Assembly: GCF_006539345.1 (NCBI RefSeq)
Contig: NZ_BJMV01000008.1
Coordinates: forward strand, 1-64,000
Reading direction: 5' to 3'
Origin: Acetobacter peroxydans
GTDB taxonomy: Bacteria > Pseudomonadota > Alphaproteobacteria > Acetobacterales > Acetobacteraceae
DNA: 64,000 nucleotides
The notes beneath the pieces were generated by a model that was not told the DNA's origin, ran no database searches, and saw only the letters and a program-made list of their open reading frames with translations. The position numbers and the translations under genes are program-made. Shown here in pieces: positions 1 to 64,000 of this stretch (positions are counted from its first letter, which is position 1; each line of letters begins with the position of its first letter).

Positions 1-37
1 CTTCTGGGCACCATACGCTCCCCAAAAATAAAACAGC

Positions 38-952
38 CTATCCGGCCAACCCGACGCCCGCTGCGGCGAAGTAACGGTTGACCGCATCGCACAATGCGCC
101 CGCTACCATGGCCCTGTGCCCTGCCTGCTTGAGAGCGGCCTCATCCAGCCTGTTGGACATAAATCCCATCTCCACCAGCACGGATGGAATCTGCGCCGAT
201 TTCAGAACCGCAAAAGCCGCATGTCGATGTGGGTGCGTCAGCAGCAGCACACGTGAACTGAAAGAAGACACCACGGCCTGTGCCATATGCGCCGAGCCCG
301 TGCGCGTTTCCTCCGTGACCAGACTGGCCAAAATCTGCTGCACCTCGGGGGAGGCTCCATGCACAAGCGGGCCGCCATAGCGATCCGCGCTGTTTTCCGT
401 TCGTGCCAGATCGGCGGTCTGACTGTCAGACGCGCCGTGGGCGTGCGTATAGACACTTGCCCCACGCACAGAAGGGTCATGCAGGGCATCCGCGTGCATG
501 GACAAAAACAGGGACGCGCCATGCTGCTGCGCCAGCTCAACCCGCCCCGCTAGCGGAATAAAGCGATCACTGCTCCGCGTCATGGCAACACGATAGCGTC
601 CGGTTGCCAGCAACTGACGCCGCAATTCCTGCCCGGCAGCCTCCGCTACGTGTTTTTCATAGGTACCGGACAGGCCAATAGCCCCCGGATCCTTACCACC
701 ATGCCCGGGGTCCAGCATGATCAGGGGCTTGGGCGGTTCCGCACCCCCAATAACCGCAGGCGCACCGAGCTTTGCCGCGTGATGCCCGGTTCGCGCCAGA
801 GCGCCCGCCCACGGCGCGGCAGCCATCATGGCAGCGCCACCCAGAACGAGACGCCTCGGCAACAAAAGCCCGGAAGCGCCTGCCGCGTGAAGAAGCCTTT
901 CCTCAGAGGAAGGCCGCATTACACCAGCATTTTTTCCGCCATTCCGCGTCAT
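38..952 (-). CDS. amiC: N-acetylmuramoyl-L-alanine amidase (Amidase_3), probable Tat substrate
   Basis: This is a periplasmic zinc amidase that would cleave the amide bond between N-acetylmuramic acid and the stem peptide, as in daughter-cell separation. The N-terminus carries PRRLVLGGAAMMAAAPWAGA at about residues 32-51, a twin-arginine-like signal with AxA-type cleavage; E. coli AmiA and AmiC are known Tat substrates. The Amidase_3 domain starts near residue 75 with DPGHGGKDPGA (first zinc His), followed by the Glu in GTYEKH, the His in SMHAD and the catalytic Glu in LVEMGFMSN. No AMIN or LysM targeting domain is visible. The start is supported by GGGAG five bases upstream. It diverges from the RNase E gene. 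The family call is firm; the exact AmiA/B/C subtype is not. Confidence 0.9.
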   Translation of the reverse strand: MTRNGGKNAGVMRPSSEERLLHAAGASGLLLPRRLVLGGAAMMAAAPWAGALARTGHHAAKLGAPAVIGGAEPPKPLIMLDPGHGGKDPGAIGLSGTYEKHVAEAAGQELRRQLLATGRYRVAMTRSSDRFIPLAGRVELAQQHGASLFLSMHADALHDPSVRGASVYTHAHGASDSQTADLARTENSADRYGGPLVHGASPEVQQILASLVTEETRTGSAHMAQAVVSSFSSRVLLLTHPHRHAAFAVLKSAQIPSVLVEMGFMSNRLDEAALKQAGHRAMVAGALCDAVNRYFAAAGVGLAG

Positions 953-1509
953 CAGATCTCCCTGACAGCATATGTGCCTGCATGGAGTGGTGCATTACTA
1001 ATAGATACTATACGCCAAAAAATCATGTGGAACAAAACGCCACACACGATCACGCAGCATGGCGAGCCACCTCCACCTCTGCCAGACACTGTCATATAGC
1101 TGTCACATGAATGTCTTGCAGACAGCCTGCATTTGCGTCATGCTTATTGTGCATGGAAAAAGGGCTTTAATGCCCGCCGTGCAGACTATGTTCCTGTTTC
1201 TGGCCTGCATCGGCCGCAGGCCGCCCGGTGTGAGGGTGGCCCGGTATGACGCATCAGAAGCCGTTGCACACAACCAAGGATATGTGACAATCGCCCGTTT
1301 CAACGCCCTGAACACGACGGATAGACCGCAGGTGGCATGTCCCCTGGCTGGTGCCGTGCCGTGGCTTCCGGTCGGTTGGGGCGTAAGCGCTATCCCTGTT
1401 CCAGTTCATGCCTCTTTTTACCCGCAGGAAGCGCCCCCGCGCCACGCCATGCCCTTGTGGCAGCCGCGCGGCACGGGCTGGCCACCGGCGCACCGGAGTT
1501 GTTTTTTTT
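953..1509. other. Divergent intergenic region between amidase and RNase E genes
   Basis: This 557-base stretch has no convincing gene. It must contain the promoters of the two divergent genes and the long leader of the RNase E mRNA. I could not find a confident -35/-10 pair, a riboswitch or a strong hairpin. Long autoregulatory 5' leaders are known for rne in other bacteria, which makes the length noteworthy, but nothing in the bases proves that here. Confidence 0.4.
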
Positions 1510-4332
1510 ATGTCAAAGCGGATGCTTATCGACGCGACACACGCGGAAGAAACGCGCGTGGTCGTGATGGATGGAAACAGACTTGAGGATTACGATGTTG
1601 AATCAGCTGCCAAAAAGCAGCTTAAAGGAAACATCTACCTAGCACGTGTTATCCGGGTTGAACCCAGCCTGCAGGCTGCCTTTGTGGAATACGGCGGCAA
1701 CCGGCACGGCTTTCTGGCTTTCAGCGAAATCCATCCGGATTACTACCAGATTCCCGTAGCGGATCGCGAGCAGCTTCTGGCCCTTCAGGCTGAAGAAGAA
1801 ACCCTGCTCCAGAACGCCGAGGATGAGGACGAGGAAGCTGAGGCCCCCGCGACATCCGCCGAGGACACCGAAGCCGGTGAGGAAGGCGAAGACAGCGCCC
1901 CCTCGGAACAGGCCGACGCCCCGGAATATGTGAGCGGTGAAACCGACACTGGTGAGGAAGCGCTGATCCAGAAGCGCATTGCCCGTTTCCTGCGCAATTA
2001 CCGCATTCAGGAAGTCATCCGCCGCCGTCAGGTCATGCTGGTGCAGGTGGTCAAGGAAGAGCGCGGCAACAAAGGCGCGGCGCTGACCACCTATGTCTCT
2101 CTGGCCGGTCGTTACTGTGTACTGATGCCCAACGCCCTGCGTGGCGGCGGCGTGTCGCGCAAGATTACCTCCGTGCCCGACCGCAAGCGCCTGCGCGATA
2201 TTATCAGTGGGCTGAACCTGCCCCGCGGCATGGCCATGATTGTCCGCACCGCAGGCGCACAGCGCCCAGGCCCGGAAATTACCCGCGACTGCGAATACCT
2301 GCTGCACCTGTGGGACGACATTCGCGACCACACACTGCGCTCCATGGCTCCGGCCCTGATTTATGAAGAAGCCAGCCTGGTCAAACGCGCCATCCGCGAT
2401 GTGTACACGCGTGATGTCAGCGAGATCGTGGTGGACGGCGAAAGCGGCTGGAAAGCCGCTCGCGACTTCATGCGTATGCTCATGCCCCAGCACGCGGAAA
2501 AAGTGCGGCTGTGGAACAAGGAAAACCAGCCCCTGTTCACCCACTATCAGGTGGAAGGGCATCTGGACGCCATGTTCTCGCCCGTGGTGCCGCTGCGCTC
2601 GGGTGGGTATCTCGTTATCAACCAGACCGAAGCACTGGTTGCCATTGACGTGAACTCGGGCAAGGCCACAAGCCAGCGCAACATCGAGGAAACCGCCTTC
2701 CGCACCAATCAGGAAGCGGCTGATGAGGTGGCGCGCCAGCTCCGCCTGCGTGACCTCGCGGGGCTGATTGTCATCGACTTCATCGACATGGAGTCCCGCC
2801 GCCACAACACCATGATCGAGCGCCGCCTGAAGGATGCCCTGCGAAACGACCGCGCGCGTATCCAGATCGGCTCCATCTCGCATTTCGGGCTGCTGGAAAT
2901 GTCGCGTCAGCGGCTGCGTCCCTCAGTAGCGGAAGCGGCTTTTGTGCCCTGCCCGCACTGCAACGGCACAGGCGTGACCCGCAGCGTGGAAAGCTCCGCC
3001 CTGCATGTGCTCCGCTCGGTGGAAGAAGAAGGCGCACGCCGCCGGTCTTCGGCCATTACGGTGCATGTCGCAGCGGATATCGCCTTCTATATTCTGAACA
3101 ACAAGCGGGACTGGCTGGGCCAGATCGAACAGCGCCACCAGATGGAAGTGCTGTTCTCGCCCGATGCAACGCTGCCGGTGCCGGAAATCCGCATCGAACG
3201 CCGCCAGAGCGCCCGCCACCCGGTTGCAGTCCATGCACCTCAGCTTGCTCCGGTTGAAAATGTCGTTGTGGACGAACCTGCTGAGGAAGACAGCCTGCCC
3301 ACAGCACAAGCCGCTCAGCCCAAAGTGCAGGCACAGCAGCCGCAACGGAATGAATCCGAAGCCACCGTGCAGGGCGAAGCTGGTACGCAGGGCGAGGACG
3401 AACCGCGTCGTCGCCGCCGCCGCCGTCGTCGCCGTCGTAGCGGAGCGGGTGAGAACGCTCAGGCTGGCAACCAGTCCGAGACCATGCAAGGCGCGGACGC
3501 CGACACCGAGGAAGACGCGGATGAAGGACAGGGTATTGCCCCTGGCCATGAAACCGCAGCCCCTCGCACCACGGCTGAAGTGACGAACGGCGCCGCTGCC
3601 AATCTGGTGCCCGGCCGCCGCCGCACACGCCATACCCGCGTGCGCCGCGACGAGAACGAGCAGCAGTCCTCAGCCCAGACCATCACGATTGAGGAAGGCG
3701 CAGCCCCGCAGCCGCGTCGGCCAGTCTGGAATGGCCCGACTCCGGCCAATCCGTTTGGCGGTGCGCCTGATATTTTCGAACTGCTCGAAAATAGCGTGCA
3801 GCAGCACATCACTACCCCGCGCCAGTCGCACCCTGCCCACAGGGCGGAAACGCCGGTTCAGTCCGTAACCCCGGTTCTGGAAGAAGCCCTACCTCCCGCA
3901 GAAGCGGAAGCCCCGGCACCTGTTGCCGAGGCAGCAGAAGCCAAACCTGCCCGCCGCCCGCGCCGTCGCTCCACTGCGAAGACCAGCACGGATGAAACCG
4001 TGCAGGCCTCCGAAGCCGACACCACGGAGGCAAAGCCCACCCGCCGCCGTACCACCCGCAAAAGCACGGCCAAGGCCGAGGTAGAAGCGGTTGTCGAAAC
4101 AGCGCCAGCGGATGAAGGCACGGAAGCGCAGGCCCCCAAGGCCCCTCGCCGCCGCGCCCGCAAGAGTGCGGCCGCCACACAGGCTCAGGAAGCTGAAACG
4201 GTAACGCAAACCAAGACAGAAGCCCCGGCAGCCGAAACCGATGAGGCCAAGGCCGAACCGCTGGTGCAGCCGATCATGATCGAAAACAGCCCCCCTGCCG
4301 CGCGTCGTCGCACAGGGTGGTGGAAGCGCTAG
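1510..4332 (+). CDS. rne: Ribonuclease E
   Basis: This is the endoribonuclease that starts mRNA decay and matures rRNA and tRNA, cutting single-stranded AU-rich RNA. The start MSKRMLIDATHAEETR is chosen because CGGAG lies 11 bases upstream and it matches alphaproteobacterial RNase E; upstream in-frame codons are spurious. The S1 domain is interrupted at about residues 93-155 by an acidic Asp/Glu-rich insertion, as is usual in alphaproteobacteria. The catalytic Asp residues are in AIDVNSG (about 378) and VIDFIDM (about 421), and the Zn-link is CPHCNGTG (about 481). The C-terminal half is a disordered scaffold with an 11-Arg run near residue 635 and more Arg/Lys-rich segments, ending in RRRTGWWKR. 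Total length is 940 residues. A strong terminator follows. Confidence 0.96.
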   Translation: MSKRMLIDATHAEETRVVVMDGNRLEDYDVESAAKKQLKGNIYLARVIRVEPSLQAAFVEYGGNRHGFLAFSEIHPDYYQIPVADREQLLALQAEEETLLQNAEDEDEEAEAPATSAEDTEAGEEGEDSAPSEQADAPEYVSGETDTGEEALIQKRIARFLRNYRIQEVIRRRQVMLVQVVKEERGNKGAALTTYVSLAGRYCVLMPNALRGGGVSRKITSVPDRKRLRDIISGLNLPRGMAMIVRTAGAQRPGPEITRDCEYLLHLWDDIRDHTLRSMAPALIYEEASLVKRAIRDVYTRDVSEIVVDGESGWKAARDFMRMLMPQHAEKVRLWNKENQPLFTHYQVEGHLDAMFSPVVPLRSGGYLVINQTEALVAIDVNSGKATSQRNIEETAFRTNQEAADEVARQLRLRDLAGLIVIDFIDMESRRHNTMIERRLKDALRNDRARIQIGSISHFGLLEMSRQRLRPSVAEAAFVPCPHCNGTGVTRSVESSALHVLRSVEEEGARRRSSAITVHVAADIAFYILNNKRDWLGQIEQRHQMEVLFSPDATLPVPEIRIERRQSARHPVAVHAPQLAPVENVVVDEPAEEDSLPTAQAAQPKVQAQQPQRNESEATVQGEAGTQGEDEPRRRRRRRRRRRSGAGENAQAGNQSETMQGADADTEEDADEGQGIAPGHETAAPRTTAEVTNGAAANLVPGRRRTRHTRVRRDENEQQSSAQTITIEEGAAPQPRRPVWNGPTPANPFGGAPDIFELLENSVQQHITTPRQSHPAHRAETPVQSVTPVLEEALPPAEAEAPAPVAEAAEAKPARRPRRRSTAKTSTDETVQASEADTTEAKPTRRRTTRKSTAKAEVEAVVETAPADEGTEAQAPKAPRRRARKSAAATQAQEAETVTQTKTEAPAAETDEAKAEPLVQPIMIENSPPAARRRTGWWKR

Positions 4333-4389
4333 CGTAGCACCAGCCTTCCTCCGGCGCGCCATGGCCGCCGGAGGGAAGCAAGGCAGCAA

Positions 4390-4424
4390 AAACGGGCCAG
4401 GGCACATGCTCTGGCCCGTTTTTT
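4390..4424 (+). terminator. Rho-independent terminator of rne
   Basis: The stem ACGGGCCAG/CTGGCCCGT has a 10-base loop and is followed directly by TTTTTT. It lies about 60 bases after the RNase E stop codon and before hisG. Confidence 0.93.
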
Positions 4425-4594
4425 ATACCCGGAACGCAGGCACGCCGCCCTACCCTCTGGAAATGTTCGCATCCGGCCCGGTTTTTCTTCCGGCGTACCC
4501 TGTGCTACAGAGCACCCCTTGCGTTCAGACACCCCTGTCCAGACGCCCCTGACCATGGACCGTTGCGTCCGCTACCGTGCCCACCGGAGTTTTC

Positions 4595-5338
4595 ATGACC
4601 AAGCCTTTCGCAGACCGCCCGACCGAAGACCTGCCCGGCATGGCGCAGCACGGAACCGGGCGTGATGAACGGCTGGTACTGGCCCTGCCCAAAGGCCGTA
4701 TCCTCAAGGCTGTGGCGCCGCTGATCAGCCATACGGGCATGGCCCCCGCGCGGGAATGCCTTGAAGGCGACAGCCGCAAGCTACGCTTTTCCACGCAGGA
4801 CCCCATGGTGGACGTGGTGCGCGTACGCTCTTTCGACGTGGCAACCTTTGTCGCCTCGGGCGGGGCGCAGGTTGGTATCTGCGGCGCGGATGTGCTGGCG
4901 GAATTCGACTACCCTGAAATCTACGCGCCTCTGGACCTCGGTATCGGGGCGTGCCGCATTTCCGTGGCGCAGCCTGCCGATCTGCCGCACGATCCGCAGG
5001 AATGGGCGCGCTGGTCTGACGTACGGGTTGCGACAAAATACCCGGCCATTACGCGCCGCTTCTTTGCCGCGCGCGGGATCAACGCCTCTATCGTGCATCT
5101 GCACGGGGCCATGGAACTGGCCCCCATGCTGGGCCTGTCGCGCCTGATTGTCGATCTGGTGGATACAGGTTCAACCCTGCGCGCCAACGGCCTGAAAGAG
5201 GTCGAAACCATTTCGCAGGTCACCAGTCGGCTGATCGTCAACCGGACGGCTCTTAAAACCCGCCCCGAACAGATCGCCGATGTGATCGCGCGCTTCCGTG
5301 CGGCTCTGGCCATGGCCCCCGCCGCAGACACCGTATAA
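4595..5338 (+). CDS. hisG: ATP phosphoribosyltransferase, catalytic subunit (short form)
   Basis: This enzyme catalyses the first step of histidine synthesis, joining ATP and PRPP to form phosphoribosyl-ATP. Family features include LVLALPKGRIL near the N-terminus, GGAQVGICGADVL in the middle, and the PRPP-loop region DLVDTGSTLRANGL. At 247 residues it lacks the C-terminal regulatory ACT-like domain of long HisG, so it should be the short form that needs the HisZ regulatory subunit; hisZ is not in this window. The ATG has GGAG five bases upstream, so I prefer it to a GTG six codons earlier. hisD follows after 15 bases, almost certainly in the same transcript. Confidence 0.95.
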   Translation: MTKPFADRPTEDLPGMAQHGTGRDERLVLALPKGRILKAVAPLISHTGMAPARECLEGDSRKLRFSTQDPMVDVVRVRSFDVATFVASGGAQVGICGADVLAEFDYPEIYAPLDLGIGACRISVAQPADLPHDPQEWARWSDVRVATKYPAITRRFFAARGINASIVHLHGAMELAPMLGLSRLIVDLVDTGSTLRANGLKEVETISQVTSRLIVNRTALKTRPEQIADVIARFRAALAMAPAADTV

Positions 5339-5353
5339 AACAGGGCACAGAGC

Positions 5354-6667
5354 ATGAAACGGCTTGATACGCGTGACGCTGATTTTGAATCCGCCTTTGC
5401 CAGCCTGCTGAGCGGGCGCGAACAGGGCCAGCAGGAAGTTGCCCGCCCTGTTGCGGATATTCTCGACCATGTGCGCCGCGAGGGTGATACGGCCCTGTGC
5501 GCCCTGACCGAGCGTTTTGACCGTCTGGCTGTCACCCCGGAAAAACTGGCTTTCACCGCGGAGGAAGTCGAGGCGGCACGGGCGCAGGTAGCCCCTGCCC
5601 TGCTCGATGCGCTGGAACTGGCCGCAGCGCGTATCGAAGCCTTCCACCGCGCCCAGATGCCGCAAGACCTGCGTTACACCGACGATGTAGGCATGACGCT
5701 GGGTCTGCGCTGGATTCCGCTTGATGCAGCAGGGCTGTATGTGCCCGGCGGCAAGGCGGCCTATCCGTCATCCGTGCTGATGAACGCCATCCCTGCACGG
5801 GTCGCCGGGGTCAAGCGGCTGGCCATGTGCGTGCCCACGCCCGATGGCGTTATCAACCCGCTGGTGCTCGCGGCCGCTCACTGCGCCGGTGTGACCGAAA
5901 TCTACCGTGTTGGCGGCGCGCAGGCTGTGGCCGCCATGGCCTACGGCACAGACACGATCCGTCCGGTTGACCGGATTGTCGGCCCCGGCAACGCCTACGT
6001 GGCCGAAGCCAAGCGGCAAGTGTTCGGCCATGTGGGGATCGACAGCATAGCCGGCCCCTCCGACGTGGTGGTCATTGCCGATTCGGGTTCTGATCCGCGC
6101 GTGATCGCCCTCGATCTGCTGGCACAGGCGGAGCATGATGAACTGGCTCAGTCCACGCTGATCACCCCCGACACCGCCTTTGCCGATGCCGTGACGCAGG
6201 CCGTGGAAGCCGAACTGAATGTGCTGACCCGCAAGGCTATTGCCGGGGCGAGCTGGCGCGACAATGGGGCCGTGCTGATCGCACGCGATTTCAACGAAGC
6301 GGTGGAACTAGCCAACCGTCTGGCCCCCGAACACCTTGAGCTGATGGTGGACGACCCCGAGGCCCTGCTGCCGTTGGTACGCCATGCAGGCGCGGTTTTC
6401 CTTGGGCGTTTCTGCCCGGAAGCTGTGGGCGACTACGTGGGCGGCCCCAACCATGTGCTGCCCACCTCGCGCACGGCGCGCTTCGCCTCAGGGCTTGCGG
6501 TGTTCGACTTCATGAAGCGCACCACCTTCCTGTCCGGCGGGCCGGATGCCCTGCGCCGCATCGGCCCCGCCGCCGTGGCTCTGGCCGATGCCGAAGGGCT
6601 GGAAGCACATGCGCTGAGTGTCTCCGCCCGGCTGGATGCGCTGGCGCGCAACACCCCTAACACCTGA
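5354..6667 (+). CDS. hisD: Histidinol dehydrogenase
   Basis: HisD is a zinc- and NAD-dependent enzyme that oxidises L-histidinol to L-histidine in two steps, the end of the pathway. Family motifs include YVPGGKAAYPSSVLMNAIPA, VGPGNAYVAEAKRQVFG, GPSDVVVIAD, the zinc-site region LAQAEHDELAQ, the catalytic APEHLEL and the GGPNHVLPTSRTARFASGL segment. Its 437 residues are standard. It follows hisG by 15 bases; the other his genes are not next to this pair. The next gene, infA, starts about 100 bases downstream with a possible hairpin between them. Confidence 0.97.
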   Translation: MKRLDTRDADFESAFASLLSGREQGQQEVARPVADILDHVRREGDTALCALTERFDRLAVTPEKLAFTAEEVEAARAQVAPALLDALELAAARIEAFHRAQMPQDLRYTDDVGMTLGLRWIPLDAAGLYVPGGKAAYPSSVLMNAIPARVAGVKRLAMCVPTPDGVINPLVLAAAHCAGVTEIYRVGGAQAVAAMAYGTDTIRPVDRIVGPGNAYVAEAKRQVFGHVGIDSIAGPSDVVVIADSGSDPRVIALDLLAQAEHDELAQSTLITPDTAFADAVTQAVEAELNVLTRKAIAGASWRDNGAVLIARDFNEAVELANRLAPEHLELMVDDPEALLPLVRHAGAVFLGRFCPEAVGDYVGGPNHVLPTSRTARFASGLAVFDFMKRTTFLSGGPDALRRIGPAAVALADAEGLEAHALSVSARLDALARNTPNT

Positions 6668-6673
6668 GCATCA

Positions 6674-6712
6674 GGGCAGCGGCAACACAGCTAATGCTTG
6701 ACCCCGCTGCCC
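6674..6712. other. Inverted repeat between hisD and infA
   Basis: The arms GGGCAGCGG and CCGCTGCCC pair perfectly over 9 bp with a 21-base loop. There is no T-tract, so it may be a weak attenuator or an mRNA 3' stabiliser rather than a classical terminator. It begins seven bases after the hisD stop. Confidence 0.35.
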
Positions 6713-6769
6713 CCCTCCACCATACCTGCTCACCAAACCTCTCTCAGTCCCGAACAAACGAAGGATGCA

Positions 6770-6988
6770 ATGTCTAAAGAAGACATGATCGAATTCAGCG
6801 GCACAGTCACCGAACTGCTGCCTAACGCCATGTTCCGCGTCAAGCTCGACAACGAACATGTCATTCTGGCCCATACCAGTGGCAAAATGCGCAAGAACCG
6901 TATCCGTGTTCTGGCCGGGGACAGAGTAAACGTGGAAATGACCCCCTACGACCTGACCAAAGGCCGTATCACCTTCCGCTTCAAGTAA
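6770..6988 (+). CDS. infA: Translation initiation factor IF-1
   Basis: IF-1 binds the ribosomal A site during initiation and assists IF-2 and IF-3. The product is 72 residues, the universal length, and is one OB fold starting [20 protein letters not shown] and ending [10 protein letters not shown] chose the internal ATG because it gives the exact family N-terminus; the upstream in-frame extension of 24 codons has no conserved sequence. The order infA-maf-RNase E/G-like-yacG is familiar in alphaproteobacteria. Confidence 0.98.
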
Positions 6989-6992
6989 CACC

Positions 6993-7649
6993 GTGCCTGC
7001 CTCCAGCCCGGACGCCGCTACGGCAGCCTCCGCCTGCACGGACAACGTGGGGCCGCGCCCCCTGCTGGTTCTGGCCTCTGCCTCTCCACGCCGGGTCGAA
7101 CTGCTGAGCCAGATCGGACTGGCGCCGGATCGCATCTGCCCGGCGGATATTGACGAGACACCTCATCGCACTGAGCTGCCCCGCCAGTATGCCCGGCGCA
7201 TGGCGGATGAAAAAGCCCGCTCTGTCGCCCGGCACGTTACCGAGCCCGCCCTGATTCTGGCGGCCGATACGGTCGTGACACTGGGGCGGCGCATTCTGCC
7301 CAAAGCCGAAAGCCGGGATATTGCGCGCTCCTGCCTCAGCCTGCTTTCCGGGCGGCGGCACATGGTCATGACCGCAGTGAGCGTCATGCCGAGCCCCGCG
7401 TGGACTCAGGGCCGCCATGCGGAACGTCTGGTTGAGACAGCGGTCACTTTCTCGCGCCTCAGCGCTGCCCAGCTTGAAGCTCTGCTCGACAATGGGGATT
7501 GGCTGGGCAAGGCGGGCGGCTACGCCCTGCAGGGGGCGGCAGCCAGTCTGATCCGTTTTGTTTCGGGCAGTCCTTCAGGCGTTATCGGGCTGCCCCTGTT
7601 CGAAACCGCCCAGCTTCTGCGCGGGCAGGCCGGAGGCTGGCTGGCGTGA
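6993..7649 (+). CDS. maf: Maf-family nucleoside triphosphate pyrophosphatase
   Basis: Maf proteins hydrolyse canonical or modified nucleoside triphosphates to monophosphates as a house-cleaning activity. The signature SASPRRVELLSQIGL lies near residue 30, the catalytic Asp region LAADTVV near residue 90, and the KAGGYALQGAAASLI segment near residue 168. The start is GTG, four bases after infA, with a low-complexity Ala-rich leader of about 20 residues. The stop overlaps the start of the next gene. Whether it is the dTTP/UTP or the m7GTP subtype cannot be told with confidence. Confidence 0.9.
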   Translation: MPASSPDAATAASACTDNVGPRPLLVLASASPRRVELLSQIGLAPDRICPADIDETPHRTELPRQYARRMADEKARSVARHVTEPALILAADTVVTLGRRILPKAESRDIARSCLSLLSGRRHMVMTAVSVMPSPAWTQGRHAERLVETAVTFSRLSAAQLEALLDNGDWLGKAGGYALQGAAASLIRFVSGSPSGVIGLPLFETAQLLRGQAGGWLA

Positions 7650-8752
7650 GTCTGGTGCTGCATGTCGTCCATTATCCGGGCGAGATGCACCTTGCCGTGA
7701 CGGAACAGGGCGAACTGGTGGATTTTGCCCTGTGGCGGCCCGGAGCCCCAGATCATGTAGGCGACTGTTTCCATGCGCGGGTTGAAGCACTTGTACCCAG
7801 CATGGGAGGTGCTTTTGTCGATCTTGGGCTGGATACGGCAGGTTTCCTACCTTTACCCAAAGACGTTCCCCCTCTGACACAGGGGCAGGCCATCACGGTT
7901 GTCGTGACCCGCGCGGCACAGGGCGGCAAAGGCGTGCGCGTCCGACTTGCCTCCCCCGACGGCGCGCCGACCACCGACACCCCCCGACAAGGCGCGCCGC
8001 GCCTGATTGCAACCGGCCCGACCCCACTTGAACGCCTTGCCGCCCTGTGGCCCGCCGCAAGCCTTGCCGTAGACAGCCCGGCAGCCGCGGCCGTGGTCCC
8101 TCCGGCTCTGCGCGAAAGACGACTGCCGGGCTTTCATGCCCTGCCAGAAGACATCGCCGCCGCCTGTGCCGCATTGGAAGAGCCCGAGGTGAGCCTGCCC
8201 GGCGGCCTGTCCGCAACCATCACACCCACCCCGGCCCTGATCGCCATCGACATGGATGCGCCCCCCGCGCAGGGCGTTCTTCCCAAACAGACTGCGCAGT
8301 ACGCCGCCAACAAGGCGGCCCTGCCCGCGCTTATGAGCCAGATCCGGCTGCGGAATCTTTCCGGCGCTATTATTATTGACCCCGCCGGGCTGGCCATTCG
8401 CAAACGGCAGGCACTGCTGGCTCCTGTGCAGGAAGCGCTACAGGCCGACCCCCTGCGCCCGCGTTGCCTGGGGGTTACCGCTCTGGGTCTGATTGAAATC
8501 CTGCGCCCGAGAGTTCTGCCCTCCCTGCCGGAACTGCTCGGCAGCGCCCATGGCCGAGCACTCGCGGCCCTGCGCCATATTGTCACTCATGCCCCCGGCA
8601 CGACCTCCCTGTACGTCGGCAGCCGCATCCTGCACGCACTGGAACATGACCCGCAGGCGGTGGCAGACTGCACGCACGCCATCGGTCATGGACTGAACGT
8701 GGTTCTTGCCCCCGCCCTGCCTGACCTGCACTGGAGCCTTAAACAGCCATGA
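7646..8752 (+). CDS. Short ribonuclease E/G family protein
   Basis: This is an RNase E/G-like endoribonuclease of 368 residues. The N-terminal part resembles the S1 RNA-binding domain (SMGGAFVDLGLDTAGFLPL), and the catalytic half keeps Asp in AIAIDMDAP (about 198) and IIIDPAGLAIRKR (about 242). It lacks the CPxCxG Zn-link through which RNase E and RNase G tetramerise, and it has no C-terminal scaffold. The proposed GTG start overlaps the maf stop by four bases, indicating translational coupling; upstream in-frame codons lie inside maf. Similar short proteins sit between maf and yacG in other alphaproteobacteria, where their role is little studied. Confidence 0.8.
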   Translation: MSLVLHVVHYPGEMHLAVTEQGELVDFALWRPGAPDHVGDCFHARVEALVPSMGGAFVDLGLDTAGFLPLPKDVPPLTQGQAITVVVTRAAQGGKGVRVRLASPDGAPTTDTPRQGAPRLIATGPTPLERLAALWPAASLAVDSPAAAAVVPPALRERRLPGFHALPEDIAAACAALEEPEVSLPGGLSATITPTPALIAIDMDAPPAQGVLPKQTAQYAANKAALPALMSQIRLRNLSGAIIIDPAGLAIRKRQALLAPVQEALQADPLRPRCLGVTALGLIEILRPRVLPSLPELLGSAHGRALAALRHIVTHAPGTTSLYVGSRILHALEHDPQAVADCTHAIGHGLNVVLAPALPDLHWSLKQP

Positions 8753-8952
8753 CGGACAGCCCCCGCGCCGCAAAACAGCCCACCTGCCCCATCTGTGGCC
8801 AGCCCTCTGCGCAGGCCACCCGGCCTTTCTGTTCACGACGTTGCGCCGATGTGGATTTAGGCCGGTGGTTTGCTGGCGCGTACCGCATACCGGGCCAACC
8901 CGCCACCGAAGACGAAAAAGACGACAGCACTGAAATAAATCAGGAAAGATGA
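8749..8952 (+). CDS. yacG: DNA gyrase inhibitor YacG-type zinc-finger protein
   Basis: YacG is a small zinc protein shown in E. coli to bind GyrB and inhibit gyrase. The 67-residue product has four Cys in the family pattern CPICGQ...PFCSRRCADVDLGRW, followed by an acidic tail. It overlaps the preceding RNase E/G-like gene in an ATGA junction, so the two are probably translated together. A tRNA gene begins 55 bases downstream. Confidence 0.92.
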   Translation: MTDSPRAAKQPTCPICGQPSAQATRPFCSRRCADVDLGRWFAGAYRIPGQPATEDEKDDSTEINQER

Positions 8953-9007
8953 CTTGATCTCCCCTGCGTGCTGGGATAAATGCTCTCTCACGCCGCAAGG
9001 CTGCGGT

Positions 9008-9083
9008 GCCCAAGTAGCTCAGTTGGTAGAGCATGCGACTGAAAATCGCAGTGTCACTGGTTCGATCCCGGTCTTGGGCACCA
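9008..9083 (+). tRNA. tRNA-Phe (GAA)
   Basis: This is a 76-base cloverleaf. The acceptor stem GCCCAAG pairs with CTTGGGC and is followed by the discriminator A and an encoded CCA end. The D-loop contains AGCTCAGTTGGTAGAGC, the anticodon loop is CTGAAAA with anticodon GAA, and the T-arm is CTGGTTCGATCCCGG. A TATAAT-like GATAAAT lies about 35 bases upstream. Confidence 0.98.
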
Positions 9084-9341
9084 TCTTCTTCCCCTTAAAA
9101 ATTAGAATGTCATAAACAGCACCGCACGGTCGCTATAAGCGGACTTTTTGCGGCTCCGCCGCGCCTCTGACAGCTCCATGCCAGTAACATTCTTTCCAGC
9201 AAATTAACGACCACGGCTTTTTTGTGGCGCTTACCTCTCCCAACCCGAAACCAGCTCAGCTAACATATGTCTTAAGGCTGTCCGCACGCCCTGTCGTAGT
9301 GGCCTGATTTAATTCGATACGGTCGTTGGGAAAATATATTC

Positions 9342-11540
9342 ATGAAATTTGGAGCTTCACTCGGTATAAGAACACGCCTGTTCTTGGCAATCGGCATCAT
9401 GTGCCTTTTTTCAACCTCTGTGGTCATGCTGATTGGCGTGAAGGAGATGTCTTCTTCCGAACTGGAAGGATCACGTCAACTCTTTGTCGAAACCCTTGCC
9501 TCCAACGCGGATACAATTGCCCAGTCCATCGGGGGCGTTACCCAGGAAACCAGTATGCTGGCGGCTTCCGTGTCCGGGCTGGTTTCCTCCCATGTCATTG
9601 ACCGCGACGCTCTGGGCGACATGGTCGCTCGCGCTCTTGAAATGAAACGCGCCAATGTGGTTGGCCATACGCTGGCATTCGAACCCAATGCGCTTGATGG
9701 ACACGACGCCAGTTTTGTTTCGCACAAATACTCCGATTCTACCGGACGTTTCGTACCCTACTTCTTTTTCAAACCCGATGGCTCGACCGGTGTAGACAAG
9801 CTGGTCATGACGCCGGAGGCTGGAACAGGCTCATGGTACGATCAGCCCCTGCATGACAACAAAACGGTTGTAACCGCGCCATATCTCTACCCGATCAACG
9901 GAGAGAATGTGCTGATGAGCACCATCAGCGTGCCGGTACGCCGCGCGGGCAAGGCCATTGGTATAGTAACGACCGACCTGCAGCTCACCTCTCTCAACTC
10001 AGCCATCGCCAGCCTGAAGCCTCTTGGCACAGGGAAGGTCGGACTGATCGGAACGGGCAATATCTGGGTAGCCAACAGTGACACTGCCCTTGTTGGCAAG
10101 CCAGTGGATGCCGAAACAGCCGCCTTTATCGCGGGCAAGGACAGCAGCGGACGTTTCATCACCGGAGCCAACGGCGCCCCGTGGTTTGAAGCAGCCAGTT
10201 TTATTTCCATTCCCGACACTGATGCAAAGTGGGTCGTCATCGGTATGGTGCCGCGCGCAACTCTGGTGCAGAAGGCATCCGTAACGCGCAACCGGATGTT
10301 GGTGGGCGCTATTCTGTCTTTTGCGCTGACCATGGCCTGCATCTGGTTCCAGGCTCAAAGCCTGAGCAAGCCTATCCATGAGATGACGCGACGGATGCGT
10401 GGACTGGCCGATGGCGATATCCAGTCCCCCGTCCCGGGGCTGGATCGCGGCGACGAGATCGGGGACATGGCAAAAGCCGTGGAAGTGTTCCGCGATAATG
10501 CACAGGAACGCCTGCGCCTTGAAGCCGATATCAAAGCATCGGAAGCCCAGCAGGAGCAGGAGCGCGTTGCCCGCGAACGCAAGGCGGCCAAGGATGCGGC
10601 GGATATCAAGTTCGCCGTGGACAGCCTTGCCTCTGCTCTGGCCCGACTGGCTGATGGCGATGTGTCCTACCAGATTCACGATACCTTCGTGAGCGGTCTG
10701 GATGATGTCCGCAACGACTTCAACAACTCCACGGAACAGTTGCAGGCCACGCTACGCGAGGTTGCAACCAACGCGCGCAGCATTGCGGTGGGCAGCGACG
10801 AGATCAAGGCGGCGGTGGACGATCTGGCCCGCCGGACCGAACAGCAGGCCGCCAATACGGAAGAAACGGCGGCGGCGCTGGAGCAGATCACCACCACGGT
10901 GAAGAACTCGACCAGCCGCGCACTGGAAGCGGGTGAACGGATTCACCTTGCCCAGTCCAGCGCTGAAAAATCTCGCCAGAACATGATCCGCACCGTAGAG
11001 GCCATGCGTGAGATCGAGAAATCCTCAACGGAAATCTCGAACATCATCTCGGTCATCAATGAAATCGCGTTCCAGACCAACATTCTCGCTCTCAATGCCG
11101 GGATCGAGGCTGCGCGCGCGGGCAATGCGGGGCTAGGCTTTGCCGTAGTGGCGCAGGAAGTACGCGATCTAGCACAACGCTCGGCAGATGCCGCCAAGGG
11201 TATCCGCACGATCATCAGCACCTCCATCCAGCAGATCGGCAACGGAGTGCAGCTTGTAAACAGCTCCAATCAGGAACTCGACAGCATTGTGGCTGATGTG
11301 CAGGAAATCAACCAGCACATGACTTCTATTGTTCAGGCTTCGGAAGAACAGTCCACCAGCCTGCAACAGATCAACATCGCCATGGGGCAGGTCGATCAGG
11401 ATACCCAGAAAAACGTGGCCATGGCGGAAGAAATCACCGCCACCACCCATACTCTGGCTTCCGGTGGGGCGGCACTGATCCGTATGCTGGAGCGTTTCAC
11501 GCTCGAGAACGATACCGGCGCACGCCGCGCACTGCGCTGA
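9342..11540 (+). CDS. Methyl-accepting chemotaxis protein with periplasmic Cache-type sensor
   Basis: This is a 732-residue transmembrane chemoreceptor. TM1 is at about residues 10-32, a dCache-like periplasmic ligand domain spans about 35-310 (with [20 protein letters not shown] and a second lobe ending [14 protein letters not shown]), and TM2 is at about 318-338. A HAMP domain follows, then a second HAMP-like segment near 430-480 and the signalling coiled coil. The hairpin tip near residues 570-600 reads [20 protein letters not shown]...[16 protein letters not shown]. No C-terminal NWETF-type CheR tether is present; the protein ends ARRALR. The gene stands alone, about 50 kb from the che genes. 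The ligand cannot be predicted. Confidence 0.93.
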
Positions 11541-11547
11541 ACGGTAC

Positions 11548-11577
11548 TTCTGCCGGCCCATCACCGGGCCGGCAGAA
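11548..11577 (+). terminator. Strong hairpin after the chemoreceptor gene
   Basis: This is a perfect 12-bp inverted repeat, TTCTGCCGGCCC with GGGCCGGCAGAA, around a six-base loop, seven bases after the stop codon. There is no T-tract, so intrinsic termination is plausible but not certain. Confidence 0.6.
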
Positions 11578-11636
11578 CCGTGCCAGAACTACGCGGCACG
11601 GACGCGTGGTCACGCACCAAAGGAGAGCTTTCGCCC

Positions 11637-12968
11637 ATGCCGGAGCAACGGTCTTCTCCACTTCCTAAAAAGACGCACCCTGCCAGCCTGTCCGGGGTTT
11701 TCGCCAGTGTAAGCGTTCCCAAAAACGACGTACACTGGATCAGGCGTTTTCTGGCCTATTCCGGGCCAGGTTATATGGTGTCCGTCGGCTATATGGACCC
11801 CGGCAACTGGGCTACCGACCTACAGGGCGGCGCGCAGTTCGGCTACACGCTGCTTTCCGTCATTGTCTTGTCCAGCCTGATGGCCGTTGTGCTACAGGTT
11901 CTTGCCGCCCGGCTTGGCATTGCCTCCGGGCTGGATCTGGCTCAGGCGTGCCGGGCTTTTCTGCCGCCCATCCTGACACTACCTCTCTGGGCCGCCTGCG
12001 AACTGGCCATCATAGCCTGCGATCTGGCAGAGGTGATCGGCACGGCCATTGCACTGCAACTCCTGTTCGGCCTGCCGCTGATCCCTGGCAGTATCCTGTC
12101 CGCTCTGGATGCTTTACTAATTCTTCTTCTGATGAACAAAGGTTTTCGCTATCTCGAAGCCTTCATCATGGCGCTTCTGGGCACGATTGCCCTCTGTTTT
12201 GTTATTCAGGTTCTTGCGGCGGCACCTCCTGCCGCAGCCCTTCTGCGCGGACTGGCCCCCTCTCCGCAGATCATCCGCGATCCAGCCATGCTGTACGTGG
12301 CGATCAGCATCATCGGGGCCACGGTCATGCCCCATAACCTCTACCTGCATTCCTCGATCGTCCAGACGCGCGCCTACGAACGCACATATGCGGGACGGCG
12401 CGATGCCATACGCTGGGCTTCATGGGATAGCACCGTCGCCCTGACGCTCGCGTTTTTTGTCAACGCGGCCATTCTGATTGTGGCGGCAGCCTTCCACACG
12501 ACCGGCCATCAGCAGGTAGCCGAAATAGACGAAGCCTACCGCCTTATTTCCCCGGTGCTCGGGCTGGGGCTGGCCTCCACCCTGTTCGGTCTGGCGCTTC
12601 TCGCCGCCGGGGTGAATTCGACCGTGACCGGCACGCTGGCCGGGCAGATCATCATGGAAGGGTTTCTGAGCCTGCGCCTGCCCGCCTGGAAACGACGGCT
12701 GCTGACACGCAGCCTGGCCATTGTACCTGTGACTATCATTGCCTCGCTATATGGGGCACAGGGGGTTAACAGGCTGCTGCTGGCCAGTCAGGTCATTCTG
12801 TCCCTGCAACTGCCCTTTGCCATTGTTCCTCTGGTGGTGTTTGTTTCGAACCGCGCGGTCATGAAAGAATTTGCCATCTCCCGGCCCATGGCCGCCGTAG
12901 CGTGGCTAATTACGGCCGTTGTTGTCACCCTGAATATCCACCTGCTGGCAGACATAGTCATGGGCTGA
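11637..12968 (+). CDS. mntH: Nramp-family divalent metal (Mn2+)/H+ symporter
   Basis: This inner-membrane proton-coupled importer takes up Mn2+ and possibly Fe2+. Family hallmarks are the TM1 metal-site motif DPGNW (residues 54-58, in [13 protein letters not shown]) and the TM6 motif MPHNLYLHS near residue 231. About eleven hydrophobic segments fit LeuT-fold Nramp proteins, and 443 residues is normal. The ATG was chosen because AGGAGAG lies ten bases upstream; an earlier GTG has no such site. I see no Mur/Fur or MntR box or yybP riboswitch in the short upstream gap. Confidence 0.93.
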
Positions 12969-13154
12969 CACGGATACATACACCCACACGAACAAGATCA
13001 CCCATTCAAAGGTACGGGCCTGTATATCGCAACCATAAAGCGGTTGCCTTTCATTTATAAAGCTGTTAGCGGCCCGCAGGCCTCATTTTATGACAGAGTG
13101 CATGACGTCTGACAGCATGACAAAGACACACTAGATTGCACAAAGGGAACAACC

Positions 13155-14519
13155 GTGTTTTTCGACAGTCATTTCAATGTGTTATCAGTTGAAAAACAGT
13201 GGGAATATATCATAGCCCAAACGCCGGCATCCATTCGTTCCGGCCTGCGCGATATTGTAAGTGAACATGGACGTTCCTGTGTACAGAGCTTTTACGCGGC
13301 CCTGATCGAACACCCGAATGCCGCGCTGTTTCTTGAAAAGGACATGATTGAAAAACGCCTGAGCGGAAGCCTACAGGCATGGCTGGAACGTCTTTTTCCC
13401 GCACAGGAAAACGACGTGCCAGAACTTATCGCCCTGCAAAAGCATGTGGGCGAGATTCACGCCCGGCTTGAGATATCACCGGGACTGGTTTCCTACGCGT
13501 TCTTTTTCATCAAGGTCAGCCTTAACACTTTTATCACGCAAAAGTTTGAGACTGAAAAAAGTCAGATAGAAGCCATTCTGTACTGTCAGTACATGATCGA
13601 CTTCGCCATGAAATACATGAACATGGCCTATAATTCTGATTTCAGGAAAAAAATAGAACAGGATCAATCCTTCAGGATGCTGTCTTTGGGGCAGGATCTC
13701 AATTTCGAGAAAGAAACCCAGAAAACAACGTTTTTTGACTGGAGCACGCAGGCGCTGTTCTGCCTGTGCGAACAACGCCCGGAAAACCTGCAGACCATTG
13801 GTGAATCCCAGTTCGGCCTGTGGATGAGCCATAAGGGACACGGCCTGTTCAAAGGCATGGAAGATTACACCCTGCTCCAGTCCATGGTCGAAAAAATAGA
13901 TCTGCGCATCGACGACATTCGTAAGAAGCAGGAAATTCCACCCGGCTTCGCGCTCGTTCTCAAGAACAATATCTACGATCTCACCCTGCTGACAAACCGC
14001 CTGTTCCAGGGAGTTGAAGCCCTGCAAAGCGGTCTGGACCCCCTGACCAAAGCCCTCACCCGGCGCTTTCTTGATGTCGTGCTTCAGAATGAAATCACTT
14101 TCTCACTGACCAACGACAAGGAATTCAGCCTGATTCTGATTGATATTGATCATTTCAAGCAGATCAACGATGAACATGGTCACCTGATCGGTGATGAAAC
14201 CCTGCGTTTCATTGCGGAACTGCTGATGAACACAATCCGCAGCAATGACTTTGTTTTCCGCTACGGGGGCGAGGAATTCCTGATTATTCTGACCGAGCGC
14301 GGACAGGATGAGGCCGTAGCGTGTGCCGAGCGTATCCGCACGACTGTAAAACAATCCATCGTCACCACTTCCACGGGCAACAAGCTGCGCCTCACGATTT
14401 CCGCCGGAGTGACAACCTTCAAAGGTGAAACCAAGATCAATACGCTTATAACACAGGCCGACCGGGCGCTGTACGAAGCCAAGATAGCGGGGCGCAACCG
14501 GATCGTGACTTTTCAGTAA
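13155..14519 (+). CDS. Globin-coupled sensor diguanylate cyclase
   Basis: This protein probably senses O2 through haem and makes cyclic di-GMP. Residues about 10-165 match a sensor globin: HVGEIHARLEISPGLV resembles the proximal-His helix of E. coli DosC and Bordetella BpeGReg, with His102 the likely haem ligand. A helical middle domain (about 170-285) precedes the GGDEF domain. The active site is RYGGEEF (GGEEF at 371-375), with an intact inhibitory I-site RSND at 362-365, so product feedback is expected. The start is GTG preceded by AAAGGGA. C-di-GMP usually opposes swimming, and the flagellar island begins about 3 kb downstream. Haem binding is inferred from sequence. Confidence 0.85.
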   Translation: MFFDSHFNVLSVEKQWEYIIAQTPASIRSGLRDIVSEHGRSCVQSFYAALIEHPNAALFLEKDMIEKRLSGSLQAWLERLFPAQENDVPELIALQKHVGEIHARLEISPGLVSYAFFFIKVSLNTFITQKFETEKSQIEAILYCQYMIDFAMKYMNMAYNSDFRKKIEQDQSFRMLSLGQDLNFEKETQKTTFFDWSTQALFCLCEQRPENLQTIGESQFGLWMSHKGHGLFKGMEDYTLLQSMVEKIDLRIDDIRKKQEIPPGFALVLKNNIYDLTLLTNRLFQGVEALQSGLDPLTKALTRRFLDVVLQNEITFSLTNDKEFSLILIDIDHFKQINDEHGHLIGDETLRFIAELLMNTIRSNDFVFRYGGEEFLIILTERGQDEAVACAERIRTTVKQSIVTTSTGNKLRLTISAGVTTFKGETKINTLITQADRALYEAKIAGRNRIVTFQ

Positions 14520-14593
14520 CCTCGCTCAACCGACTTAACGAACAGCCGCGCCTACTGTTGACATTCCAGTGATGAAATCTATCTTCCGGCGCG

Positions 14594-14767
14594 TCTGGTT
14601 CCTTTGCAGACAACGTGTTTTCTGCAAAGGCTAAGAGGGAAGCCGGTGTAAATCCGGTGCTGTCCCCGCAACTGTAAGCGTCGAGTATCAGGCCATGTAC
14701 CACTGAAGCCACACGCTTCGGGAAGGGGCCTTGATGCGATGACACGCGAGCCAGGAGACCTGCCAGA
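14594..14767 (+). ncRNA. Cobalamin riboswitch aptamer
   Basis: The conserved core reads AGCCGGTGTAAATCCGGTGC followed by TGTCCCCGCAACTGTAA, and the 3' part has the GCCAGGAGACCTGCC box. P1 can form between TCTGG (14594-14598) and CCAGA (14763-14767), and a perfect 10-bp arm CCTTTGCAGA/TCTGCAAAGG sits at 14601-14630. It lies upstream of the TonB-dependent receptor gene, the classical place for B12 control of outer-membrane uptake. Confidence 0.95.
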
Positions 14768-14874
14768 TAAAATAGCAACCACCGGCGGGGTGACCGGGAA
14801 GGAGCGCACAGCCCTGCCCGGCCTTGCCTTCTTGTCCCTGCCGGGCATGTGCAGGCGTATCTGCCCCTTCTACC

Positions 14875-14898
14875 CCTGCCTTTTCAGGCAGGTTTTTT
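14875..14898 (+). terminator. Riboswitch expression platform: terminator overlapping the receptor RBS
   Basis: The stem CCTGCC/GGCAGG has a six-base loop and is followed by TTTTTT, ending one base before the receptor ATG. The 3' arm GGCAGG is also the only Shine-Dalgarno-like sequence for that start. Folding would therefore stop transcription and hide the ribosome site together when cobalamin is bound upstream. Confidence 0.75.
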
Positions 14899-14899
14899 C

Positions 14900-17080
14900 A
14901 TGTATTCCGCATTCAGGCTTTTCTTGCCTGCACAATACCGCCCGACGTGCTCGGTTCTTTACGGTCTGGCCGCATTAGGGCTGCTGAGCGACATCACGCA
15001 GGCAGCCACCCCATCGACCAGCCAGCAGAACAAGACAACGCGCCAGCCCAACCTAAAACCATCGGCCAAAACGGAACGGATCATAGTGACAGCCTCGCGT
15101 CGCAATCTTACGGGACGCGCCACGACGGCCAGCGAAGGTTCCATTACCGGAACGGAGCTACGGTTGCGACCCACTTATCGTATTGGTCAGATTCTTGAGG
15201 CGGTACCGGGCCTGGTCGTGACGTCCCATTCCGGCGAGGGCAAGGCCAACCAGTTCCTGCTACGTGGCTTCAACCTTGATCACGGCACCGATCTGGCCAG
15301 CTTTATAGATGACATGCCCATAAACGGAGTCAGCAACGCCCACGGCCAAGGCTACACGGATCTGAATTTCCTTATCCCCGAAACGCTCAGCGGCGTCGAT
15401 TATACCAAAGGGCCTTTCCACGCGAATATCGGCGATTTCGGGGTCGCAGGGTCAGACCACATGAAACTCGCCTCGGAAATACCGCGTGAAATCACGCTCA
15501 GCGCCGGCACGCTAGGAGATTACCGCGCCTATGCGGGCGGCACGGTGCAGATGGCCAATGGAGACAGGTGGATGAACGCGGGCAATCTTTCCCACGCGGA
15601 TGGCCCCTGGCGCTACCCGGACAACGCCCGCGCCATCCGCGCCCTGAGCCGTTACACCCACGGATCAGACCGCAAGGGCTTTGACATAACCGGCATGTTC
15701 TACAGGGGGCAGTGGCGCGCTACCAACGATCAGCCGCTCGAAGCCATGCGGAACGGCATGATAAACCGCTTCGGCTCGCTCGACCCGACAGATGGCGGCT
15801 TTTCCGAGCGTTACAGCCTGTCCGCGCACCAGCATATGAACGGAGAAAACTGGCATTGGGTCAACAGTGCTTTTGTCATTCATGACCGCCTGACCTTGTG
15901 GAATAATTTTACCCACTATCTTGATGATCCCGTGCATGGCGACCAGCAGGCCCAGAATGAAACCCGCACCACGCTAGGAGGCAGCAGCGCCTATACCCGC
16001 CACGACCGGTTTGCGCAGTTCCTGAGCGATACCACCGTGGGCGTTCAGGGCCGTTATGACTTCCTGTACGTGGACCGCCGCCATACCGAACAGCGCCGCA
16101 CGCTGCCCAACTGTACTTCCAGCGTAGGTTCTTATGTCTGCAATGCGGACAGCATTTCCCTTGGAGCCGTGGGCCTTTACATCCAGAACACTCTGCACTG
16201 GACGCCATGGTTCCGCACCGTTATCGGTCTGCGCGAGGACTATCAGGGCGGCGTGGATCATAATCTGGTGGACGGTGGCGCTACTCATGCCAGTCAGTGG
16301 CTGTTCCAGCCCAAAGGTAGTCTGATTTTTGGTCCGTGGAAAAAGTCCGAACTCTATCTGAGTGCGGGCAAAGGCTACCACTCGAATGATTTCCGGTCGG
16401 TTTCCGGCTCCTACTCGGTGGACAAATTCGCTGCCGGTTCTGTCTCCGTCCCTCTGATGACACAGGCCGTCAGCGGGGAAGTCGGGATCAGAAGCACTCC
16501 CCTGCCCCACCTGCACGTGCAGGTGGCGGCGTTCATCATCGATTTCGACTCTGAACTCAGTTACGATGGTGATGCAGGCGTAACCTCCCCCGGCCCGGCC
16601 AGCAGGCGGAAGGGGGTCGAATTTTCAGCCCAGTACAATCCCCTGCCATGGATCGAACTCAACACCGACCTGTCCTTCGCCAAGGCACGTTACCGCACCA
16701 ATGACCCGCAGGCCTATGGCATTGACGGGGTTTATGTCAGCAACGCACCGGACTTTGTCTGGTCTTTCGGCCTGCTCATAGATACGCACAAGCACTGGTA
16801 CGGTGGGTTGCAGGTGCGCTGGCTGGGGCCTTACGCGCTGATCGAAGACAACTCCCTGCGCTCCCCCGGATACAAGGAAGTCAACATCAATGTCGGGTAC
16901 CGGTTTACACCACGTCTCAAACTGGAACTGAATATTTTCAACCTGACCAACAGCCACGCCTTCGCGGCCCAGTACGCATACGAGTACCGCCTGACACCAA
17001 CCTCTGCCGCGTCGACCGGTGCGACGGGCCATGCGCTTGAGCCCACTTCGGCACGGCTTGCCATTACGGCAGGCTTCTGA
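14900..17080 (+). CDS. TonB-dependent outer-membrane receptor under cobalamin riboswitch control
   Basis: This is a 726-residue outer-membrane beta-barrel transporter energised by TonB-ExbBD. A signal sequence ends near DITQA (about residue 35), a TonB box ERIIVTAS lies at about 59-66, and a plug domain contains LRGFNLDHGTDLASFIDDMP and GVDYTKGPFHANIGDFG. The C-terminus ends in Phe, as barrels do. The ATG just after the terminator stem is preferred over a GTG 17 codons upstream, which would place the hairpin inside the coding region. Riboswitch control points to cobalamin, a precursor or cobalt as substrate, but the plug motif is not classic BtuB, so I give no symbol. Confidence 0.87.
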   Translation: MYSAFRLFLPAQYRPTCSVLYGLAALGLLSDITQAATPSTSQQNKTTRQPNLKPSAKTERIIVTASRRNLTGRATTASEGSITGTELRLRPTYRIGQILEAVPGLVVTSHSGEGKANQFLLRGFNLDHGTDLASFIDDMPINGVSNAHGQGYTDLNFLIPETLSGVDYTKGPFHANIGDFGVAGSDHMKLASEIPREITLSAGTLGDYRAYAGGTVQMANGDRWMNAGNLSHADGPWRYPDNARAIRALSRYTHGSDRKGFDITGMFYRGQWRATNDQPLEAMRNGMINRFGSLDPTDGGFSERYSLSAHQHMNGENWHWVNSAFVIHDRLTLWNNFTHYLDDPVHGDQQAQNETRTTLGGSSAYTRHDRFAQFLSDTTVGVQGRYDFLYVDRRHTEQRRTLPNCTSSVGSYVCNADSISLGAVGLYIQNTLHWTPWFRTVIGLREDYQGGVDHNLVDGGATHASQWLFQPKGSLIFGPWKKSELYLSAGKGYHSNDFRSVSGSYSVDKFAAGSVSVPLMTQAVSGEVGIRSTPLPHLHVQVAAFIIDFDSELSYDGDAGVTSPGPASRRKGVEFSAQYNPLPWIELNTDLSFAKARYRTNDPQAYGIDGVYVSNAPDFVWSFGLLIDTHKHWYGGLQVRWLGPYALIEDNSLRSPGYKEVNINVGYRFTPRLKLELNIFNLTNSHAFAAQYAYEYRLTPTSAASTGATGHALEPTSARLAITAGF

Positions 17081-17082
17081 AC

Positions 17083-17118
17083 AAAAAAAAGCCCTGACCG
17101 GAAAATACCGGACAGGGC
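17083..17118 (-). terminator. Terminator of the flgK-flgL transcript
   Basis: Read on the minus strand, the stem GCCCTGTCCGG/CCGGTCAGGGC (with one mismatch) is followed by eight Ts. It lies about 60 bases after the flgL stop, between convergent genes, and can also fold in the opposite transcript. Confidence 0.9.
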
Positions 17119-17176
17119 ATCGTACTTTTGTAAACCTTACCGCGCCCCGCCCAGGCAGAACCGCAGCAAAAGCCGC

Positions 17177-18259
17177 TTAGAGGTAGCTTGCCAGAGACAT
17201 GTTCTTCATGTCCGCCACAAGGGTAAAGGACGCCTCAAGCTGGGTTTTCAGCGTCAGTACGGCTGTCGATGCAGAAGCCGCATCAGCGTTACGTGCGTCG
17301 GACAGCTGGGTTGTCAGCATCGTGTTAACGCTGGTCAGCGCGGTGGCGCGTGTTGTCAGTGCGCTTTGCTGCACACCCACCTGCGCCTCCATATCGGTCA
17401 ACTGCCCAATGGTCGTGTTCAGCGACGTATTCAGCTTCGTCACCAGATCAGTATAACCAGGCGTTTCTGACGACATTCCCCCCATGGATGCGACGACCAT
17501 CAGGTCGCTCACGAGATCACGTATGGGGGAGCCCGTTGAGGTTGGAGACGCCGAAGACGTAGTGGAATTCTGCGTGGCCACCAGCCCAACCTTGGTGCTG
17601 GTCGTGCTCATGACCACCGATGCCTGTAGGGAAGCCGCCGTGGTAGCCGAAACCGACAGGTTAGAGGAAAAAACTGACGTTCCCGCCGCGTTATTGCTGG
17701 CAGCCGTGGTCGCGTCGGCCAGCACGGAATCCACGTTCGACGAGGTCAGACCGCGGACGGCTGAGGCGATTGAGGTCGCCATGGCGCTGCTGCCGATGTT
17801 TGTCGGATCTGTAACCGGCGCTTCCGTTCCGTCCTGCCCTGCGAAGACATAGGTGGCGCCGCTTTGGGTGTTCAGCGCAGTGGCCAGCTCCGACAGCAGG
17901 CCCTTGGCCTGCTCCACCACCGTCGCAACGGCCGTGGTGGAACTGGTGCCCGTAACAGTCGTCAGGCCGGTAGACAGCGACTGCGCAAGGCCCACGATCT
18001 GAGTCATTGCAGTGGCGGTAATGGAAAGGTTTGTCTGTGTGTTGGTGATATTGCTCTGCCAAGAGGCAACCTGTGTGATCTTGGGGTTCAGGCTGATGGC
18101 CGTCTGCCGTGTATCGCCCACACCAGCGTATGTTTCCGCCAGTGTACCGGCAGAAGTCTGCCAGGTATTCTGCTGCTGCATCAGGGTGATGTTGTCGATG
18201 GCGGCGCTGAGAATGATGGAGGCGCCGTCACCACCGTACTGCCCGATTGTCGTGCTCAT
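17177..18259 (-). CDS. flgL: Flagellar hook-filament junction protein FlgL (HAP3)
   Basis: FlgL forms the second junction layer between hook and filament. The 360-residue protein has flagellin-like N- and C-terminal coiled-coil segments (SIILSAAIDNITLMQQQ..., and ...ALTSVNTMLTTQLSDARNADAA) with a Ser/Thr-rich central region. It follows flgK by 21 bases and is the last gene before a terminator. No Cys are present, typical of exported axial proteins. FlgL is the better call over a second flagellin because of its partner flgK and the divergent N-terminus. Confidence 0.9.
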   Translation of the reverse strand: MSTTIGQYGGDGASIILSAAIDNITLMQQQNTWQTSAGTLAETYAGVGDTRQTAISLNPKITQVASWQSNITNTQTNLSITATAMTQIVGLAQSLSTGLTTVTGTSSTTAVATVVEQAKGLLSELATALNTQSGATYVFAGQDGTEAPVTDPTNIGSSAMATSIASAVRGLTSSNVDSVLADATTAASNNAAGTSVFSSNLSVSATTAASLQASVVMSTTSTKVGLVATQNSTTSSASPTSTGSPIRDLVSDLMVVASMGGMSSETPGYTDLVTKLNTSLNTTIGQLTDMEAQVGVQQSALTTRATALTSVNTMLTTQLSDARNADAASASTAVLTLKTQLEASFTLVADMKNMSLASYL

Positions 18260-18280
18260 GATCTTCTCTCCCGTCCGGCC

Positions 18281-19861
18281 TTAGCTGATCGCATTCATCA
18301 ACGCCTGGAACATTGTCTGAACCGTGCTGATGATTTTTGCGTTGGCGGTGAAGGAGTTCTGCAAGGTCACCACCTTGGCCATTTCATTATTGACGTTCAC
18401 ACCCGAAACATTCGCTACCTGAGCAGAAAGGGTTGTCTGCACATAGGTGGCGGAGGTGAGATTTGTGCTCGCATCCGAAATGGTCGCGCCCTGATTGGAA
18501 GTCAGGGTCGTGGCGAGCGCAACCAGTCCCTGCGAGCCGGAGTAACCGGTGGACTGGCCGCCGTCCGGCCCAAGGCCACTCGTCGGTGCGGCAAGGGAGC
18601 CGGATACATAGGACGAGGATGTGCCGTACGTATCGCTCAGGACGGTCGTAGCCAGCGTCGTGTCGCCATCTTTCGCCAGCGTGGTCGGATCGGCAGTATA
18701 GAGCGTGCTGACGGTGATCTGGGACGACAGGCCAACCAGCCCTATCGGAGCATCCTTGGTCGGCTGCGTCGGATCAGTTGTCGTAACCGTGCCCGACGGG
18801 GTGCTGGGCGAAGACGCCGTGCCGTTGGTGAACAACGCCATGCCCGCGCTGGAGAAGCGGTTCATCAGCGTATAGGAGAACGAGTCGAGCTGCGCCTGCA
18901 TCTGCGGATAAGTCTGATCACGCAGCGTGACATTCGCCCCGAGTGTGCCCCCGGTCAGATGTGTGGTGATATCCTTGCCATTAAGCGTAATGGCCGGAAC
19001 GCCGCCCGAAGTGGTAATGCCGTCCGCCGTTACCCCAGTTGCAGAGTAGTACATGGACGAGGTCAGCGTCGTGTCCTTGGTCGTCAGCGGCCACGTACTG
19101 GTGGGAATTGTCACCGTGCTGTCGTCCAACCCGGTCTGATCCGGCCGGGTCGGCAGCTTCGTGCCATCGGCCGTGGTAACGATCATGTCACCGTTCGACT
19201 TCTCGGTGTACGAAACCGACACTTGGGAGGACAGGCTGGACATGACGCCAAGGCGCTGGTTTTCCAGAGCCGAGGTATCCCCGCCGACAATCTTCAGCTT
19301 GACGATCTGCTGCGAGATTTCGCCAATCTGAGTCAGATCCGTGTTGATGGTGGAAACGGAGGCGCTGATATTGTCCTGCGTGGCCTGACGCTGCTGCGCA
19401 TAGGTAGTCGCCAGAGTATGGATTGTATCGACCAGCGAACTGGCATTCGAAATCACCTTGGACTGCGCCGCACTCGACTGCGGGGTAGAAGTGAGTGTGG
19501 TCAGCGCGGTCTGGACGTTGCCGAGTTCGTCCGCCAGCGTGGCAGTGCTGCCTGAGTTAGCGGAAGTCGAACCCTGCACAGAGGAGACGGCGGCAAGCGA
19601 ATTACTCATGGCCGTATAGGCAGCCACTTTGGCGTTCTGAGTGTACAGCGAAGATTGCAGAGCCGTATTGATGTTGAGCTGCGTGGCGCCCACACGGACA
19701 CCGTTGCCCTGCCCGGACACGACATCGGAATACAGCGTGGCGGTTTCGCGTACGTAACCCGATGTAGTGGAATTGGCGACGTTGTTGGAGACGACGGCGT
19801 ATTCACTGGTAACCGCGTTGAGACCACTGGTGGCGATTGATAACGACGATATCAGATCCAT
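18281..19861 (-). CDS. flgK: Flagellar hook-associated protein FlgK (HAP1)
   Basis: FlgK is the first hook-filament junction protein, exported through the flagellar type III system. The N-terminus SSLSIATSGLNAVTSEYAVV and the SNNVANSTTSGYVRETATLY segment match the rod/hook/FlgK motif. The C-terminal helix LQNSFTANAKIISTVQTMFQ is the conserved polymerisation domain. The length of 526 residues is normal. GAGGAAA lies about nine bases upstream of the ATG. The gene is 148 bases from flgF and leads the flgKL pair. Confidence 0.95.
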   Translation of the reverse strand: MDLISSLSIATSGLNAVTSEYAVVSNNVANSTTSGYVRETATLYSDVVSGQGNGVRVGATQLNINTALQSSLYTQNAKVAAYTAMSNSLAAVSSVQGSTSANSGSTATLADELGNVQTALTTLTSTPQSSAAQSKVISNASSLVDTIHTLATTYAQQRQATQDNISASVSTINTDLTQIGEISQQIVKLKIVGGDTSALENQRLGVMSSLSSQVSVSYTEKSNGDMIVTTADGTKLPTRPDQTGLDDSTVTIPTSTWPLTTKDTTLTSSMYYSATGVTADGITTSGGVPAITLNGKDITTHLTGGTLGANVTLRDQTYPQMQAQLDSFSYTLMNRFSSAGMALFTNGTASSPSTPSGTVTTTDPTQPTKDAPIGLVGLSSQITVSTLYTADPTTLAKDGDTTLATTVLSDTYGTSSSYVSGSLAAPTSGLGPDGGQSTGYSGSQGLVALATTLTSNQGATISDASTNLTSATYVQTTLSAQVANVSGVNVNNEMAKVVTLQNSFTANAKIISTVQTMFQALMNAIS

Positions 19862-20009
19862 ACGCTTATTTCCTCGCGTGTATGCCGTTTGCCTACCACA
19901 TCATAACTGAGCGGATACCATCAGGCGTCTGTATAAAAATCGGTAATTGGAAACAGTTTCAAAAAGGTTACCAGAACCAGCTTTCCCCAGCCTGCGCCGA
20001 CGACTGTTC

Positions 20010-20759
20010 TTATGCTGATGAAGAGGGATCGGCCGTAATTTTGTCTATGGCGGTCTGCTGGCGCGTGGACTCGGTCTGGATCAACTGAAACGTCAGGTCA
20101 TAATCACGCTGGATTTCCACCATGCGGGTCGTCTCCCCTACGGCGTTGACGTTGCTGCTTTCCAGCATACCCTGACGGATTTCCTTACGCTTGACTTCGT
20201 GTGTCTGCGTCGAGGGCTTAAGCAGATAGGCTCCCTCGGGAATCAGGGTGTTCACATTATCAACCGTCACCAGACCGATGGTGCCGATCGCGCCAGTCTG
20301 GGTTGAAATCGTCCCGTCCGAAGAGACCGAAAGAATATCATCCTCAAGCCGGACAACTAGATTCTGATTCTGCCGATCCAGCACCGGGTTACCCGAACCG
20401 TCCACAATGGTGCCGTCCATCCGGCGGTGGAACTGTCCGTTACGGGTCAGGCGAATCCCCTGCGTGGTGCGAACGGCGAAATACCCTTCCCCGTTGATCG
20501 CAAAATCCGTCTGGTTCCCGGTCGTCCGCATCTGCCCCTGCAGATGATCCTGATACGTTGCCTGATCCTGTGTGTAGGCTTCTTCCTTGCCACCCGCGAC
20601 CGTATTGGGGTCTTTCTGCTTGACCACATACTGCGAGAAAAGCTGACGGCTCGCCTTGAAACCATCCGTACTGGCGTTGGCAAGGTTATTGGCTGTCACT
20701 TCCAGTGCGCGTGTCAGCGTATCGATACGAGACAATGCAATATAGGTTGTGTTGTCCAT
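20010..20759 (-). CDS. flgF: Flagellar proximal rod protein FlgF
   Basis: FlgF is a component of the proximal rod. The N-terminal motif VTANNLANASTDGFKASR and the C-terminal segment GMLESSNVNAVGETTRMVEIQRDY belong to the flagellar basal-body rod family; 249 residues is usual. The start has GAGG about ten bases upstream. The gene is transcribed away from flgG. Separation of flgF from flgG onto opposite strands differs from the flgFG operon common in other bacteria. Confidence 0.93.
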   Translation of the reverse strand: MDNTTYIALSRIDTLTRALEVTANNLANASTDGFKASRQLFSQYVVKQKDPNTVAGGKEEAYTQDQATYQDHLQGQMRTTGNQTDFAINGEGYFAVRTTQGIRLTRNGQFHRRMDGTIVDGSGNPVLDRQNQNLVVRLEDDILSVSSDGTISTQTGAIGTIGLVTVDNVNTLIPEGAYLLKPSTQTHEVKRKEIRQGMLESSNVNAVGETTRMVEIQRDYDLTFQLIQTESTRQQTAIDKITADPSSSA

Positions 20760-21087
20760 GGAAACCCGGCCTCATGCATCAAAAAATGGAGGAGCCCCCT
20801 ACTCCACGCAACAGATGCGTGGTCGCCGCAGACCTGCTGCATTTTCGCTCTATAGCGAATCACGGACACGAGAGCAATATGAACGCTTCCCCTCAGGCAT
20901 GAGGGCCTTAAATCCTTTATAATTCGTAAATAGAGCTTGCCATGGAAGCCGCATACCCTTACCTGTAGGCCCAAAGTCGAATATGACGCAGGCCAGACCC
21001 TGCGCAAAGTTCCACATATCCCGAAGACCCCATTCGTTAAAATATGGGGTGGCCATACACGAGGCACACCCGGAGGACTGTCATCCC
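20760..21087. promoter_or_regulatory. Divergent regulatory region between flgF and flgG
   Basis: This region holds no gene. It must carry promoters for flgF on one side and flgG-flgA-flgH on the other. At 20908-20922 there is TTAA-N7-ATAA, one base off the CtrA consensus TTAA-N7-TTAA, and an AT-rich stretch TTTATAATTCGTAAAT surrounds it. The SD for flgG is GGAGG at 21072-21076. I could not locate a convincing sigma-54 (TGGC-N8-TGC) or sigma-28 promoter. Confidence 0.45.
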
Positions 21088-21876
21088 ATGATGCGTTCCC
21101 TTGACATCGCCGGCACGGGCATGCAGGCCCAGACGACGAACGTCGATACCATCGCGAACAACATCGCCAACATGACCACCACCGGCTACAAACGTCGGCG
21201 TGCGGAATTCCAGGATCTGATCTACCAGGATCTGCGCCGCGCGGGTACCATGAGCTCGGACACTGGCGACCTTGTTCCCGCTGGTGCACAGTTGGGTCTT
21301 GGGGTGCGTACGGCAGGTATCTACCGCATCAATGAACAGGGCACGCTGAATCAGACAGGCAACGCGCTGGATCTGGCTATTGAAGGCCGTGGCTACTTCC
21401 GCGTAACGCTGCCTTCGGGTGAATATGCCTACACGCGTGACGGCACCTTCTCCCTCTCGCAGGACGGCACCATCGTAAGCGCGGACGGTTATCCGCTTTC
21501 GCCCAACATCTCGCTGCCAAACAACGCCGAAAACATTACGGTGGATCAGAGCGGGCAGGTGCAGTACACGATCTCCGGGCAGACAACGGCGCAGGTCGCA
21601 GGGCAGATTCAGCTTGCCACGTTCCAGAACGAAAACGGTCTGGCCGCCATGGGACAGAACCTGTTCACGGAAACCACCTCCTCCGGCACAGCCAACCTCG
21701 GCACACCGCAAGGCGTGGGCTACGGCTCTCTTCGCCAGGGGTTTATTGAAGAATCATCTGTCAACGTTGTCACGGAAATCACCAACCTGATTACCGCCCA
21801 GCGTGCTTATGAAATGAACAGCAAGGTCATCACTGCGGCTGACCAGATGCTTCAGACGCTGACGGGCCTGAAATAA
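21088..21876 (+). CDS. flgG: Flagellar distal rod protein FlgG
   Basis: FlgG builds the distal rod that crosses the peptidoglycan and outer-membrane rings. The protein is 262 residues with the N-terminal motif MQAQTTNVDTIANNIANMTT and C-terminal FIEESSVNVVTEITNLITAQ and RAYEMNSKVITAADQMLQTL, which match FlgG closely. The ATG is preferred to an upstream GTG or ATG because GGAGG lies 11 bases before it and the conserved N-terminus begins here. flgA starts four bases after the stop, and flgH follows, forming a rod/ring assembly operon. Confidence 0.97.
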   Translation: MMRSLDIAGTGMQAQTTNVDTIANNIANMTTTGYKRRRAEFQDLIYQDLRRAGTMSSDTGDLVPAGAQLGLGVRTAGIYRINEQGTLNQTGNALDLAIEGRGYFRVTLPSGEYAYTRDGTFSLSQDGTIVSADGYPLSPNISLPNNAENITVDQSGQVQYTISGQTTAQVAGQIQLATFQNENGLAAMGQNLFTETTSSGTANLGTPQGVGYGSLRQGFIEESSVNVVTEITNLITAQRAYEMNSKVITAADQMLQTLTGLK

Positions 21877-21880
21877 GGTC

Positions 21881-22879
21881 ATGAGTATAAGAGGGGGCAT
21901 TGCAGCACTGATCGTGGCCGGAAGCATGGTGTGTTCCATGCCCCTTGCCGAAGCGGCCACCCTCAAAACCGCCTCTGTCATTACCGCCAGCACCGTCCGC
22001 CTGTCGGATCTTTTCTCCGATCTGGAACCGGGTCAGGACAGGGTTCTGGGGCCGGCTCCCGCGCCTGGCGCGAGCATTCAGGTTGGCGGCGCACAGCTTC
22101 TGGCTATTGCCGACCAATACGGGGTGGACTGGATTGATCAGTCAGCCAGTGCTCAGGTGACCATCACCCGCGCCGGGCGCGTTCTGGACAAGGATTACTT
22201 CGTCAATCTTGTCCGCCAGAATCTGCCGGATGCGGGTGGCGGGCCAGTTTCGGTCGATCTGATAGACTTTCACCCCATCGCTGTCTCGCCAGATGACCCT
22301 AAACCCGTAACCCTGTCGGACCTCAACTGGGATCCGCGGAGCGGTCGCTTTACCGCCACCATCTACCGCACGCAGACAACGGGCGATTCCACGCAGGATT
22401 CCTATCTGTTAGCTGGCACCATTCATGCGGCCCGTCGTGTTCTTGTCTTCTCTCACGCTCTACAATCCGGCAGCGTCGTTTCCATGGCTGATGTCACCAT
22501 GGATGACGCCTATACTGGCCGCGCGCAGGATCGTACCTATACCGACGAAGCCGATATAGACGGCATGACGCTCACCCACAGCGTTATGGCGGGCGATGCC
22601 GTACAGGAACGCGACTTGCACCGCACGGTGGTTGTCCATAAGGGTGATCCGGTGCTGATTGTTTTCACCGCGCCGGGACTGCACCTGACCGCCAGCGGCA
22701 GGGCGATAGAAGATGGCGGGAAAGGGCAGTACGTACGCGTGCTCAATCTTGCCAGCAACATGATTGTCACAGGGCGCCCCAACAATGCTTCTGAAGTCGT
22801 TGTCGAGGCTGGTTCCAGCGGCATGCCTTCAGACGCCGCCACCCTGCGCCGCCTGACTACTTCGTCTCGTGGTGGCTGA
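21881..22879 (+). CDS. flgA: Flagellar P-ring assembly chaperone FlgA
   Basis: FlgA is a periplasmic protein needed for P-ring (FlgI) polymerisation around the rod. A signal peptide ends at about residue 25 (PLAEA). The C-terminal SAF-like domain includes ALQSGSVVSMADVTM, VMAGDAVQERDLHR and VVHKGDPVLIVFTAPGLHLTASG, the family core. The 332 residues exceed E. coli FlgA and match the larger alphaproteobacterial type. It begins four bases after flgG, with AAGG from the end of flgG as the likely ribosome site. Confidence 0.92.
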   Translation: MSIRGGIAALIVAGSMVCSMPLAEAATLKTASVITASTVRLSDLFSDLEPGQDRVLGPAPAPGASIQVGGAQLLAIADQYGVDWIDQSASAQVTITRAGRVLDKDYFVNLVRQNLPDAGGGPVSVDLIDFHPIAVSPDDPKPVTLSDLNWDPRSGRFTATIYRTQTTGDSTQDSYLLAGTIHAARRVLVFSHALQSGSVVSMADVTMDDAYTGRAQDRTYTDEADIDGMTLTHSVMAGDAVQERDLHRTVVVHKGDPVLIVFTAPGLHLTASGRAIEDGGKGQYVRVLNLASNMIVTGRPNNASEVVVEAGSSGMPSDAATLRRLTTSSRGG

Positions 22880-22931
22880 GGCGAGGATGATTCTGTCAGG
22901 TAACACGTCACTGCGCTGGAGTTTTAGTTTG

Positions 22932-23654
22932 ATGAAAAACCGCCTGCCGGGTGCATTCCTCATCGGCCTGATGGGGCTGTCAGGCTGCTCGGGTCTGGCC
23001 GACATGAGCGAGATGGGGCACCCGCCGCGCATGACCCGGACATCAGACCCCACGCAGGCGCCGGAATACAGGCCGGTCACCATGCCCATGCCGCCGCTCC
23101 AGCCCCCACCGACAGAGGTGGGCAGCCTGTGGCGTCCCGGCAGCCGCGCCTTTTTCAAGGATCAGCGTGCCTCCCAGGTGGGTGACCTGATCAAGATCAG
23201 CGTGGTGATTGCGGATAACGCAGCCGTCACCAACAATACCTCAGCCTCGGGCAGCGGTTCGGAAAACTTCGGTATTCCCAGCCTGTTCGGCTTTCAGGGC
23301 AAGGCACTGTCCAGTTCCTCGGCGCTCGATACCAGCAGTTCCAGCGCCAATACGGCCACCGGCACCATCAGCCGCAATGAAACCGTTACCCTGTCGCTGG
23401 CAGGTACCATTACGCAGGTGCTGCCCAACGGTAATTTTGTCGTGGTTGCCCGGCAGGAAGTGCGTGTGAATGGTGAACTGCGCCAGCTTATGGTCAGCGG
23501 CGTTGTCAGGCCGCAGGATATTACCGAAGACAATACCGTTACCCATGACCGGATTGCCGAAGCCCGTATCTCCTACGGCGGTCGTGGCCAGTTGAGCAAG
23601 CTGCAAACTCCGCGCTACGGCCAGCAGGTTCTGGACAGCGTACTGCCCTTCTGA
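22932..23654 (+). CDS. flgH: Flagellar L-ring lipoprotein FlgH
   Basis: FlgH forms the outer-membrane L-ring. The start is chosen at MKNRLPGAFLIGLMGLSGC, which gives a lipoprotein signal with lipobox LSGC (Cys19) and GGAG ten bases upstream. Upstream in-frame codons would bury the signal. Family motifs include SLWRPGSRAFFKDQRASQVG, DLIKISVVIADNAAVTNNTS and VVVARQEVRVNGELRQLMVS. It is 240 residues and follows flgA by about 50 bases. Confidence 0.95.
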   Translation: MKNRLPGAFLIGLMGLSGCSGLADMSEMGHPPRMTRTSDPTQAPEYRPVTMPMPPLQPPPTEVGSLWRPGSRAFFKDQRASQVGDLIKISVVIADNAAVTNNTSASGSGSENFGIPSLFGFQGKALSSSSALDTSSSSANTATGTISRNETVTLSLAGTITQVLPNGNFVVVARQEVRVNGELRQLMVSGVVRPQDITEDNTVTHDRIAEARISYGGRGQLSKLQTPRYGQQVLDSVLPF

Positions 23655-23665
23655 ACCCACTTTTC

Positions 23666-23692
23666 CTTCAGCTCCGCACCATGGGGCTGAAG
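23666..23692. terminator. Hairpin between convergent flgH and TPR-glycosyltransferase genes
   Basis: The arms CTTCAGCTCC and GGGGCTGAAG form a 10-bp stem with one G-T pair and a seven-base loop. It sits where two convergent genes end. No T-tract follows on either strand, so function as a terminator is only inferred. Confidence 0.5.
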
Positions 23693-23708
23693 CCACCTTA
23701 CGGTCTGA

Positions 23709-25289
23709 TCAGGGCAGAAACCGCGTTGCCTGCCTGAGAGCCTCCGCCACTTCATCAATCATCGGCACGAAAGAGCGCTCCTTGGCGCGGAACAGCCGCA
23801 TGGTCGGATACCATGCTGTGGTCTCGCCACTATCGAGCCAGCGCCAGCAGGCATCCTGACGGCTCATGACCCAGACAGGACAGGCCAACCCGCCGGCAAG
23901 ATGGGCGGGGGAAGAATCAACCGTAATCAGCAGGTCAAGATTTTTCACAAGAGCCGCCGTATCGTCCATGCTCCGAATCTGATCCATGGGGTCGATCAGT
24001 GCAAAACCACACTGAGCGATTTCCTCACGCTTCCTGCCATATTGCAGGCTTATGAAAGTAGCGTCGGGCCGGGATGCGATAATAGGCGCCATAGCCTGCA
24101 ATGTTGTGGAACGACGGTCGTCCATGGCGGTGCCACGAGCGCTCTGGCGGCACTCACCTGCCCAGACCAATCCGATACGCGGCCGCCCTGCTGGCAGGCG
24201 CGCGCCCCACGCGGCAACGGCGGCTTCATCTGCCACCAGATACGGAATAACGGGAGCCAGCACACTGGCTTCGCACCGATCCAGCCCCAATGCGTACGGC
24301 AGATTCATGATCAGGTCGGCATAATCAAACCCACCACCAAACTGCGCACGCACCGCCATGCCCGCAATATCTACCACGTTAACGGCAGGGAAAGACCGGC
24401 CTATCAGCCCCAGCAAGGTCGCTGGCACCGCAAGCGTAATGATGGCCCCTTTTTCCATAAGCGCCGTAACAAAGCGGACAAACTGGAGCGTGTCTCCCAA
24501 GCCATGATCATGGTACAGCAGCACCGAGCGTCCGCGCACGTCGACCTGTGGTGTCAGGGAAGGCAGTTTTTTAAACCATGCCTCCGCGTGCAGGCCATCG
24601 GGCTTCTGGGCGTGTAAGGCCCAACCTCGCCCCAGGTGCCCGGCCTTGAGCAGAGCACAGCCGTAGGAAGCCTGCATACGCTTGTTACCAGGCGCCATAC
24701 GCAGGGCGGCCTCGTAATAAGGCAGTGATTCCGCAGAGCGGTTCAGATAGGTCAGCGCACAGCCCATATTACTGAGCAGAGCAGCGGACGTGCAGTGATC
24801 GGCAATCGCCCCCGCAAGCACCTGTCGCGCTTCTTCAAGAAGCCCCGCCTGCAGGAGCGCGGCGGAAAGATGTTCGATCAGCGATACACGCTGGGCAGGG
24901 TAACGCGCCAACAACGCCCCGAAGCGTTCGCTGCCTTCAGCAAGCTGGCCCGCACAGATTAGCGTATAGGCATAGGTCTGCTGAGCCTGCACATTGTCTG
25001 GCACATGTTCAAGAGCCTCACGCAGCAGGGCAAGCGCCGTGTCGTACCGCACGGTATGGTGGGCAATAAGCATGGCGGCAGTAATAGTCAGGGCGACATT
25101 ACCCGGCCGCCGCGCAAGCTGGTCCATAATAAGACCGACGGCTTCCGCCTCGCGCCCTTCAAGAAAAAAGGTTTTGACGCGCGCAGGTATCAGCCCCGCC
25201 GCGCGGATCAGGTCGCTATCGGTAATGGAAGAGGAACGCGCCTGCCCCCCCATGGAAGAAACGGTTCCGTTCAGGGGGACATCACTCAT
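23709..25289 (-). CDS. TPR-glycosyltransferase fusion, FlmG-like (paralogue 1)
   Basis: This is a probable flagellin glycosyltransferase. Residues about 30-235 are TPR-like helical repeats (RYDTALALLREALEHVPDN and RSAESLPYYEAALRMAPGNK). The C-terminal half resembles GT-B heptosyltransferases (LLYHDHGLGDTLQFVRF, IGLVWAGECRQSARG, LLITVDSSPAHLAGGLA). This architecture matches Caulobacter FlmG, where the TPR part binds flagellin and the C-terminal part transfers a nonulosonic sugar. A second copy lies at 45.1-46.7 kb with the same motifs and a shared DACWRW segment. The location among flg genes supports the role. Donor sugar and actual acceptor are unknown. Confidence 0.75.
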   Translation of the reverse strand: MSDVPLNGTVSSMGGQARSSSITDSDLIRAAGLIPARVKTFFLEGREAEAVGLIMDQLARRPGNVALTITAAMLIAHHTVRYDTALALLREALEHVPDNVQAQQTYAYTLICAGQLAEGSERFGALLARYPAQRVSLIEHLSAALLQAGLLEEARQVLAGAIADHCTSAALLSNMGCALTYLNRSAESLPYYEAALRMAPGNKRMQASYGCALLKAGHLGRGWALHAQKPDGLHAEAWFKKLPSLTPQVDVRGRSVLLYHDHGLGDTLQFVRFVTALMEKGAIITLAVPATLLGLIGRSFPAVNVVDIAGMAVRAQFGGGFDYADLIMNLPYALGLDRCEASVLAPVIPYLVADEAAVAAWGARLPAGRPRIGLVWAGECRQSARGTAMDDRRSTTLQAMAPIIASRPDATFISLQYGRKREEIAQCGFALIDPMDQIRSMDDTAALVKNLDLLITVDSSPAHLAGGLACPVWVMSRQDACWRWLDSGETTAWYPTMRLFRAKERSFVPMIDEVAEALRQATRFLP

Positions 25290-25351
25290 TGTTCACTCTG
25301 CCTGCAAACAGGCCCATCAGATAAAAATGGCGCACGGTACATCCGTACTGC

Positions 25352-25849
25352 CTAGTGGTTCAGCATATTGGCCGTAACGTTAGGCAGTTCGATACTTGCG
25401 CCAAAGGCGGGCAGGTCAAGGAGGCCAATGATGTCATCACCGATAATGGCCAGCCCACTGAGCACCTTGCCACTTTCGCGCCCGCCCGCAGCCGGAACCG
25501 GCTGGATTTCCACGCCCTGCATGGAAACGATGTCGCATACCCTGTCCACCAGCAGCCCGACCCGTACCGCACCCAGATCCACAAGGATAATGGAGGTATG
25601 AGCTGCCTTTTCCGCGCGCTGAGCTCTTTCCTTGAAAAAAATACCCATATCAACAACAGAAAGCGCCGTGCCGCGCACATTGATCACCCCGGCGATATAA
25701 TGCGGCGCGGCAGGCAAAGGCCGGATTTCGGACCAGTTGCCAATTTCGACAACTGACAGCAGGCCCAATCCATAAATCTGCCCCCCAACCTGAAAAGTCA
25801 AAATCTGTGCCGGAGGGGCCGTGTTTCTATTATTTTCCGTAGAGGGCAT
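25352..25849 (-). CDS. cheW: Chemotaxis coupling protein CheW
   Basis: CheW links chemoreceptors to the CheA kinase. The 165-residue product is one CheW domain: ILTFQVGGQIYGLGLLSVVE, PHYIAGVINVRGTALSVVDM and VGLLVDRVCDIVSMQGVEIQ are family-typical. The start at MPSTENNRN avoids a 21-codon extension with no conserved sequence. It is far from the cheR-cheB-cheY-cheD group at the right edge, between a glycosyltransferase gene and flgBC on the same strand. cheA is not in the window. Confidence 0.92.
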   Translation of the reverse strand: MPSTENNRNTAPPAQILTFQVGGQIYGLGLLSVVEIGNWSEIRPLPAAPHYIAGVINVRGTALSVVDMGIFFKERAQRAEKAAHTSIILVDLGAVRVGLLVDRVCDIVSMQGVEIQPVPAAGGRESGKVLSGLAIIGDDIIGLLDLPAFGASIELPNVTANMLNH

Positions 25850-25972
25850 GAAATCTGTCCATTCATAAAAACGGATAAAGCCAGGGCGGCGGCAGATCAT
25901 GCGCCAGCACACCGGAAAAAACCACCCACGGGAAGCACACCGCAGGCAAGACCGCCTACGATAAACGCAATG

Positions 25973-26380
25973 TCATTTCATCAGGTTGATTGTGCGCGTC
26001 AACATGGAACGTGTGATCTGCATGGTGTTGAGGTTGGCCTCGTAGGAATGCTGGGCCTCATGGGTATCCATGATCTCGACCATGCTGTTCACGTTGGGCA
26101 TTTTTACGTAGCCCTTGGCGTCGGCCGCCGGGTGCGCGGGATCGTAACGCTGCTCGAAGGGCGTCTGATCCTGCCCGATTTCCTTGACCTTTACACTTGA
26201 GACCCCGGTCTGCCGGTTCAGTTCCTCCTTGAAGGTAACGGTCTTACGGCGGTACGGATCACCACCGTGGGTTGTTGCGGTTGTATCTTTGTTAGCCAGA
26301 TTTTCAGCCGCAATGCGCAGTCTGGTTGACTGCGCATTCATGCCTGCGGCGGAAACACCAATGGTATCGGAAAAATCCAC
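25973..26380 (-). CDS. flgC: Flagellar proximal rod protein FlgC
   Basis: FlgC is a proximal rod subunit. The 135-residue protein has the N-terminal SAAGMNAQSTRLRIAAENLA and the C-terminal VNSMVEIMDTHEAQHSYEAN, both typical of FlgC. The flgB stop is ten bases upstream of its start. The usual third member of this operon, fliE, is not here but at 58 kb with the export genes. Confidence 0.95.
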   Translation of the reverse strand: MDFSDTIGVSAAGMNAQSTRLRIAAENLANKDTTATTHGGDPYRRKTVTFKEELNRQTGVSSVKVKEIGQDQTPFEQRYDPAHPAADAKGYVKMPNVNSMVEIMDTHEAQHSYEANLNTMQITRSMLTRTINLMK

Positions 26381-26390
26381 GCTTCAGCCT

Positions 26391-26804
26391 TTACGCATTT
26401 GTGCCCAGAACAGCCGAGTACATAGCGATATAAGCCGTGTAGGCAGTTGTCACGAGGCGCTGCTGGTCATTGGTGTCGGCCACTTTTTCCAGTTCGTTTT
26501 CCAACCGCACTTCGTTACCATCGCGCGACGTGCCAACACCGCTGCGACCGGTGCGCGCAGTCTCGTTGCGTCCAGCCATATGTCCGGGTTCAGTCTGGGC
26601 CAGCGTCATGGCCATCTGGTTCTCAAGCACCCCAATGAACGGCGTGACATCCTTGGCTACATAGCCCGGCGTATTGGCATTGGCGACATTGCCAGCCAGC
26701 ACCGATTCACGGGCCTGAAGCCAGTTCAACCTACGCTCGGCCAAACCAAGCACGTCTGTGCCGTGATGGGCAGACATCGCGTGCGACGACATTGTTTCAA
26801 GCAT
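26391..26804 (-). CDS. flgB: Flagellar proximal rod protein FlgB
   Basis: FlgB is a proximal rod subunit. I place the start at MLETMSSHAMS, giving 137 residues, the usual FlgB size, with AGGAA about 11 bases upstream. The reading frame is open for 45 more codons upstream, so a longer form cannot be excluded. RESVLAGNVANANTPGYVAK matches the rod motif. The flgB-flgC pair is divergent from the A24-like gene. Confidence 0.9.
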   Translation of the reverse strand: MLETMSSHAMSAHHGTDVLGLAERRLNWLQARESVLAGNVANANTPGYVAKDVTPFIGVLENQMAMTLAQTEPGHMAGRNETARTGRSGVGTSRDGNEVRLENELEKVADTNDQQRLVTTAYTAYIAMYSAVLGTNA

Positions 26805-26853
26805 GCGAGGGGCAGTTCCTTGCTGTTTGACAGCCATATCAGAACATATGGCC

Positions 26854-26860
26854 TTAACCA
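26854..26860 (+). promoter_or_regulatory. TTAACCA element upstream of flgB / A24-like gene
   Basis: CTTAACCATCTCATG at 26853-26867 matches CTTAACCATTTTATG upstream of the CtrA-like regulator at 13 of 15 bases. The core TTAACCA is also found before the fliI operon and before flagellin. It contains one TTAA half-site of the CtrA class. Function as an operator is inferred. It lies inside the open extension of the flgB frame, which favours the shorter flgB start. Confidence 0.35.
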
Positions 26861-26989
26861 TCTCATGATACCGCTTGGGTCTGAATACCGTGACCCACGA
26901 GCCAAGACCACTTTTTTCTCCCTTTGGAAGAAAATTCATCCACCGTGTGGTACGGGCATACAGAGTTTTAAAAGGTAATCATTCAGGCC

Positions 26990-27799
26990 ATGGTTCGTCC
27001 CCGCACGCCCAAGCTCGACGTCAACGACATCCTGCTGTCGATTTCGGTCACCGCTATCATTGTCCTGTGGAGCCTGCTGGTCCGCAACGATCAGGCATCC
27101 GTCGGCGGGCTGCTCGTGGCAATCTGGTTCCCGCTCTCGGTTATAACCTTCCGTTTTCTGCTCCGCCGCCTGCCTCTGCTTGGCGGCATACGCGCTTACC
27201 CGGCGGAAAAAACTCTGGCGTGGAAACGGCTCATTACTGCGGGCTGCCTGCTTGTCGCCTCGTTTTCCATCCTTTTCCTGGCGCGCCTGTCTCCCCCCGC
27301 TGCGCTTGGCACGATCATCGCGCTCAACCTCGCCTGCCTTGCCGCCCTGCTTGACCGCACAGAAGGCTGGCTTCCCCCAGCTCTGCTGGTTTCCATGCTG
27401 CTAGCCGGACTGCTGGCCGGTGTCTTGCGCGAGACGCCATCGGAAGCCATTCTGGGCGCTGTCGCGGCATGGGGGAGCATTATCATCCTGCTCATCCTCC
27501 CCTCGCTTCTGTTCAGGCGCAACGCCCTGTCTGGAGGAGAAGCCCTTATGGCGGCAGCCTGCGGCGCATGGGTGGAACTCAGGGGTGTAGCGGTTTTCCT
27601 GCTGGTCAGTCTTACATTTCACGGTGCGACCTCCCTGCTTACGCACCGCTTCAATCACGCAACTGCCTGGCCGCCCTATCTTGACCGCCCCCCACACGCA
27701 CGACGTACCCCCATCGGGCCATCACTCGCTCTGGGACTGGCCGTCACCCTGCTGATCGGCGCGGTCCTGCCCAGCGCACCGAAGTCTTTCCCCCAGTAA
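26990..27799 (+). CDS. A24 (prepilin peptidase)-like membrane protein with altered active site
   Basis: This is a 269-residue polytopic membrane protein with about seven or eight hydrophobic segments. It aligns with A24 aspartic prepilin peptidases: LLDRTEGWLPPALL (about 121-134) fits the motif holding the first catalytic Asp (D122 retained), while LSGGEALMAAACGAWVE (180-196) fits GGGDxKLxAALGAWLG but with GGE-A-L in place of GGD-x-K. The second catalytic Asp is thus Glu184. No N-terminal Cys-rich methylase domain is present. No pilin-like gene is nearby. It diverges from flgB, with AAGGTAA upstream of its ATG. It may be a non-canonical or inactive relative; the function is unknown. Confidence 0.6.
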   Translation: MVRPRTPKLDVNDILLSISVTAIIVLWSLLVRNDQASVGGLLVAIWFPLSVITFRFLLRRLPLLGGIRAYPAEKTLAWKRLITAGCLLVASFSILFLARLSPPAALGTIIALNLACLAALLDRTEGWLPPALLVSMLLAGLLAGVLRETPSEAILGAVAAWGSIIILLILPSLLFRRNALSGGEALMAAACGAWVELRGVAVFLLVSLTFHGATSLLTHRFNHATAWPPYLDRPPHARRTPIGPSLALGLAVTLLIGAVLPSAPKSFPQ

Positions 27800-27813
27800 A
27801 CTGGCGCAGGGCC

Positions 27814-30387
27814 TTACTGCCCGGCTTCCGACCCCGCCGTGGGCAGGGTCGTATCAACGGGCTTGGTCAGTAACTGAAAAAGGCGGGCATTGTCGCCATC
27901 CATCCTGTCGCCCGCAAGTGCGGCCACCCAGTCCAGCATCGGGCGATCTCCCGCCTGTGAGGCATCGGAAGCCAGACGCAGCGCCAAAGCCTGCATGTCA
28001 GCATCGAGCGGACCTTTTGCAGGAATTTCGGACGCGGCAAGCTGGTGCATATCCTGCACAGCCGCGGGCCATTCCCCCCGTCCCTCATGAATCCGCGCGC
28101 TGATATCGAGCGAAACAGGCGAGGCATCTCCACTGAGCAAGGCCAGAGCCTTGTTCTGATCGCCAGTCGCCAGGGCAATACGTGCCAGAATCCGCTGCCG
28201 TGCCGCGCGGGAGGCATCGGGCAGGTTTGGACTGTCGGTTACAGACAGCGCCTTGAGCGCATCCTGCGGGCGTTTGCGCTCCAGATTCGCGTCCGCCAGC
28301 CCCTCGCCAGCCAGCGCCTTCATATCCGGCGTGGCCAGCATGGGCACGGCAGAGGAGAAAATATCCGCAGCCTCATCCGGCAGGCCGAGCCTGAGCAGCA
28401 TTTTCCCGTAGGCAACCATCACTTCGCCCTTGCGCGGCCCATCAGGCAGGCCGGGCAGATGCGCCTTGATAAGCGCCGCGTTGTGGAGCAGCGCACCTTT
28501 ATCTGCCGTTTTGCTGCTTTCCTGCGCTATGCCTGCCAGAGCCTGCATCAGAATCGGCGGGATCTGCTTGTCTCCCGCATCCCCGGTTCCAGCCTGCACG
28601 GTGTCGATAGCATCCAGCGCATCTGTCCAGGCATGAGCGCGCATATAGGCATCCGCCTGCTGCAGACGCACCTGCACCTCACGTCCGGCCAAACGGGCGT
28701 CCGGCATCAGCGTATTATACTGCTCGGCAGCCGCATCGGGCGCGGTCTTCCCGGATGCGATATTCATGACAAGACGCTCTTCCAGCGCCTTTTCCGCAAC
28801 GATAGGGTCGCGATCCTCTGACAGCTTGGAGAAGAGTGTATAGGCCTGCTCACGCTGCCCCGAACGCAGCTTGCGGATCGCATCCACCAGTTGATACGCA
28901 GAACCCGATGGCAGGTTTTCGAGCGATTCAACATCGTCCTGCGTGCCGTAACGGGCAATTTCCTCCGCCACACCGGGGAGCAGCATATCACGCAGCGGAG
29001 CAGGATAATTCTTCAAGCGATCCACATCCATGGCAAGCAGATGTGCTGCCTCGGCTTCATGCCCACCCTCAGCCGCCAGATAAAGCCCACGCCAGAGCTG
29101 TACAGCGCGCTTCTGGCTATCTGGCCACGGCCCTTCAAGCAGCGACGCCCCCTCCTTGTTGCCTGCCACCAGTTCGGATGCCGCCAACAGGAACAGCACA
29201 CCGGGGCGGTTTGCCTCTTCAGGATCGTCCTCCAGCGCCACGGTCAGGATACCACGCGCTTCAGTGCCACTCCCGGCACTGAACGCTGCTTTGGCTTCCT
29301 CCAGACGCTTTTCAAAACGCTGAGCCGGATCGGAATCAGCCGCGGCCAGGAAGGCATCATGCAGACGTTCGCGCAATTTCTCAGGCGGCAGGTCCTGCAA
29401 GCCAAGCCATTTCAGATCCACGTCACTGGCGTAAACCGCAACACCCTCGTCAGGAAACGCCTTGCCGTCCACGCTCAACAACGGGCCATCCGGGGTCGCA
29501 CGCATACTGATCTCGGGAGACTGAACCGCCACCACGACACCTTCTGTCGTAGGCCAGACTTCGTACCCTTTGCCGATTCTGAGAGAAAGGATACCGCCGT
29601 CATCCATCGTGGACGTCCCGACGAACAGGCGCGAACCCGAGGCTGGGTCCGTAATGGACAGCACGCGGCCAGGCCTGCGCATAGGGTAGAGTATGCCACC
29701 GTCACCCGGACGCGGGCTGATGACACGTCGGTCATCATAGTCCGTGACCGGCGGCGGCTGATCGCCCAGCACCCAGCCTTCAGCCTGCTGAGACAGGTAG
29801 AGCTTGCGCGTATCAGGCAACTGCACCTGAATCAGCGTTGCCGCTGCCAGCGTGCTGACCGTAAGGGTTGAAAAAATACCATTGCCCCGCAAGGCGCTGG
29901 TATCCATCGGGCGTGCATTATCCACTACGATCAGGAAACGATTGGCGCTCTGAAAGGCGGCAATACCCATGTCCGGCGGCACAGGAATCAGCACCCGGTT
30001 TGCTACCGTTGCCGTCTCCCCGCTCGTAGCGCCACCCGCTTTGCCCGCAACGGTACCTGACGATTTGCCCCCGTTCTGTGCCGGCTGCGGCGGCGGAGTG
30101 GGCTTGTCCAGCACCACCGCACGCCAGGATTCCGGCAGTCCCTTAAAGAGCACATCGCCTGAAACACCTTCGTCCGCACTGCCACTCCCCTGCTGCGCCG
30201 ACCCGGAGGGCGCGGCAGGGGGTGAGACAACAGGATGGGTCGCTGCTGGCGGCACCTTGGGCAGCACGTGCCGCGCCCCATGCCGAGGCGCCGCGTTGCC
30301 CGGCGACGTTATGGACGAACAGGACAGAAGCGCTGTAACCAAAACCGCGACGGAACGCCTTGCGCCTGGGGATATGCTTAAATGCAC
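27814..30387 (-). CDS. Large exported TPR-like repeat protein
   Basis: This is an 857-residue envelope protein of unknown function. The N-terminus has a signal sequence; LLSC at residues 20-23 could be a lipobox, or cleavage may occur near GNA (about 32). A Pro/Ser/Gly-rich linker (about 35-130) is followed by a beta-rich region (about 135-330) and then helical repeats of TPR/SEL type from about 345 to 830 (for example LRLGLPDEAADIFSSAVPML and LARIALATGDQNKALALL). The start is GTG with AGGA ten bases upstream. It lies inside the flagellar island with no close paralogue here, so a role in flagellar or motor assembly is a guess from context. Confidence 0.6.
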   Translation of the reverse strand: MHLSISPGARRSVAVLVTALLSCSSITSPGNAAPRHGARHVLPKVPPAATHPVVSPPAAPSGSAQQGSGSADEGVSGDVLFKGLPESWRAVVLDKPTPPPQPAQNGGKSSGTVAGKAGGATSGETATVANRVLIPVPPDMGIAAFQSANRFLIVVDNARPMDTSALRGNGIFSTLTVSTLAAATLIQVQLPDTRKLYLSQQAEGWVLGDQPPPVTDYDDRRVISPRPGDGGILYPMRRPGRVLSITDPASGSRLFVGTSTMDDGGILSLRIGKGYEVWPTTEGVVVAVQSPEISMRATPDGPLLSVDGKAFPDEGVAVYASDVDLKWLGLQDLPPEKLRERLHDAFLAAADSDPAQRFEKRLEEAKAAFSAGSGTEARGILTVALEDDPEEANRPGVLFLLAASELVAGNKEGASLLEGPWPDSQKRAVQLWRGLYLAAEGGHEAEAAHLLAMDVDRLKNYPAPLRDMLLPGVAEEIARYGTQDDVESLENLPSGSAYQLVDAIRKLRSGQREQAYTLFSKLSEDRDPIVAEKALEERLVMNIASGKTAPDAAAEQYNTLMPDARLAGREVQVRLQQADAYMRAHAWTDALDAIDTVQAGTGDAGDKQIPPILMQALAGIAQESSKTADKGALLHNAALIKAHLPGLPDGPRKGEVMVAYGKMLLRLGLPDEAADIFSSAVPMLATPDMKALAGEGLADANLERKRPQDALKALSVTDSPNLPDASRAARQRILARIALATGDQNKALALLSGDASPVSLDISARIHEGRGEWPAAVQDMHQLAASEIPAKGPLDADMQALALRLASDASQAGDRPMLDWVAALAGDRMDGDNARLFQLLTKPVDTTLPTAGSEAGQ

Positions 30388-30561
30388 GTGTCTCTAATCC
30401 TGAAAGGGCGGCACCCCCACTGCCTGTTCAGCACGGCCCCACCCAATACATATTCTCTGGAGACCATACGCCGAAAGAAACGGGACAACCACCCCGCCCC
30501 CCGAATCAAGTAGCCGCCCTCACCCCTCCCCACGACAGATAACGCGCCATGGGCTATAAAT

Positions 30562-30810
30562 TCAGGCGAACAAATCAACCGCGCTGGACATGGCGTTGTC
30601 TTTTTTCTGCGCACTGGAAGACGGAACAATCTGCCCGGTCGAATCGAACTGGATGGAAGACGAAGATCCATCCACACTCTGAGAGGACAGGCGCACACCC
30701 ACGCCGCCCGTATGGCCAGGACGCGCGCTCTGGTACGCAGCGCGGGACGCCGCCGTTGTCATTTCGCGCAGGCTTGACGCCAAAGCCGAGGCAGCAGTCG
30801 TGTCGCTCAT
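30562..30810 (-). CDS. Small Ser-rich protein of unknown function
   Basis: This is an 82-residue protein, Ser/Ala-rich, without Cys, signal peptide or membrane segment. GAGGGA lies nine bases before the ATG, a good ribosome site. A perfect 13-base palindrome CACCAG-A-CTGGTG sits 37-50 bases upstream in its leader. Composition (Ser, Ala, Gln, few aromatics) resembles secreted flagellar axial or cap-like proteins, but no family is recognised. It may be co-transcribed with the large TPR-like gene that follows 174 bases downstream. Confidence 0.55.
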   Translation of the reverse strand: MSDTTAASALASSLREMTTAASRAAYQSARPGHTGGVGVRLSSQSVDGSSSSIQFDSTGQIVPSSSAQKKDNAMSSAVDLFA

Positions 30811-31209
30811 GTTGTCATTCCCTCAGGATAGAAGCCGGGTTTGTGCTCACCAGACTGGTGCCTCTTATAATCGGAAACATCGAATCAGGCTGGCATATAA
30901 GTTTTTCAGTACCACGAAGATTCACGTCAGGCCAGCCGATATTCCTTGACCATCGTGGCATTATAGCCAAACAATTCTTAACCATTTTATGGAATGACTG
31001 CCGCTAAGCCAAGGTGTTTTTTCCGCCTTTCGTTAAGGTAACGCCATAAGGAAAGACGCGAAAAGCTCCCGGCCCGACTGACATGACTCCCGCCACCTGC
31101 CCTATTCCGCAACACTGCATGTTTCGGGAAACTATATGGTCACAAAACGGGCATGTTCTTAATTTTTCGGCCTGCTGGACAAGCGCATGATGAGTGATGG
31201 AAAGCGGAA
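30811..31209. promoter_or_regulatory. Divergent regulatory region before the CtrA-like regulator
   Basis: The 399 bases have no gene. They contain CTTAACCATTTTATG (30977-30991), which repeats a motif upstream of flgB, and CGTTA-AGG-TAACG, a 13-base inverted repeat near 31040. A 13-base palindrome lies at 30848-30860 close to the 82-residue gene. TTAA half-sites suggest autoregulation by a CtrA-type protein. No clear sigma-54 or sigma-28 promoter was found. Confidence 0.45.
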
Positions 31210-32016
31210 ATGCGGATACTTTGCATAGGTGACACTTCTATCAAGGACGGAGACCGCCCCTGTAGCGGTCTGGCCAATGCCGCCATTGAAGGCTCGATTT
31301 CCATCACCATGTCCGGCCCTGAAGGCGTGGCCGAAACTCTGCGCCGCTCCCACTACGACATTGCAGTTCTGCAACAGGCCACGCCCGATACGCGTCTGAT
31401 CAAGCATATCCGCAACAGTCGTGTGCCCACGCCTGTCATTGTCATTGCTCAGGAGACACCAGGCCGCAAAGTGGCGGATGTGCTGTCCGTCGGCGCGGAT
31501 GACTGCGTACTCGCCAGCATAGAACCCGTGGAACTGCTGGCCCGGCTGCGCGCCATTGTGCGCCGCGTCGGCGGCCATGACAGCATGACACTGCATATCG
31601 GCCGACTGACTGTGTGCGTCGATCGTCGCGAAACGCATGTCGATGACAAACTGGTGCCACTGACACGCCGTGAATACGATGTCGTGGAGCTTCTGGCCCT
31701 CAGAAAAGGCCAGGTGCTGAGCAAGGAAACCGTGCTGGACAGCCTGTACGCAGGCGAAAGCGAACCCCACGGCAAGGTCATTGATGTGATGATCTGCAAA
31801 ATTCGCAAGAAAATGCGCAAATTCGGCGTGGATGATCCCTTCACCACCATGTGGGGCATTGGCTACCGCCTGAACGAAAAAGCCTTCGCCCCTCTAGGCA
31901 CCCGCGCAACCGCCAAGAACAGCAACCCGGTGCAAAGCGCCAAGGAAACCTGCCTGCCCGTCCGTTCAGGCATCAACATCCTCAGCAATGCCGGAACGAT
32001 AGATATCAGCCGCTAA
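31210..32016 (+). CDS. CtrA-like transcription regulator with degenerate receiver domain
   Basis: This OmpR/CtrA-family DNA-binding protein has 268 residues. The C-terminal winged helix (about 127-224) is CtrA-like: LLALRKGQVLSKETVLDSLY, VIDVMICKIRKKMRKFG and MWGIGYRL. The receiver keeps the fold but has lost its phosphorylation residues. Where CtrA has IEDDS this has IGDTS; the phosphoacceptor Asp51 (ILLDLNLPD) aligns with Gln55 (AVLQQATPD); and the conserved Lys aligns with Ala102 (DDCVLAS). It should act without phosphorylation, as proposed for Rem of Sinorhizobium and FtcR of Brucella, which control flagellar genes. A basal 40-residue tail follows the wing. GGAAAGCGGAA precedes the ATG. 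It is probably the master regulator of this island. Confidence 0.8.
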   Translation: MRILCIGDTSIKDGDRPCSGLANAAIEGSISITMSGPEGVAETLRRSHYDIAVLQQATPDTRLIKHIRNSRVPTPVIVIAQETPGRKVADVLSVGADDCVLASIEPVELLARLRAIVRRVGGHDSMTLHIGRLTVCVDRRETHVDDKLVPLTRREYDVVELLALRKGQVLSKETVLDSLYAGESEPHGKVIDVMICKIRKKMRKFGVDDPFTTMWGIGYRLNEKAFAPLGTRATAKNSNPVQSAKETCLPVRSGINILSNAGTIDISR

Positions 32017-32043
32017 CGCCGTCCCCCTTGAGCGGCCAACAAA

Positions 32044-32074
32044 AAAACGGCGGGGCACAAGGCCCCGCCGTTTT
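32044..32074. terminator. Bidirectional terminator between regulator and flgD
   Basis: The stem CGGCGGGGC/GCCCCGCCG has a five-base loop, flanked by seven As on the left and four Ts on the right. It can terminate both the CtrA-like gene and the long minus-strand operon that ends with flgD. Confidence 0.93.
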
Positions 32075-32098
32075 GCCGTATGCGCGCGTTCCGCTGCG

Positions 32099-32902
32099 TC
32101 AGCTTCCTGTCGTCGTGCCGCTCGAACTGGAAGAAGAGCTGCCTGCGCTGCTGGAGGAACTGCTACTCGTCTTGCTGGACGAAACATTGGTAACATTCGC
32201 CATCGGAATGCTGGCGCTACCGAGCTGCACCAGCATGTCCGCACTGCCTTTCTGGATACCGGTAATGGTGCCGGTGACCGAGAAAGGTACATCCGACGTG
32301 GTGCCGGTCGAGTCAACCGTTTTGACGGACACGCTGTATCCTCCGTCAGAAAGCTTGTTTCCGTTGTTGTCGGTACCATCCCACGTCCAGGTATTGGTGC
32401 CCGTGCTGGCTGTCGACACCACATCCTTGACAATGGTGCCGGAGGAATTGGAAACCGCAATCGCCACCGTCTCGCCAGATGTGCCGGTGAAGCTGAGCGA
32501 TGCAGAGCTGTTCTGCAGAGGCAGGGTGGTACTGGTAGCGGTAATGGTATCGCCCACCAGAGCTGTATCCGTGCTGAGCTGGCTATCCTGATTGAGCGAA
32601 ATCAGGGAGTCCAGCTTGCTGTTGGTTGAGACCTGCTGTTCCACGCTCGCGAACTGCACCAGTTCCGACGTAAAGGTATCAGAACTCATCGGGCTGCTGG
32701 GGTCCTGATTCTGAAGCTGCGTTGTCAACAACGTCAGAAAGGACGTGTAATTATTAGCCAACGAGTTCAGGGACGACACTGAAGAGGAAGAGCTTGAGCT
32801 ACTGCTGCTGGGCGACGAATTGGCACTCGCCTTGGCCGATGCTTCAGCCGCCTGAAGCGCCTTATATTCGTTCGCAATACTTGTGGACGATGTTGTTGTC
32901 AT
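32099..32902 (-). CDS. flgD: Flagellar hook capping protein FlgD
   Basis: FlgD caps the growing hook and promotes FlgE assembly. The FlgD core is clear: NYTSFLTLLTTQLQNQDPSS, FTSELVQFASVEQQVSTNSK and the C-terminal Ig-like part with TWTWDGTDNNGNKLSDGGY. Two poly-Ser tracts, near residue 30-42 and at the extreme C-terminus, are low-complexity additions. The length is 267 residues. It is the last gene of the minus-strand operon; fliK ends 32 bases upstream. Confidence 0.93.
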   Translation of the reverse strand: MTTTSSTSIANEYKALQAAEASAKASANSSPSSSSSSSSSSVSSLNSLANNYTSFLTLLTTQLQNQDPSSPMSSDTFTSELVQFASVEQQVSTNSKLDSLISLNQDSQLSTDTALVGDTITATSTTLPLQNSSASLSFTGTSGETVAIAVSNSSGTIVKDVVSTASTGTNTWTWDGTDNNGNKLSDGGYSVSVKTVDSTGTTSDVPFSVTGTITGIQKGSADMLVQLGSASIPMANVTNVSSSKTSSSSSSSAGSSSSSSSGTTTGS

Positions 32903-32934
32903 CGGCTCATTTCCCTTCCTTACCGCCCCGCCCC

Positions 32935-34782
32935 TCAGGCGGTAATATTAATTCCGTTGCTGCCCTGCTGGGTAGCACGTGTGGCCGTGACCGACGCGGC
33001 ACTGCTATCCGCGCCACTCTCCGACTGGGTGCTGCCGGAGGCTACGGTAGCACCGTAAGTCTGCTGCCCCCCCTGCCCCGCACCATTGCCGGACTGACCG
33101 CCAGACAGTGTGCCGCCATAGGAAGCATTGCCGCTGTTGCCATCCTGGCTATTTCCGGCATCACCGCTCCCACCGCTGGCACTGACAACGTCGATCTTCA
33201 GGTTGCTGACATCAACACCCGCCGCATTCAGGGCGGCCATCAGTTCATGCTTGTTCGCGGCCAGATGCCGGGCGGTCATTTCATCCGCACTTTGCAGCAC
33301 AACGCCCGATGTCACGCCATCGGTACCTGTCAGACGGACATGAACCGGGGTGGAATCGTCGGTCATGACCGTCAGCGAAACGGATGTCGTGCCATCCTCG
33401 GACTGCTGCGCCAGCAGACTGGTGGCTCCGTCGAGCTTTTCCGTATCCGCCCCTTCGCTCAGCGCGCTGGCTGACTGCGCAGTGGTTTCGGCTGTCGTCG
33501 TGGCCGGTTCCAGCGAAAATTCCGTCGTCGTAGCGCCCATGCCGGCTGGCAGATGCACATCCGTTGACATCTGGGAGGCCAGTTCCTGCCCACTGCCTCC
33601 ATCCGCCCGTCCATCAGACATGCCGGAATGACCCGCCGCGCCACCATTCAGAGCAGCGGCAATAGCCCCCACCCCACTAAGCGAAATAGTAGCGCTCCCG
33701 GTACTAGTCGTGGATGAACCAGTCGCGGAGGACGCCCCCGTTGTCTGGACACTCTGTCCATCACGGCTATCCGCAGATGTCAGTGCTGCATCCGTTTGCA
33801 CCTGCTGACTGTCCTGAGTCTGGCTGACGTCTGCCGCAGCACTCAGGCTGGCAGAAAAGTCAGAAGAAGCAAGCGTGCTGCTGGAATCCTGATTGCCGGT
33901 CTGCGCAGCCGCTGCCGCCATTTTCTTGGCGAGCGCCGCGTCAGCCGCACTGGCTTCTGTATCCGTCTGGGCAGTTGTCGCGATACTGCTCTGGCTTGAC
34001 TGATCCTGTGCGCCACCCAGTGCTGCCAGCAAATCAGCCGCCGTGCCATCGGACTGCGCGACCTGACCTGTGACGTTTGCACTCGTCTGCCCGGTCGTTG
34101 CGTGTACATCCGGCATACTCGCCTGCTGCGTGGAGGCCGACCCGGCCTGATCTGCCGTTCCTTTACTGCTCCCGATCTGAACCGAGGCAAGGACAGGCTG
34201 CGTCAGCGACGTGGAAACAGCGGCCTGCTGCTGCAGGGCAAGGGCGGACAGAGCATCCTGTGACTGGGAAACACTGCTGTCGGTACTGCTGTCATCCTGC
34301 TTCTGGGCACTCTTGGTCGTGCCTTTCGTTCCGGTTCCAGACACGGAAGTCGTGGCTGACTGAGCCGCTGTCGCCTGCGTGCTGCTCTGGGAAACGCTGC
34401 TTTTAGTGTCCGAAGATGATGATGAGGAGGACGCCTTGGCAGAGCTATCGCTCTGCGACCCGCTCTGGGTGGATTTCGTAGAACTAGCAGCAGCGCTCGT
34501 GCTGCTGCCTGACGCCCCAGAGAAAGAATATGACGAGGAAGACCCGGAATTACCGGCCTGATCCACGTTGCTACTCTGTTGCTGCCCGGCAGAATGCTGG
34601 GAAACGGACTGAAGCACAGAACCGAAGGAAGACTTCTGCGTAGTGGCAGAGGATGTTCCTGACGTCAGCAACGAAGCCAGATTGGCTTTATTACTGGACG
34701 ACAGAGCGGACGTAAGTCCCTGCAGAACATTTTCCTGCGCCTGATCCGAAAGACTTGTCGTCTTTGATACCGAAAAACCCAT
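32935..34782 (-). CDS. fliK: Flagellar hook-length control protein FliK
   Basis: FliK is the secreted ruler that measures hook length and triggers the export switch at FlhB. The first 430 residues are a Ser/Gln/Thr-rich, low-complexity N-terminal ruler. The C-terminal domain (about 460-540) has the family pattern VSLTVMTDDSTPVHVRLTG followed by LAANKHELMAALNAAGVDVS. A Gly/Ser-rich tail follows. The protein has 615 residues and no Cys. The start has GGAG six bases upstream. The downstream neighbour is flgD. Confidence 0.9.
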   Translation of the reverse strand: MGFSVSKTTSLSDQAQENVLQGLTSALSSSNKANLASLLTSGTSSATTQKSSFGSVLQSVSQHSAGQQQSSNVDQAGNSGSSSSYSFSGASGSSTSAAASSTKSTQSGSQSDSSAKASSSSSSSDTKSSVSQSSTQATAAQSATTSVSGTGTKGTTKSAQKQDDSSTDSSVSQSQDALSALALQQQAAVSTSLTQPVLASVQIGSSKGTADQAGSASTQQASMPDVHATTGQTSANVTGQVAQSDGTAADLLAALGGAQDQSSQSSIATTAQTDTEASAADAALAKKMAAAAAQTGNQDSSSTLASSDFSASLSAAADVSQTQDSQQVQTDAALTSADSRDGQSVQTTGASSATGSSTTSTGSATISLSGVGAIAAALNGGAAGHSGMSDGRADGGSGQELASQMSTDVHLPAGMGATTTEFSLEPATTTAETTAQSASALSEGADTEKLDGATSLLAQQSEDGTTSVSLTVMTDDSTPVHVRLTGTDGVTSGVVLQSADEMTARHLAANKHELMAALNAAGVDVSNLKIDVVSASGGSGDAGNSQDGNSGNASYGGTLSGGQSGNGAGQGGQQTYGATVASGSTQSESGADSSAASVTATRATQQGSNGINITA

Positions 34783-34818
34783 CAGACGCTCCGTCCCTCC
34801 AGCCCTGTTACATCTGCA

Positions 34819-35712
34819 TCAGGCCGCTGCTCCCTGAGTTGCCTGCTGCGGATTTGACGACTCAGCCAGCACGACATCAAGCTCGTTAAAAGACGGCATG
34901 AACGCATGCGGGATATCCTTTCTGCCGATTTCAGCGCTGACCTGCGGCGGACTGCCCTGAAGATGCGCTACGAACACAATGCGAATAATGTCCTGATAGC
35001 GACCATCCTGCATTATCACATCTTTCATGCGGGCCGCCAGTGGCGCAACCACCCCGTAGGAAAGAAGCACCCCAAGGAACGTGCCCACCAGCGCCCCTGC
35101 GATCATCTCGCCCAGAATGGCAGGGGGTTTGCTGATGGAGGCCATCGTCTTGATAACCCCCAGAACCGCCGCCACGATACCCAAAGCCGGAAGAGCATCG
35201 GCGATGCTCTGCAGGCTTTCTGAAATATGTAGTTTTTCGGATAGATTCTTCTTCAATTCACGCGCCATGACCTCATCAAGCTGGTACGGCTCTTCCATGT
35301 TCAGGCTGACCAGACGCAGGTAATCGCAGATCATGTTGCGGGTTTCGACGTCGTCGCGCACACGCGGCGCCAGCGCGAAAATACTGCTTTCGCCAGGGTT
35401 TTCGACGTGCTCTTCAAGCGCCATGTTCCCACGGGCCTGCGCCAGCCGCATGAAACGGAACAACGTCACCAGCAGTTCCAGATAGGAATCCTTATTGTGA
35501 CGCGGACCGCCGAGCGTCAGCTTCAGGTCGGACAGAAGCTGCTTGAGCGCATCCTTGGAGTTGGACATGATAAAAATGCCCGCTGCGGCCCCAAGGATGG
35601 TCAGCAGTTCGAACGGCATGGACGCGATCAGTGGCGCCAGCGCACCGCCCGAGGCCACAAACGAACCGAAGACGCAGAGCAGCGAAAAGATAAGCCCCCC
35701 AATGAAAAGCAT
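34819..35712 (-). CDS. motA: Flagellar motor stator protein MotA
   Basis: MotA is the ring-forming stator subunit that, with MotB, conducts protons and pushes the rotor. Four membrane segments are visible, with the conserved PALGIVAAVLGVIKTMASI and GALVGTFLGVLLSYGVVAPL near the C-terminus. The start MLFIGGLIFSLLCVFGSF is chosen as typical for MotA, with GGAG eight bases upstream; an ATG eight codons earlier is also open. At about 297 residues it is the alphaproteobacterial type. The gene follows motB, an inversion of the usual motA-motB order. Confidence 0.95.
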   Translation of the reverse strand: MLFIGGLIFSLLCVFGSFVASGGALAPLIASMPFELLTILGAAAGIFIMSNSKDALKQLLSDLKLTLGGPRHNKDSYLELLVTLFRFMRLAQARGNMALEEHVENPGESSIFALAPRVRDDVETRNMICDYLRLVSLNMEEPYQLDEVMARELKKNLSEKLHISESLQSIADALPALGIVAAVLGVIKTMASISKPPAILGEMIAGALVGTFLGVLLSYGVVAPLAARMKDVIMQDGRYQDIIRIVFVAHLQGSPPQVSAEIGRKDIPHAFMPSFNELDVVLAESSNPQQATQGAAA

Positions 35713-35847
35713 TAAGCTGTCTCCACTTCCATCCATTCAAGCCACGCGGTCCACACACCGTCGCAGCAGTTAAAACCTGTACTCGTTTATCCCACGGAAG
35801 TCAGAAGCACGTCCGCGATTTTATTAATATTGCCGCGCCCCGGTCAA

Positions 35848-36963
35848 TTAATGGGGCGCACCGTCCGCCGCCTGCCCGTCCGTCTGCGAAGGCGCGGCCG
35901 GAGCGGCCTCACTATCGGAAGGCGCCTGTCCAACAGACTGGTTTGAAGAGGCGGTGCCCAAAGCTGGCTCTACGTACCGCCGGTGCATGATCAGAACCAC
36001 TCTCCTGTTTCCCGGTGCCGATGGGTCGGACGGGACAGCGAGTTCCCTATCAGCCCGACCAGAGACATTGAGGATATTGCCATCCGGGTACCCGGCGTGC
36101 ACCAGCACTTCACGCGCGCGGTCAGCCCGCAGGGCGGAAAGCGTCCAGTTTGACATGCTCCACTTCTTGCCCGGGCGGTATGCTGCGCCGTCAGTGTACC
36201 CCACAATGGACAATTTTTCCGGCATGGGGGCCAGCCAGGCCGCGATTTCACCCAGCATTTTGCGCCCAAGCTGGTTGGGTGCCGCCGATCCCGAATCAAA
36301 CATCGGACGGTTCTGGGAATCCTTCAGTTCGATACGGATATCATCACGCCCGATCCGAACCGACATGTTGGATACGGAAGCCTGAAGGTCCGGCTGCTGC
36401 CGCACCGACTTTTCAAGCCCCTGCACCATATGCTGCAGATTATTTTGTTCCGCCACAGCTGCGGGGTTCGGTGCTCCGCCCCCCACATAGCCTACCTGCA
36501 ACCCCGCCCCGCTCTGCGGCCCGCCAATGGGCACAATACTCGGATGCGAGGAGTTGAGCTGCGCACGGATACCCGCCGTAATATCAACAGCACCGTCCGC
36601 CTTTGGCCCTGTCAGCTGGTACTCATGCGCGCCAGCCTGCTTGTCCTTGGGAACCTCGGACGTCTCGCCATCCTTGATACGTTTGACAGCTTCTCCCCCC
36701 GTCATGGGAGAAGGCGTTGTATCCAGCATCTCGGAAGTCGGGCCGCCATGGGTCTCATGGTCAGCCATGGGATTGAAGAACTGCGCAATCCCCTTGCGCT
36801 GCTCGTCCGTCGTAGCGTTCAGCAGCCACATGACAAGAAAGAACGACATCATCGCCGTCATGAAGTCGGCGTAGGCGATTTTCCACGCCCCGCCGTGATG
36901 GCCTTCGCCACCGCCGTCATCGCCGCGCTTGATGATAATCGAAGGTTTGTCGTTTCTTGCCAT
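35848..36963 (-). CDS. motB: Flagellar motor stator protein MotB
   Basis: MotB anchors the stator to peptidoglycan and carries the proton-binding Asp. The single TM segment AYADFMTAMMSFFLVMWLL includes the critical Asp33. The periplasmic OmpA-like domain (about 200-310) has SIVGYTDGAAY, LSALRADRAREVLVHAG and VSGRADRELAVP. A Gly/His-rich stretch (GDDGGGEGHHGG) precedes the TM helix, and the C-terminus is a Pro/Ala/Ser-rich tail. The length is 371 residues. AGG precedes the ATG. It lies between the GT2-like gene and motA. Confidence 0.95.
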   Translation of the reverse strand: MARNDKPSIIIKRGDDGGGEGHHGGAWKIAYADFMTAMMSFFLVMWLLNATTDEQRKGIAQFFNPMADHETHGGPTSEMLDTTPSPMTGGEAVKRIKDGETSEVPKDKQAGAHEYQLTGPKADGAVDITAGIRAQLNSSHPSIVPIGGPQSGAGLQVGYVGGGAPNPAAVAEQNNLQHMVQGLEKSVRQQPDLQASVSNMSVRIGRDDIRIELKDSQNRPMFDSGSAAPNQLGRKMLGEIAAWLAPMPEKLSIVGYTDGAAYRPGKKWSMSNWTLSALRADRAREVLVHAGYPDGNILNVSGRADRELAVPSDPSAPGNRRVVLIMHRRYVEPALGTASSNQSVGQAPSDSEAAPAAPSQTDGQAADGAPH

Positions 36964-36981
36964 GGGGCGTTACCTCGGGCT

Positions 36982-37734
36982 TCAGCCTGCCTTATGGTGG
37001 GCCAGACCAATCCGCCGGGACGGATCACCCCGGAAAGAAGCCCGCCCCGCATGGGTCAGAGAAATGGACGTATCCAGCCAGACCTCACCGCCAATGGCGC
37101 TCCATCGGCGGCAGAACGTGAAATCCTCGCTCAGATAGGTGCCGGTTTCAGGATCGATGCTGCCATCGAACAGGGCATGATATTCCGTCTCGCCCCTGCT
37201 GCCCGCCGCATCGATCCGGCGATAGGCGGTTTCAGGGTAGCTTTTGATCAACATGCCAATCGCCTTCCGGCTGATCATCATGAAACCCGTTCCCGCGTAC
37301 CGCGTTTTCAGCAGCGGCCCCTTTTCCCAGGTCTGGTGCATTTCATCGGTCTCACCCACATACCGGAGCGACGCTGTTTCATGCCCTTCGCCGCGCAACA
37401 CGTTTTCCTGCGTGTCCTTGTCCCAGAAGTGCTGCTTGATCGGGTACATGCCAGCAACCACGTCCTTGTCCGCAGCCAGCAGACGGGCGGGCGCTTCCGC
37501 GGGAAAACCGATATCCGCGTCAATGAACAGAATGTGGGAGGCATCGGAACGGGTGTAAAATTGATGAAGCAGCGTGTTTCTGGCACGACTGATCATCGCG
37601 TCGTCACCAAGAAGAGACAGTGTCATGGGCGTCTGCATGATACTGGTGCAGGCGATGACGGATTCCATGTATTCCTGCGTGACCATCCCCCCGTAACACG
37701 GGGTAGCAATAAAAATCTTCGCGGTCTGTTGCAT
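36982..37734 (-). CDS. GT2-like glycosyltransferase in the motility operon
   Basis: This is a 250-residue cytoplasmic glycosyltransferase-like protein. The N-terminal KIFIATPCYGGMVTQEYMES resembles the nucleotide-binding start of GT-A enzymes, and HILFIDADIGFPAEA holds a DxD metal motif (D-A-D). TYLSEDFTFCRRW could contain the catalytic ED. No membrane segment is present. AGGA lies six bases from the ATG. It sits 18 bases before motB and after fliJ in the same orientation, so it is co-transcribed with motor genes. Acceptor and sugar are unknown; flagellin or another axial protein is a contextual guess. Confidence 0.7.
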   Translation of the reverse strand: MQQTAKIFIATPCYGGMVTQEYMESVIACTSIMQTPMTLSLLGDDAMISRARNTLLHQFYTRSDASHILFIDADIGFPAEAPARLLAADKDVVAGMYPIKQHFWDKDTQENVLRGEGHETASLRYVGETDEMHQTWEKGPLLKTRYAGTGFMMISRKAIGMLIKSYPETAYRRIDAAGSRGETEYHALFDGSIDPETGTYLSEDFTFCRRWSAIGGEVWLDTSISLTHAGRASFRGDPSRRIGLAHHKAG

Positions 37735-37902
37735 GTGTTTTCCTAATCACTCACGGCCAGCAAAACTGGTGCCCTGCCCGATCATATTGCGGTTATTGTA
37801 ACCAGCGATAGCCGTGCAGGCTGACTTTCTCAATAACGAAACATCTTTTCCAAAGCCCGTGTGCCCAGCAGCACATGACCGTCAAACAGACCGGGCCTGG
37901 CC

Positions 37903-38334
37903 TCACCCTATCCCGAACACTCCTCTTACCCGACGCGACAGATCATCCACCTCGTTCTGCTCCCTGCGGGCCTCTTTCTCACGCTCTTCTTCCCGCCACC
38001 GTGCCAGTACGGCCTCAGCAGCCTTCAGGGCGGCATTTGCCTGCGTCAGACCTGCACGCGCCTGATCCGATGCCTGCTGCGCTTCCAGCACAAGCCGGTG
38101 CGCCCGCTCAATGGCGTCCCGCCCGACGGGCAACCAGGTGAGGAAGTCCTCCATACTGGTGTGTCCGGCACTGACTTCGAACTGTTCGCTTTGTAGTTGC
38201 TGCCGACTATGGGCCAGCCTCACCTCGGCAGCACGCTCATGAGCCAGCACGCGCGCCAATTCGGCACGCGCCTGATCCACTTCCGTCTTGCGCAGACGGA
38301 TCAGAGACTGGAGTGCACGAGCCCGGGGGTTCAC
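37903..38334 (-). CDS. fliJ: Flagellar export chaperone FliJ
   Basis: FliJ is a coiled-coil protein that forms the central stalk of the FliI ATPase and helps couple it to the FlhA gate. The 143-residue protein is helical throughout, Ala/Arg/Glu-rich (SLIRLRKTEVDQARAELARV and ARWREEEREKEARREQNEVD), as expected. Its ATG overlaps the fliI stop by four bases, so translation is coupled. Sequence alone is weak for this family, but the position after fliI makes the call reliable. Confidence 0.88.
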   Translation of the reverse strand: MNPRARALQSLIRLRKTEVDQARAELARVLAHERAAEVRLAHSRQQLQSEQFEVSAGHTSMEDFLTWLPVGRDAIERAHRLVLEAQQASDQARAGLTQANAALKAAEAVLARWREEEREKEARREQNEVDDLSRRVRGVFGIG

Positions 38335-39788
38335 CCTGACACCTCGTCAACAGACAACGCACCCCGCAGCGCATCAAAACTTTCCGCCAGAGTGGCCTTT
38401 TCTCCCCGCTGCTGCTTCAGCACGCCTTCAATCGCTGGGGCTACGCGGATGGCTCTGTCAACCTGCGGATCATTGCCGGGGCGATAGGCGCCAAGGCGCA
38501 CCATGTCCTGCATTTCCTCCCAGGTTGAAAGATCACGCCGCGCTTCCAGCACAAGCGCATTCTCTTCTGGCGCGTTGCAGCCCGGCACCGTGCGGGAGAG
38601 AGAACGCAGCACGTTGATAGCCGGGTAGCGCCCCGATTCCGCAATCCGGCGCTCCATGACAACGTGCCCGTCCAGAATACCACGCACGGCATCCGTCACG
38701 GGCTCATTATGGTCGTCGCCTTCCACCAACACCGAGAACATGGCCGTCATCTGCCCGGCCTTACCTTCTGCATCCATCAGGCCGGGGCCTGCGCGTTCAA
38801 GCAGCCTCGGCAACTCAGCAAACACGCTTGGCGGATACCCACGGGTCGCAGGCGGCTCCCCTGAAGACAGACCAATTTCACGCAGGGCCTGACAAAAGCG
38901 GGTCACACTATCCATAAGCATCAGAACGGATTTGCCCTGATCACGGAAATACTCCGCCGCCGCCATGGCCGCGTAGGCCGCCTCACGCCGCATCAGAGGC
39001 GAGGTATCGGATGTCGCCACCACCACAACGGACTTGGCCAGCCCCTCCGGCCCCAGATCATCTTCAACAAATTCGCGCACTTCGCGGCCACGTTCACCCA
39101 CAAGGGCAATCACCGCGACATCACACGCGGTATTCCGCGCGAGCATACCCATAAGGGTGGATTTCCCCACACCCGAACCTGCAAACAGGCCCAGACGTTG
39201 CCCCTCACGGCAGGTGGCAAACAGGTTCAACGCCCGCACACCCAGATCAATCCTTGGCCCAAGACGCGCACGCAAAGCCGCCTCCGGCGGGGGGGCATGG
39301 AGTTTCTGCACCACACCGCCGGGCGCAAGCGGCCCCTTGCCGTCCATGGGGCGGCCCATAGGGTCCACGACCCGCCCTTTCCAGGATTCGTTAACCAGCA
39401 GAGCACCCCCTGCCCGCCGCCGCCGCTCCTCTGGGCCGAACATCTGGAACGTGGCCCGACATCCCGAACCAATCCCCTCGAGCGAGCCAAATGGCATGGC
39501 AATGGCAATATCGCCCTGAAAGGCTACGATTTCCGCTTCAGTCTCGCGCCCGTCCAACCCGAGAACGCGCACGCGATCACCCACGCCCGTAAAATCACGC
39601 AGGCCGCTCAGAGAGATGGAAAGTCCTGAAAGCCCCGTAACCCGGCCCTCAAGCACGCCGATAGGCACCTCGTCATGCTTCTGCCCCACCGCATGGCGGA
39701 TCGCGTCGAGCATATCGGGCACGCCGACAGCCTGGGCGGCTGCATCTGACTGCCCGGCGCCTTCGCCCTTCATCGCGCCAGGCTCCAT
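38331..39788 (-). CDS. fliI: Flagellar export ATPase FliI
   Basis: FliI is the hexameric ATPase of flagellar type III export, related to the F1 beta subunit. Walker A is GLFAGSGVGKSTLMGML near residue 204, followed by ALVGERGREVREFVEDDLG, and Walker B is VLMLMDSVTRFCQALREIGL. A second ATG five codons in has TGGAG nine bases before it, so the start may be there. The length is 485 residues. fliH, the usual regulator, is not adjacent. Downstream overlap with fliJ defines a fliIJ unit. Confidence 0.96.
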   Translation of the reverse strand: MEPGAMKGEGAGQSDAAAQAVGVPDMLDAIRHAVGQKHDEVPIGVLEGRVTGLSGLSISLSGLRDFTGVGDRVRVLGLDGRETEAEIVAFQGDIAIAMPFGSLEGIGSGCRATFQMFGPEERRRRAGGALLVNESWKGRVVDPMGRPMDGKGPLAPGGVVQKLHAPPPEAALRARLGPRIDLGVRALNLFATCREGQRLGLFAGSGVGKSTLMGMLARNTACDVAVIALVGERGREVREFVEDDLGPEGLAKSVVVVATSDTSPLMRREAAYAAMAAAEYFRDQGKSVLMLMDSVTRFCQALREIGLSSGEPPATRGYPPSVFAELPRLLERAGPGLMDAEGKAGQMTAMFSVLVEGDDHNEPVTDAVRGILDGHVVMERRIAESGRYPAINVLRSLSRTVPGCNAPEENALVLEARRDLSTWEEMQDMVRLGAYRPGNDPQVDRAIRVAPAIEGVLKQQRGEKATLAESFDALRGALSVDEVSG

Positions 39789-39828
39789 CAGAGCTGCACC
39801 GGAACAGATACACCCAACTGCCTATACA

Positions 39829-41580
39829 TTAGAACAGGGCGGAATAGAGGCTGCTTGAACCACTGGATGAACCGCTGACATCAAACAGAGCGACAATCCC
39901 TTCACTGCTGTTGCTGCCACCGAACAGATCCATGGTGCTCAGCGCATCGCTGGAAGTCTGCGGATTGATCTGTAGCATCGCCAGATACTGCTCCGCATAT
40001 TTTTTGATCCCGTCAGCCGTGGTGAACTGCGAAAAATCGATCTTGCCGGTCAGCATCTGCACCTGCTGGCTATAATCGAGCGCACCAATCTGATCGGGAT
40101 TGTACCCCAGAACCGTTTCCACCACTTTGAGCAGCGTTGAGTCTGACATAACCTGAGCCAGCGTAGTCACACCGCTGATCTTGCGAGTAAAATACAGCGC
40201 ATTACCCACACCATCTTTCTGGTTGGCCTTGCTCTGCTCGTACTGCGTCTGCTCAAAATCATCGACCAGCGTTGTCATATCCACACCGTCGTAACTGGTG
40301 GTGGCGCTGGGATTGGTCAGCGTGGATTCCGTTGTTTTCTGGCTGGTGGACAGGGTGGGCGACTCCAGATTGATCGAATAGGTCGTGCCACCCATAACCG
40401 CCGTCAGGGCTGGAACCTTGGTCGTGGACAGACCATTGACCGAATAGACATTGCCCAAGGCGTCAAAAGAAACCGAGTAAACGGATGAACTGGTGACAGA
40501 AGAGGAATCGTAGGGATTAACCACCGAGACGCTCCAAGTCGAATTAGCCGTCTGCGTCCACTTCACGGACAGGTAATTGCGGGCGGATGCGGGAATGTTA
40601 TCGGCGTCATCAAGCGCCTGATCGGGGTCGAGCGGCGAGGATAGATAGGACTGACCGGTGCCCGTGGTTGAGCCCACCACAACAGGACTCATGGTCAGGG
40701 ACGTACCTGAACCACTCATGCTTTGCGCCTGAGAGACGCTGGCCTTCTGGGTGTCGCTGGTCGCCATGACAGTACCGCTCTTGGTGCTGTCCACTGTGCC
40801 CAGAACAAGCTTGATATTCTGAGTTTTGCCGTCCCCTCCTGTCAGAGTAACAGGAAAAAACGCTGTCAGATCCTTGCTCGATGAATTTACGACGCTGTCA
40901 CCGGAAACCGCGTTGGACACAGAGGCAATGGAACCGTCGGTATTGAAAGTCACATTGTAACTGTTCGTACCCACAGCACCCTTGCCATCCGCATCATAGG
41001 CACTGACATTCCACGAAAGCGGATTGGTAGTGCTTCGTGTCCATTGCAGGGCTACCTGCGTGGCATTCCCCGACGCATCATAGGTGGTCACCCCGGCCGT
41101 TGTATAACTGTCCTGCGTGCTGCTGGAAGACGGCAGGATTGCGTTCAAGGTCAGTTCCGTCGTTTTCGTCGGAGCCGCTGTTACGCTCACCTTGCTATCG
41201 CTCGTCGTGAACGGCGAAACCGTGGAGACGCCATCATGCTCGCTCCACACGGCAAACGCCTTGGCGAAAGCCTGCCAGCTCGTATTCTTGGATTTAGCTG
41301 CCAACGAGGTGGAGGAAGACGGATCCTGCGTGAGCAGATCCTTAATAACCGCCGTCTGACCTGACAGCGAACTAAGACCATAAGCCCCCAGCACAACCTG
41401 AAGCACCGAGTAATTCTTCAGCAGACCATCGACGGTCGTGATAGACCCAGCATCTTTCTCGAAGGTTGCGATTTCGTTCGCCGTGGCGGCATCGGTTTTG
41501 GCGTAGGTCTGCGCAGCCGTAACCTCGTCCTTCTGGGCGATGAGAAAGCTCGTAATAGGGGAGACAGTGCTGATGGCCAT
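39829..41580 (-). CDS. DUF1217 flagellar protein with two inserted hook-like (FlgE D2) domains
   Basis: This 583-residue protein has no Cys. Residues about 1-120 (TSFLIAQKDEVTAAQTYAKT, ITTVDGLLKNYSVLQVVLGA) and about 430-540 (NALYFTRKISGVTTLAQVMS, LLKVVETVLGYNPDQIGALD) match DUF1217, a domain known from rhizobial flagellar loci. Between them lie two tandem beta-rich units of about 140 residues. These resemble the D2 units of the FlgE at 54-55.7 kb: DSYTTAGVTTYDASGNATQV here against QTYTTAPTTVYDSSGTAHQI there, both followed by QWT/VWT, then YDADG. I infer an exported axial or hook-associated protein. It heads the fliI-fliJ-GT-motB-motA-fliK-flgD block, downstream of a perfect CtrA-type site. 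Confidence 0.75.
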   Translation of the reverse strand: MAISTVSPITSFLIAQKDEVTAAQTYAKTDAATANEIATFEKDAGSITTVDGLLKNYSVLQVVLGAYGLSSLSGQTAVIKDLLTQDPSSSTSLAAKSKNTSWQAFAKAFAVWSEHDGVSTVSPFTTSDSKVSVTAAPTKTTELTLNAILPSSSSTQDSYTTAGVTTYDASGNATQVALQWTRSTTNPLSWNVSAYDADGKGAVGTNSYNVTFNTDGSIASVSNAVSGDSVVNSSSKDLTAFFPVTLTGGDGKTQNIKLVLGTVDSTKSGTVMATSDTQKASVSQAQSMSGSGTSLTMSPVVVGSTTGTGQSYLSSPLDPDQALDDADNIPASARNYLSVKWTQTANSTWSVSVVNPYDSSSVTSSSVYSVSFDALGNVYSVNGLSTTKVPALTAVMGGTTYSINLESPTLSTSQKTTESTLTNPSATTSYDGVDMTTLVDDFEQTQYEQSKANQKDGVGNALYFTRKISGVTTLAQVMSDSTLLKVVETVLGYNPDQIGALDYSQQVQMLTGKIDFSQFTTADGIKKYAEQYLAMLQINPQTSSDALSTMDLFGGSNSSEGIVALFDVSGSSSGSSSLYSALF

Positions 41581-41662
41581 CCATCCAATCCTTTATCCCT
41601 GATCGCGACCGCAGACTGAACGCCCGGCTGCTGCTTAATCCTTAAGGCGACTAACATACGCC

Positions 41663-41682
41663 GGTTAACAAGAGGTTAACCA
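41663..41682. promoter_or_regulatory. CtrA-consensus palindrome before the DUF1217-fliI operon
   Basis: GGTTAAC-AAGAG-GTTAACC is a perfect inverted repeat and equals TTAA-N7-TTAAC (41665-41680), the CtrA binding consensus. It lies about 85-100 bases upstream of the DUF1217 gene start, in a 172-base gap with no other feature. The CtrA-like regulator encoded at 31.2 kb is the obvious candidate ligand; a canonical CtrA elsewhere is the alternative. Confidence 0.7.
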
Positions 41683-41752
41683 ACTTCCCCCTTATCCCGC
41701 TCTGACCTCGGAAAATCATAGGGAAGAAGGACGCTCGCGCGCGCACTTTTCC

Positions 41753-42646
41753 TCAGGCAGGAACCACCATAAGCCGCCGCGCCAGCAGGTCGGCATTGCA
41801 CCGCGCAGCGCCACCACGCACAGATGGCGAATAGCCGGCATAAGTTAATGCCAGACCACAGGCGGCAGCCGTAATGATGCTGCCGATCCGCCCTGCCTGA
41901 TCGAGCTTGGTGGCGATCATCCGCTCCGCTCCGAGCTGTCGGTACGCGGCCGCGGTATCTGCCGCCTCCTCCGCATCCATGCCCGCAGGCACCACCACGA
42001 CAGGAGAACAGCCAGTCTGTTCGATCACCTCACGTATGGGCGCCAGACCGCCAGACGTGTAAACACCGCCCTCGGGCAGGTCGAGCAGCACCGGCTGCGC
42101 ACCCCCCTTATGCGCCATGATAGCCCGCGCCACTTCAGCCGTTTCCGCACGAAATACCGGCACGCCGTAAGGCTTGAGCCATGCCGTCAGACGCGCGGCC
42201 CCTTCAGGCGCGGCCTCACACGCAATCACGAGGGGGGCTGCATCCACATGCCGTTCGCGCAGAACGTGACTAACCGCCATTCTGGCCAGCGCCAGCGTCT
42301 GCCCCCCACCAGATGGCCCACAAAAAGCCAGCGGCTTACCTTTCTCCAGTGCCAATGGTGCAAATGTCAGCAAGCGGCCAAGGGCGGCAGGCAAATCCCC
42401 GTCTGCCAGCACGGCCGCCAAGGGAGCAGGCAACACGTGCCAGGCCAGCACGTCACGCAAGGTCATGCCATCAGGAAGCGCCTCCATGGTGAAAGGCCGC
42501 CTTCCAACCCAACTCGGCGCCACCGCTGCGGCCTCGCCGGCCCGCACGGCATCCCGCCGACCGGAGGCACGCCGCCCACCCCCCGCCTTCCGGGTACGAA
42601 AGCGCCCCTGCGCAAGCTCGGTATGAGACAGAGCCTTATCCCTCAT
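41753..42646 (-). CDS. flhF: FlhF-like SRP-type GTPase with defective P-loop
   Basis: FlhF is an SRP-family GTPase that sets flagellar position or number. Here the G-domain is recognisable but degenerate. The P-loop is GPSGGGQT (110-117), with Gln116 where the invariant Lys of GxxGxGKT should be. The DTAGR switch is replaced by LLDLPEGG, while ATKLDQAGRIGSIITAA keeps the TKLD guanine-specificity motif and the closing segment. At 297 residues it is shorter than typical FlhF (about 380-450), with an Arg/Gly-rich N-terminus. It directly follows flhA (16 bases), the usual neighbour. GTP hydrolysis is unlikely; it may act as a scaffold. Confidence 0.78.
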   Translation of the reverse strand: MRDKALSHTELAQGRFRTRKAGGGRRASGRRDAVRAGEAAAVAPSWVGRRPFTMEALPDGMTLRDVLAWHVLPAPLAAVLADGDLPAALGRLLTFAPLALEKGKPLAFCGPSGGGQTLALARMAVSHVLRERHVDAAPLVIACEAAPEGAARLTAWLKPYGVPVFRAETAEVARAIMAHKGGAQPVLLDLPEGGVYTSGGLAPIREVIEQTGCSPVVVVPAGMDAEEAADTAAAYRQLGAERMIATKLDQAGRIGSIITAAACGLALTYAGYSPSVRGGAARCNADLLARRLMVVPA

Positions 42647-42661
42647 ACGCTACGCGACAGA

Positions 42662-44875
42662 TCATGCAATCGTGGCAATCGTCTTGATCTTGGCACGCGG
42701 GTAAATTTCCGTCTGCGCAAGAACCGACACGGCAGGGCGTACTCGCTCCACGATCGAACGCATGGATTCACGCAGCGGCGCGGAGACCACAACCACTGGC
42801 ACCTCGCCATTATTGGCCAGCGAATTGAAGACTTCGCGCAGACTGGTGACAAAACGGTTCAGAATAGTAGGCGGCATGGCCAGACGCCGCTCCTCGCCCT
42901 GCCCGGTCAGATGCGTAAGGAATTCACTTTCCCAATCAGGAGAAAGCGTAATCATGGGGATATAACCACCCGGCCCCATCAGCGCGTTGCATATCTGTCG
43001 CGCCAGACGCACGCGCACGTGGCTGGAAATGGCAGGCACGGTGCGCATACCAAGGCCGCTGGCCTCCTGAATGCTTTCAAGGATGGTCGGCAGATCTCGG
43101 ATAGAGACGCGCTCGGCAAGCAGCGACTGCAAAACCCGCTGGATGGTACTGAGCGTCACCTGCGACGGCACCAGATCATTAACCAGCTTCTGCTGCTCTC
43201 GCGGCAGATCATCCAGCAGGGACTGCGTGGCTACATAAGTCAGAAGGTCGGGCAGGTTCTGCCGCACCAGCTCGCTCAGATGCGTAACCATAACGCTGGC
43301 CGGGTCCACCACCGTGCATTTCAGGGCGATGGCCGTGTTCTTCATGGCCGTGTCGATCCACACCGCCGGCAGGCCAAAGGCGGGCTCGGTTGTCTTCTCG
43401 CCCGGCAGTGGCGGCGCCGTGCCAGCGGGACTCATGGCCATAAGGCGACCGGGCTTGACCTCGCCCGTACCAATCTCGATTTCCTTGAGCTTGATCACAT
43501 AACGCTCGGGCGGTAGCAGAATATTATCCTGAATACGGATTGGCGGAGTAACAAAGCCCATTTCGGTCGCGATTGTCCGGCGCAGCGCCTTGATCTGCTC
43601 CGTCAGTTGCGAGTTCTCGCCAGCTGTCAGCGGCAGCAGCCCAAAGCCCAACTCAAGCCGCAGCAGGTCGAGCTTGAGTACATCGGAAATCGGGGCGGTG
43701 GTCGGCTGCTGTGTAGCGGCAACCTCCGTCACGTCGCCATCCGCATCCTTGGTGGGGTCATTACGGCGCATCCATGCCCCGGTACCAGCCACGGCGGCAA
43801 TCGCCAGAAACGGCAGGGCAGGCAGGCCTGGCAGAAGAGCAAAACAGGCCGAGAGCACCGCCGCCATGGCCATGGGCTTGGGATTACCCGCCAACTGACG
43901 CACCAGCGTGACGTCTGCCGAACCATCCGTGCCGCCCTTGGTCACAACAATACCGGCGGCGGTAGATACCAGCAGGGCGGGAATCTGCGAGACCAGACCA
44001 TCACCCACGGTCAGGGTGGTAAAGGTGCTGGCCGCCTCGCTCAGCGGCATTTCATACCGCAGCACCCCGATAGCCAAACCGCCGACGATATTGATGGCCG
44101 TAATGATGATGCCCGCGATCGCATCCCCCCGCACGAACTTGGCGGCACCGTCCATGGCACCGTAGAACGCGCTTTCCTCTTCCAGTTCCTTGCGCTTCTG
44201 GCGGGCGGCGCGGTCATTGATGGCACCGGACGAGAGATCGGCATCAATGGCCATCTGCTTGCCGGGCATGGAGTCCAGGAAGAAGCGCGCCGCGACTTCC
44301 GCAATACGGCCAGACCCCTTGGTGATGACCATGAAGTTCACCACCAGCAGGATACAGAAGACAATGCCGCCGATAACGACATCGCCCCCCATCAGAAAGC
44401 CACCAAAGGCCGCCACCACATGCCCGGCGGCGTAAACACCCTCGCTGCCGTGACTGAGAATGAGCCGGGTTGTGGCAATTTCCAGGGAGAGACGCAGCAG
44501 TGTCGTCAGCAGCAGCAGCGTGGGAAAGGAGGTAAAGTCCAGTGGCCGCTCAAGAAACAGCGCCACCATGAGAATCAGCACCGAGGCGGTAATGGAAACG
44601 GACAACCCCAGATCGAGCACAAAAGTCGGCAGCGGAATGATCAGGATCGACAGCAGAAGCAGAACGCCAAGCGCCAGCCCCACGTCGGTTCCGGGAATCA
44701 GGGTCTTGCCGACTGTTTTCCACGGAAGGTCACGCCAGCCGCCATTGCGCAGCAGCCCCGCCGAGCGCCCGAACTCCCGCGAGGCATCCGCCAGCTTCTG
44801 ACGCGCCGCAGCACTCTGGGCCACCAGCTTGTTACCAGCCGATTTCCGGGCCGGGGTGCCTTCGGCTGTATTCAA
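42662..44875 (-). CDS. flhA: Flagellar export gate protein FlhA
   Basis: FlhA forms the nonameric ring of the flagellar export gate and docks chaperone-substrate complexes. The N-terminal half has about eight TM segments; the FHIPEP signature region is LLLTTLLRLSLEIATTRLIL, followed by MPGKQMAIDADLSSGAINDR. The cytoplasmic C-terminal domain ends with SVLAQTEIYPRAKIKTIATIA. The length is 737 residues, with a basal N-terminal extension of about 50 residues. The start appears to be TTG, with AGGGAA nine bases upstream; no in-frame ATG or GTG is near. flhF follows on the same strand. Confidence 0.96.
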   Translation of the reverse strand: MNTAEGTPARKSAGNKLVAQSAAARQKLADASREFGRSAGLLRNGGWRDLPWKTVGKTLIPGTDVGLALGVLLLLSILIIPLPTFVLDLGLSVSITASVLILMVALFLERPLDFTSFPTLLLLTTLLRLSLEIATTRLILSHGSEGVYAAGHVVAAFGGFLMGGDVVIGGIVFCILLVVNFMVITKGSGRIAEVAARFFLDSMPGKQMAIDADLSSGAINDRAARQKRKELEEESAFYGAMDGAAKFVRGDAIAGIIITAINIVGGLAIGVLRYEMPLSEAASTFTTLTVGDGLVSQIPALLVSTAAGIVVTKGGTDGSADVTLVRQLAGNPKPMAMAAVLSACFALLPGLPALPFLAIAAVAGTGAWMRRNDPTKDADGDVTEVAATQQPTTAPISDVLKLDLLRLELGFGLLPLTAGENSQLTEQIKALRRTIATEMGFVTPPIRIQDNILLPPERYVIKLKEIEIGTGEVKPGRLMAMSPAGTAPPLPGEKTTEPAFGLPAVWIDTAMKNTAIALKCTVVDPASVMVTHLSELVRQNLPDLLTYVATQSLLDDLPREQQKLVNDLVPSQVTLSTIQRVLQSLLAERVSIRDLPTILESIQEASGLGMRTVPAISSHVRVRLARQICNALMGPGGYIPMITLSPDWESEFLTHLTGQGEERRLAMPPTILNRFVTSLREVFNSLANNGEVPVVVVSAPLRESMRSIVERVRPAVSVLAQTEIYPRAKIKTIATIA

Positions 44876-45133
44876 GTTTCACGTTTCCCTTAAAAATGGC
44901 ATGGCGTTGCGTCATAGCGGCTCCACACCATTCTGCCGAGCCTGCGGAACCTCCGCGCAGGGCACGGACAACCTTTTCCTACCAGAAAGCGCGGCCATCA
45001 CCAATGCAGAACTGCGTTCGGGCACGCACCCTTTCATGCATGACGCTGGCATGACAGAAACGGGCTCTTCCGGTTATGGTATGGTGGATTACGAACCCTC
45101 CGCCGGTTCCAACACAGACAGGACGCATCAAGC

Positions 45134-46696
45134 ATGACGGCACAACCGGACGCAGAAACCGCTTCCGTTACCGAACAGGAAATAGAGGATCTGCGGGCGC
45201 ATCCAACGCCGCAGAGCCTGTACGACATTGGTGTAAAACTTTTCCTGGAACAGCGGGGCACGGAAGCTTTTCAGCTCATCCTCGATATTGTCGCCAAGCA
45301 CCTTGACGATACGATGATGCTCGCCGCTGCCACCAGCCTGCTGTGGGAATATACCGCCCGGCACGATGTTGTCGTGATTCTCATGCGTCATATCGTCCAG
45401 CGCGAGCCCTACAACCTGCCCGCAAAGCTGTCGCTCGCAAACGCCCTCATCACCACCGGCGCAGAGGCCGAAGGCTATGGCCTGTTCTCCACGCTGATCG
45501 AGCAGAACCCCACCCGCCGCGCCGAACTGTGCGAAAATCTCTCCAAGGTGCTGCTGGATACCGGCCGCCTTGATGAAGCCATCCGAATTCTGGAATTCTG
45601 GAGCCAGACGGGGGAGGAAACCTTCGCCCTCGTGAACAACATGGCCTGCGCCCTCCAGAATGTCGGCCGCTCACGCGAAGCCCTGCCGTGGTTCCGCAAG
45701 GCCGTGGAACTGGCGGAAAACAAGAAACGCCCCGCCTTCGGTTACGCTGTTTCCCAGATCAAGGCCGGGGATTTCAAGGAAGGCTGGCACAACTACGCCC
45801 AGCGCGACCCGATCGTGGATAACGAAAACTGGTGGTTCGTGCTTCTGCCGCGGCTGCGTCAGGGCGATGATGTGGCTGGCAAGCGGGTCATTCTCTATCA
45901 GGAGCAGGGCTTTGGCGACACACTCCAGTTCATCCGCTCCGCCACATGGCTGATCGACGCCGGAGCGGACGTTACCATCGCCGTGCCCCGCCCTCTGGTG
46001 CGCCTGCTGACCCAGTCCTTCCCCCGCGCAACGGTCAAGGAAATCCGTAAGTTCGCTGAAAATCGGGAGGAAGGCTACGACTTCTCGGCCCCCATTCCTG
46101 ACCTGCCCTACATTGTGGGGGTTGTGTCCGACGAGACCATTCCGGCCAATATTCCCTACCTGCGCGCCGACCCGGCCGACATCGAAAAATTCGCCGCCCT
46201 TCTGCCGCCTGGTCGGCCTCGCGTCGGGCTGGTCTGGGCGGGGGCGCAGCGTATCAAGGCTGAATTTGTGCTCACCGACCGACGGCGCTCGAGCAATCTG
46301 CAGGACATGGCCTCAGCCCTGACGCCGGTTGACGCAACCCTCGTCAACCTTCAGTTCGGCCCGCCGCATCAGCAGATTCTGGCATGGACCGGCCAGACCA
46401 TTGCCGATCCCATGCGCCATGTGAACGATATGGCAGATACGGCTGCCATCATGGAAAATCTGGACCTGATCATCTCGGTGGATACGTCGCCCCTGCATCT
46501 GGCAGGCGGGCTTGGCCGCCCGACGTGGCTTGTCAGCCGCAGGGATGCCTGCTGGCGGTGGCGCGATGAGGGCGATACCACGCCGTGGTATCCTGGAATG
46601 CGGATTTTCCGGGCTAAGGAACTGTCATTCGTTCCTACGTGGAAGGAAGTCGGGGCGGCCCTGCATGAATGGGCCGCAAACTGGAAAGCTCCCTGA
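45134..46696 (+). CDS. TPR-glycosyltransferase fusion, FlmG-like (paralogue 2)
   Basis: This 520-residue protein is a paralogue of the one at 23.7-25.3 kb. TPR-like repeats fill about residues 25-225 (SREALPWFRKAVELAENKKR); the C-terminal half is GT-B/heptosyltransferase-like (RVILYQEQGFGDTLQFIRSA, PRVGLVWAGAQRIK, LDLIISVDTSPLHLAGGLGR, SRRDACWRW). The layout equals Caulobacter FlmG, which glycosylates flagellin. AGGA lies ten bases before the ATG. It diverges from flhA and converges on the lytic transglycosylase gene. Two such enzymes could add different sugars or act on different axial proteins. Confidence 0.78.
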   Translation: MTAQPDAETASVTEQEIEDLRAHPTPQSLYDIGVKLFLEQRGTEAFQLILDIVAKHLDDTMMLAAATSLLWEYTARHDVVVILMRHIVQREPYNLPAKLSLANALITTGAEAEGYGLFSTLIEQNPTRRAELCENLSKVLLDTGRLDEAIRILEFWSQTGEETFALVNNMACALQNVGRSREALPWFRKAVELAENKKRPAFGYAVSQIKAGDFKEGWHNYAQRDPIVDNENWWFVLLPRLRQGDDVAGKRVILYQEQGFGDTLQFIRSATWLIDAGADVTIAVPRPLVRLLTQSFPRATVKEIRKFAENREEGYDFSAPIPDLPYIVGVVSDETIPANIPYLRADPADIEKFAALLPPGRPRVGLVWAGAQRIKAEFVLTDRRRSSNLQDMASALTPVDATLVNLQFGPPHQQILAWTGQTIADPMRHVNDMADTAAIMENLDLIISVDTSPLHLAGGLGRPTWLVSRRDACWRWRDEGDTTPWYPGMRIFRAKELSFVPTWKEVGAALHEWAANWKAP

Positions 46697-46707
46697 GCAG
46701 CCCCAAG

Positions 46708-46726
46708 CCCCCGCACGCAGCGGGGG
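46708..46726. terminator. GC-rich hairpin between convergent glycosyltransferase and transglycosylase genes
   Basis: The perfect stem CCCCCGC/GCGGGGG has a five-base loop in the 35-base gap between two convergent stops. There is no T-tract on either strand. Confidence 0.5.
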
Positions 46727-46731
46727 TGCGT

Positions 46732-47727
46732 TCAGTCTGCTGCGACTCTACGGGACGCGGCCAGCGCCACCGGCGACGCCCGGTACGAAGCCAGAGACCG
46801 GCCCCGCATACCAGCCATAGCCGGACGGCGCGCAACCGGCTCTGAAAAACTCCGCATTCCCATGAAGGGATGGAAGACCTGAGCCGGGGCGGGCCGATCG
46901 TCAGAGGCGACCTGCTGCCCATCAGAAGGTTTAAGGATGGTGGACTCGTGGCTGGCGGCTGGCAGCATGGGAGAACTAAACAGGGGCGAGCCCTTGGCCA
47001 GCAACCCACCGCCACTTTTATGTCCGGCATTGGCAGGCTCGTGACCATCCTGCGGCACGGCCCAGGCTTCCAACACCTTCCACTGATACGGCGTCCCAAT
47101 CCCCGGTGTCTGGGAATGATAGGCGGCCGCGGCACGCGGCCAGCTTCCCGTCTTGTCGTACATCTGCCGCAGGAACGTGGCCCCGTACTGTGCGTTCCGA
47201 ACGGGGTCGAACGCCTGATCGACCGAAGGAAAAGCATCAGGATGCTGCTGCAGGTTGATCTGCATACAGCCCACGTCCAGCGAGTTCACGCCCTGATCCC
47301 GGAACGCCTGCACGGCGGCCACGGCTTCCTGACGGCTCTGGTAGTAGTGCCCCACCCCGGCTGCAGTAATGGTCCACGGCCAGGGCGCAACCGCGCCATC
47401 TGCTTCAACACGCCCACTTTCCACCTTGCTCATGGCAAAAAGGAACCCTTCGGGTATGTTCAGGGCACGCTCGGCCTGTGCCGCCGCTGTAATGCACGAC
47501 ATGGCCTCGGGCGATCTGGCCTCGGCTTTCTTCCCGATGGCCACCAGCGCGGTCAACATGAGCAGACCGGAGCAAGAATAACGGTTAAAGACGGACATGC
47601 AGCCTGCATACAGCATTCCGCCCGCCAGAGCCAGAAAGAGAGCCACAAGGACAGCACGCCACAATAATTTCATCGTAATAGCGCCGCATCCGGCTGCAAG
47701 CGACCCTGTGCGCAGATAACTAGGCAT
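46732..47727 (-). CDS. SLT-type lytic transglycosylase / peptidoglycan hydrolase
   Basis: This envelope enzyme probably cleaves peptidoglycan glycan strands. The SLT domain is visible: FAMSKVESGRVE with catalytic Glu103 (numbered from the first ATG), GVNSLDVGCMQINLQQHPDA, and AAAAYHSQTPGIGTPY. A hydrophobic N-terminus acts as anchor or signal. Three starts are possible (the first ATG, MKLLWRAVLV 18 codons in, or MSVFNRYS 43 codons in); none has a strong ribosome site. The C-terminal 110 residues are a low-complexity tail. It diverges from flgI-flgJ, whose FlgJ lacks a muramidase domain, so this enzyme is the likely partner opening the wall for the rod. Confidence 0.82.
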   Translation of the reverse strand: MPSYLRTGSLAAGCGAITMKLLWRAVLVALFLALAGGMLYAGCMSVFNRYSCSGLLMLTALVAIGKKAEARSPEAMSCITAAAQAERALNIPEGFLFAMSKVESGRVEADGAVAPWPWTITAAGVGHYYQSRQEAVAAVQAFRDQGVNSLDVGCMQINLQQHPDAFPSVDQAFDPVRNAQYGATFLRQMYDKTGSWPRAAAAYHSQTPGIGTPYQWKVLEAWAVPQDGHEPANAGHKSGGGLLAKGSPLFSSPMLPAASHESTILKPSDGQQVASDDRPAPAQVFHPFMGMRSFSEPVARRPAMAGMRGRSLASYRASPVALAASRRVAAD

Positions 47728-47817
47728 TGAATGTCTGTGCCATGCCTAGTATCGTGCCCAAGCCGTGGCCCTGATGAAACCGGCTGTGGCCAATAATGCT
47801 AAAAGGTGAGCAGTTCT

Positions 47818-49026
47818 ATGAGGAATCGCCTCAAGGCGAACATTGGCCCCAACAAGCGCGCCTGCTCTCCCAATCAGGGTTTTACCGCACGCCGCTGGCT
47901 TCATGTCAGGTCAAGACAGGCTTTGTCGGCATTGGTAGCCGCCCTCTTTCTGACAGCGACACTTGCCCCTGCTCCGGCCCACGCCGCCATTGTCCGCATT
48001 AAGGACATTGTCGATTACGAAGGCATACGGGACAACCAGCTTGTCGGCTATGGTCTGGTGGTTGGTCTGAACGGCTCAGGCGACCGTCTGACCAACACCA
48101 TCTTCACCCGTGAAACACTGATCGGTATGCTCAACCGTCTGGGCGTGAATATCCGCGACCGACAGATTCAGCTACAGACCCACGACGTGGCCGCGGTGAT
48201 GGTCACCGCGACGCTCCCCCCCTTCTCGCATGGCGGCGGTCGCATTGACGTAACCGTTTCAGCCGCAGGTGACGCGCGCGACCTGACGGGCGGCACCCTG
48301 CTGGTCACGCCGCTGCAGGCGGCCGATGGCGAAGTCTATGCCGTGGCACAGGGGTCGCTTGTTACCAACGCGTTTTCGGCAGCAGGGGCCGGAGCCAGCG
48401 TTTCGCAGAACATCCCGACAAGTGGGCATATCGCCAACGGCGCCGTGGTGGAACGTGAAGTGCCAGTCTCGCTCGGTTCAGGCGGACTGATCCATCTTTC
48501 ACTCCGCAATCCCAATTTCACGACCGCAACCCGTATTGTGGACGCCATCAACCACTCCATCGCCCGCAACATGGCCCGCGTTGAAGACCCCCGTACCATT
48601 GCCGTCAACCTGTACGGCCGTGACCCCGCCCAGACATTATTCCGAATCGGTGATCTGACAATCGAACCCGACACCATGGCCAAGGTGATTGTGGATGAAG
48701 CCAGCGGCACCATCGTCATGGGCGATAATGTGCGGATCAGCACAGTGGCCATCGCGCAGGGGAACCTCACGATCCAGATTACGGAAACGCCGCAGGCTTC
48801 ACAGCCGGGGCCGTTCTCCAATGGCACCACCGCCATTCTGCCGCGCACACAGATCAACGCCAACACCGGCAACTCCCAGCGGCTGGGCATCCTGCGTGAA
48901 GGGCCTACACTAGCCAGTCTGGTTTCCGGCATGAACGCTCTGGGCATGGGGCCGCGCGACATGATCAGCATCCTGCAGGCCATTAAGGCAGATGGCGCCC
49001 TGCAGGCCGACCTTGAGGTGAGGTAA
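47818..49026 (+). CDS. flgI: Flagellar P-ring protein FlgI
   Basis: FlgI polymerises into the periplasmic P-ring bushing around the rod. A long signal peptide ends at PAPAHA (about residue 57). The mature protein begins AIVRIKDIVDYEGIRDNQLV and contains GYGLVVGLNGSGDRL and FTRETLIGMLNRLGVNI, which define FlgI. AAGGTGAG lies eight bases before the chosen ATG; a GTG four codons earlier overlaps that site. The length is 402 residues. flgJ follows after three bases. Confidence 0.96.
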   Translation: MRNRLKANIGPNKRACSPNQGFTARRWLHVRSRQALSALVAALFLTATLAPAPAHAAIVRIKDIVDYEGIRDNQLVGYGLVVGLNGSGDRLTNTIFTRETLIGMLNRLGVNIRDRQIQLQTHDVAAVMVTATLPPFSHGGGRIDVTVSAAGDARDLTGGTLLVTPLQAADGEVYAVAQGSLVTNAFSAAGAGASVSQNIPTSGHIANGAVVEREVPVSLGSGGLIHLSLRNPNFTTATRIVDAINHSIARNMARVEDPRTIAVNLYGRDPAQTLFRIGDLTIEPDTMAKVIVDEASGTIVMGDNVRISTVAIAQGNLTIQITETPQASQPGPFSNGTTAILPRTQINANTGNSQRLGILREGPTLASLVSGMNALGMGPRDMISILQAIKADGALQADLEVR

Positions 49027-49029
49027 GAC

Positions 49030-49350
49030 ATGAGTTCAGCCATTCTCTCGGCGCTGGCCAATAACCAGCAGGCCCTTACCTCGCAGTCCAACCTGACACC
49101 TGCCCAGCTTGAACAGGCGCGGAAGGCAGCGGTAGACTTTGAAGGTGTGACAATCGGCGAAATGCTCCAGCCCATGTTCGATACAGTCGATCTGTCCGAT
49201 TCGATGTTCGGCGGTGGTGCGGGCGAAAAACAGTTCCGCGACCTTCAAGTGCAGGAAATGGGCAAGCAGATCGCCAATAACGGTGGCTTAGGCATTGCCA
49301 ACACCGTGTATCGCCAGTTGCTGGCCATGCAGGAACAGGCCCAGTCATGA
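49030..49350 (+). CDS. flgJ: Rod-binding protein FlgJ, N-terminal domain only
   Basis: FlgJ helps cap and assemble the rod. This 106-residue product contains only the rod-binding domain (RKAAVDFEGVTIGEMLQPMF, GEKQFRDLQVQEMGKQIANN, GLGIANTVYRQLLAMQ). The C-terminal muramidase domain of enterobacterial FlgJ is absent, as in many alphaproteobacteria. It starts three bases after flgI and its stop overlaps the next gene by four bases. The divergent SLT enzyme nearby could provide the missing wall-cutting activity. Confidence 0.92.
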   Translation: MSSAILSALANNQQALTSQSNLTPAQLEQARKAAVDFEGVTIGEMLQPMFDTVDLSDSMFGGGAGEKQFRDLQVQEMGKQIANNGGLGIANTVYRQLLAMQEQAQS

Positions 49351-49775
49351 GCGCCGCCCTGAGCAAGCAGGAAGGGCTGATCCTGCGGAGCTTTCAGAAA
49401 GTGTGCCGGGTGCTGGAAAAGGAAAACGATTTTCTGGCCGAGCTGAAGTTTCAGAAAATCACTGACCTGCTCCCTTCCAAGCAGAAGGAAATCGCGGCTC
49501 TGGAAGCCGCACTGGTCGAACGTGCAAAAATGCTGGCCGCAAGCGGGCAGGAACATACCCCCCTGCCCCCGGATGTGGAAAAGGCCGCCCAGGATTTCAA
49601 AGCCATGATCGCCACCAATCAGGTAAGGCTTCAACAGGCTATCGAAACCCAGAACAGCGTCATTCAGCTTATTCTTGAAGCCGCGCAGGAAAGCGTTACG
49701 GGTTATGCCGCATCCGGCCACTATGTGCAGGACCACCGGGCGCAGGGCGCCATGACCCTGCGCAGCGACGTATAA
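49347..49775 (+). CDS. flgN: FlgN-like flagellar export chaperone
   Basis: This is a helical 142-residue cytoplasmic protein with heptad-like sequence (RVLEKENDFLAELKFQKITD and LPSKQKEIAALEAALVERAK), consistent with FlgN, the chaperone for FlgK and FlgL. It overlaps flgJ in an ATGA junction, so it belongs to the flgI-flgJ operon. The family is poorly conserved in sequence, and the assignment rests on pattern and context; another small export chaperone is possible. Confidence 0.65.
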   Translation: MSAALSKQEGLILRSFQKVCRVLEKENDFLAELKFQKITDLLPSKQKEIAALEAALVERAKMLAASGQEHTPLPPDVEKAAQDFKAMIATNQVRLQQAIETQNSVIQLILEAAQESVTGYAASGHYVQDHRAQGAMTLRSDV

Positions 49776-49821
49776 GCCTTTCCTGCTTCATTTTTACCTT
49801 TGTGCATTTTCAGGATCATAC

Positions 49822-50532
49822 ATGGACAAGTTTTTTATCAGCCTCGACAGCGCCCCCGAACGCAGCGCGGCTTTCCAGCGCCTCAATGCCCATGTTCCTG
49901 ACATCGTGCCGTTCAAGGGGCTGGAAGCCTCTACAGTCGATATTGCCGCCATGAAGCAGGCTGGGCTTGTCGCCGAAAGCTGTCTGTTCTCCCCCGCTGC
50001 TCTGGCAGACGCGCTCAATCACGTTTCGCTCTGGGGCACCGTCATGCAGTCGGGCACCGGTGCCTATGTGTTTGACGACCGCACGGTGCTGTGCCGGAAC
50101 TTCGTGGAGGCCAGCGAAGATATTATTGCAAAGCTCCCGGCCAACTGGGACATTGTCTGCTGGAACTGGGCAGGCGACAACGTCATGCAGTACGAGTTAC
50201 TGCCCGGCATCACACATGCCACAACCATGTATTTTCAGGATTCCGTGCAAAAGCACGTCGAGGACTTCAACACGGTCGGCATGGCCTCTCTGCCTTTCCG
50301 CCTTGTACAGATGTTCGGCTTTGGCAGCTACGCCATCTCCCCTTCAGGCGCTGCCAAACTGATCAAAAGCTGCCTGCCACTGAAGACGGAAGAAGTGCTG
50401 CACTACTGCCTTGGCGGCCAGATGCTTGAAGCAACCGACCTGAGCATCCTGCTCAATCGTTATTATATGGATATAAGCGCTTTTGTCTGCGTGCCCCCGC
50501 TCAGCCTATCCGACACTTCTGCGCCGGTCTGA
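49822..50532 (+). CDS. GT25-like glycosyltransferase
   Basis: This 236-residue protein resembles glycosyltransferase family 25. It opens with FFISLDSAPERSAAFQRLNA, close to the GT25 start (INLD-x-xxER), then PFKGLEAS, and HVSLWGTVMQSGTGAYVFDD where GT25 has a segment ending in an EDD-type motif. AGGA lies six bases before the ATG. It follows the flgN-like gene by 46 bases and precedes a lipoprotein gene. GT25 enzymes usually act on LPS, but the flagellar context allows protein glycosylation. It is the fourth glycosyltransferase-type gene in this island. Confidence 0.7.
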   Translation: MDKFFISLDSAPERSAAFQRLNAHVPDIVPFKGLEASTVDIAAMKQAGLVAESCLFSPAALADALNHVSLWGTVMQSGTGAYVFDDRTVLCRNFVEASEDIIAKLPANWDIVCWNWAGDNVMQYELLPGITHATTMYFQDSVQKHVEDFNTVGMASLPFRLVQMFGFGSYAISPSGAAKLIKSCLPLKTEEVLHYCLGGQMLEATDLSILLNRYYMDISAFVCVPPLSLSDTSAPV

Positions 50533-50551
50533 AATCTGGAGGAGCTTCTAT

Positions 50552-51064
50552 ATGCGCTTTACCACTTTGCGCGCTGATACGCCCGACCAGCATCGCCCCT
50601 GGACAGCCGCAATGGCTGTCGCCGCGTGCCTGACTCTGGCCGGATGTACAAGCTCCCCCGCCACCCCCTATCTCAAAGAAGGGGTCAAGCTGTCGCAGGC
50701 TGGTTTTGTCGCCCATCCGGCGGATACAACCGCCCGTTATGCCATGATGAACACCCTGCCCCCAGGGGAGCTGACATATCGCAACTCGGCCGCTGGTCCG
50801 ATTTATCTTTATGCGGACCCAATCGGCTGCGGCTGCGTTTATATGGGGTCTGACATTGCCTACCGTACGCTGGTTTCTGCGGCTGAAGCCGAGGCCCAGC
50901 AAAACAAGCAGAAGAACTACAAGCCAGACTATGTCCTGCCCAGTATGCAGGAAATGGCCGCTGAAACCCGCCGCGACACAGCGGAATGGGACTGGAGCGC
51001 ATGGTCCTCCAGCGCCGACCCAGGCCCCAGCCAGCCGAAGCATGTCATAGGGGCTTACTGGTAA
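50552..51064 (+). CDS. Lipoprotein of unknown function
   Basis: This is a 170-residue putative lipoprotein. The start MRFTTLRADT is chosen because GGAGGAG lies nine bases upstream; it yields a signal sequence with lipobox LAGC (about residue 32). Notable in the mature part are YADPIGCGCVYMGSD, with closely spaced Cys, and a C-terminal Trp-rich segment AEWDWSAWSS. It follows the GT25-like gene by 19 bases and probably shares its transcript. No family is recognised. Confidence 0.65.
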   Translation: MRFTTLRADTPDQHRPWTAAMAVAACLTLAGCTSSPATPYLKEGVKLSQAGFVAHPADTTARYAMMNTLPPGELTYRNSAAGPIYLYADPIGCGCVYMGSDIAYRTLVSAAEAEAQQNKQKNYKPDYVLPSMQEMAAETRRDTAEWDWSAWSSSADPGPSQPKHVIGAYW

Positions 51065-51103
51065 AACTGCTGTCCCTGATCGCAGGGCTCAGACTAAGAA
51101 CGG

Positions 51104-51122
51104 CACGCGTAATAAACGCGTG
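51104..51122. other. Hairpin between convergent lipoprotein and DUF6468-type genes
   Basis: CACGCGT-AATAA-ACGCGTG is a perfect 7-bp stem with five-base loop, just before the end of the minus-strand gene. It is AT-poor in the stem and has no T-tract; a terminator role is only possible. Confidence 0.4.
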
Positions 51123-51124
51123 TC

Positions 51125-51883
51125 TTACTCGCCCTGCCGCCCCAAAAAAGTCTGCTCCAGCACCTGCATGTACGGACGTCTGCGCACCCGAACATTGCCG
51201 GACGATGGCTTACCGCTGGTCGCCAGCGAAGTACTGCTCTCCGCTTTACCGCCAGCACTGCGCGGCGGAGCCGGATCGTTCTTCTTGCCATCGCCCCCAG
51301 TTGCATCCGCTTTTTTGGGAACAGGAAGCTGGGGCATCTCTTTCTGCACCCCTGCCGGCTCTGCAGTTGAGGTTTCGCTGGCAGGGGGCTTCCCTTCCAA
51401 CTGATTACGCGGCGGCGTGTCAGTCTTCGCCGCATCATCCGCTGCGGGTGCCTCGGCCTGCGGCTCCTCCTGCGTGGCCATTTTTTCTTCACGCAGACGC
51501 TCAAGCCGCAGATCTCCGGCTTTTTCGATCAGGTTTTCCAGCCTTTTTTCCTGAACCGGCAACTGCGTTACCAGCGCCTCAAGCCTGTCCGCCGCAGCGT
51601 CAGCCTTGCTGACCACGCCATCCAGCTCAACCCCGGCCAGTTTGGCCTGCTCCACCATGCGGCTGAGAGGCCTCCCGCTGACCTCTCCCGCGATGCGCAG
51701 CTTTTCGACACCCTGATCGGCGCTTTTTACGCTGCTTTCCAGTTTTTCAACCAGCCCAAGCAGGCTTTCGCGGTCACGTTTGAGATTGGACAGCACCCGA
51801 CCAAGATAGAAACTGTAGACAATCCCTAAAAACAGGAAAATCGACAGCACGACCTCAATGATCATCTGGATCTGTGTCAGCAT
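51125..51883 (-). CDS. DUF6468-type membrane-anchored flagellar locus protein
   Basis: This is a 252-residue protein with one N-terminal membrane helix (MIIEVVLSIFLFLGIVYSFY), a cytoplasmic or periplasmic coiled-coil region (LKRDRESLLGLVEKLESSVK, ending near residue 150), and a Pro/Ala/Lys-rich disordered tail with a basic end (NVRVRRRPYMQVLEQTFLG). The pattern of a TM helix followed by LSxLRxDR and coiled coil matches DUF6468 proteins found near fliL-fliM in alphaproteobacteria. Start MLTQIQM is preferred (AAGGA ten bases upstream); an ATG 19 codons earlier is open. It follows fliM in a fliL-fliM-this-gene unit. Confidence 0.68.
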   Translation of the reverse strand: MLTQIQMIIEVVLSIFLFLGIVYSFYLGRVLSNLKRDRESLLGLVEKLESSVKSADQGVEKLRIAGEVSGRPLSRMVEQAKLAGVELDGVVSKADAAADRLEALVTQLPVQEKRLENLIEKAGDLRLERLREEKMATQEEPQAEAPAADDAAKTDTPPRNQLEGKPPASETSTAEPAGVQKEMPQLPVPKKADATGGDGKKNDPAPPRSAGGKAESSTSLATSGKPSSGNVRVRRRPYMQVLEQTFLGRQGE

Positions 51884-51960
51884 CTGCCTGGTGTCCTTCA
51901 GTCTGACCGGGTTGGCGAATAACGCGTCGGATACAGTCATATCCGCGCGCAGTATAGCAG

Positions 51961-53226
51961 TTAAGCTGTCTTGGCGACTTCACCCGCCGGGGCCGGAGCA
52001 GCAACCGGGGCATCTGGCGTCGCGGGATGCGGATGATGCTGGTCGGGCGGTAGTAGACGGCGTTCGATCTTGACAGCGGCACTGCCGTGCAACTGCCCTA
52101 AACGCCCCTGAAACAGTTGTGTCTGCCCGCACTGGAGCCTGACATGAATAGCGGTACCTGCGCGATGCGGGAAGGTGATCTGCATACCGGGTTTGATATC
52201 CAGCACCTCGCCAAGCGGCACAGTTCTTTCTTCCAGAACGGCGGAGACCTGTACATCCGTTTCCATGATTTCGGATATCAGATGGTTTTCCCAGATCGAA
52301 TCTCGCCCAAATCGCTCCCCCATAAACTGTTGGGAAAGCTGATCACGCACAGGCTCAAGCGTCGCGTAGGGAATGATCAGATCCAGATTACCGCTCCGAT
52401 CTTCCATATCAATGTGCAGCTTGGTCATGACCACAGCGTTGGAAGCACGGGCGATCGCCGCGAAGCGCGAACTGACCTCCAGCCGCTCAAACGCCAGATC
52501 AATCGCACATACCGGACTGAAGGCCGAGGACAGATCATCCAGCGTCAGTGTAATCAGTTTTTCGATCAGCGCCCGTTCAATGGCTGTATGAGGCCGGTTT
52601 TCTGGACCGGCATGGCCAGTGCCACGCGGCCCGCCCATGAGAATGTCGATAATGGAGTAGGACAGCGACGAATCAACGACCACCAGCCCATAGTTTTCCC
52701 ACTGCACCGCCTTGAACACAGCAAAGAGCGATGAAGAGGGAACCGTGTTCATATAATCGCCAAAACACATGGAGCGCATACTCTCCATCGTGATTTCGAC
52801 GTTGTCATTGGTAAAGTTACGCAACGTGGAAGACAGGAGCCGAACCAACCTGTCGAACACGATTTCGAGCATCGGCAGGCGCTCGTAGGCAACAAACCCT
52901 GCCTTGATGATACGCTCTATCCCGGTTTCTTCCCGCACAGGGTGGGCTGAAAACGTATTGCCCAGCAGACTGTCGATTTCCGACTGATCCAGCACATGAC
53001 CGCTCATACCGCCGAGATCATCATGATCCATCTCTGCGTGGTCGGCCATGTCATGGGGTTCATCCTCATGACCTTCCTCTACGTGGACAGTGTCCTCCGC
53101 ATGATCGGATTCCTCGGCATGATCGGCCTGTGTATCCGCTTCGACATGAGCCTCATCCGTGCTTGCCTCATGCGTCTCATCACCAGCCGTCGTGTCTTCT
53201 GCATCCTGCATGTCGTTCTTCGCCAC
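51961..53226 (-). CDS. fliM: Flagellar motor switch protein FliM with acidic/His-rich extension
   Basis: FliM is the C-ring subunit that binds phospho-CheY and sets rotation direction. The core is standard: GIERIIKAGFVAYERLPMLE, the SMCFGDYMNTVPSSSLFAVF segment, and LGEVLDIKPGMQITFPH. The CheY-binding motif, normally at the extreme N-terminus, is LDQSEIDSLLG at about residues 79-89. It is preceded by about 75 residues dominated by Asp, Glu, His and Ala (for example DHAEDTVHVEEGHEDEPHD). The C-terminal tail has PPDQHHPHPATPDAP. The length is 421 residues against about 330 for E. coli. It follows fliL. Confidence 0.94.
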   Translation of the reverse strand: MAKNDMQDAEDTTAGDETHEASTDEAHVEADTQADHAEESDHAEDTVHVEEGHEDEPHDMADHAEMDHDDLGGMSGHVLDQSEIDSLLGNTFSAHPVREETGIERIIKAGFVAYERLPMLEIVFDRLVRLLSSTLRNFTNDNVEITMESMRSMCFGDYMNTVPSSSLFAVFKAVQWENYGLVVVDSSLSYSIIDILMGGPRGTGHAGPENRPHTAIERALIEKLITLTLDDLSSAFSPVCAIDLAFERLEVSSRFAAIARASNAVVMTKLHIDMEDRSGNLDLIIPYATLEPVRDQLSQQFMGERFGRDSIWENHLISEIMETDVQVSAVLEERTVPLGEVLDIKPGMQITFPHRAGTAIHVRLQCGQTQLFQGRLGQLHGSAAVKIERRLLPPDQHHPHPATPDAPVAAPAPAGEVAKTA

Positions 53227-53285
53227 GGTTTTAATAAATTAACCCAAATGCGCCCGAAAGCCCCACCCACACCAGAGCGTCTGAC

Positions 53286-53801
53286 CTACTGAACAAGGAA
53301 TTCGACAAAATACAGATTTCTGACTTCCAGCGGTGCCAATTCCACTCTCAGACGACGCATAATGGCTTCATGCAGCCGGTAAATACCATTGCCACGGAGA
53401 TCCTGCGGACGGGTCTCATGCAGGTAGGTTTGGAAAATGTCCTGAATCTGCGGCACGATATTCTGCAAGGCCGCTTCGTTCGGCGCCCCAACAACCTCCA
53501 CCTTCGCAGTCAGTTTGACATAAACCGGCCTGCCATCGCCACTATCAAGGTTGGACACCAGGCTAGGAATACCCAGGATAATCGGCGGATGCAGTGCATC
53601 CTGTGCCGCCTTGCTATCGCTGGCCATTGTACTGCCAACAGATTTGAAAAACCGGTCCTTTGCCCAGAAGCCACCACCTGCCAGCAGAAGAAGCCCGATA
53701 ACCACCGCCCCGATGATGATCAGTTTCTTTTTCTTGGCGGCCCCCGCATGTGCATCCGCGGCCTTAGCGGCTGCTGCGCCGTCGGTTACAGTTTCACTCA
53801 T
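53286..53801 (-). CDS. fliL: Flagellar basal-body-associated protein FliL
   Basis: FliL surrounds the stator and supports motor torque. The 171-residue protein has a cytoplasmic Ala/Lys-rich N-terminus, one TM helix (LIIIGAVVIGLLLLAGGGFW, about 27-46) and a periplasmic stomatin-like domain (PVYVKLTAKVEVVG, RRLRVELAPLEVRNLYFVEF). The C-terminal pattern NLYFVEFLVQ is characteristic. It is the first gene of the fliL-fliM-DUF6468 unit. A TATACA box with CTCTCGCTAGAG nearby lies in the 250-base upstream gap but is not conclusive. Confidence 0.94.
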   Translation of the reverse strand: MSETVTDGAAAAKAADAHAGAAKKKKLIIIGAVVIGLLLLAGGGFWAKDRFFKSVGSTMASDSKAAQDALHPPIILGIPSLVSNLDSGDGRPVYVKLTAKVEVVGAPNEAALQNIVPQIQDIFQTYLHETRPQDLRGNGIYRLHEAIMRRLRVELAPLEVRNLYFVEFLVQ

Positions 53802-54054
53802 TTCTGGGCGGCTCCGGTATCATGAGAACATGTGTATAGTACGGGCACTCTAGCGAGAGTTCCATGTAGGCTCAATGGCTTCCGCCCGCCGTGCACCGTT
53901 TAATCACGGCAGACACCAAAGGTCGTCTCTGGCAAACGCCCGAGCAGAAATACAAAGCGGCCTTACACTTCAACATGAAGCATAAAGCCGCATCATAGCT
54001 TGCCCGCCGAAGAGGACGAAGGACAAACTCCCCCTCCCCTTCAGGTTGGCCAGC

Positions 54055-55752
54055 TTACTGGATCATCGCGATAGTGGCCTGAAGCATCGTATTGGCCGAG
54101 GTCACCACCTTGGTGTTGGCCGTGTATGCTTGCTGCGCCACGATCAGGGAAGACAGATCCTTCGTCAGATCGGTCGTTGAGGACTCAACATAACCGACCG
54201 AAAGCGTGCCCGTACCGTTTTGACCGGAAACGCCGATCTGAGCGTTCCCGGAGTTCGTTGTGGCGACGTAAGCCTGCCCGTCAACGCCCTCAAGCCCGTT
54301 AACATTCGCGAAGTTGGCCAGAGCCACCTTGCCGATCAACTGCGTGCCCGTGCTGAACTTCGCCATGACAGAACCGTCGCTGGTGATTTCCGCACCCTCG
54401 TAGGTGCCGGTCGCAATGCTGTCGCTGGTTACTGCGGTCGTATCGGTATAAGGCGAAGAACTGCCGAGCTTGACTGAGCTGGTCGTCAGATTCAGCGTCT
54501 GGGTTGTACCGCTGGAATCGGTGAACGAAATGCTGCCGGTGCTTGAACCGTTAATGGTGTCAATCGTGCCGTCAGCCTTGAACGTCACCTGCGCCGTCGT
54601 GGAATCAGAGGTGGCGCTTGAATACGGATCCACCAGCTTGACGGTCCAGGTCTGCTCGCTGTTTACATTGGCTGCCGTCGTCGGATTTTTCGTCCAGACA
54701 GCCGAGACATAGCTACCATCGGACAGCTTCAGCGGCGTGGTCGTATAAGTATCGTTCGTGCCGGTCTGGGCACCGATATTCACCGCCCCGCCCCCCGAAT
54801 CCATGGCCAGGCTGCCTCCGCTCACCACCAGGCTCGTACCCTGCGATGTGCTCGGCGTGCCGCTTTTCGCGGTCGCCACCACCGTACCGCTCGTGGAACC
54901 GATGCTACCCAGATCAAGATTGATGGTCTGCGCCACGCCATTGTACGTCGCGGTAATCGGAATTTCAGCCGCGGTGCCCGTCGTATTGGCAACCACCGCA
55001 CCGGTGGCGTCCGTGACCGAAGTCATCGCGCCGGTGCTGCTGTCGAACGTGACAATATAAGGCGAAGGAGACGCATCACTGATAGCGCCGCCGCCATCGG
55101 CATCATACGCCTGCACAGTCCATTTGGAGGTGTCCGACGTGCTCTGCGTCCACACCAGACCGATTTGATGCGCGGTGCCACTGGAATCGTAAACGGTGGT
55201 CGGTGCCGTAGTGTAGGTCTGGTTGGTGCCAGTTGCCGTGCCCACCGTTGAGGTCGATGTCAGGGTTGTGGTTTCTGTCGGCTTGAACGTCACGTTGGAG
55301 ACATTGAGCTGCGTCAGCGTCGTGCCCAGCGTGCCGGTGGACGGGTCCACCATATACCCCTCAAGGTAATAGCCGCTGGTATTGACGAGATAACCGGCCT
55401 TGTTCTCATAAACTTCGCCATTGCGGGTGTAGTAAGTCTGACCGCCGGATGTCGTTCCCTTGGAAACGACAAAAAGCCCGTTGCCTGAAATCGACGTTGC
55501 AAGAGCATCCGTGCTGGTCGAGGACGTGCCCTGATTGTCGACGTGCTGGACAGTCACCGCCGCAACAGAGTCGGAGATATCGGCCGACGCGCTGTTACCG
55601 CCCGCACCCGCCACAAAATCCTGAAAGGCCGTTGTGGTCGCCTTGTAGCCCACGGTCTGGCTGTTGGCGATGTTGTTACTGAGATTGGTAAATGCGGTCG
55701 ACTGTGCGTTGATACCGCTTACAGCCGTTGAAAGGGCATTGAAAACCGACAT
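54055..55752 (-). CDS. flgE: Flagellar hook protein FlgE with two tandem D2-like units
   Basis: FlgE builds the universal-joint hook. The N-terminus (LSTAVSGINAQSTAFTNLSN) and the C-terminus (SLIVAQQAYTANTKVVTSAN) match hook proteins. At 565 residues it is larger than enteric FlgE (about 400). The centre holds two tandem beta-rich units (about 160-310 and 325-440), each with a YTT-x-P start, a VWT strand, a WTV strand and a TxNL strand, for example AYDADGGGAISD in the first. These units reappear in the DUF1217 protein. AGGGA lies before the ATG. It stands alone, with long gaps on both sides. Confidence 0.94.
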   Translation of the reverse strand: MSVFNALSTAVSGINAQSTAFTNLSNNIANSQTVGYKATTTAFQDFVAGAGGNSASADISDSVAAVTVQHVDNQGTSSTSTDALATSISGNGLFVVSKGTTSGGQTYYTRNGEVYENKAGYLVNTSGYYLEGYMVDPSTGTLGTTLTQLNVSNVTFKPTETTTLTSTSTVGTATGTNQTYTTAPTTVYDSSGTAHQIGLVWTQSTSDTSKWTVQAYDADGGGAISDASPSPYIVTFDSSTGAMTSVTDATGAVVANTTGTAAEIPITATYNGVAQTINLDLGSIGSTSGTVVATAKSGTPSTSQGTSLVVSGGSLAMDSGGGAVNIGAQTGTNDTYTTTPLKLSDGSYVSAVWTKNPTTAANVNSEQTWTVKLVDPYSSATSDSTTAQVTFKADGTIDTINGSSTGSISFTDSSGTTQTLNLTTSSVKLGSSSPYTDTTAVTSDSIATGTYEGAEITSDGSVMAKFSTGTQLIGKVALANFANVNGLEGVDGQAYVATTNSGNAQIGVSGQNGTGTLSVGYVESSTTDLTKDLSSLIVAQQAYTANTKVVTSANTMLQATIAMIQ

Positions 55753-55913
55753 AAGCTGTCCCTGCCTTGCGCGCGCTGCTGTCCGTCCCGTCCGCTTTTC
55801 AGCAGAATGACCGTTTACCCAGCGCCGCCCCTACAGGAACAAGCGGCAACCGGAAACCCGACCACACGAGCATGGAATGGCGGCTGAAACATTCCCAGCG
55901 CAGTCACATACTG

Positions 55914-55959
55914 CCTTGCGTTATGCTATTGAGTAGCATGGCCAGCATGAAACGCAAGG
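55914..55959. repeat. Nested inverted repeat between flhB and flgE
   Basis: Outer arms CCTTGCGTT (55914-55922) and AACGCAAGG (55951-55959) are perfectly complementary. Within them ATGCTA-TTGAG-TAGCAT (55923-55939) forms a second perfect palindrome. TTTT follows the right arm on the plus strand. It lies about 50 bases beyond the flhB stop and about 160 bases before flgE, so it could end the flhB transcript or regulate flgE. Confidence 0.6.
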
Positions 55960-56008
55960 TTTTACTAACTATTCCCCCCAGAAAACCGCGCATCAGCCTT
56001 CTAATTCG

Positions 56009-57097
56009 TTAATTCCGGCGCGCAACCCGCGATCCGGGGGTTTTCAGCTTCATGACGTAGGCGATAATTGCCGCCACAGGCTGGAAATATTCCGGCGGAA
56101 TTTCAGAATCCACCGGGAGGGTGTAAAGACCCCGCGCCAGAGTCGGGTTACGCACCACGGGCACTTTTGCATCTTCAGCCGTCATACGGATGCGCGCCGC
56201 CAGATCATCCATGCCTTTGGCCACAATTCGAGGGGCGGTATCCGAACCGCTCTGGTATTCGAGCGCTACGGCGTAATGAGTCGGATTCGTTACGACAACG
56301 GTCGCATTTTTGACGGCCTGCAGCATACGCTGCCGCGCGCGCCTGCGCCGAATCTGCTGCCGCTTGCCCTTGATATGCGGATCACCCTCGGTCTGGCGGG
56401 TTTCTTCCTTGATATCCTGAAAGCTCATGCGCAGCCCGGTTAATCGATGGTAACGGGTCCACATGTCGTCCAGCAGGGCAATGCCGCTCTGCACCACCAG
56501 AATCGTCAGGGTCGCATAAAGAAACCACGACACCAACTCCGATGTCATATGCGTAAAGCTCCAGCGCTCCGCCTCCGGTGCCACATGAACAGTCCCCTTG
56601 GCCACACCATACAGCAGCAGGCCAAACATACAGAATTTAACAAGACTTTTGAGGACTTCCACAAGATTGGTCACACTGAACACCCGCTTGACCCCCTTCA
56701 TGGGGGAAAGCCGGGTTATATCCAGCGCTACCGCTTCGGGCCGGAACAGAAAACCAGTCTGCAAAAAACCAAAGACCACGACAGTAACCATGATGACCAG
56801 AACCAGAGGCCCGGCCAGCCGCACGCCTTCTGTCATGGCCTGCATGGTCGCCCCATACACCGCCTCCCCATCCTGCGGAATGCTATAAAAATGCTCCATC
56901 AGCGCGCGCATACGGTGCACGAACGTCCGCGCGGCGGCAGCGGTCTGCATGGTAAAAACCATCAGGAACAGAGCCAGAACAACAAACATCTGCAGTTCAC
57001 GCGACTGGGCGACGTTGCCCTCCTCACGCGCGGTTTCAAGCCGTTTGCCTGTTGGGTCTTGTGACCGCTCGCCCCCGCCGGCTCCCTCTTCCGCCAT
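56009..57097 (-). CDS. flhB: Flagellar export switch protein FlhB
   Basis: FlhB is the autocleaving export component that switches from hook to filament substrates when signalled by FliK. The 362-residue protein begins with the conserved ...DPTGKRLETAREEGNVAQSR, has four TM segments, and holds the cleavage motif NPTHYAVALEY (Asn271-Pro272). It follows fliR by 12 bases and is the last gene of fliE-fliQ-fliR-flhB. Confidence 0.96.
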   Translation of the reverse strand: MAEEGAGGGERSQDPTGKRLETAREEGNVAQSRELQMFVVLALFLMVFTMQTAAAARTFVHRMRALMEHFYSIPQDGEAVYGATMQAMTEGVRLAGPLVLVIMVTVVVFGFLQTGFLFRPEAVALDITRLSPMKGVKRVFSVTNLVEVLKSLVKFCMFGLLLYGVAKGTVHVAPEAERWSFTHMTSELVSWFLYATLTILVVQSGIALLDDMWTRYHRLTGLRMSFQDIKEETRQTEGDPHIKGKRQQIRRRRARQRMLQAVKNATVVVTNPTHYAVALEYQSGSDTAPRIVAKGMDDLAARIRMTAEDAKVPVVRNPTLARGLYTLPVDSEIPPEYFQPVAAIIAYVMKLKTPGSRVARRN

Positions 57098-57109
57098 GGC
57101 TGCCCGCCC

Positions 57110-57928
57110 TTAATGCCGTGCCGGACCGGCACCGATACCGGGCAGGCCCACGAGCAGATCGCCCATTTTTTCCTGCCAGACACCAGACATGATCTGCAGC
57201 AGTACGGCCAGAAGCAGAACCCCTCCCAGAATCTGGGCTGGCATGGCAATACCATACACCTGAATGGTAGGCAGAAGGCGGTTGAGCACGCCCAGCATGG
57301 CGGGCCACAAAGTACCGATCAGCACAAACGGTGCAGCAAGCTGCATCGCCAGCGCGAAGCTCTGCGCCGTGGTATGAATAACACTTCTGGCCATGTCATC
57401 GATCATGGGCATCTGCCCCGGCGGAAACAGGTTGTAAGACCCCGTAACCGCAGCCAGTGGCAGAACATAAAGCCCCGTGGACAGGAAAATGACCGGCACC
57501 ATGGAGGCGCCAAGATGGCTGAGCGCCGTACTACCCGCCCCCAGTTCCGCATCCGGCTGCAGAACGCTGGCCAGACCGGTCAACACCGCAATGATCTGCA
57601 TGGCAATATTCATCGCCAGCGCAATCAGCTTGGCCAGCCAGCCGATAAACCCGCCACACAGCAGCTCGCCAACGATAATCACCACAATCAGAAAAGGCCT
57701 GTGTATGGCGGCCCCTGTCACCAGCGCCAGTTTGTCCTGCACGACAGGCAGGATGGCAAAGGTCGTCACAACTGCCAGTCCCGCCCGCACCTGCATGGGG
57801 GAGGTCTGCTCACCCAGTCCAGGTGCGGTCATCACCAGCGCACTGACGCGACACAGCACCACCAGAAACATGGCGGCCAGTTCCGCCACCGACCCACCGG
57901 GGAAAAGGGAGGTTACCGCCATGTTCAC
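57110..57928 (-). CDS. fliR: Flagellar export gate protein FliR
   Basis: FliR is a membrane subunit of the FliPQR export channel. The 272-residue protein has about six hydrophobic segments and family sequence (LCRVSALVMTAPGLGEQTSP; GLASVLQPDAELGAGSTALS; GIAMPAQILGGVLLLAVLLQ). The start is GTG or an ATG two codons later, both with AGGGG upstream. It sits between fliQ and flhB. fliP is not present in the window. Confidence 0.95.
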   Translation of the reverse strand: MNMAVTSLFPGGSVAELAAMFLVVLCRVSALVMTAPGLGEQTSPMQVRAGLAVVTTFAILPVVQDKLALVTGAAIHRPFLIVVIIVGELLCGGFIGWLAKLIALAMNIAMQIIAVLTGLASVLQPDAELGAGSTALSHLGASMVPVIFLSTGLYVLPLAAVTGSYNLFPPGQMPMIDDMARSVIHTTAQSFALAMQLAAPFVLIGTLWPAMLGVLNRLLPTIQVYGIAMPAQILGGVLLLAVLLQIMSGVWQEKMGDLLVGLPGIGAGPARH

Positions 57929-57956
57929 ACCAGCCCCTCACCCGTGGGCCGTCCCA

Positions 57957-58232
57957 TTATGACCCGCCAACCAGAATCATCTGATCAAAGATGGTATGGG
58001 CGTAGGTATTGAGGGTGGAATACATGAAAGACCCTGTCAGAAGCAGGGCGCCGATAGCGGCAATAAACTTCGGCACAAAGGAGAGCGTGGCTTCATTGAT
58101 CTGTGTCATGGCCTGAAACAGCGAAACCAGAACACCCGCGCAAAGGGACGCCAGCAGAGAGGGCGCCCCCATTTTTACGGCAACAACCAGCGTCTGTCGC
58201 AATATTTCATGGACATCGACTGTATGGTTCAT
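57957..58232 (-). CDS. fliQ: Flagellar export gate protein FliQ
   Basis: FliQ is the small hairpin-type channel subunit. The 91-residue protein has two hydrophobic helices: PSLLASLCAGVLVSLFQAMT and FIAAIGALLLTGSFMYSTLN, with QINEATLSFVPK between them, as in the family. AAGG lies before the ATG. It starts 11 bases after fliE. Confidence 0.95.
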   Translation of the reverse strand: MNHTVDVHEILRQTLVVAVKMGAPSLLASLCAGVLVSLFQAMTQINEATLSFVPKFIAAIGALLLTGSFMYSTLNTYAHTIFDQMILVGGS

Positions 58233-58243
58233 GGAGCCATGCC

Positions 58244-58591
58244 TTAGATCGACATTTTCATAACATCCTGATACGCCTGAACGATCTTGTCGCGCACGGT
58301 CGTAACGGTCTGCAGGGTCAGCTTGGCCTCCGCTACCGAGGTAGCAATATCTGTCAGATTGCCCTGCCCCGACACACCAAGCGCCGTCTGGGCTTCAGAT
58401 GTTTTCTGCGTCTGGATCGCACTCTGAATGGCGCTGTTCAGAACGGAACCGAAACTGGAGACGACATCAGAGGAAGACCCTTCCGTCCCGTCACCCGCCA
58501 GACCATCTGTGGACGCATTAAGGGTCTGCTGTGTCTGCCCGTAAGCATTGAGCGCATCAACACTGCGCGTCGCAAGGTCGGTCGTTATCAT
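58244..58591 (-). CDS. fliE: Flagellar hook-basal body complex protein FliE
   Basis: FliE joins the MS-ring to the rod. The 115-residue protein contains FGSVLNSAIQSAIQTQKTSE and the conserved C-terminal VAEAKLTLQTVTTVRDKIVQ with AYQDVMKMSI at the end. AGGG precedes the ATG. It leads fliE-fliQ-fliR-flhB rather than closing flgBC as in many bacteria. TTAA-N7-TTTA, one base off the CtrA consensus, lies on the minus strand about 85 bases upstream. Confidence 0.94.
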   Translation of the reverse strand: MITTDLATRSVDALNAYGQTQQTLNASTDGLAGDGTEGSSSDVVSSFGSVLNSAIQSAIQTQKTSEAQTALGVSGQGNLTDIATSVAEAKLTLQTVTTVRDKIVQAYQDVMKMSI

Positions 58592-58873
58592 GTCAGGCCC
58601 TGTGTCTGATCCACATCATCCGTCACCAACAGGGAGAGACCCTGCCTGTACGTAGCGCGTGTAAACTAGCCATTAACACATCACAAGGCCAGAGGCTTTT
58701 CACCGCAAGGGGCATCCTTCCTCCCTTTTGCGCCCGCATAGTCATGGCAAGATTTGGCAGGATACGGTACTCTGCCGTCCAGACAGACAGCTTCCCACTC
58801 CGATCAGGGCGCAACAGCCAACCCCGTAAGACCAGGGCAAGCAGGGCCATTCGAAAGCAGGAATTTTAAACGC

Positions 58874-59548
58874 ATGAGGCATTCACTCCCGTTCGCAAGT
58901 ATTATGGCACAGTACAAAGTCTTACGCACAGCTTCCCTGCTCAGCGGCATGATCACTCTGAACCTGCTTGCATCTCCAGCCCATGCGGCAGACAAATCCG
59001 CGCAGGACACGCCATCGGACACGAGCAGCCACCATTCCGATATTCCCAACACCGGAGATGATGGGCTGCGCTGCCCAGCCGGGGCCGTCCACATTGCGGA
59101 AATACGCGGCATCCTGCATCCGGGCGGCGATATGGGACAGGATCAGCTTCTCGGTGCTGCCTCTGTAGAAGTCTGTGCCAATGACGCCACCAAGTTTTCG
59201 GATATCGTCATCCGCGGCGCATCCACCGCCGATACAGGCAGTACGTCAGCCGGCGAAAAAACCGGTGTAGACGGCACAATCCAGATTCGCGGACGCACTG
59301 CGCAAATGGACTCCAACATCTACGCCCCCATCAGCGCCGCCGATCTGGCGCAGTGTGCCCAGCAGCAGGACTCCGCGCCTCCCGGGCAGGACGGGAGCGC
59401 CCCCTGTAAGCCCCATCCCTTTGTCGCCAGTTTTTCCGGCACATGGGTTTTTGGCATCGGAAAATGGACAAACTTTCACGTCGGTACAGATACTGCGGGA
59501 AACCCCATAACGCTGATGGTTCGGATCTCGAACGGACCGCTTGAATGA
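58874..59548 (+). CDS. Exported protein of unknown function upstream of flagellin
   Basis: This is a 224-residue protein with an N-terminal signal sequence (LSGMITLNLLASPAHA, cleavage after about residue 38). The mature part has four Cys (LRCPAGAVH, VEVCAND, AQCAQQQ, SAPCKPHP), enough for two disulfides, and the repeat-like phrases TIQIRGRT and ADLAQCAQ. AGGA lies 11 bases before the chosen ATG; an ATG ten codons later is the alternative. It is read in the same direction as flagellin and ends 163 bases before it. No known family is recognised. Confidence 0.6.
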   Translation: MRHSLPFASIMAQYKVLRTASLLSGMITLNLLASPAHAADKSAQDTPSDTSSHHSDIPNTGDDGLRCPAGAVHIAEIRGILHPGGDMGQDQLLGAASVEVCANDATKFSDIVIRGASTADTGSTSAGEKTGVDGTIQIRGRTAQMDSNIYAPISAADLAQCAQQQDSAPPGQDGSAPCKPHPFVASFSGTWVFGIGKWTNFHVGTDTAGNPITLMVRISNGPLE

Positions 59549-59672
59549 AAAAACTGCGCCATCCCAAGAGTTTATAAAAAATACCGGGGATCTAACTTTT
59601 TTTCACGTCAACGGAATGAAAGTCAAAATCTGGTAACTTTCTCTTAGCCATTTCGGGCTTTATTAACCAAGA

Positions 59673-59688
59673 ACTGGCGAGGGCCAGT
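59673..59688 (+). promoter_or_regulatory. Leader hairpin and TTAACCA box of flagellin mRNA
   Basis: ACTGGC-GAGG-GCCAGT is a six-bp hairpin with a four-base loop, 13 bases before the GGAG ribosome site of flagellin. Directly upstream lies ATTAACCAAG, with the TTAACCA core at 59663-59669, the same core seen before flgB, the CtrA-like gene and the DUF1217 operon. A role in mRNA stability or FlaF-linked control is inferred. Confidence 0.5.
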
Positions 59689-59711
59689 CCGATTTGGCAT
59701 GGAGAATTTTC

Positions 59712-60698
59712 GTGACTCTTTCAATTAACACCAACGCCTCCGCACTGGTCGCCATCGAAACCCTGGACGCAACCCAGACCTCGCTGAGCAACACCGAAAA
59801 CGTCGTTTCGACCGGTAAGAAGGTCAACAGCGCTGCCGACAACGCCGCTGCTTACGCCATCTCCCAGCAGCTGAGCGGTCAGAGCTCCGGTCTGAGCGCC
59901 GTGAACTCGGGCCTGACCTTCGCTGCCCAGGTTGTTAACACGACGACGACTGCCGTCAGCAGCATCCTGAGCGACCTGAAGTCCATCCAGAGCCTGATCA
60001 ACACTCTGACGAACAATCAGACTAGCTCGAGCAGCATCAGCGACACCAGCGACTCCATCACGCAGACGCTGAACGCCATCAACGTTGTCGCCCGTAACGC
60101 CACGCTGAACGGCGTGAACCTGCTGGTGAATGCGGCTTCCGACGGCGTTGGTATTCAGGGTACCAGCCTGACCTACCTGACCAGCCTTGGTGGTGACACG
60201 ACCGTCATCAGCGGCCTGCACTCCGATATCTCTGGCGCTATGACCTCCGGCGCTCTGGCGTCTTCCTTCACCTACGCAGCTGGCAGCGGCTCCAGCCTGA
60301 CGGACGCTCTGGGCCTGACCACCGGTCTGGCTTCCACCGATGCCGCCAGCGCCAACATCTTCGTGACGTCCGGCAACAGCCTGAACACCACGACGTTTGC
60401 TTCCGGCACGGCTGGCTCCACGGCTCAGCAGATGGTGGCCCTGATCGAACAGGCCATCACCGCGATGACCACGATCGCTTCCAAGCTGGGTTCCAACTCC
60501 ACCATTATCTCCAGCATGTCCAGCTTCGGCACCACGCTGTCTGACAACATCACTCAGGGCGTTGGCGCTCTGACCGATGCCGACATGTCCGCCGCCAGCG
60601 CTCAGCTGACCTCGCTGCAGACCAAGCAGTCTCTGGCCATCAAGTCGCTGACGATCGCGAACTCCCAGTCCCAGAGCATCCTGTCGCTCTTCCAGTAA
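59712..60698 (+). CDS. fliC: Flagellin
   Basis: This is the filament subunit. The 328-residue protein has the conserved D0/D1 ends: LSINTNASALVAIETL and VVSTGKKVNSAADNAAAYAI at the N-terminus, and LTSLQTKQSLAIKSLTIANS plus QSQSILSLFQ at the C-terminus. The variable centre is short and Ser/Thr-rich, which would offer O-glycosylation sites. The start is GTG with GGAG seven bases upstream; the codons before it (TTG) extend with no flagellin sequence. It is the only flagellin in the window. A strong terminator follows, and flaF lies next. Confidence 0.96.
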   Translation: MTLSINTNASALVAIETLDATQTSLSNTENVVSTGKKVNSAADNAAAYAISQQLSGQSSGLSAVNSGLTFAAQVVNTTTTAVSSILSDLKSIQSLINTLTNNQTSSSSISDTSDSITQTLNAINVVARNATLNGVNLLVNAASDGVGIQGTSLTYLTSLGGDTTVISGLHSDISGAMTSGALASSFTYAAGSGSSLTDALGLTTGLASTDAASANIFVTSGNSLNTTTFASGTAGSTAQQMVALIEQAITAMTTIASKLGSNSTIISSMSSFGTTLSDNITQGVGALTDADMSAASAQLTSLQTKQSLAIKSLTIANSQSQSILSLFQ

Positions 60699-60729
60699 GA
60701 CGACACACGCTTACGGGCGCGTTACAGGG

Positions 60730-60765
60730 CACCCCCGGCCATATGGCCGGGGGTGTTTCTTTTTG
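60730..60765 (+). terminator. Rho-independent terminator of flagellin
   Basis: A perfect 11-bp stem CACCCCCGGCC/GGCCGGGGGTG with an ATAT loop is followed by TTTCTTTTT. It starts 32 bases after the flagellin stop. Confidence 0.95.
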
Positions 60766-60880
60766 GGCCGTCGCGCAAAGTGTATCTGTCATCTGGTCAG
60801 TATCGCCAGAGTAGGATATTTCTGCAGTAGACTGGTGCTTTCTCTGGCTACCAGAAAAACAGGCTACAGATGGTAACGCA

Positions 60881-61276
60881 ATGATCCACCCGGCAATGAA
60901 AGCCTATCAAGCTGTCAGTGAAACCGCTATCGGCGGCAGAGAAGCCGATGCCGCCTGCTTCAGGCTGCTGCTGATCGAACTGGAAAAAGCCCGTGACAAC
61001 GCTGACCCTGTCGTACGCAGCGCCGTACTGGACAAACATCAGCAGATGTGGGGCCTGATCATGAGAGCCAATATCAGCGAAACAGGCGCGCCCACACCTC
61101 AGGAAGATCGGGAACTCTTTATCCGCCTGGCCGATCAGGCCCAGCGTTATGGAATCAAAATGCTTGTGGATTCATCTCTCAGCATTGAACCGCTGATTGA
61201 GATTGCCCGCAATGTGCTGGAAGGGCTTGAAGCAACATCTGTCGTCGAAAGCGACATGTCCTACGATGTTTTCTAA
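60881..61276 (+). CDS. flaF: Flagellin synthesis regulator FlaF
   Basis: FlaF is an alphaproteobacterial factor that promotes flagellin synthesis or secretion, opposed by FlbT in Caulobacter. The 131-residue protein fits the family: AYQAVSETAIGGREADAACF, LIELEKARD and DKHQQMWGLIMRANISE, and LADQAQRYGIKMLVDSSLSI. It sits about 180 bases after flagellin. An ATG five codons downstream (MKAYQAV) is an alternative start. No flbT gene is present here. Confidence 0.88.
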   Translation: MIHPAMKAYQAVSETAIGGREADAACFRLLLIELEKARDNADPVVRSAVLDKHQQMWGLIMRANISETGAPTPQEDRELFIRLADQAQRYGIKMLVDSSLSIEPLIEIARNVLEGLEATSVVESDMSYDVF

Positions 61277-61294
61277 ATGACCAAGTGCGGCCTT

Positions 61295-61326
61295 TATGCC
61301 TGCACCATCACGGCAGTGCAGGCATA
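61295..61326. terminator. Hairpin between convergent flaF and CheZ-like genes
   Basis: TATGCCTGCAC and GTGCAGGCATA form a perfect 11-bp stem with a ten-base loop, 18 bases after the flaF stop and 14 before the end of the opposing gene. There is no T-tract in either direction. Confidence 0.6.
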
Positions 61327-61340
61327 GTAGCAGCAATCAG

Positions 61341-61721
61341 TCAGAACAGATCGACTTCCCCAGCCGGGATCGGCACATGGTCGCCCGGCTCCCCTTTCAG
61401 AATCCTGACAATCTCGCTCAACTTTACCCCGGCGTACAGATTAGGGAGAGCCATATCGGCTGACAGGTCAAGAGCCGGGTCCGACAGGATATTCCTTAAA
61501 ATAGATACGACCGCTTCCACTGTCTGGGTCGCAACGTCCAACTGTTGCAGGCTCTGTATTTCCCGATCGCACAAAACCAGTGTTTTCGTGCACTCCTCCA
61601 CAGTCGCCTGCGCATCAATGAATGAGCTTCCGGCCGTTTCGAGCAGTCTCGTTACTTTTTCAAGCGCGTGCTGAACCGAGATCGTTTCAGACGGAAGAAC
61701 GTTGTTCATCACAGACTGCAT
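61341..61721 (-). CDS. CheZ-like (DxxxQ) putative CheY-P phosphatase
   Basis: This is a small, mostly helical protein of 126 residues, downstream of cheD. QQLDVATQTVEAVVSIL contains Asp62-x3-Gln66 in a helix, matching the CheZ catalytic motif DLTGQVIKKV. The C-terminus AGEVDLF resembles the CheY-binding tail of CheZ (QDDVDDLL-type) and repeats the end of CheD (SEVELF). At about 126 residues it is far shorter than E. coli CheZ (214). The chosen ATG has AAGGA ten bases upstream and starts 29 bases after the cheD stop; an earlier ATG overlaps cheD. The function is inferred from motif and context; it may be a CheT-like alphaproteobacterial protein. Confidence 0.6.
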   Translation of the reverse strand: MQSVMNNVLPSETISVQHALEKVTRLLETAGSSFIDAQATVEECTKTLVLCDREIQSLQQLDVATQTVEAVVSILRNILSDPALDLSADMALPNLYAGVKLSEIVRILKGEPGDHVPIPAGEVDLF

Positions 61722-61750
61722 TCTCTTTGCATCCTTTCCAGCCTGGGCAT

Positions 61751-62311
61751 TTAGAACAATTCCACTTCGGAAATCGCCTTTTTTGCCCATTTGTGGCCCG
61801 CTTCCGTTTCGCGCTTGTTGTAGGCCTCTTCCTGACGCCCGATAGCCTGAGTATCCTGCACCAGACTCTGCTGCGCTCGGCCTGTTGTCGGCCAGAACCT
61901 GACACGTCTAGCCAGAACGCCGCCAAGACTGTGTGAAACACAGTCTATGCCTTCATCCGCGAGATACTTTTTTACAAAACTGCAGTTCTCATGGCCAACC
62001 CGCCCAAGCGATGGAACAACCGCGGCTCCTCCGAAAACCTTACAGGCCAGCCTGTTACGGCTGCCGCCGGCTTTGAGAATACCGTTGATCAGCATTTCCA
62101 TGGAGTTGACGCCAAAGCGCAACGCCATGCTGTCATGACCACCACCGCCACCCGGCAGAAGGAAATGGTTCATCCCCCCCACCTGAGCGCCAAGATCAAA
62201 CATGCAGACCGAAATACAGGACCCAAGCAGGGTCACGAGAACGCTAGAGGGGTTATCGGAAATAACCACCTCGCCCTGAATAACGGTCGTGGCACCTTCG
62301 ATGTGCCTCAC
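61751..62311 (-). CDS. cheD: Chemoreceptor glutamine deamidase CheD
   Basis: CheD deamidates glutamines on chemoreceptors before methylation. Catalytic Cys32 is in LLGSCISVCMFD and His49 in GGMNHFLLPGGG, with the FGVNSMEMLINGIL and KVFGGAAVVPS segments typical of the family. The GTG start overlaps the cheY stop by four bases. The C-terminal 50 residues form a tail ending KKAISEVELF, a motif repeated at the end of the next gene. The length is 186 residues. Confidence 0.93.
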   Translation of the reverse strand: MRHIEGATTVIQGEVVISDNPSSVLVTLLGSCISVCMFDLGAQVGGMNHFLLPGGGGGHDSMALRFGVNSMEMLINGILKAGGSRNRLACKVFGGAAVVPSLGRVGHENCSFVKKYLADEGIDCVSHSLGGVLARRVRFWPTTGRAQQSLVQDTQAIGRQEEAYNKRETEAGHKWAKKAISEVELF

Positions 62312-62697
62312 GTGATAGGTCCGAACACTTTTTCCAGAACCTCACGCAGTTTCGCAACCGTATAGGGCTTGGCGAGAAAATTGTTGACGCCGGCCTTTAC
62401 GGCTTCCTGCACCAGATCCTTGCTGGCCTCGCTGGTCAGAATAATAAAGGCGACCTTTTGGGTCTTGGGGTTAGCGCGTACAGCCTTGAGCAAGGCCAGA
62501 CCGTCCATCACCGGCATATTGAAATCGGAAATAACAAGATGTGCCGGGTTCTGATCCAGATACTCGACTGCTTCCTTGCCATCCTTACGCTGGGCAATGT
62601 TCGTAAACCCAAGCTGCGCCAAGCTATTGGCCAAGACCTGCCGGATAGAAGACTGGTCATCAACAATAAGAGCCCTGATCTGCGATGCCGCTGGCAT
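62308..62697 (-). CDS. cheY: Chemotaxis response regulator CheY
   Basis: CheY is the single-domain regulator that binds the FliM N-terminus when phosphorylated. The 129-residue protein keeps all key residues: Asp13/Asp14 (LIVDDQSSIR), phosphoacceptor Asp58 (VISDFNMPVMDGL), Thr88 (IILTSEASK) and Lys110 (FLAKPYTVAKL). AAGGG precedes the ATG. It overlaps cheD by four bases and lies about 80 bases after cheB. Confidence 0.96.
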   Translation of the reverse strand: MPAASQIRALIVDDQSSIRQVLANSLAQLGFTNIAQRKDGKEAVEYLDQNPAHLVISDFNMPVMDGLALLKAVRANPKTQKVAFIILTSEASKDLVQEAVKAGVNNFLAKPYTVAKLREVLEKVFGPIT

Positions 62698-62779
62698 TGT
62701 CTAACCCTTTTCCCGTTCTTATGTACGGCCAACCCGCCGCTCCCGCCATCGCAGGCGGTATTCTACGCATACAATTCCG

Positions 62780-63826
62780 TTAATGCACCCGCATGGCCAT
62801 GGCCGCCGCCGCAATCTGGCTCAGGGGAACAATGTGCTCCGCCGCCCCAATTTCAGCCGCCACCCTAGGCATGCCATAAACCACTGAGGACGCCTTGTCC
62901 TGAGCCATTGTCTGCGCTCCGGCCCGCTTCATGGCAAGCAGTCCTTCCGCACCATCCTGTCCCATTCCAGTCAGAATGATGCCCAGTGCTTCCCGCCCGA
63001 CGCTATCGGCGACGGAATCGAAAAGCACGTCCACCGAAGGACAATGACCATTTACCGGCGGGGCGCTGACCAGACGTGTCACATAATGGCCATCACGCCG
63101 TTCGACCACCATATGACGCCCCCCACCAGGAGCAATCCTGACATCTCCTCGGCTCAGAACTTCGCCGTCCCTGCCTTCGGCGATAGAAAGCGCGGTGATC
63201 TTCTGATCCAGCCTGTTAGCGAAACTGGCCGTGAACAGCGCAGGCATATGCTGGCAGATGACGATAGGAGGACTCTGCTGTGGAAAGCCCACCAGCACCT
63301 GCTCCAGCGCTTCAACCCCGCCGGTTGAAGAGCCAATCGCAATCAGATCAAACCCGCGCGCCCAACTCCGCTCCGGGCTATGCGGCTTGACGGATGCGGC
63401 CTGATTTGCAGCCGCAACCCGCGCGCCGGGGCAGGAATGGGCGGCCTGAATAACAAGCGCCGCAAGCCCCGCGAAAGCATCTGCCCCCATGACTGATACC
63501 GGCTTGGGAAAACAATCGAACGCCCCCATCTGCAGCGCGGTAATGGCTGTTTCTGCCCCGCGCGCGGTCAGCGCCGAAACCATGACGACCGGAATCGGCC
63601 GCAAGCGCATAATTTTCTCAAGAAACTGCAGCCCGTTCATACCGGGCATTTCAACATCAAGGGTAATGACGTCAGGCTGGTCCTTGATAATGAGATCACG
63701 CGCTTCAATCGGATTTGCCGCCTCTCCACAGATAACAATCTGTGGATACTGCGCAAACGAGCGCCGAATCAGTGCGCGGATTGTCCGTGAGTCATCGACC
63801 ACGAGAACCTTTACAGGTTGCTCCAT
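62780..63826 (-). CDS. cheB: Chemoreceptor methylesterase CheB
   Basis: CheB removes methyl groups from chemoreceptors (and deamidates) when its receiver is phosphorylated. The receiver (about 1-120) has phosphoacceptor Asp57 in ITLDVEMPGMNGL. After a linker, the esterase domain carries the catalytic Ser in AIGSSTGGVEAL (near 165), His in ICQHMPALF (near 193) and Asp in GMGQDGAEGL (near 287). The length is 348 residues. It begins three bases after the cheR stop. Confidence 0.97.
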   Translation of the reverse strand: MEQPVKVLVVDDSRTIRALIRRSFAQYPQIVICGEAANPIEARDLIIKDQPDVITLDVEMPGMNGLQFLEKIMRLRPIPVVMVSALTARGAETAITALQMGAFDCFPKPVSVMGADAFAGLAALVIQAAHSCPGARVAAANQAASVKPHSPERSWARGFDLIAIGSSTGGVEALEQVLVGFPQQSPPIVICQHMPALFTASFANRLDQKITALSIAEGRDGEVLSRGDVRIAPGGGRHMVVERRDGHYVTRLVSAPPVNGHCPSVDVLFDSVADSVGREALGIILTGMGQDGAEGLLAMKRAGAQTMAQDKASSVVYGMPRVAAEIGAAEHIVPLSQIAAAAMAMRVH

Positions 63827-63829
63827 GGT

Positions 63830-64000
63830 TTACGAGTCCTTTCTGTAAATGGTGGGGGCAACCTGTTCCAGACGACACTGTATTGTCGTAGCGACGCGCT
63901 CGGAATGACCTACATACAGGAACCCGCCCGGCTCCAGTCGATCCGCCAGCCTGCGCCACAACTTCTCACGTGTCTCGTCGTCAAAATAAATAACCACATT
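63830..64000 (-). CDS. cheR: Chemoreceptor methyltransferase CheR, C-terminal part (runs off the window)
   Basis: CheR methylates chemoreceptors using S-adenosylmethionine. Only the last 56 residues are inside the window, beginning NVVIYFDDETREKLWRRLAD and containing LEPGGFLYVGHSER, the CheR signature. The stop codon is three bases before cheB, so cheR-cheB-cheY-cheD form a gene block. Its 5' end is beyond the right edge. Confidence 0.93.
   Translation of the reverse strand, partial: NVVIYFDDETREKLWRRLADRLEPGGFLYVGHSERVATTIQCRLEQVAPTIYRKDS

Follow-up and report, generated by a model that had tools for sequence, protein, structure and literature searches.

A DUF1217 protein with a hook domain between its halves

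The window, a 64-kb stretch of Acetobacter peroxydans DNA, contains a genuine minus-strand ORF (39829..41580, stop codon counted in) that encodes a protein of 583 aa. Pfam matched DUF1217 (PF06748) over two stretches of this protein (E 9.6e-35; 120.4 bits against a cut-off of 22.9), bearing out the initial annotation of its ends, and FlgE_D2 (PF07559) at residues 152-288 (30.9 bits against a cut-off of 22.7). The N-terminal helical half of the DUF1217 core covers residues 1-120 (41221..41580, minus strand) and the C-terminal helical half residues 434-540 (39961..40281, minus strand), followed by a tail (residues 541-583; 39832..39960, minus strand) with pLDDT below 50 in the predicted structure. 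Between the halves lies an insert of 305 aa (residues 129-433; 40282..41196, minus strand), whose bounds were set by aligning the chimera with 12 plain DUF1217 relatives, all 12 of which show a gap at this place. The first insert unit (residues 152-288; 40717..41127, minus strand) is FlgE_D2 by both Pfam and predicted fold, and the second (residues 289-427; 40300..40716, minus strand) is homologous to the first and to unit 2 of this genome's own FlgE. What separates the halves of this DUF1217 protein is therefore the outer domain of the hook protein, made up of FlgE D2 and another D2-like unit. The protein had been described as interrupted; an insert is indeed present, but it sits between two helical halves and not inside one.

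In a Pfam scan of the chimera at E up to 1, DUF1217 and FlgE_D2 were the only families found. The D0/D1 families (Flg_bb_rod, FlgE/F/G D1 and Flg_bbr_C) gave no match, whereas all three are present in the organism's own FlgE. The NCBIfam FlgE model aligned to residues 132-303 with 40 bits, well below its cut-off of 365, as expected for a protein that holds a D2 fragment. The predicted core of the chimera has the fold of PDB 2o8s (AGR_C_984 of Agrobacterium tumefaciens, DUF1217, PF06748), which lacks the insert, while the chimera has 305 residues of hook D2 at the junction. Together with most of the family matches listed, 2o8s upholds the earlier statement that DUF1217 proteins exist without D2 units. 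No earlier description of a DUF1217/hook-D2 chimera was found in our literature searches.

The gene order near the chimera is flhA-flhF-DUF1217-fliI-fliJ-orf-motB-motA-fliK-flgD. The fliI gene (38331..39788, minus strand) follows directly downstream after a 40-nt gap, and the gene for an FlhF-like GTPase of the SRP54 type (41753..42646, minus strand) lies upstream across a gap of 172 nt. The hook cap gene flgD (32099..32902, minus strand) is on the strand of the chimera, and the flagellin gene (59694..60698, plus strand) does not adjoin it in this genome. The chimera had been said to head the operon with fliI, motAB, fliK and flgD. That it comes first is unproven: flhA and the flhF-like gene precede it on its strand, and a search of 41400-41900 for a sigma-70-like promoter gave none. 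All eight further D2 carriers with surroundings read (L083, L084, L167-L172) share the order flhA-(flhF)-DUF1217-fliI with the window.

Several other genes among the flagellar genes of the window deserve mention. A 250-aa gene product (36982-37734) has a weak likeness, below the Pfam cut-off, to Anp1 glycosyltransferases; in those Acetobacter-type loci that were read, this gene separates fliJ from motB. Large TPR proteins are encoded beside flagellar genes at 45134-46696 and 23709-25289; the C end of the former weakly matches glycosyltransferase-9, perhaps indicating a part in flagellin glycosylation. An FlgN-like chaperone, slightly below the Pfam cut-off, is encoded at 49347-49775 after a short flgJ.

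Relation of the insert to FlgE and history of the capture

The hook protein gene flgE (54055..55752, minus strand) encodes D0/D1 together with a two-unit D2 region like that of the insert, making FlgE a paralogue of the insert. By BLASTP, residues 155-436 of the chimera aligned with residues 176-457 of this FlgE at 37% identity (E 8e-28 without a low-complexity filter, E 1e-20 with SEG), and only the middle of the chimera aligned. The near-identical phrases that the initial annotation had quoted from the two proteins stand in register in this alignment, and its reading of the middle as two tandem FlgE-like units holds: compared with each other by hhalign, the two insert units gave a probability of 98.3, E 2e-14 and a score of 85.1; scores in 30 column-shuffle controls did not exceed 18.5. 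An explanation by chance or composition, in which both proteins would merely be Ser/Thr/Gly-rich beta proteins, can appeal to the Ser/Thr richness of both, yet it is refuted to a negligible probability by the shuffle control (a local score of 413 for the chimera middle against FlgE, where 1000 shuffles of the middle peak at 160), the SEG-filtered BLAST, the Pfam cut-off and the fold match.

A profile built from the 8 inserts and 13 FlgE D2 regions retrieved 6 distinct sequences from the PDB at E up to 0.01, all of them FlgE chains. The structure check that had been proposed for the middle region gave the same answer, the predicted fold of the insert being that of the solved FlgE D2 domains (PF07559; PDB 6ndt, 1wlg, 5az4). 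The alignment used for structure prediction contained 13 FlgE D2 rows, which may bias the model towards D2, and with a pTM of just 0.54 the placement of the domains is unsure. The D2 assignment does not hang on the predicted fold, since the sequence evidence is independent of the model. What separates the chimera from FlgE is the lack of D0/D1, which in FlgE build the hook tube.

A. suratthaniensis and A. papayae also have full-length chimeras, with 85% and 82% identity, respectively. Used as a query, the insert matched 34 of the 299 family genomes, in 8 of these inside a DUF1217 gene; the other matching frames, of those checked, were FlgE. The 8 genomes with complete chimeras are the organism's own and seven others, four from genus g101 and three from g58. 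FlgE_D2 was matched at E 0.01 or better in 8 of the 55 DUF1217 proteins scanned, and one DUF1217 protein of 1014 aa (genome G082) has four FlgE_D2 stretches.

In a tree of the 8 inserts and 15 two-unit FlgE regions (G082 and G125 were left out), the inserts form a single clade separate from the FlgE regions with a support of 99/97. A recent origin of the insert from this genome's own FlgE is ruled against by this clade and by the topology test, where it was weakly rejected (p-AU 0.031); the corresponding recent capture in g101 was very strongly rejected. On the best tree of the DUF1217 core (39 rows, 37 of them different), the D2 carriers do not group together and require four changes, but a single clade of D2 carriers is compatible with the data (p-AU 0.345). 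Among three Acetobacter species, dN/dS was 0.11-0.14 for the insert and 0.04-0.08 for the core ends, and dS was close to 1. A single capture probably took place in an ancestor shared by some of the acetic acid bacteria; the insert has since evolved under purifying selection and was multiplied in one genome. The capture from a hook protein is thus real on the evidence of sequence, Pfam and fold, but it happened long ago at the level of a lineage, was kept by selection at a junction prone to insertions, and did not draw on the FlgE of this genome.

Other modules at the junction

To describe the junction more widely, we examined 37 genomes, the organism's own and 36 of the family, the latter picked among the matches listed for a split match or a long frame. 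Junction inserts of at least 100 aa were found in at least 28 family genomes (28 of the 37 examined) from 11 genera. The module is D2 in the organism's own genome, g101 and g58. Judged from the letters, it is a beta-rich-looking segment of ~330-350 aa in g72, g87 and g65, a ~115-aa unit in one, two or three copies in g33, g52 and g92, and a helical-looking segment of ~490 aa in g118. In g111 it consists of ALTTAQ repeats (PF20080), matched in 3 of the 55 proteins scanned (L178:9020-10372, L195:7876-9237 and L202:7555-8844). The remaining nine genomes comprised six apparent upstream-frame artefacts, one gene broken by contig ends, one case of two plain genes and a near-complete tandem duplication (genome G101). 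A pair of tandem DUF1217 genes was also seen at L180:7710-12456, each with a probably helical insert of ~490 aa.

Lengthening by another route was observed within the genus. Six genomes (G004, G005, G013, G016, G020 and G022) have five DUF1217 matches in one frame of 717-724 aa, and the four of these proteins that were read whole (715-720 aa; L147, L148, L204 and L205; G016, G022, G013 and G020) consist of five N-halves and one C-half. These four share with the chimera the site before fliI and the C-half; they are extended by repeats of the N-half, whereas the chimera is extended by a captured domain. In other alphaproteobacterial families, DUF1217 occurs in frames of 834-981 aa (L154 of G038, L208, L209); in G038 it stands at the N end, and two genes adjoin.

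The place of the protein in the flagellum

DUF1217 follows the flagellum closely. FlgH was found in 16/16 DUF1217 carriers of the organism's own genus and was absent from 9/9 non-carriers. In the family it was present in 221 of the 228 DUF1217 genomes and absent from 7, while 24 FlgH genomes were without DUF1217; in the class it was present in 12/12. The number of DUF1217 genes tends to follow that of FlgH without being strict: DUF1217 genes lie on two contigs in six of the nine genomes that have no FliD and at least two FlgH matches, and two such genomes (G248 and G309) have three DUF1217 matches each, only some of them with a listed position, but G322 combines three FlgH matches with a single DUF1217 match, and G305 has two tandem DUF1217 genes with one FlgH match. 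A DUF1217 protein of function not known is entered in a B. ovis table, and a Liberibacter list includes DUF1217, in the portions of these sources available. We take S. meliloti SMc03023 to be a DUF1217 gene. In the available part of PMC2848241, SMc03023 is a flagellar-regulon gene of function not known.

The chimera has no Cys and a Ser+Thr fraction of 0.29 (0.25 and 0.22 for the core ends alone). In the window this fraction is 0.31-0.42 for FlgD, FlgE, FlgK, FlgL, flagellin and FliK and 0.08-0.13 for ten cytoplasmic proteins. Composition is only supportive of export, since FlgB, FlgF and FlgG reach just 0.14-0.19. At least one Cys occurs in 21 of 55 DUF1217 frames, in some cases within doubtful N-terminal extensions.

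Of the 30 best-scoring family loci, 20 have flagellin within ~1.5 kb of DUF1217, in 19 cases upstream and on the same strand; the same distance holds for 3 of 11 class loci. Among 57 labelled loci, picked by architecture, flagellin was seen in 16 and fliI directly downstream in 19; some neighborhoods read flgE-flgK-flgL-flagellin-flaF-DUF1217. The surroundings of many relatives thus point to the flagellin side; those in this genome and its near kin do not, as the chimera lies among flhA, fliI and motAB there. On balance we favor the filament side over the hook for the position of DUF1217.

Taken together, these observations suggest that the chimera is likely an exported structural part of the flagellum, on the filament side, with the captured hook module facing outward at the junction. 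The DUF1217 protein would leave the cell via the flagellar type III system and be built into every flagellum as a structural component, located towards the filament or hook-filament side and not in the hook tube. Its helical halves and terminal tails would dock or assemble, and the junction would face outward and accept bulky modules, different lineages hanging different domains there. The D2 module may contribute contacts on the hook-filament surface, or act simply as an outward spacer.

A bolder proposal, which we hold only tentatively and consider rather unlikely, is that DUF1217 is the unrecognised, non-homologous substitute for the filament cap FliD in alphaproteobacterial flagella, at about one per flagellar system. 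The helical core would then rest on the end of the filament, with the variable middle as the cap's outer plate and the junction as an open slot filled by hook D2 in acetic acid bacteria and by repeats or other modules in sister lineages. FliD, FlgK and FlgL have helical ends with outer domains between them. The chimera resembles them in this layout, in which helical ends enclose outer domains, but no sequence or profile likeness of the DUF1217 core to the three was found. For FliD, Pfam gave no match in the chimera, hhalign of the core gave a probability of at most 0.8 (an insensitive test), and an equally insensitive comparison of folds found no likeness. The head domains of FliD resemble domains of FlgK and flagellin, according to the available part of PMC5072837.

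The distribution of FliD speaks for such a substitution. FliD_C was found in 0/12 DUF1217 genomes of the class against 26/58 other FlgH-positive genomes (Fisher p 0.0025, phylogeny ignored), and FliD above the cut-off in 0/221 family genomes with DUF1217 and FlgH against 10/24 other FlgH genomes, for which the p value likewise ignores phylogeny. The organism's own genome has no FliD_C match, DUF1217 is placed after flagellin in many relatives, and the portions of the literature available report FliD as absent from Rhizobiaceae (PMC6913195) and fliD as not found in Brucella, where the sheath was suggested to help (PMC7410920; PMC3017070). B. ovis has the DUF1217 protein mentioned above. Against the proposal, the part of PMC8781033 at hand includes a table that enters a fliD gene for Brucella, and the 37 genes of a near-saturating A. 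fabrum motility screen (PMC9812332) include none called DUF1217 in the text available; that screen took strong non-swimmers, and four of the 37 genes were then without known function. In Azospirillum, FliD clusters with FlgK and FlgL (PMC12826043, in the excerpt available).

The exclusion within the family also has another explanation. In 9 of the 10 FliD genomes, FlgH is clearly weaker (E 1e-26 to 1e-40 against ~1e-50 in most others), and gene orders in the FliD genomes differ from those of DUF1217 loci, so that a second type of flagellum explains why FliD and DUF1217 do not meet. The tenth genome (G259, 87% complete) has two FlgH matches, the better of usual strength, and weaker FlgH is an imperfect marker, as G121 has it together with DUF1217 and G286 with neither FliD nor DUF1217. 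The ten Acetobacteraceae FliD genomes (L223, L224, L228-L236) probably have a differently derived flagellar system, which within genus g74 is partly an alternative. The class set (115 genomes, 70 with FlgH) further weakens the proposal, with 26 FliD_C genomes, 12 DUF1217 genomes, none with both and 32 with neither. Genomes with neither may possess another type of cap or divergent members of these families.

Placement on the hook side, with the D2 units packing on the FlgE D2 shell of the hook as a junction piece or coat, is conceivable but also unlikely. By predicted structure the insert is a true hook-shell domain, and the organism's own FlgE has the same two-unit form, but the chimera has no D0/D1, and in other genera unrelated modules stand in for D2. 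Moreover, G213 and G314 combine two-unit D2 in DUF1217 with a one-unit FlgE, as probably does G082, whose FlgE was read in part, whereas G018, G253 and G249 combine a two-unit FlgE with plain DUF1217. The roles first suggested for the chimera, a hook coat, a junction piece or a competitor of FlgE for FlgD, thus find no direct support, given the missing D0/D1 and the uncoupled two-unit forms of FlgE and DUF1217 across the genomes read.

Finally, a cytoplasmic export factor whose D2 imitates the substrate FlgE and so adjusts export, as in hook-to-filament switching, would fit the strand and order shared with fliI, fliJ, fliK and flgD here, but is made highly improbable by the chimera's composition, which is like that of exported proteins, by the flagellin near 20 of the 30 family loci and by the expansion of the protein with repeat modules of several kinds.

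The chimera shows clearly that a hook surface domain moved into an unrelated flagellar protein and was retained there, in a family whose junction takes up many different modules. The DUF1217 family, for its part, gains a setting, being bound to the flagellum and often adjoining flagellin. Transposon mutants are available for A. fabarum (PMC10269862). The setting makes it testable how filaments grow in those alphaproteobacteria that are reported to be without FliD.
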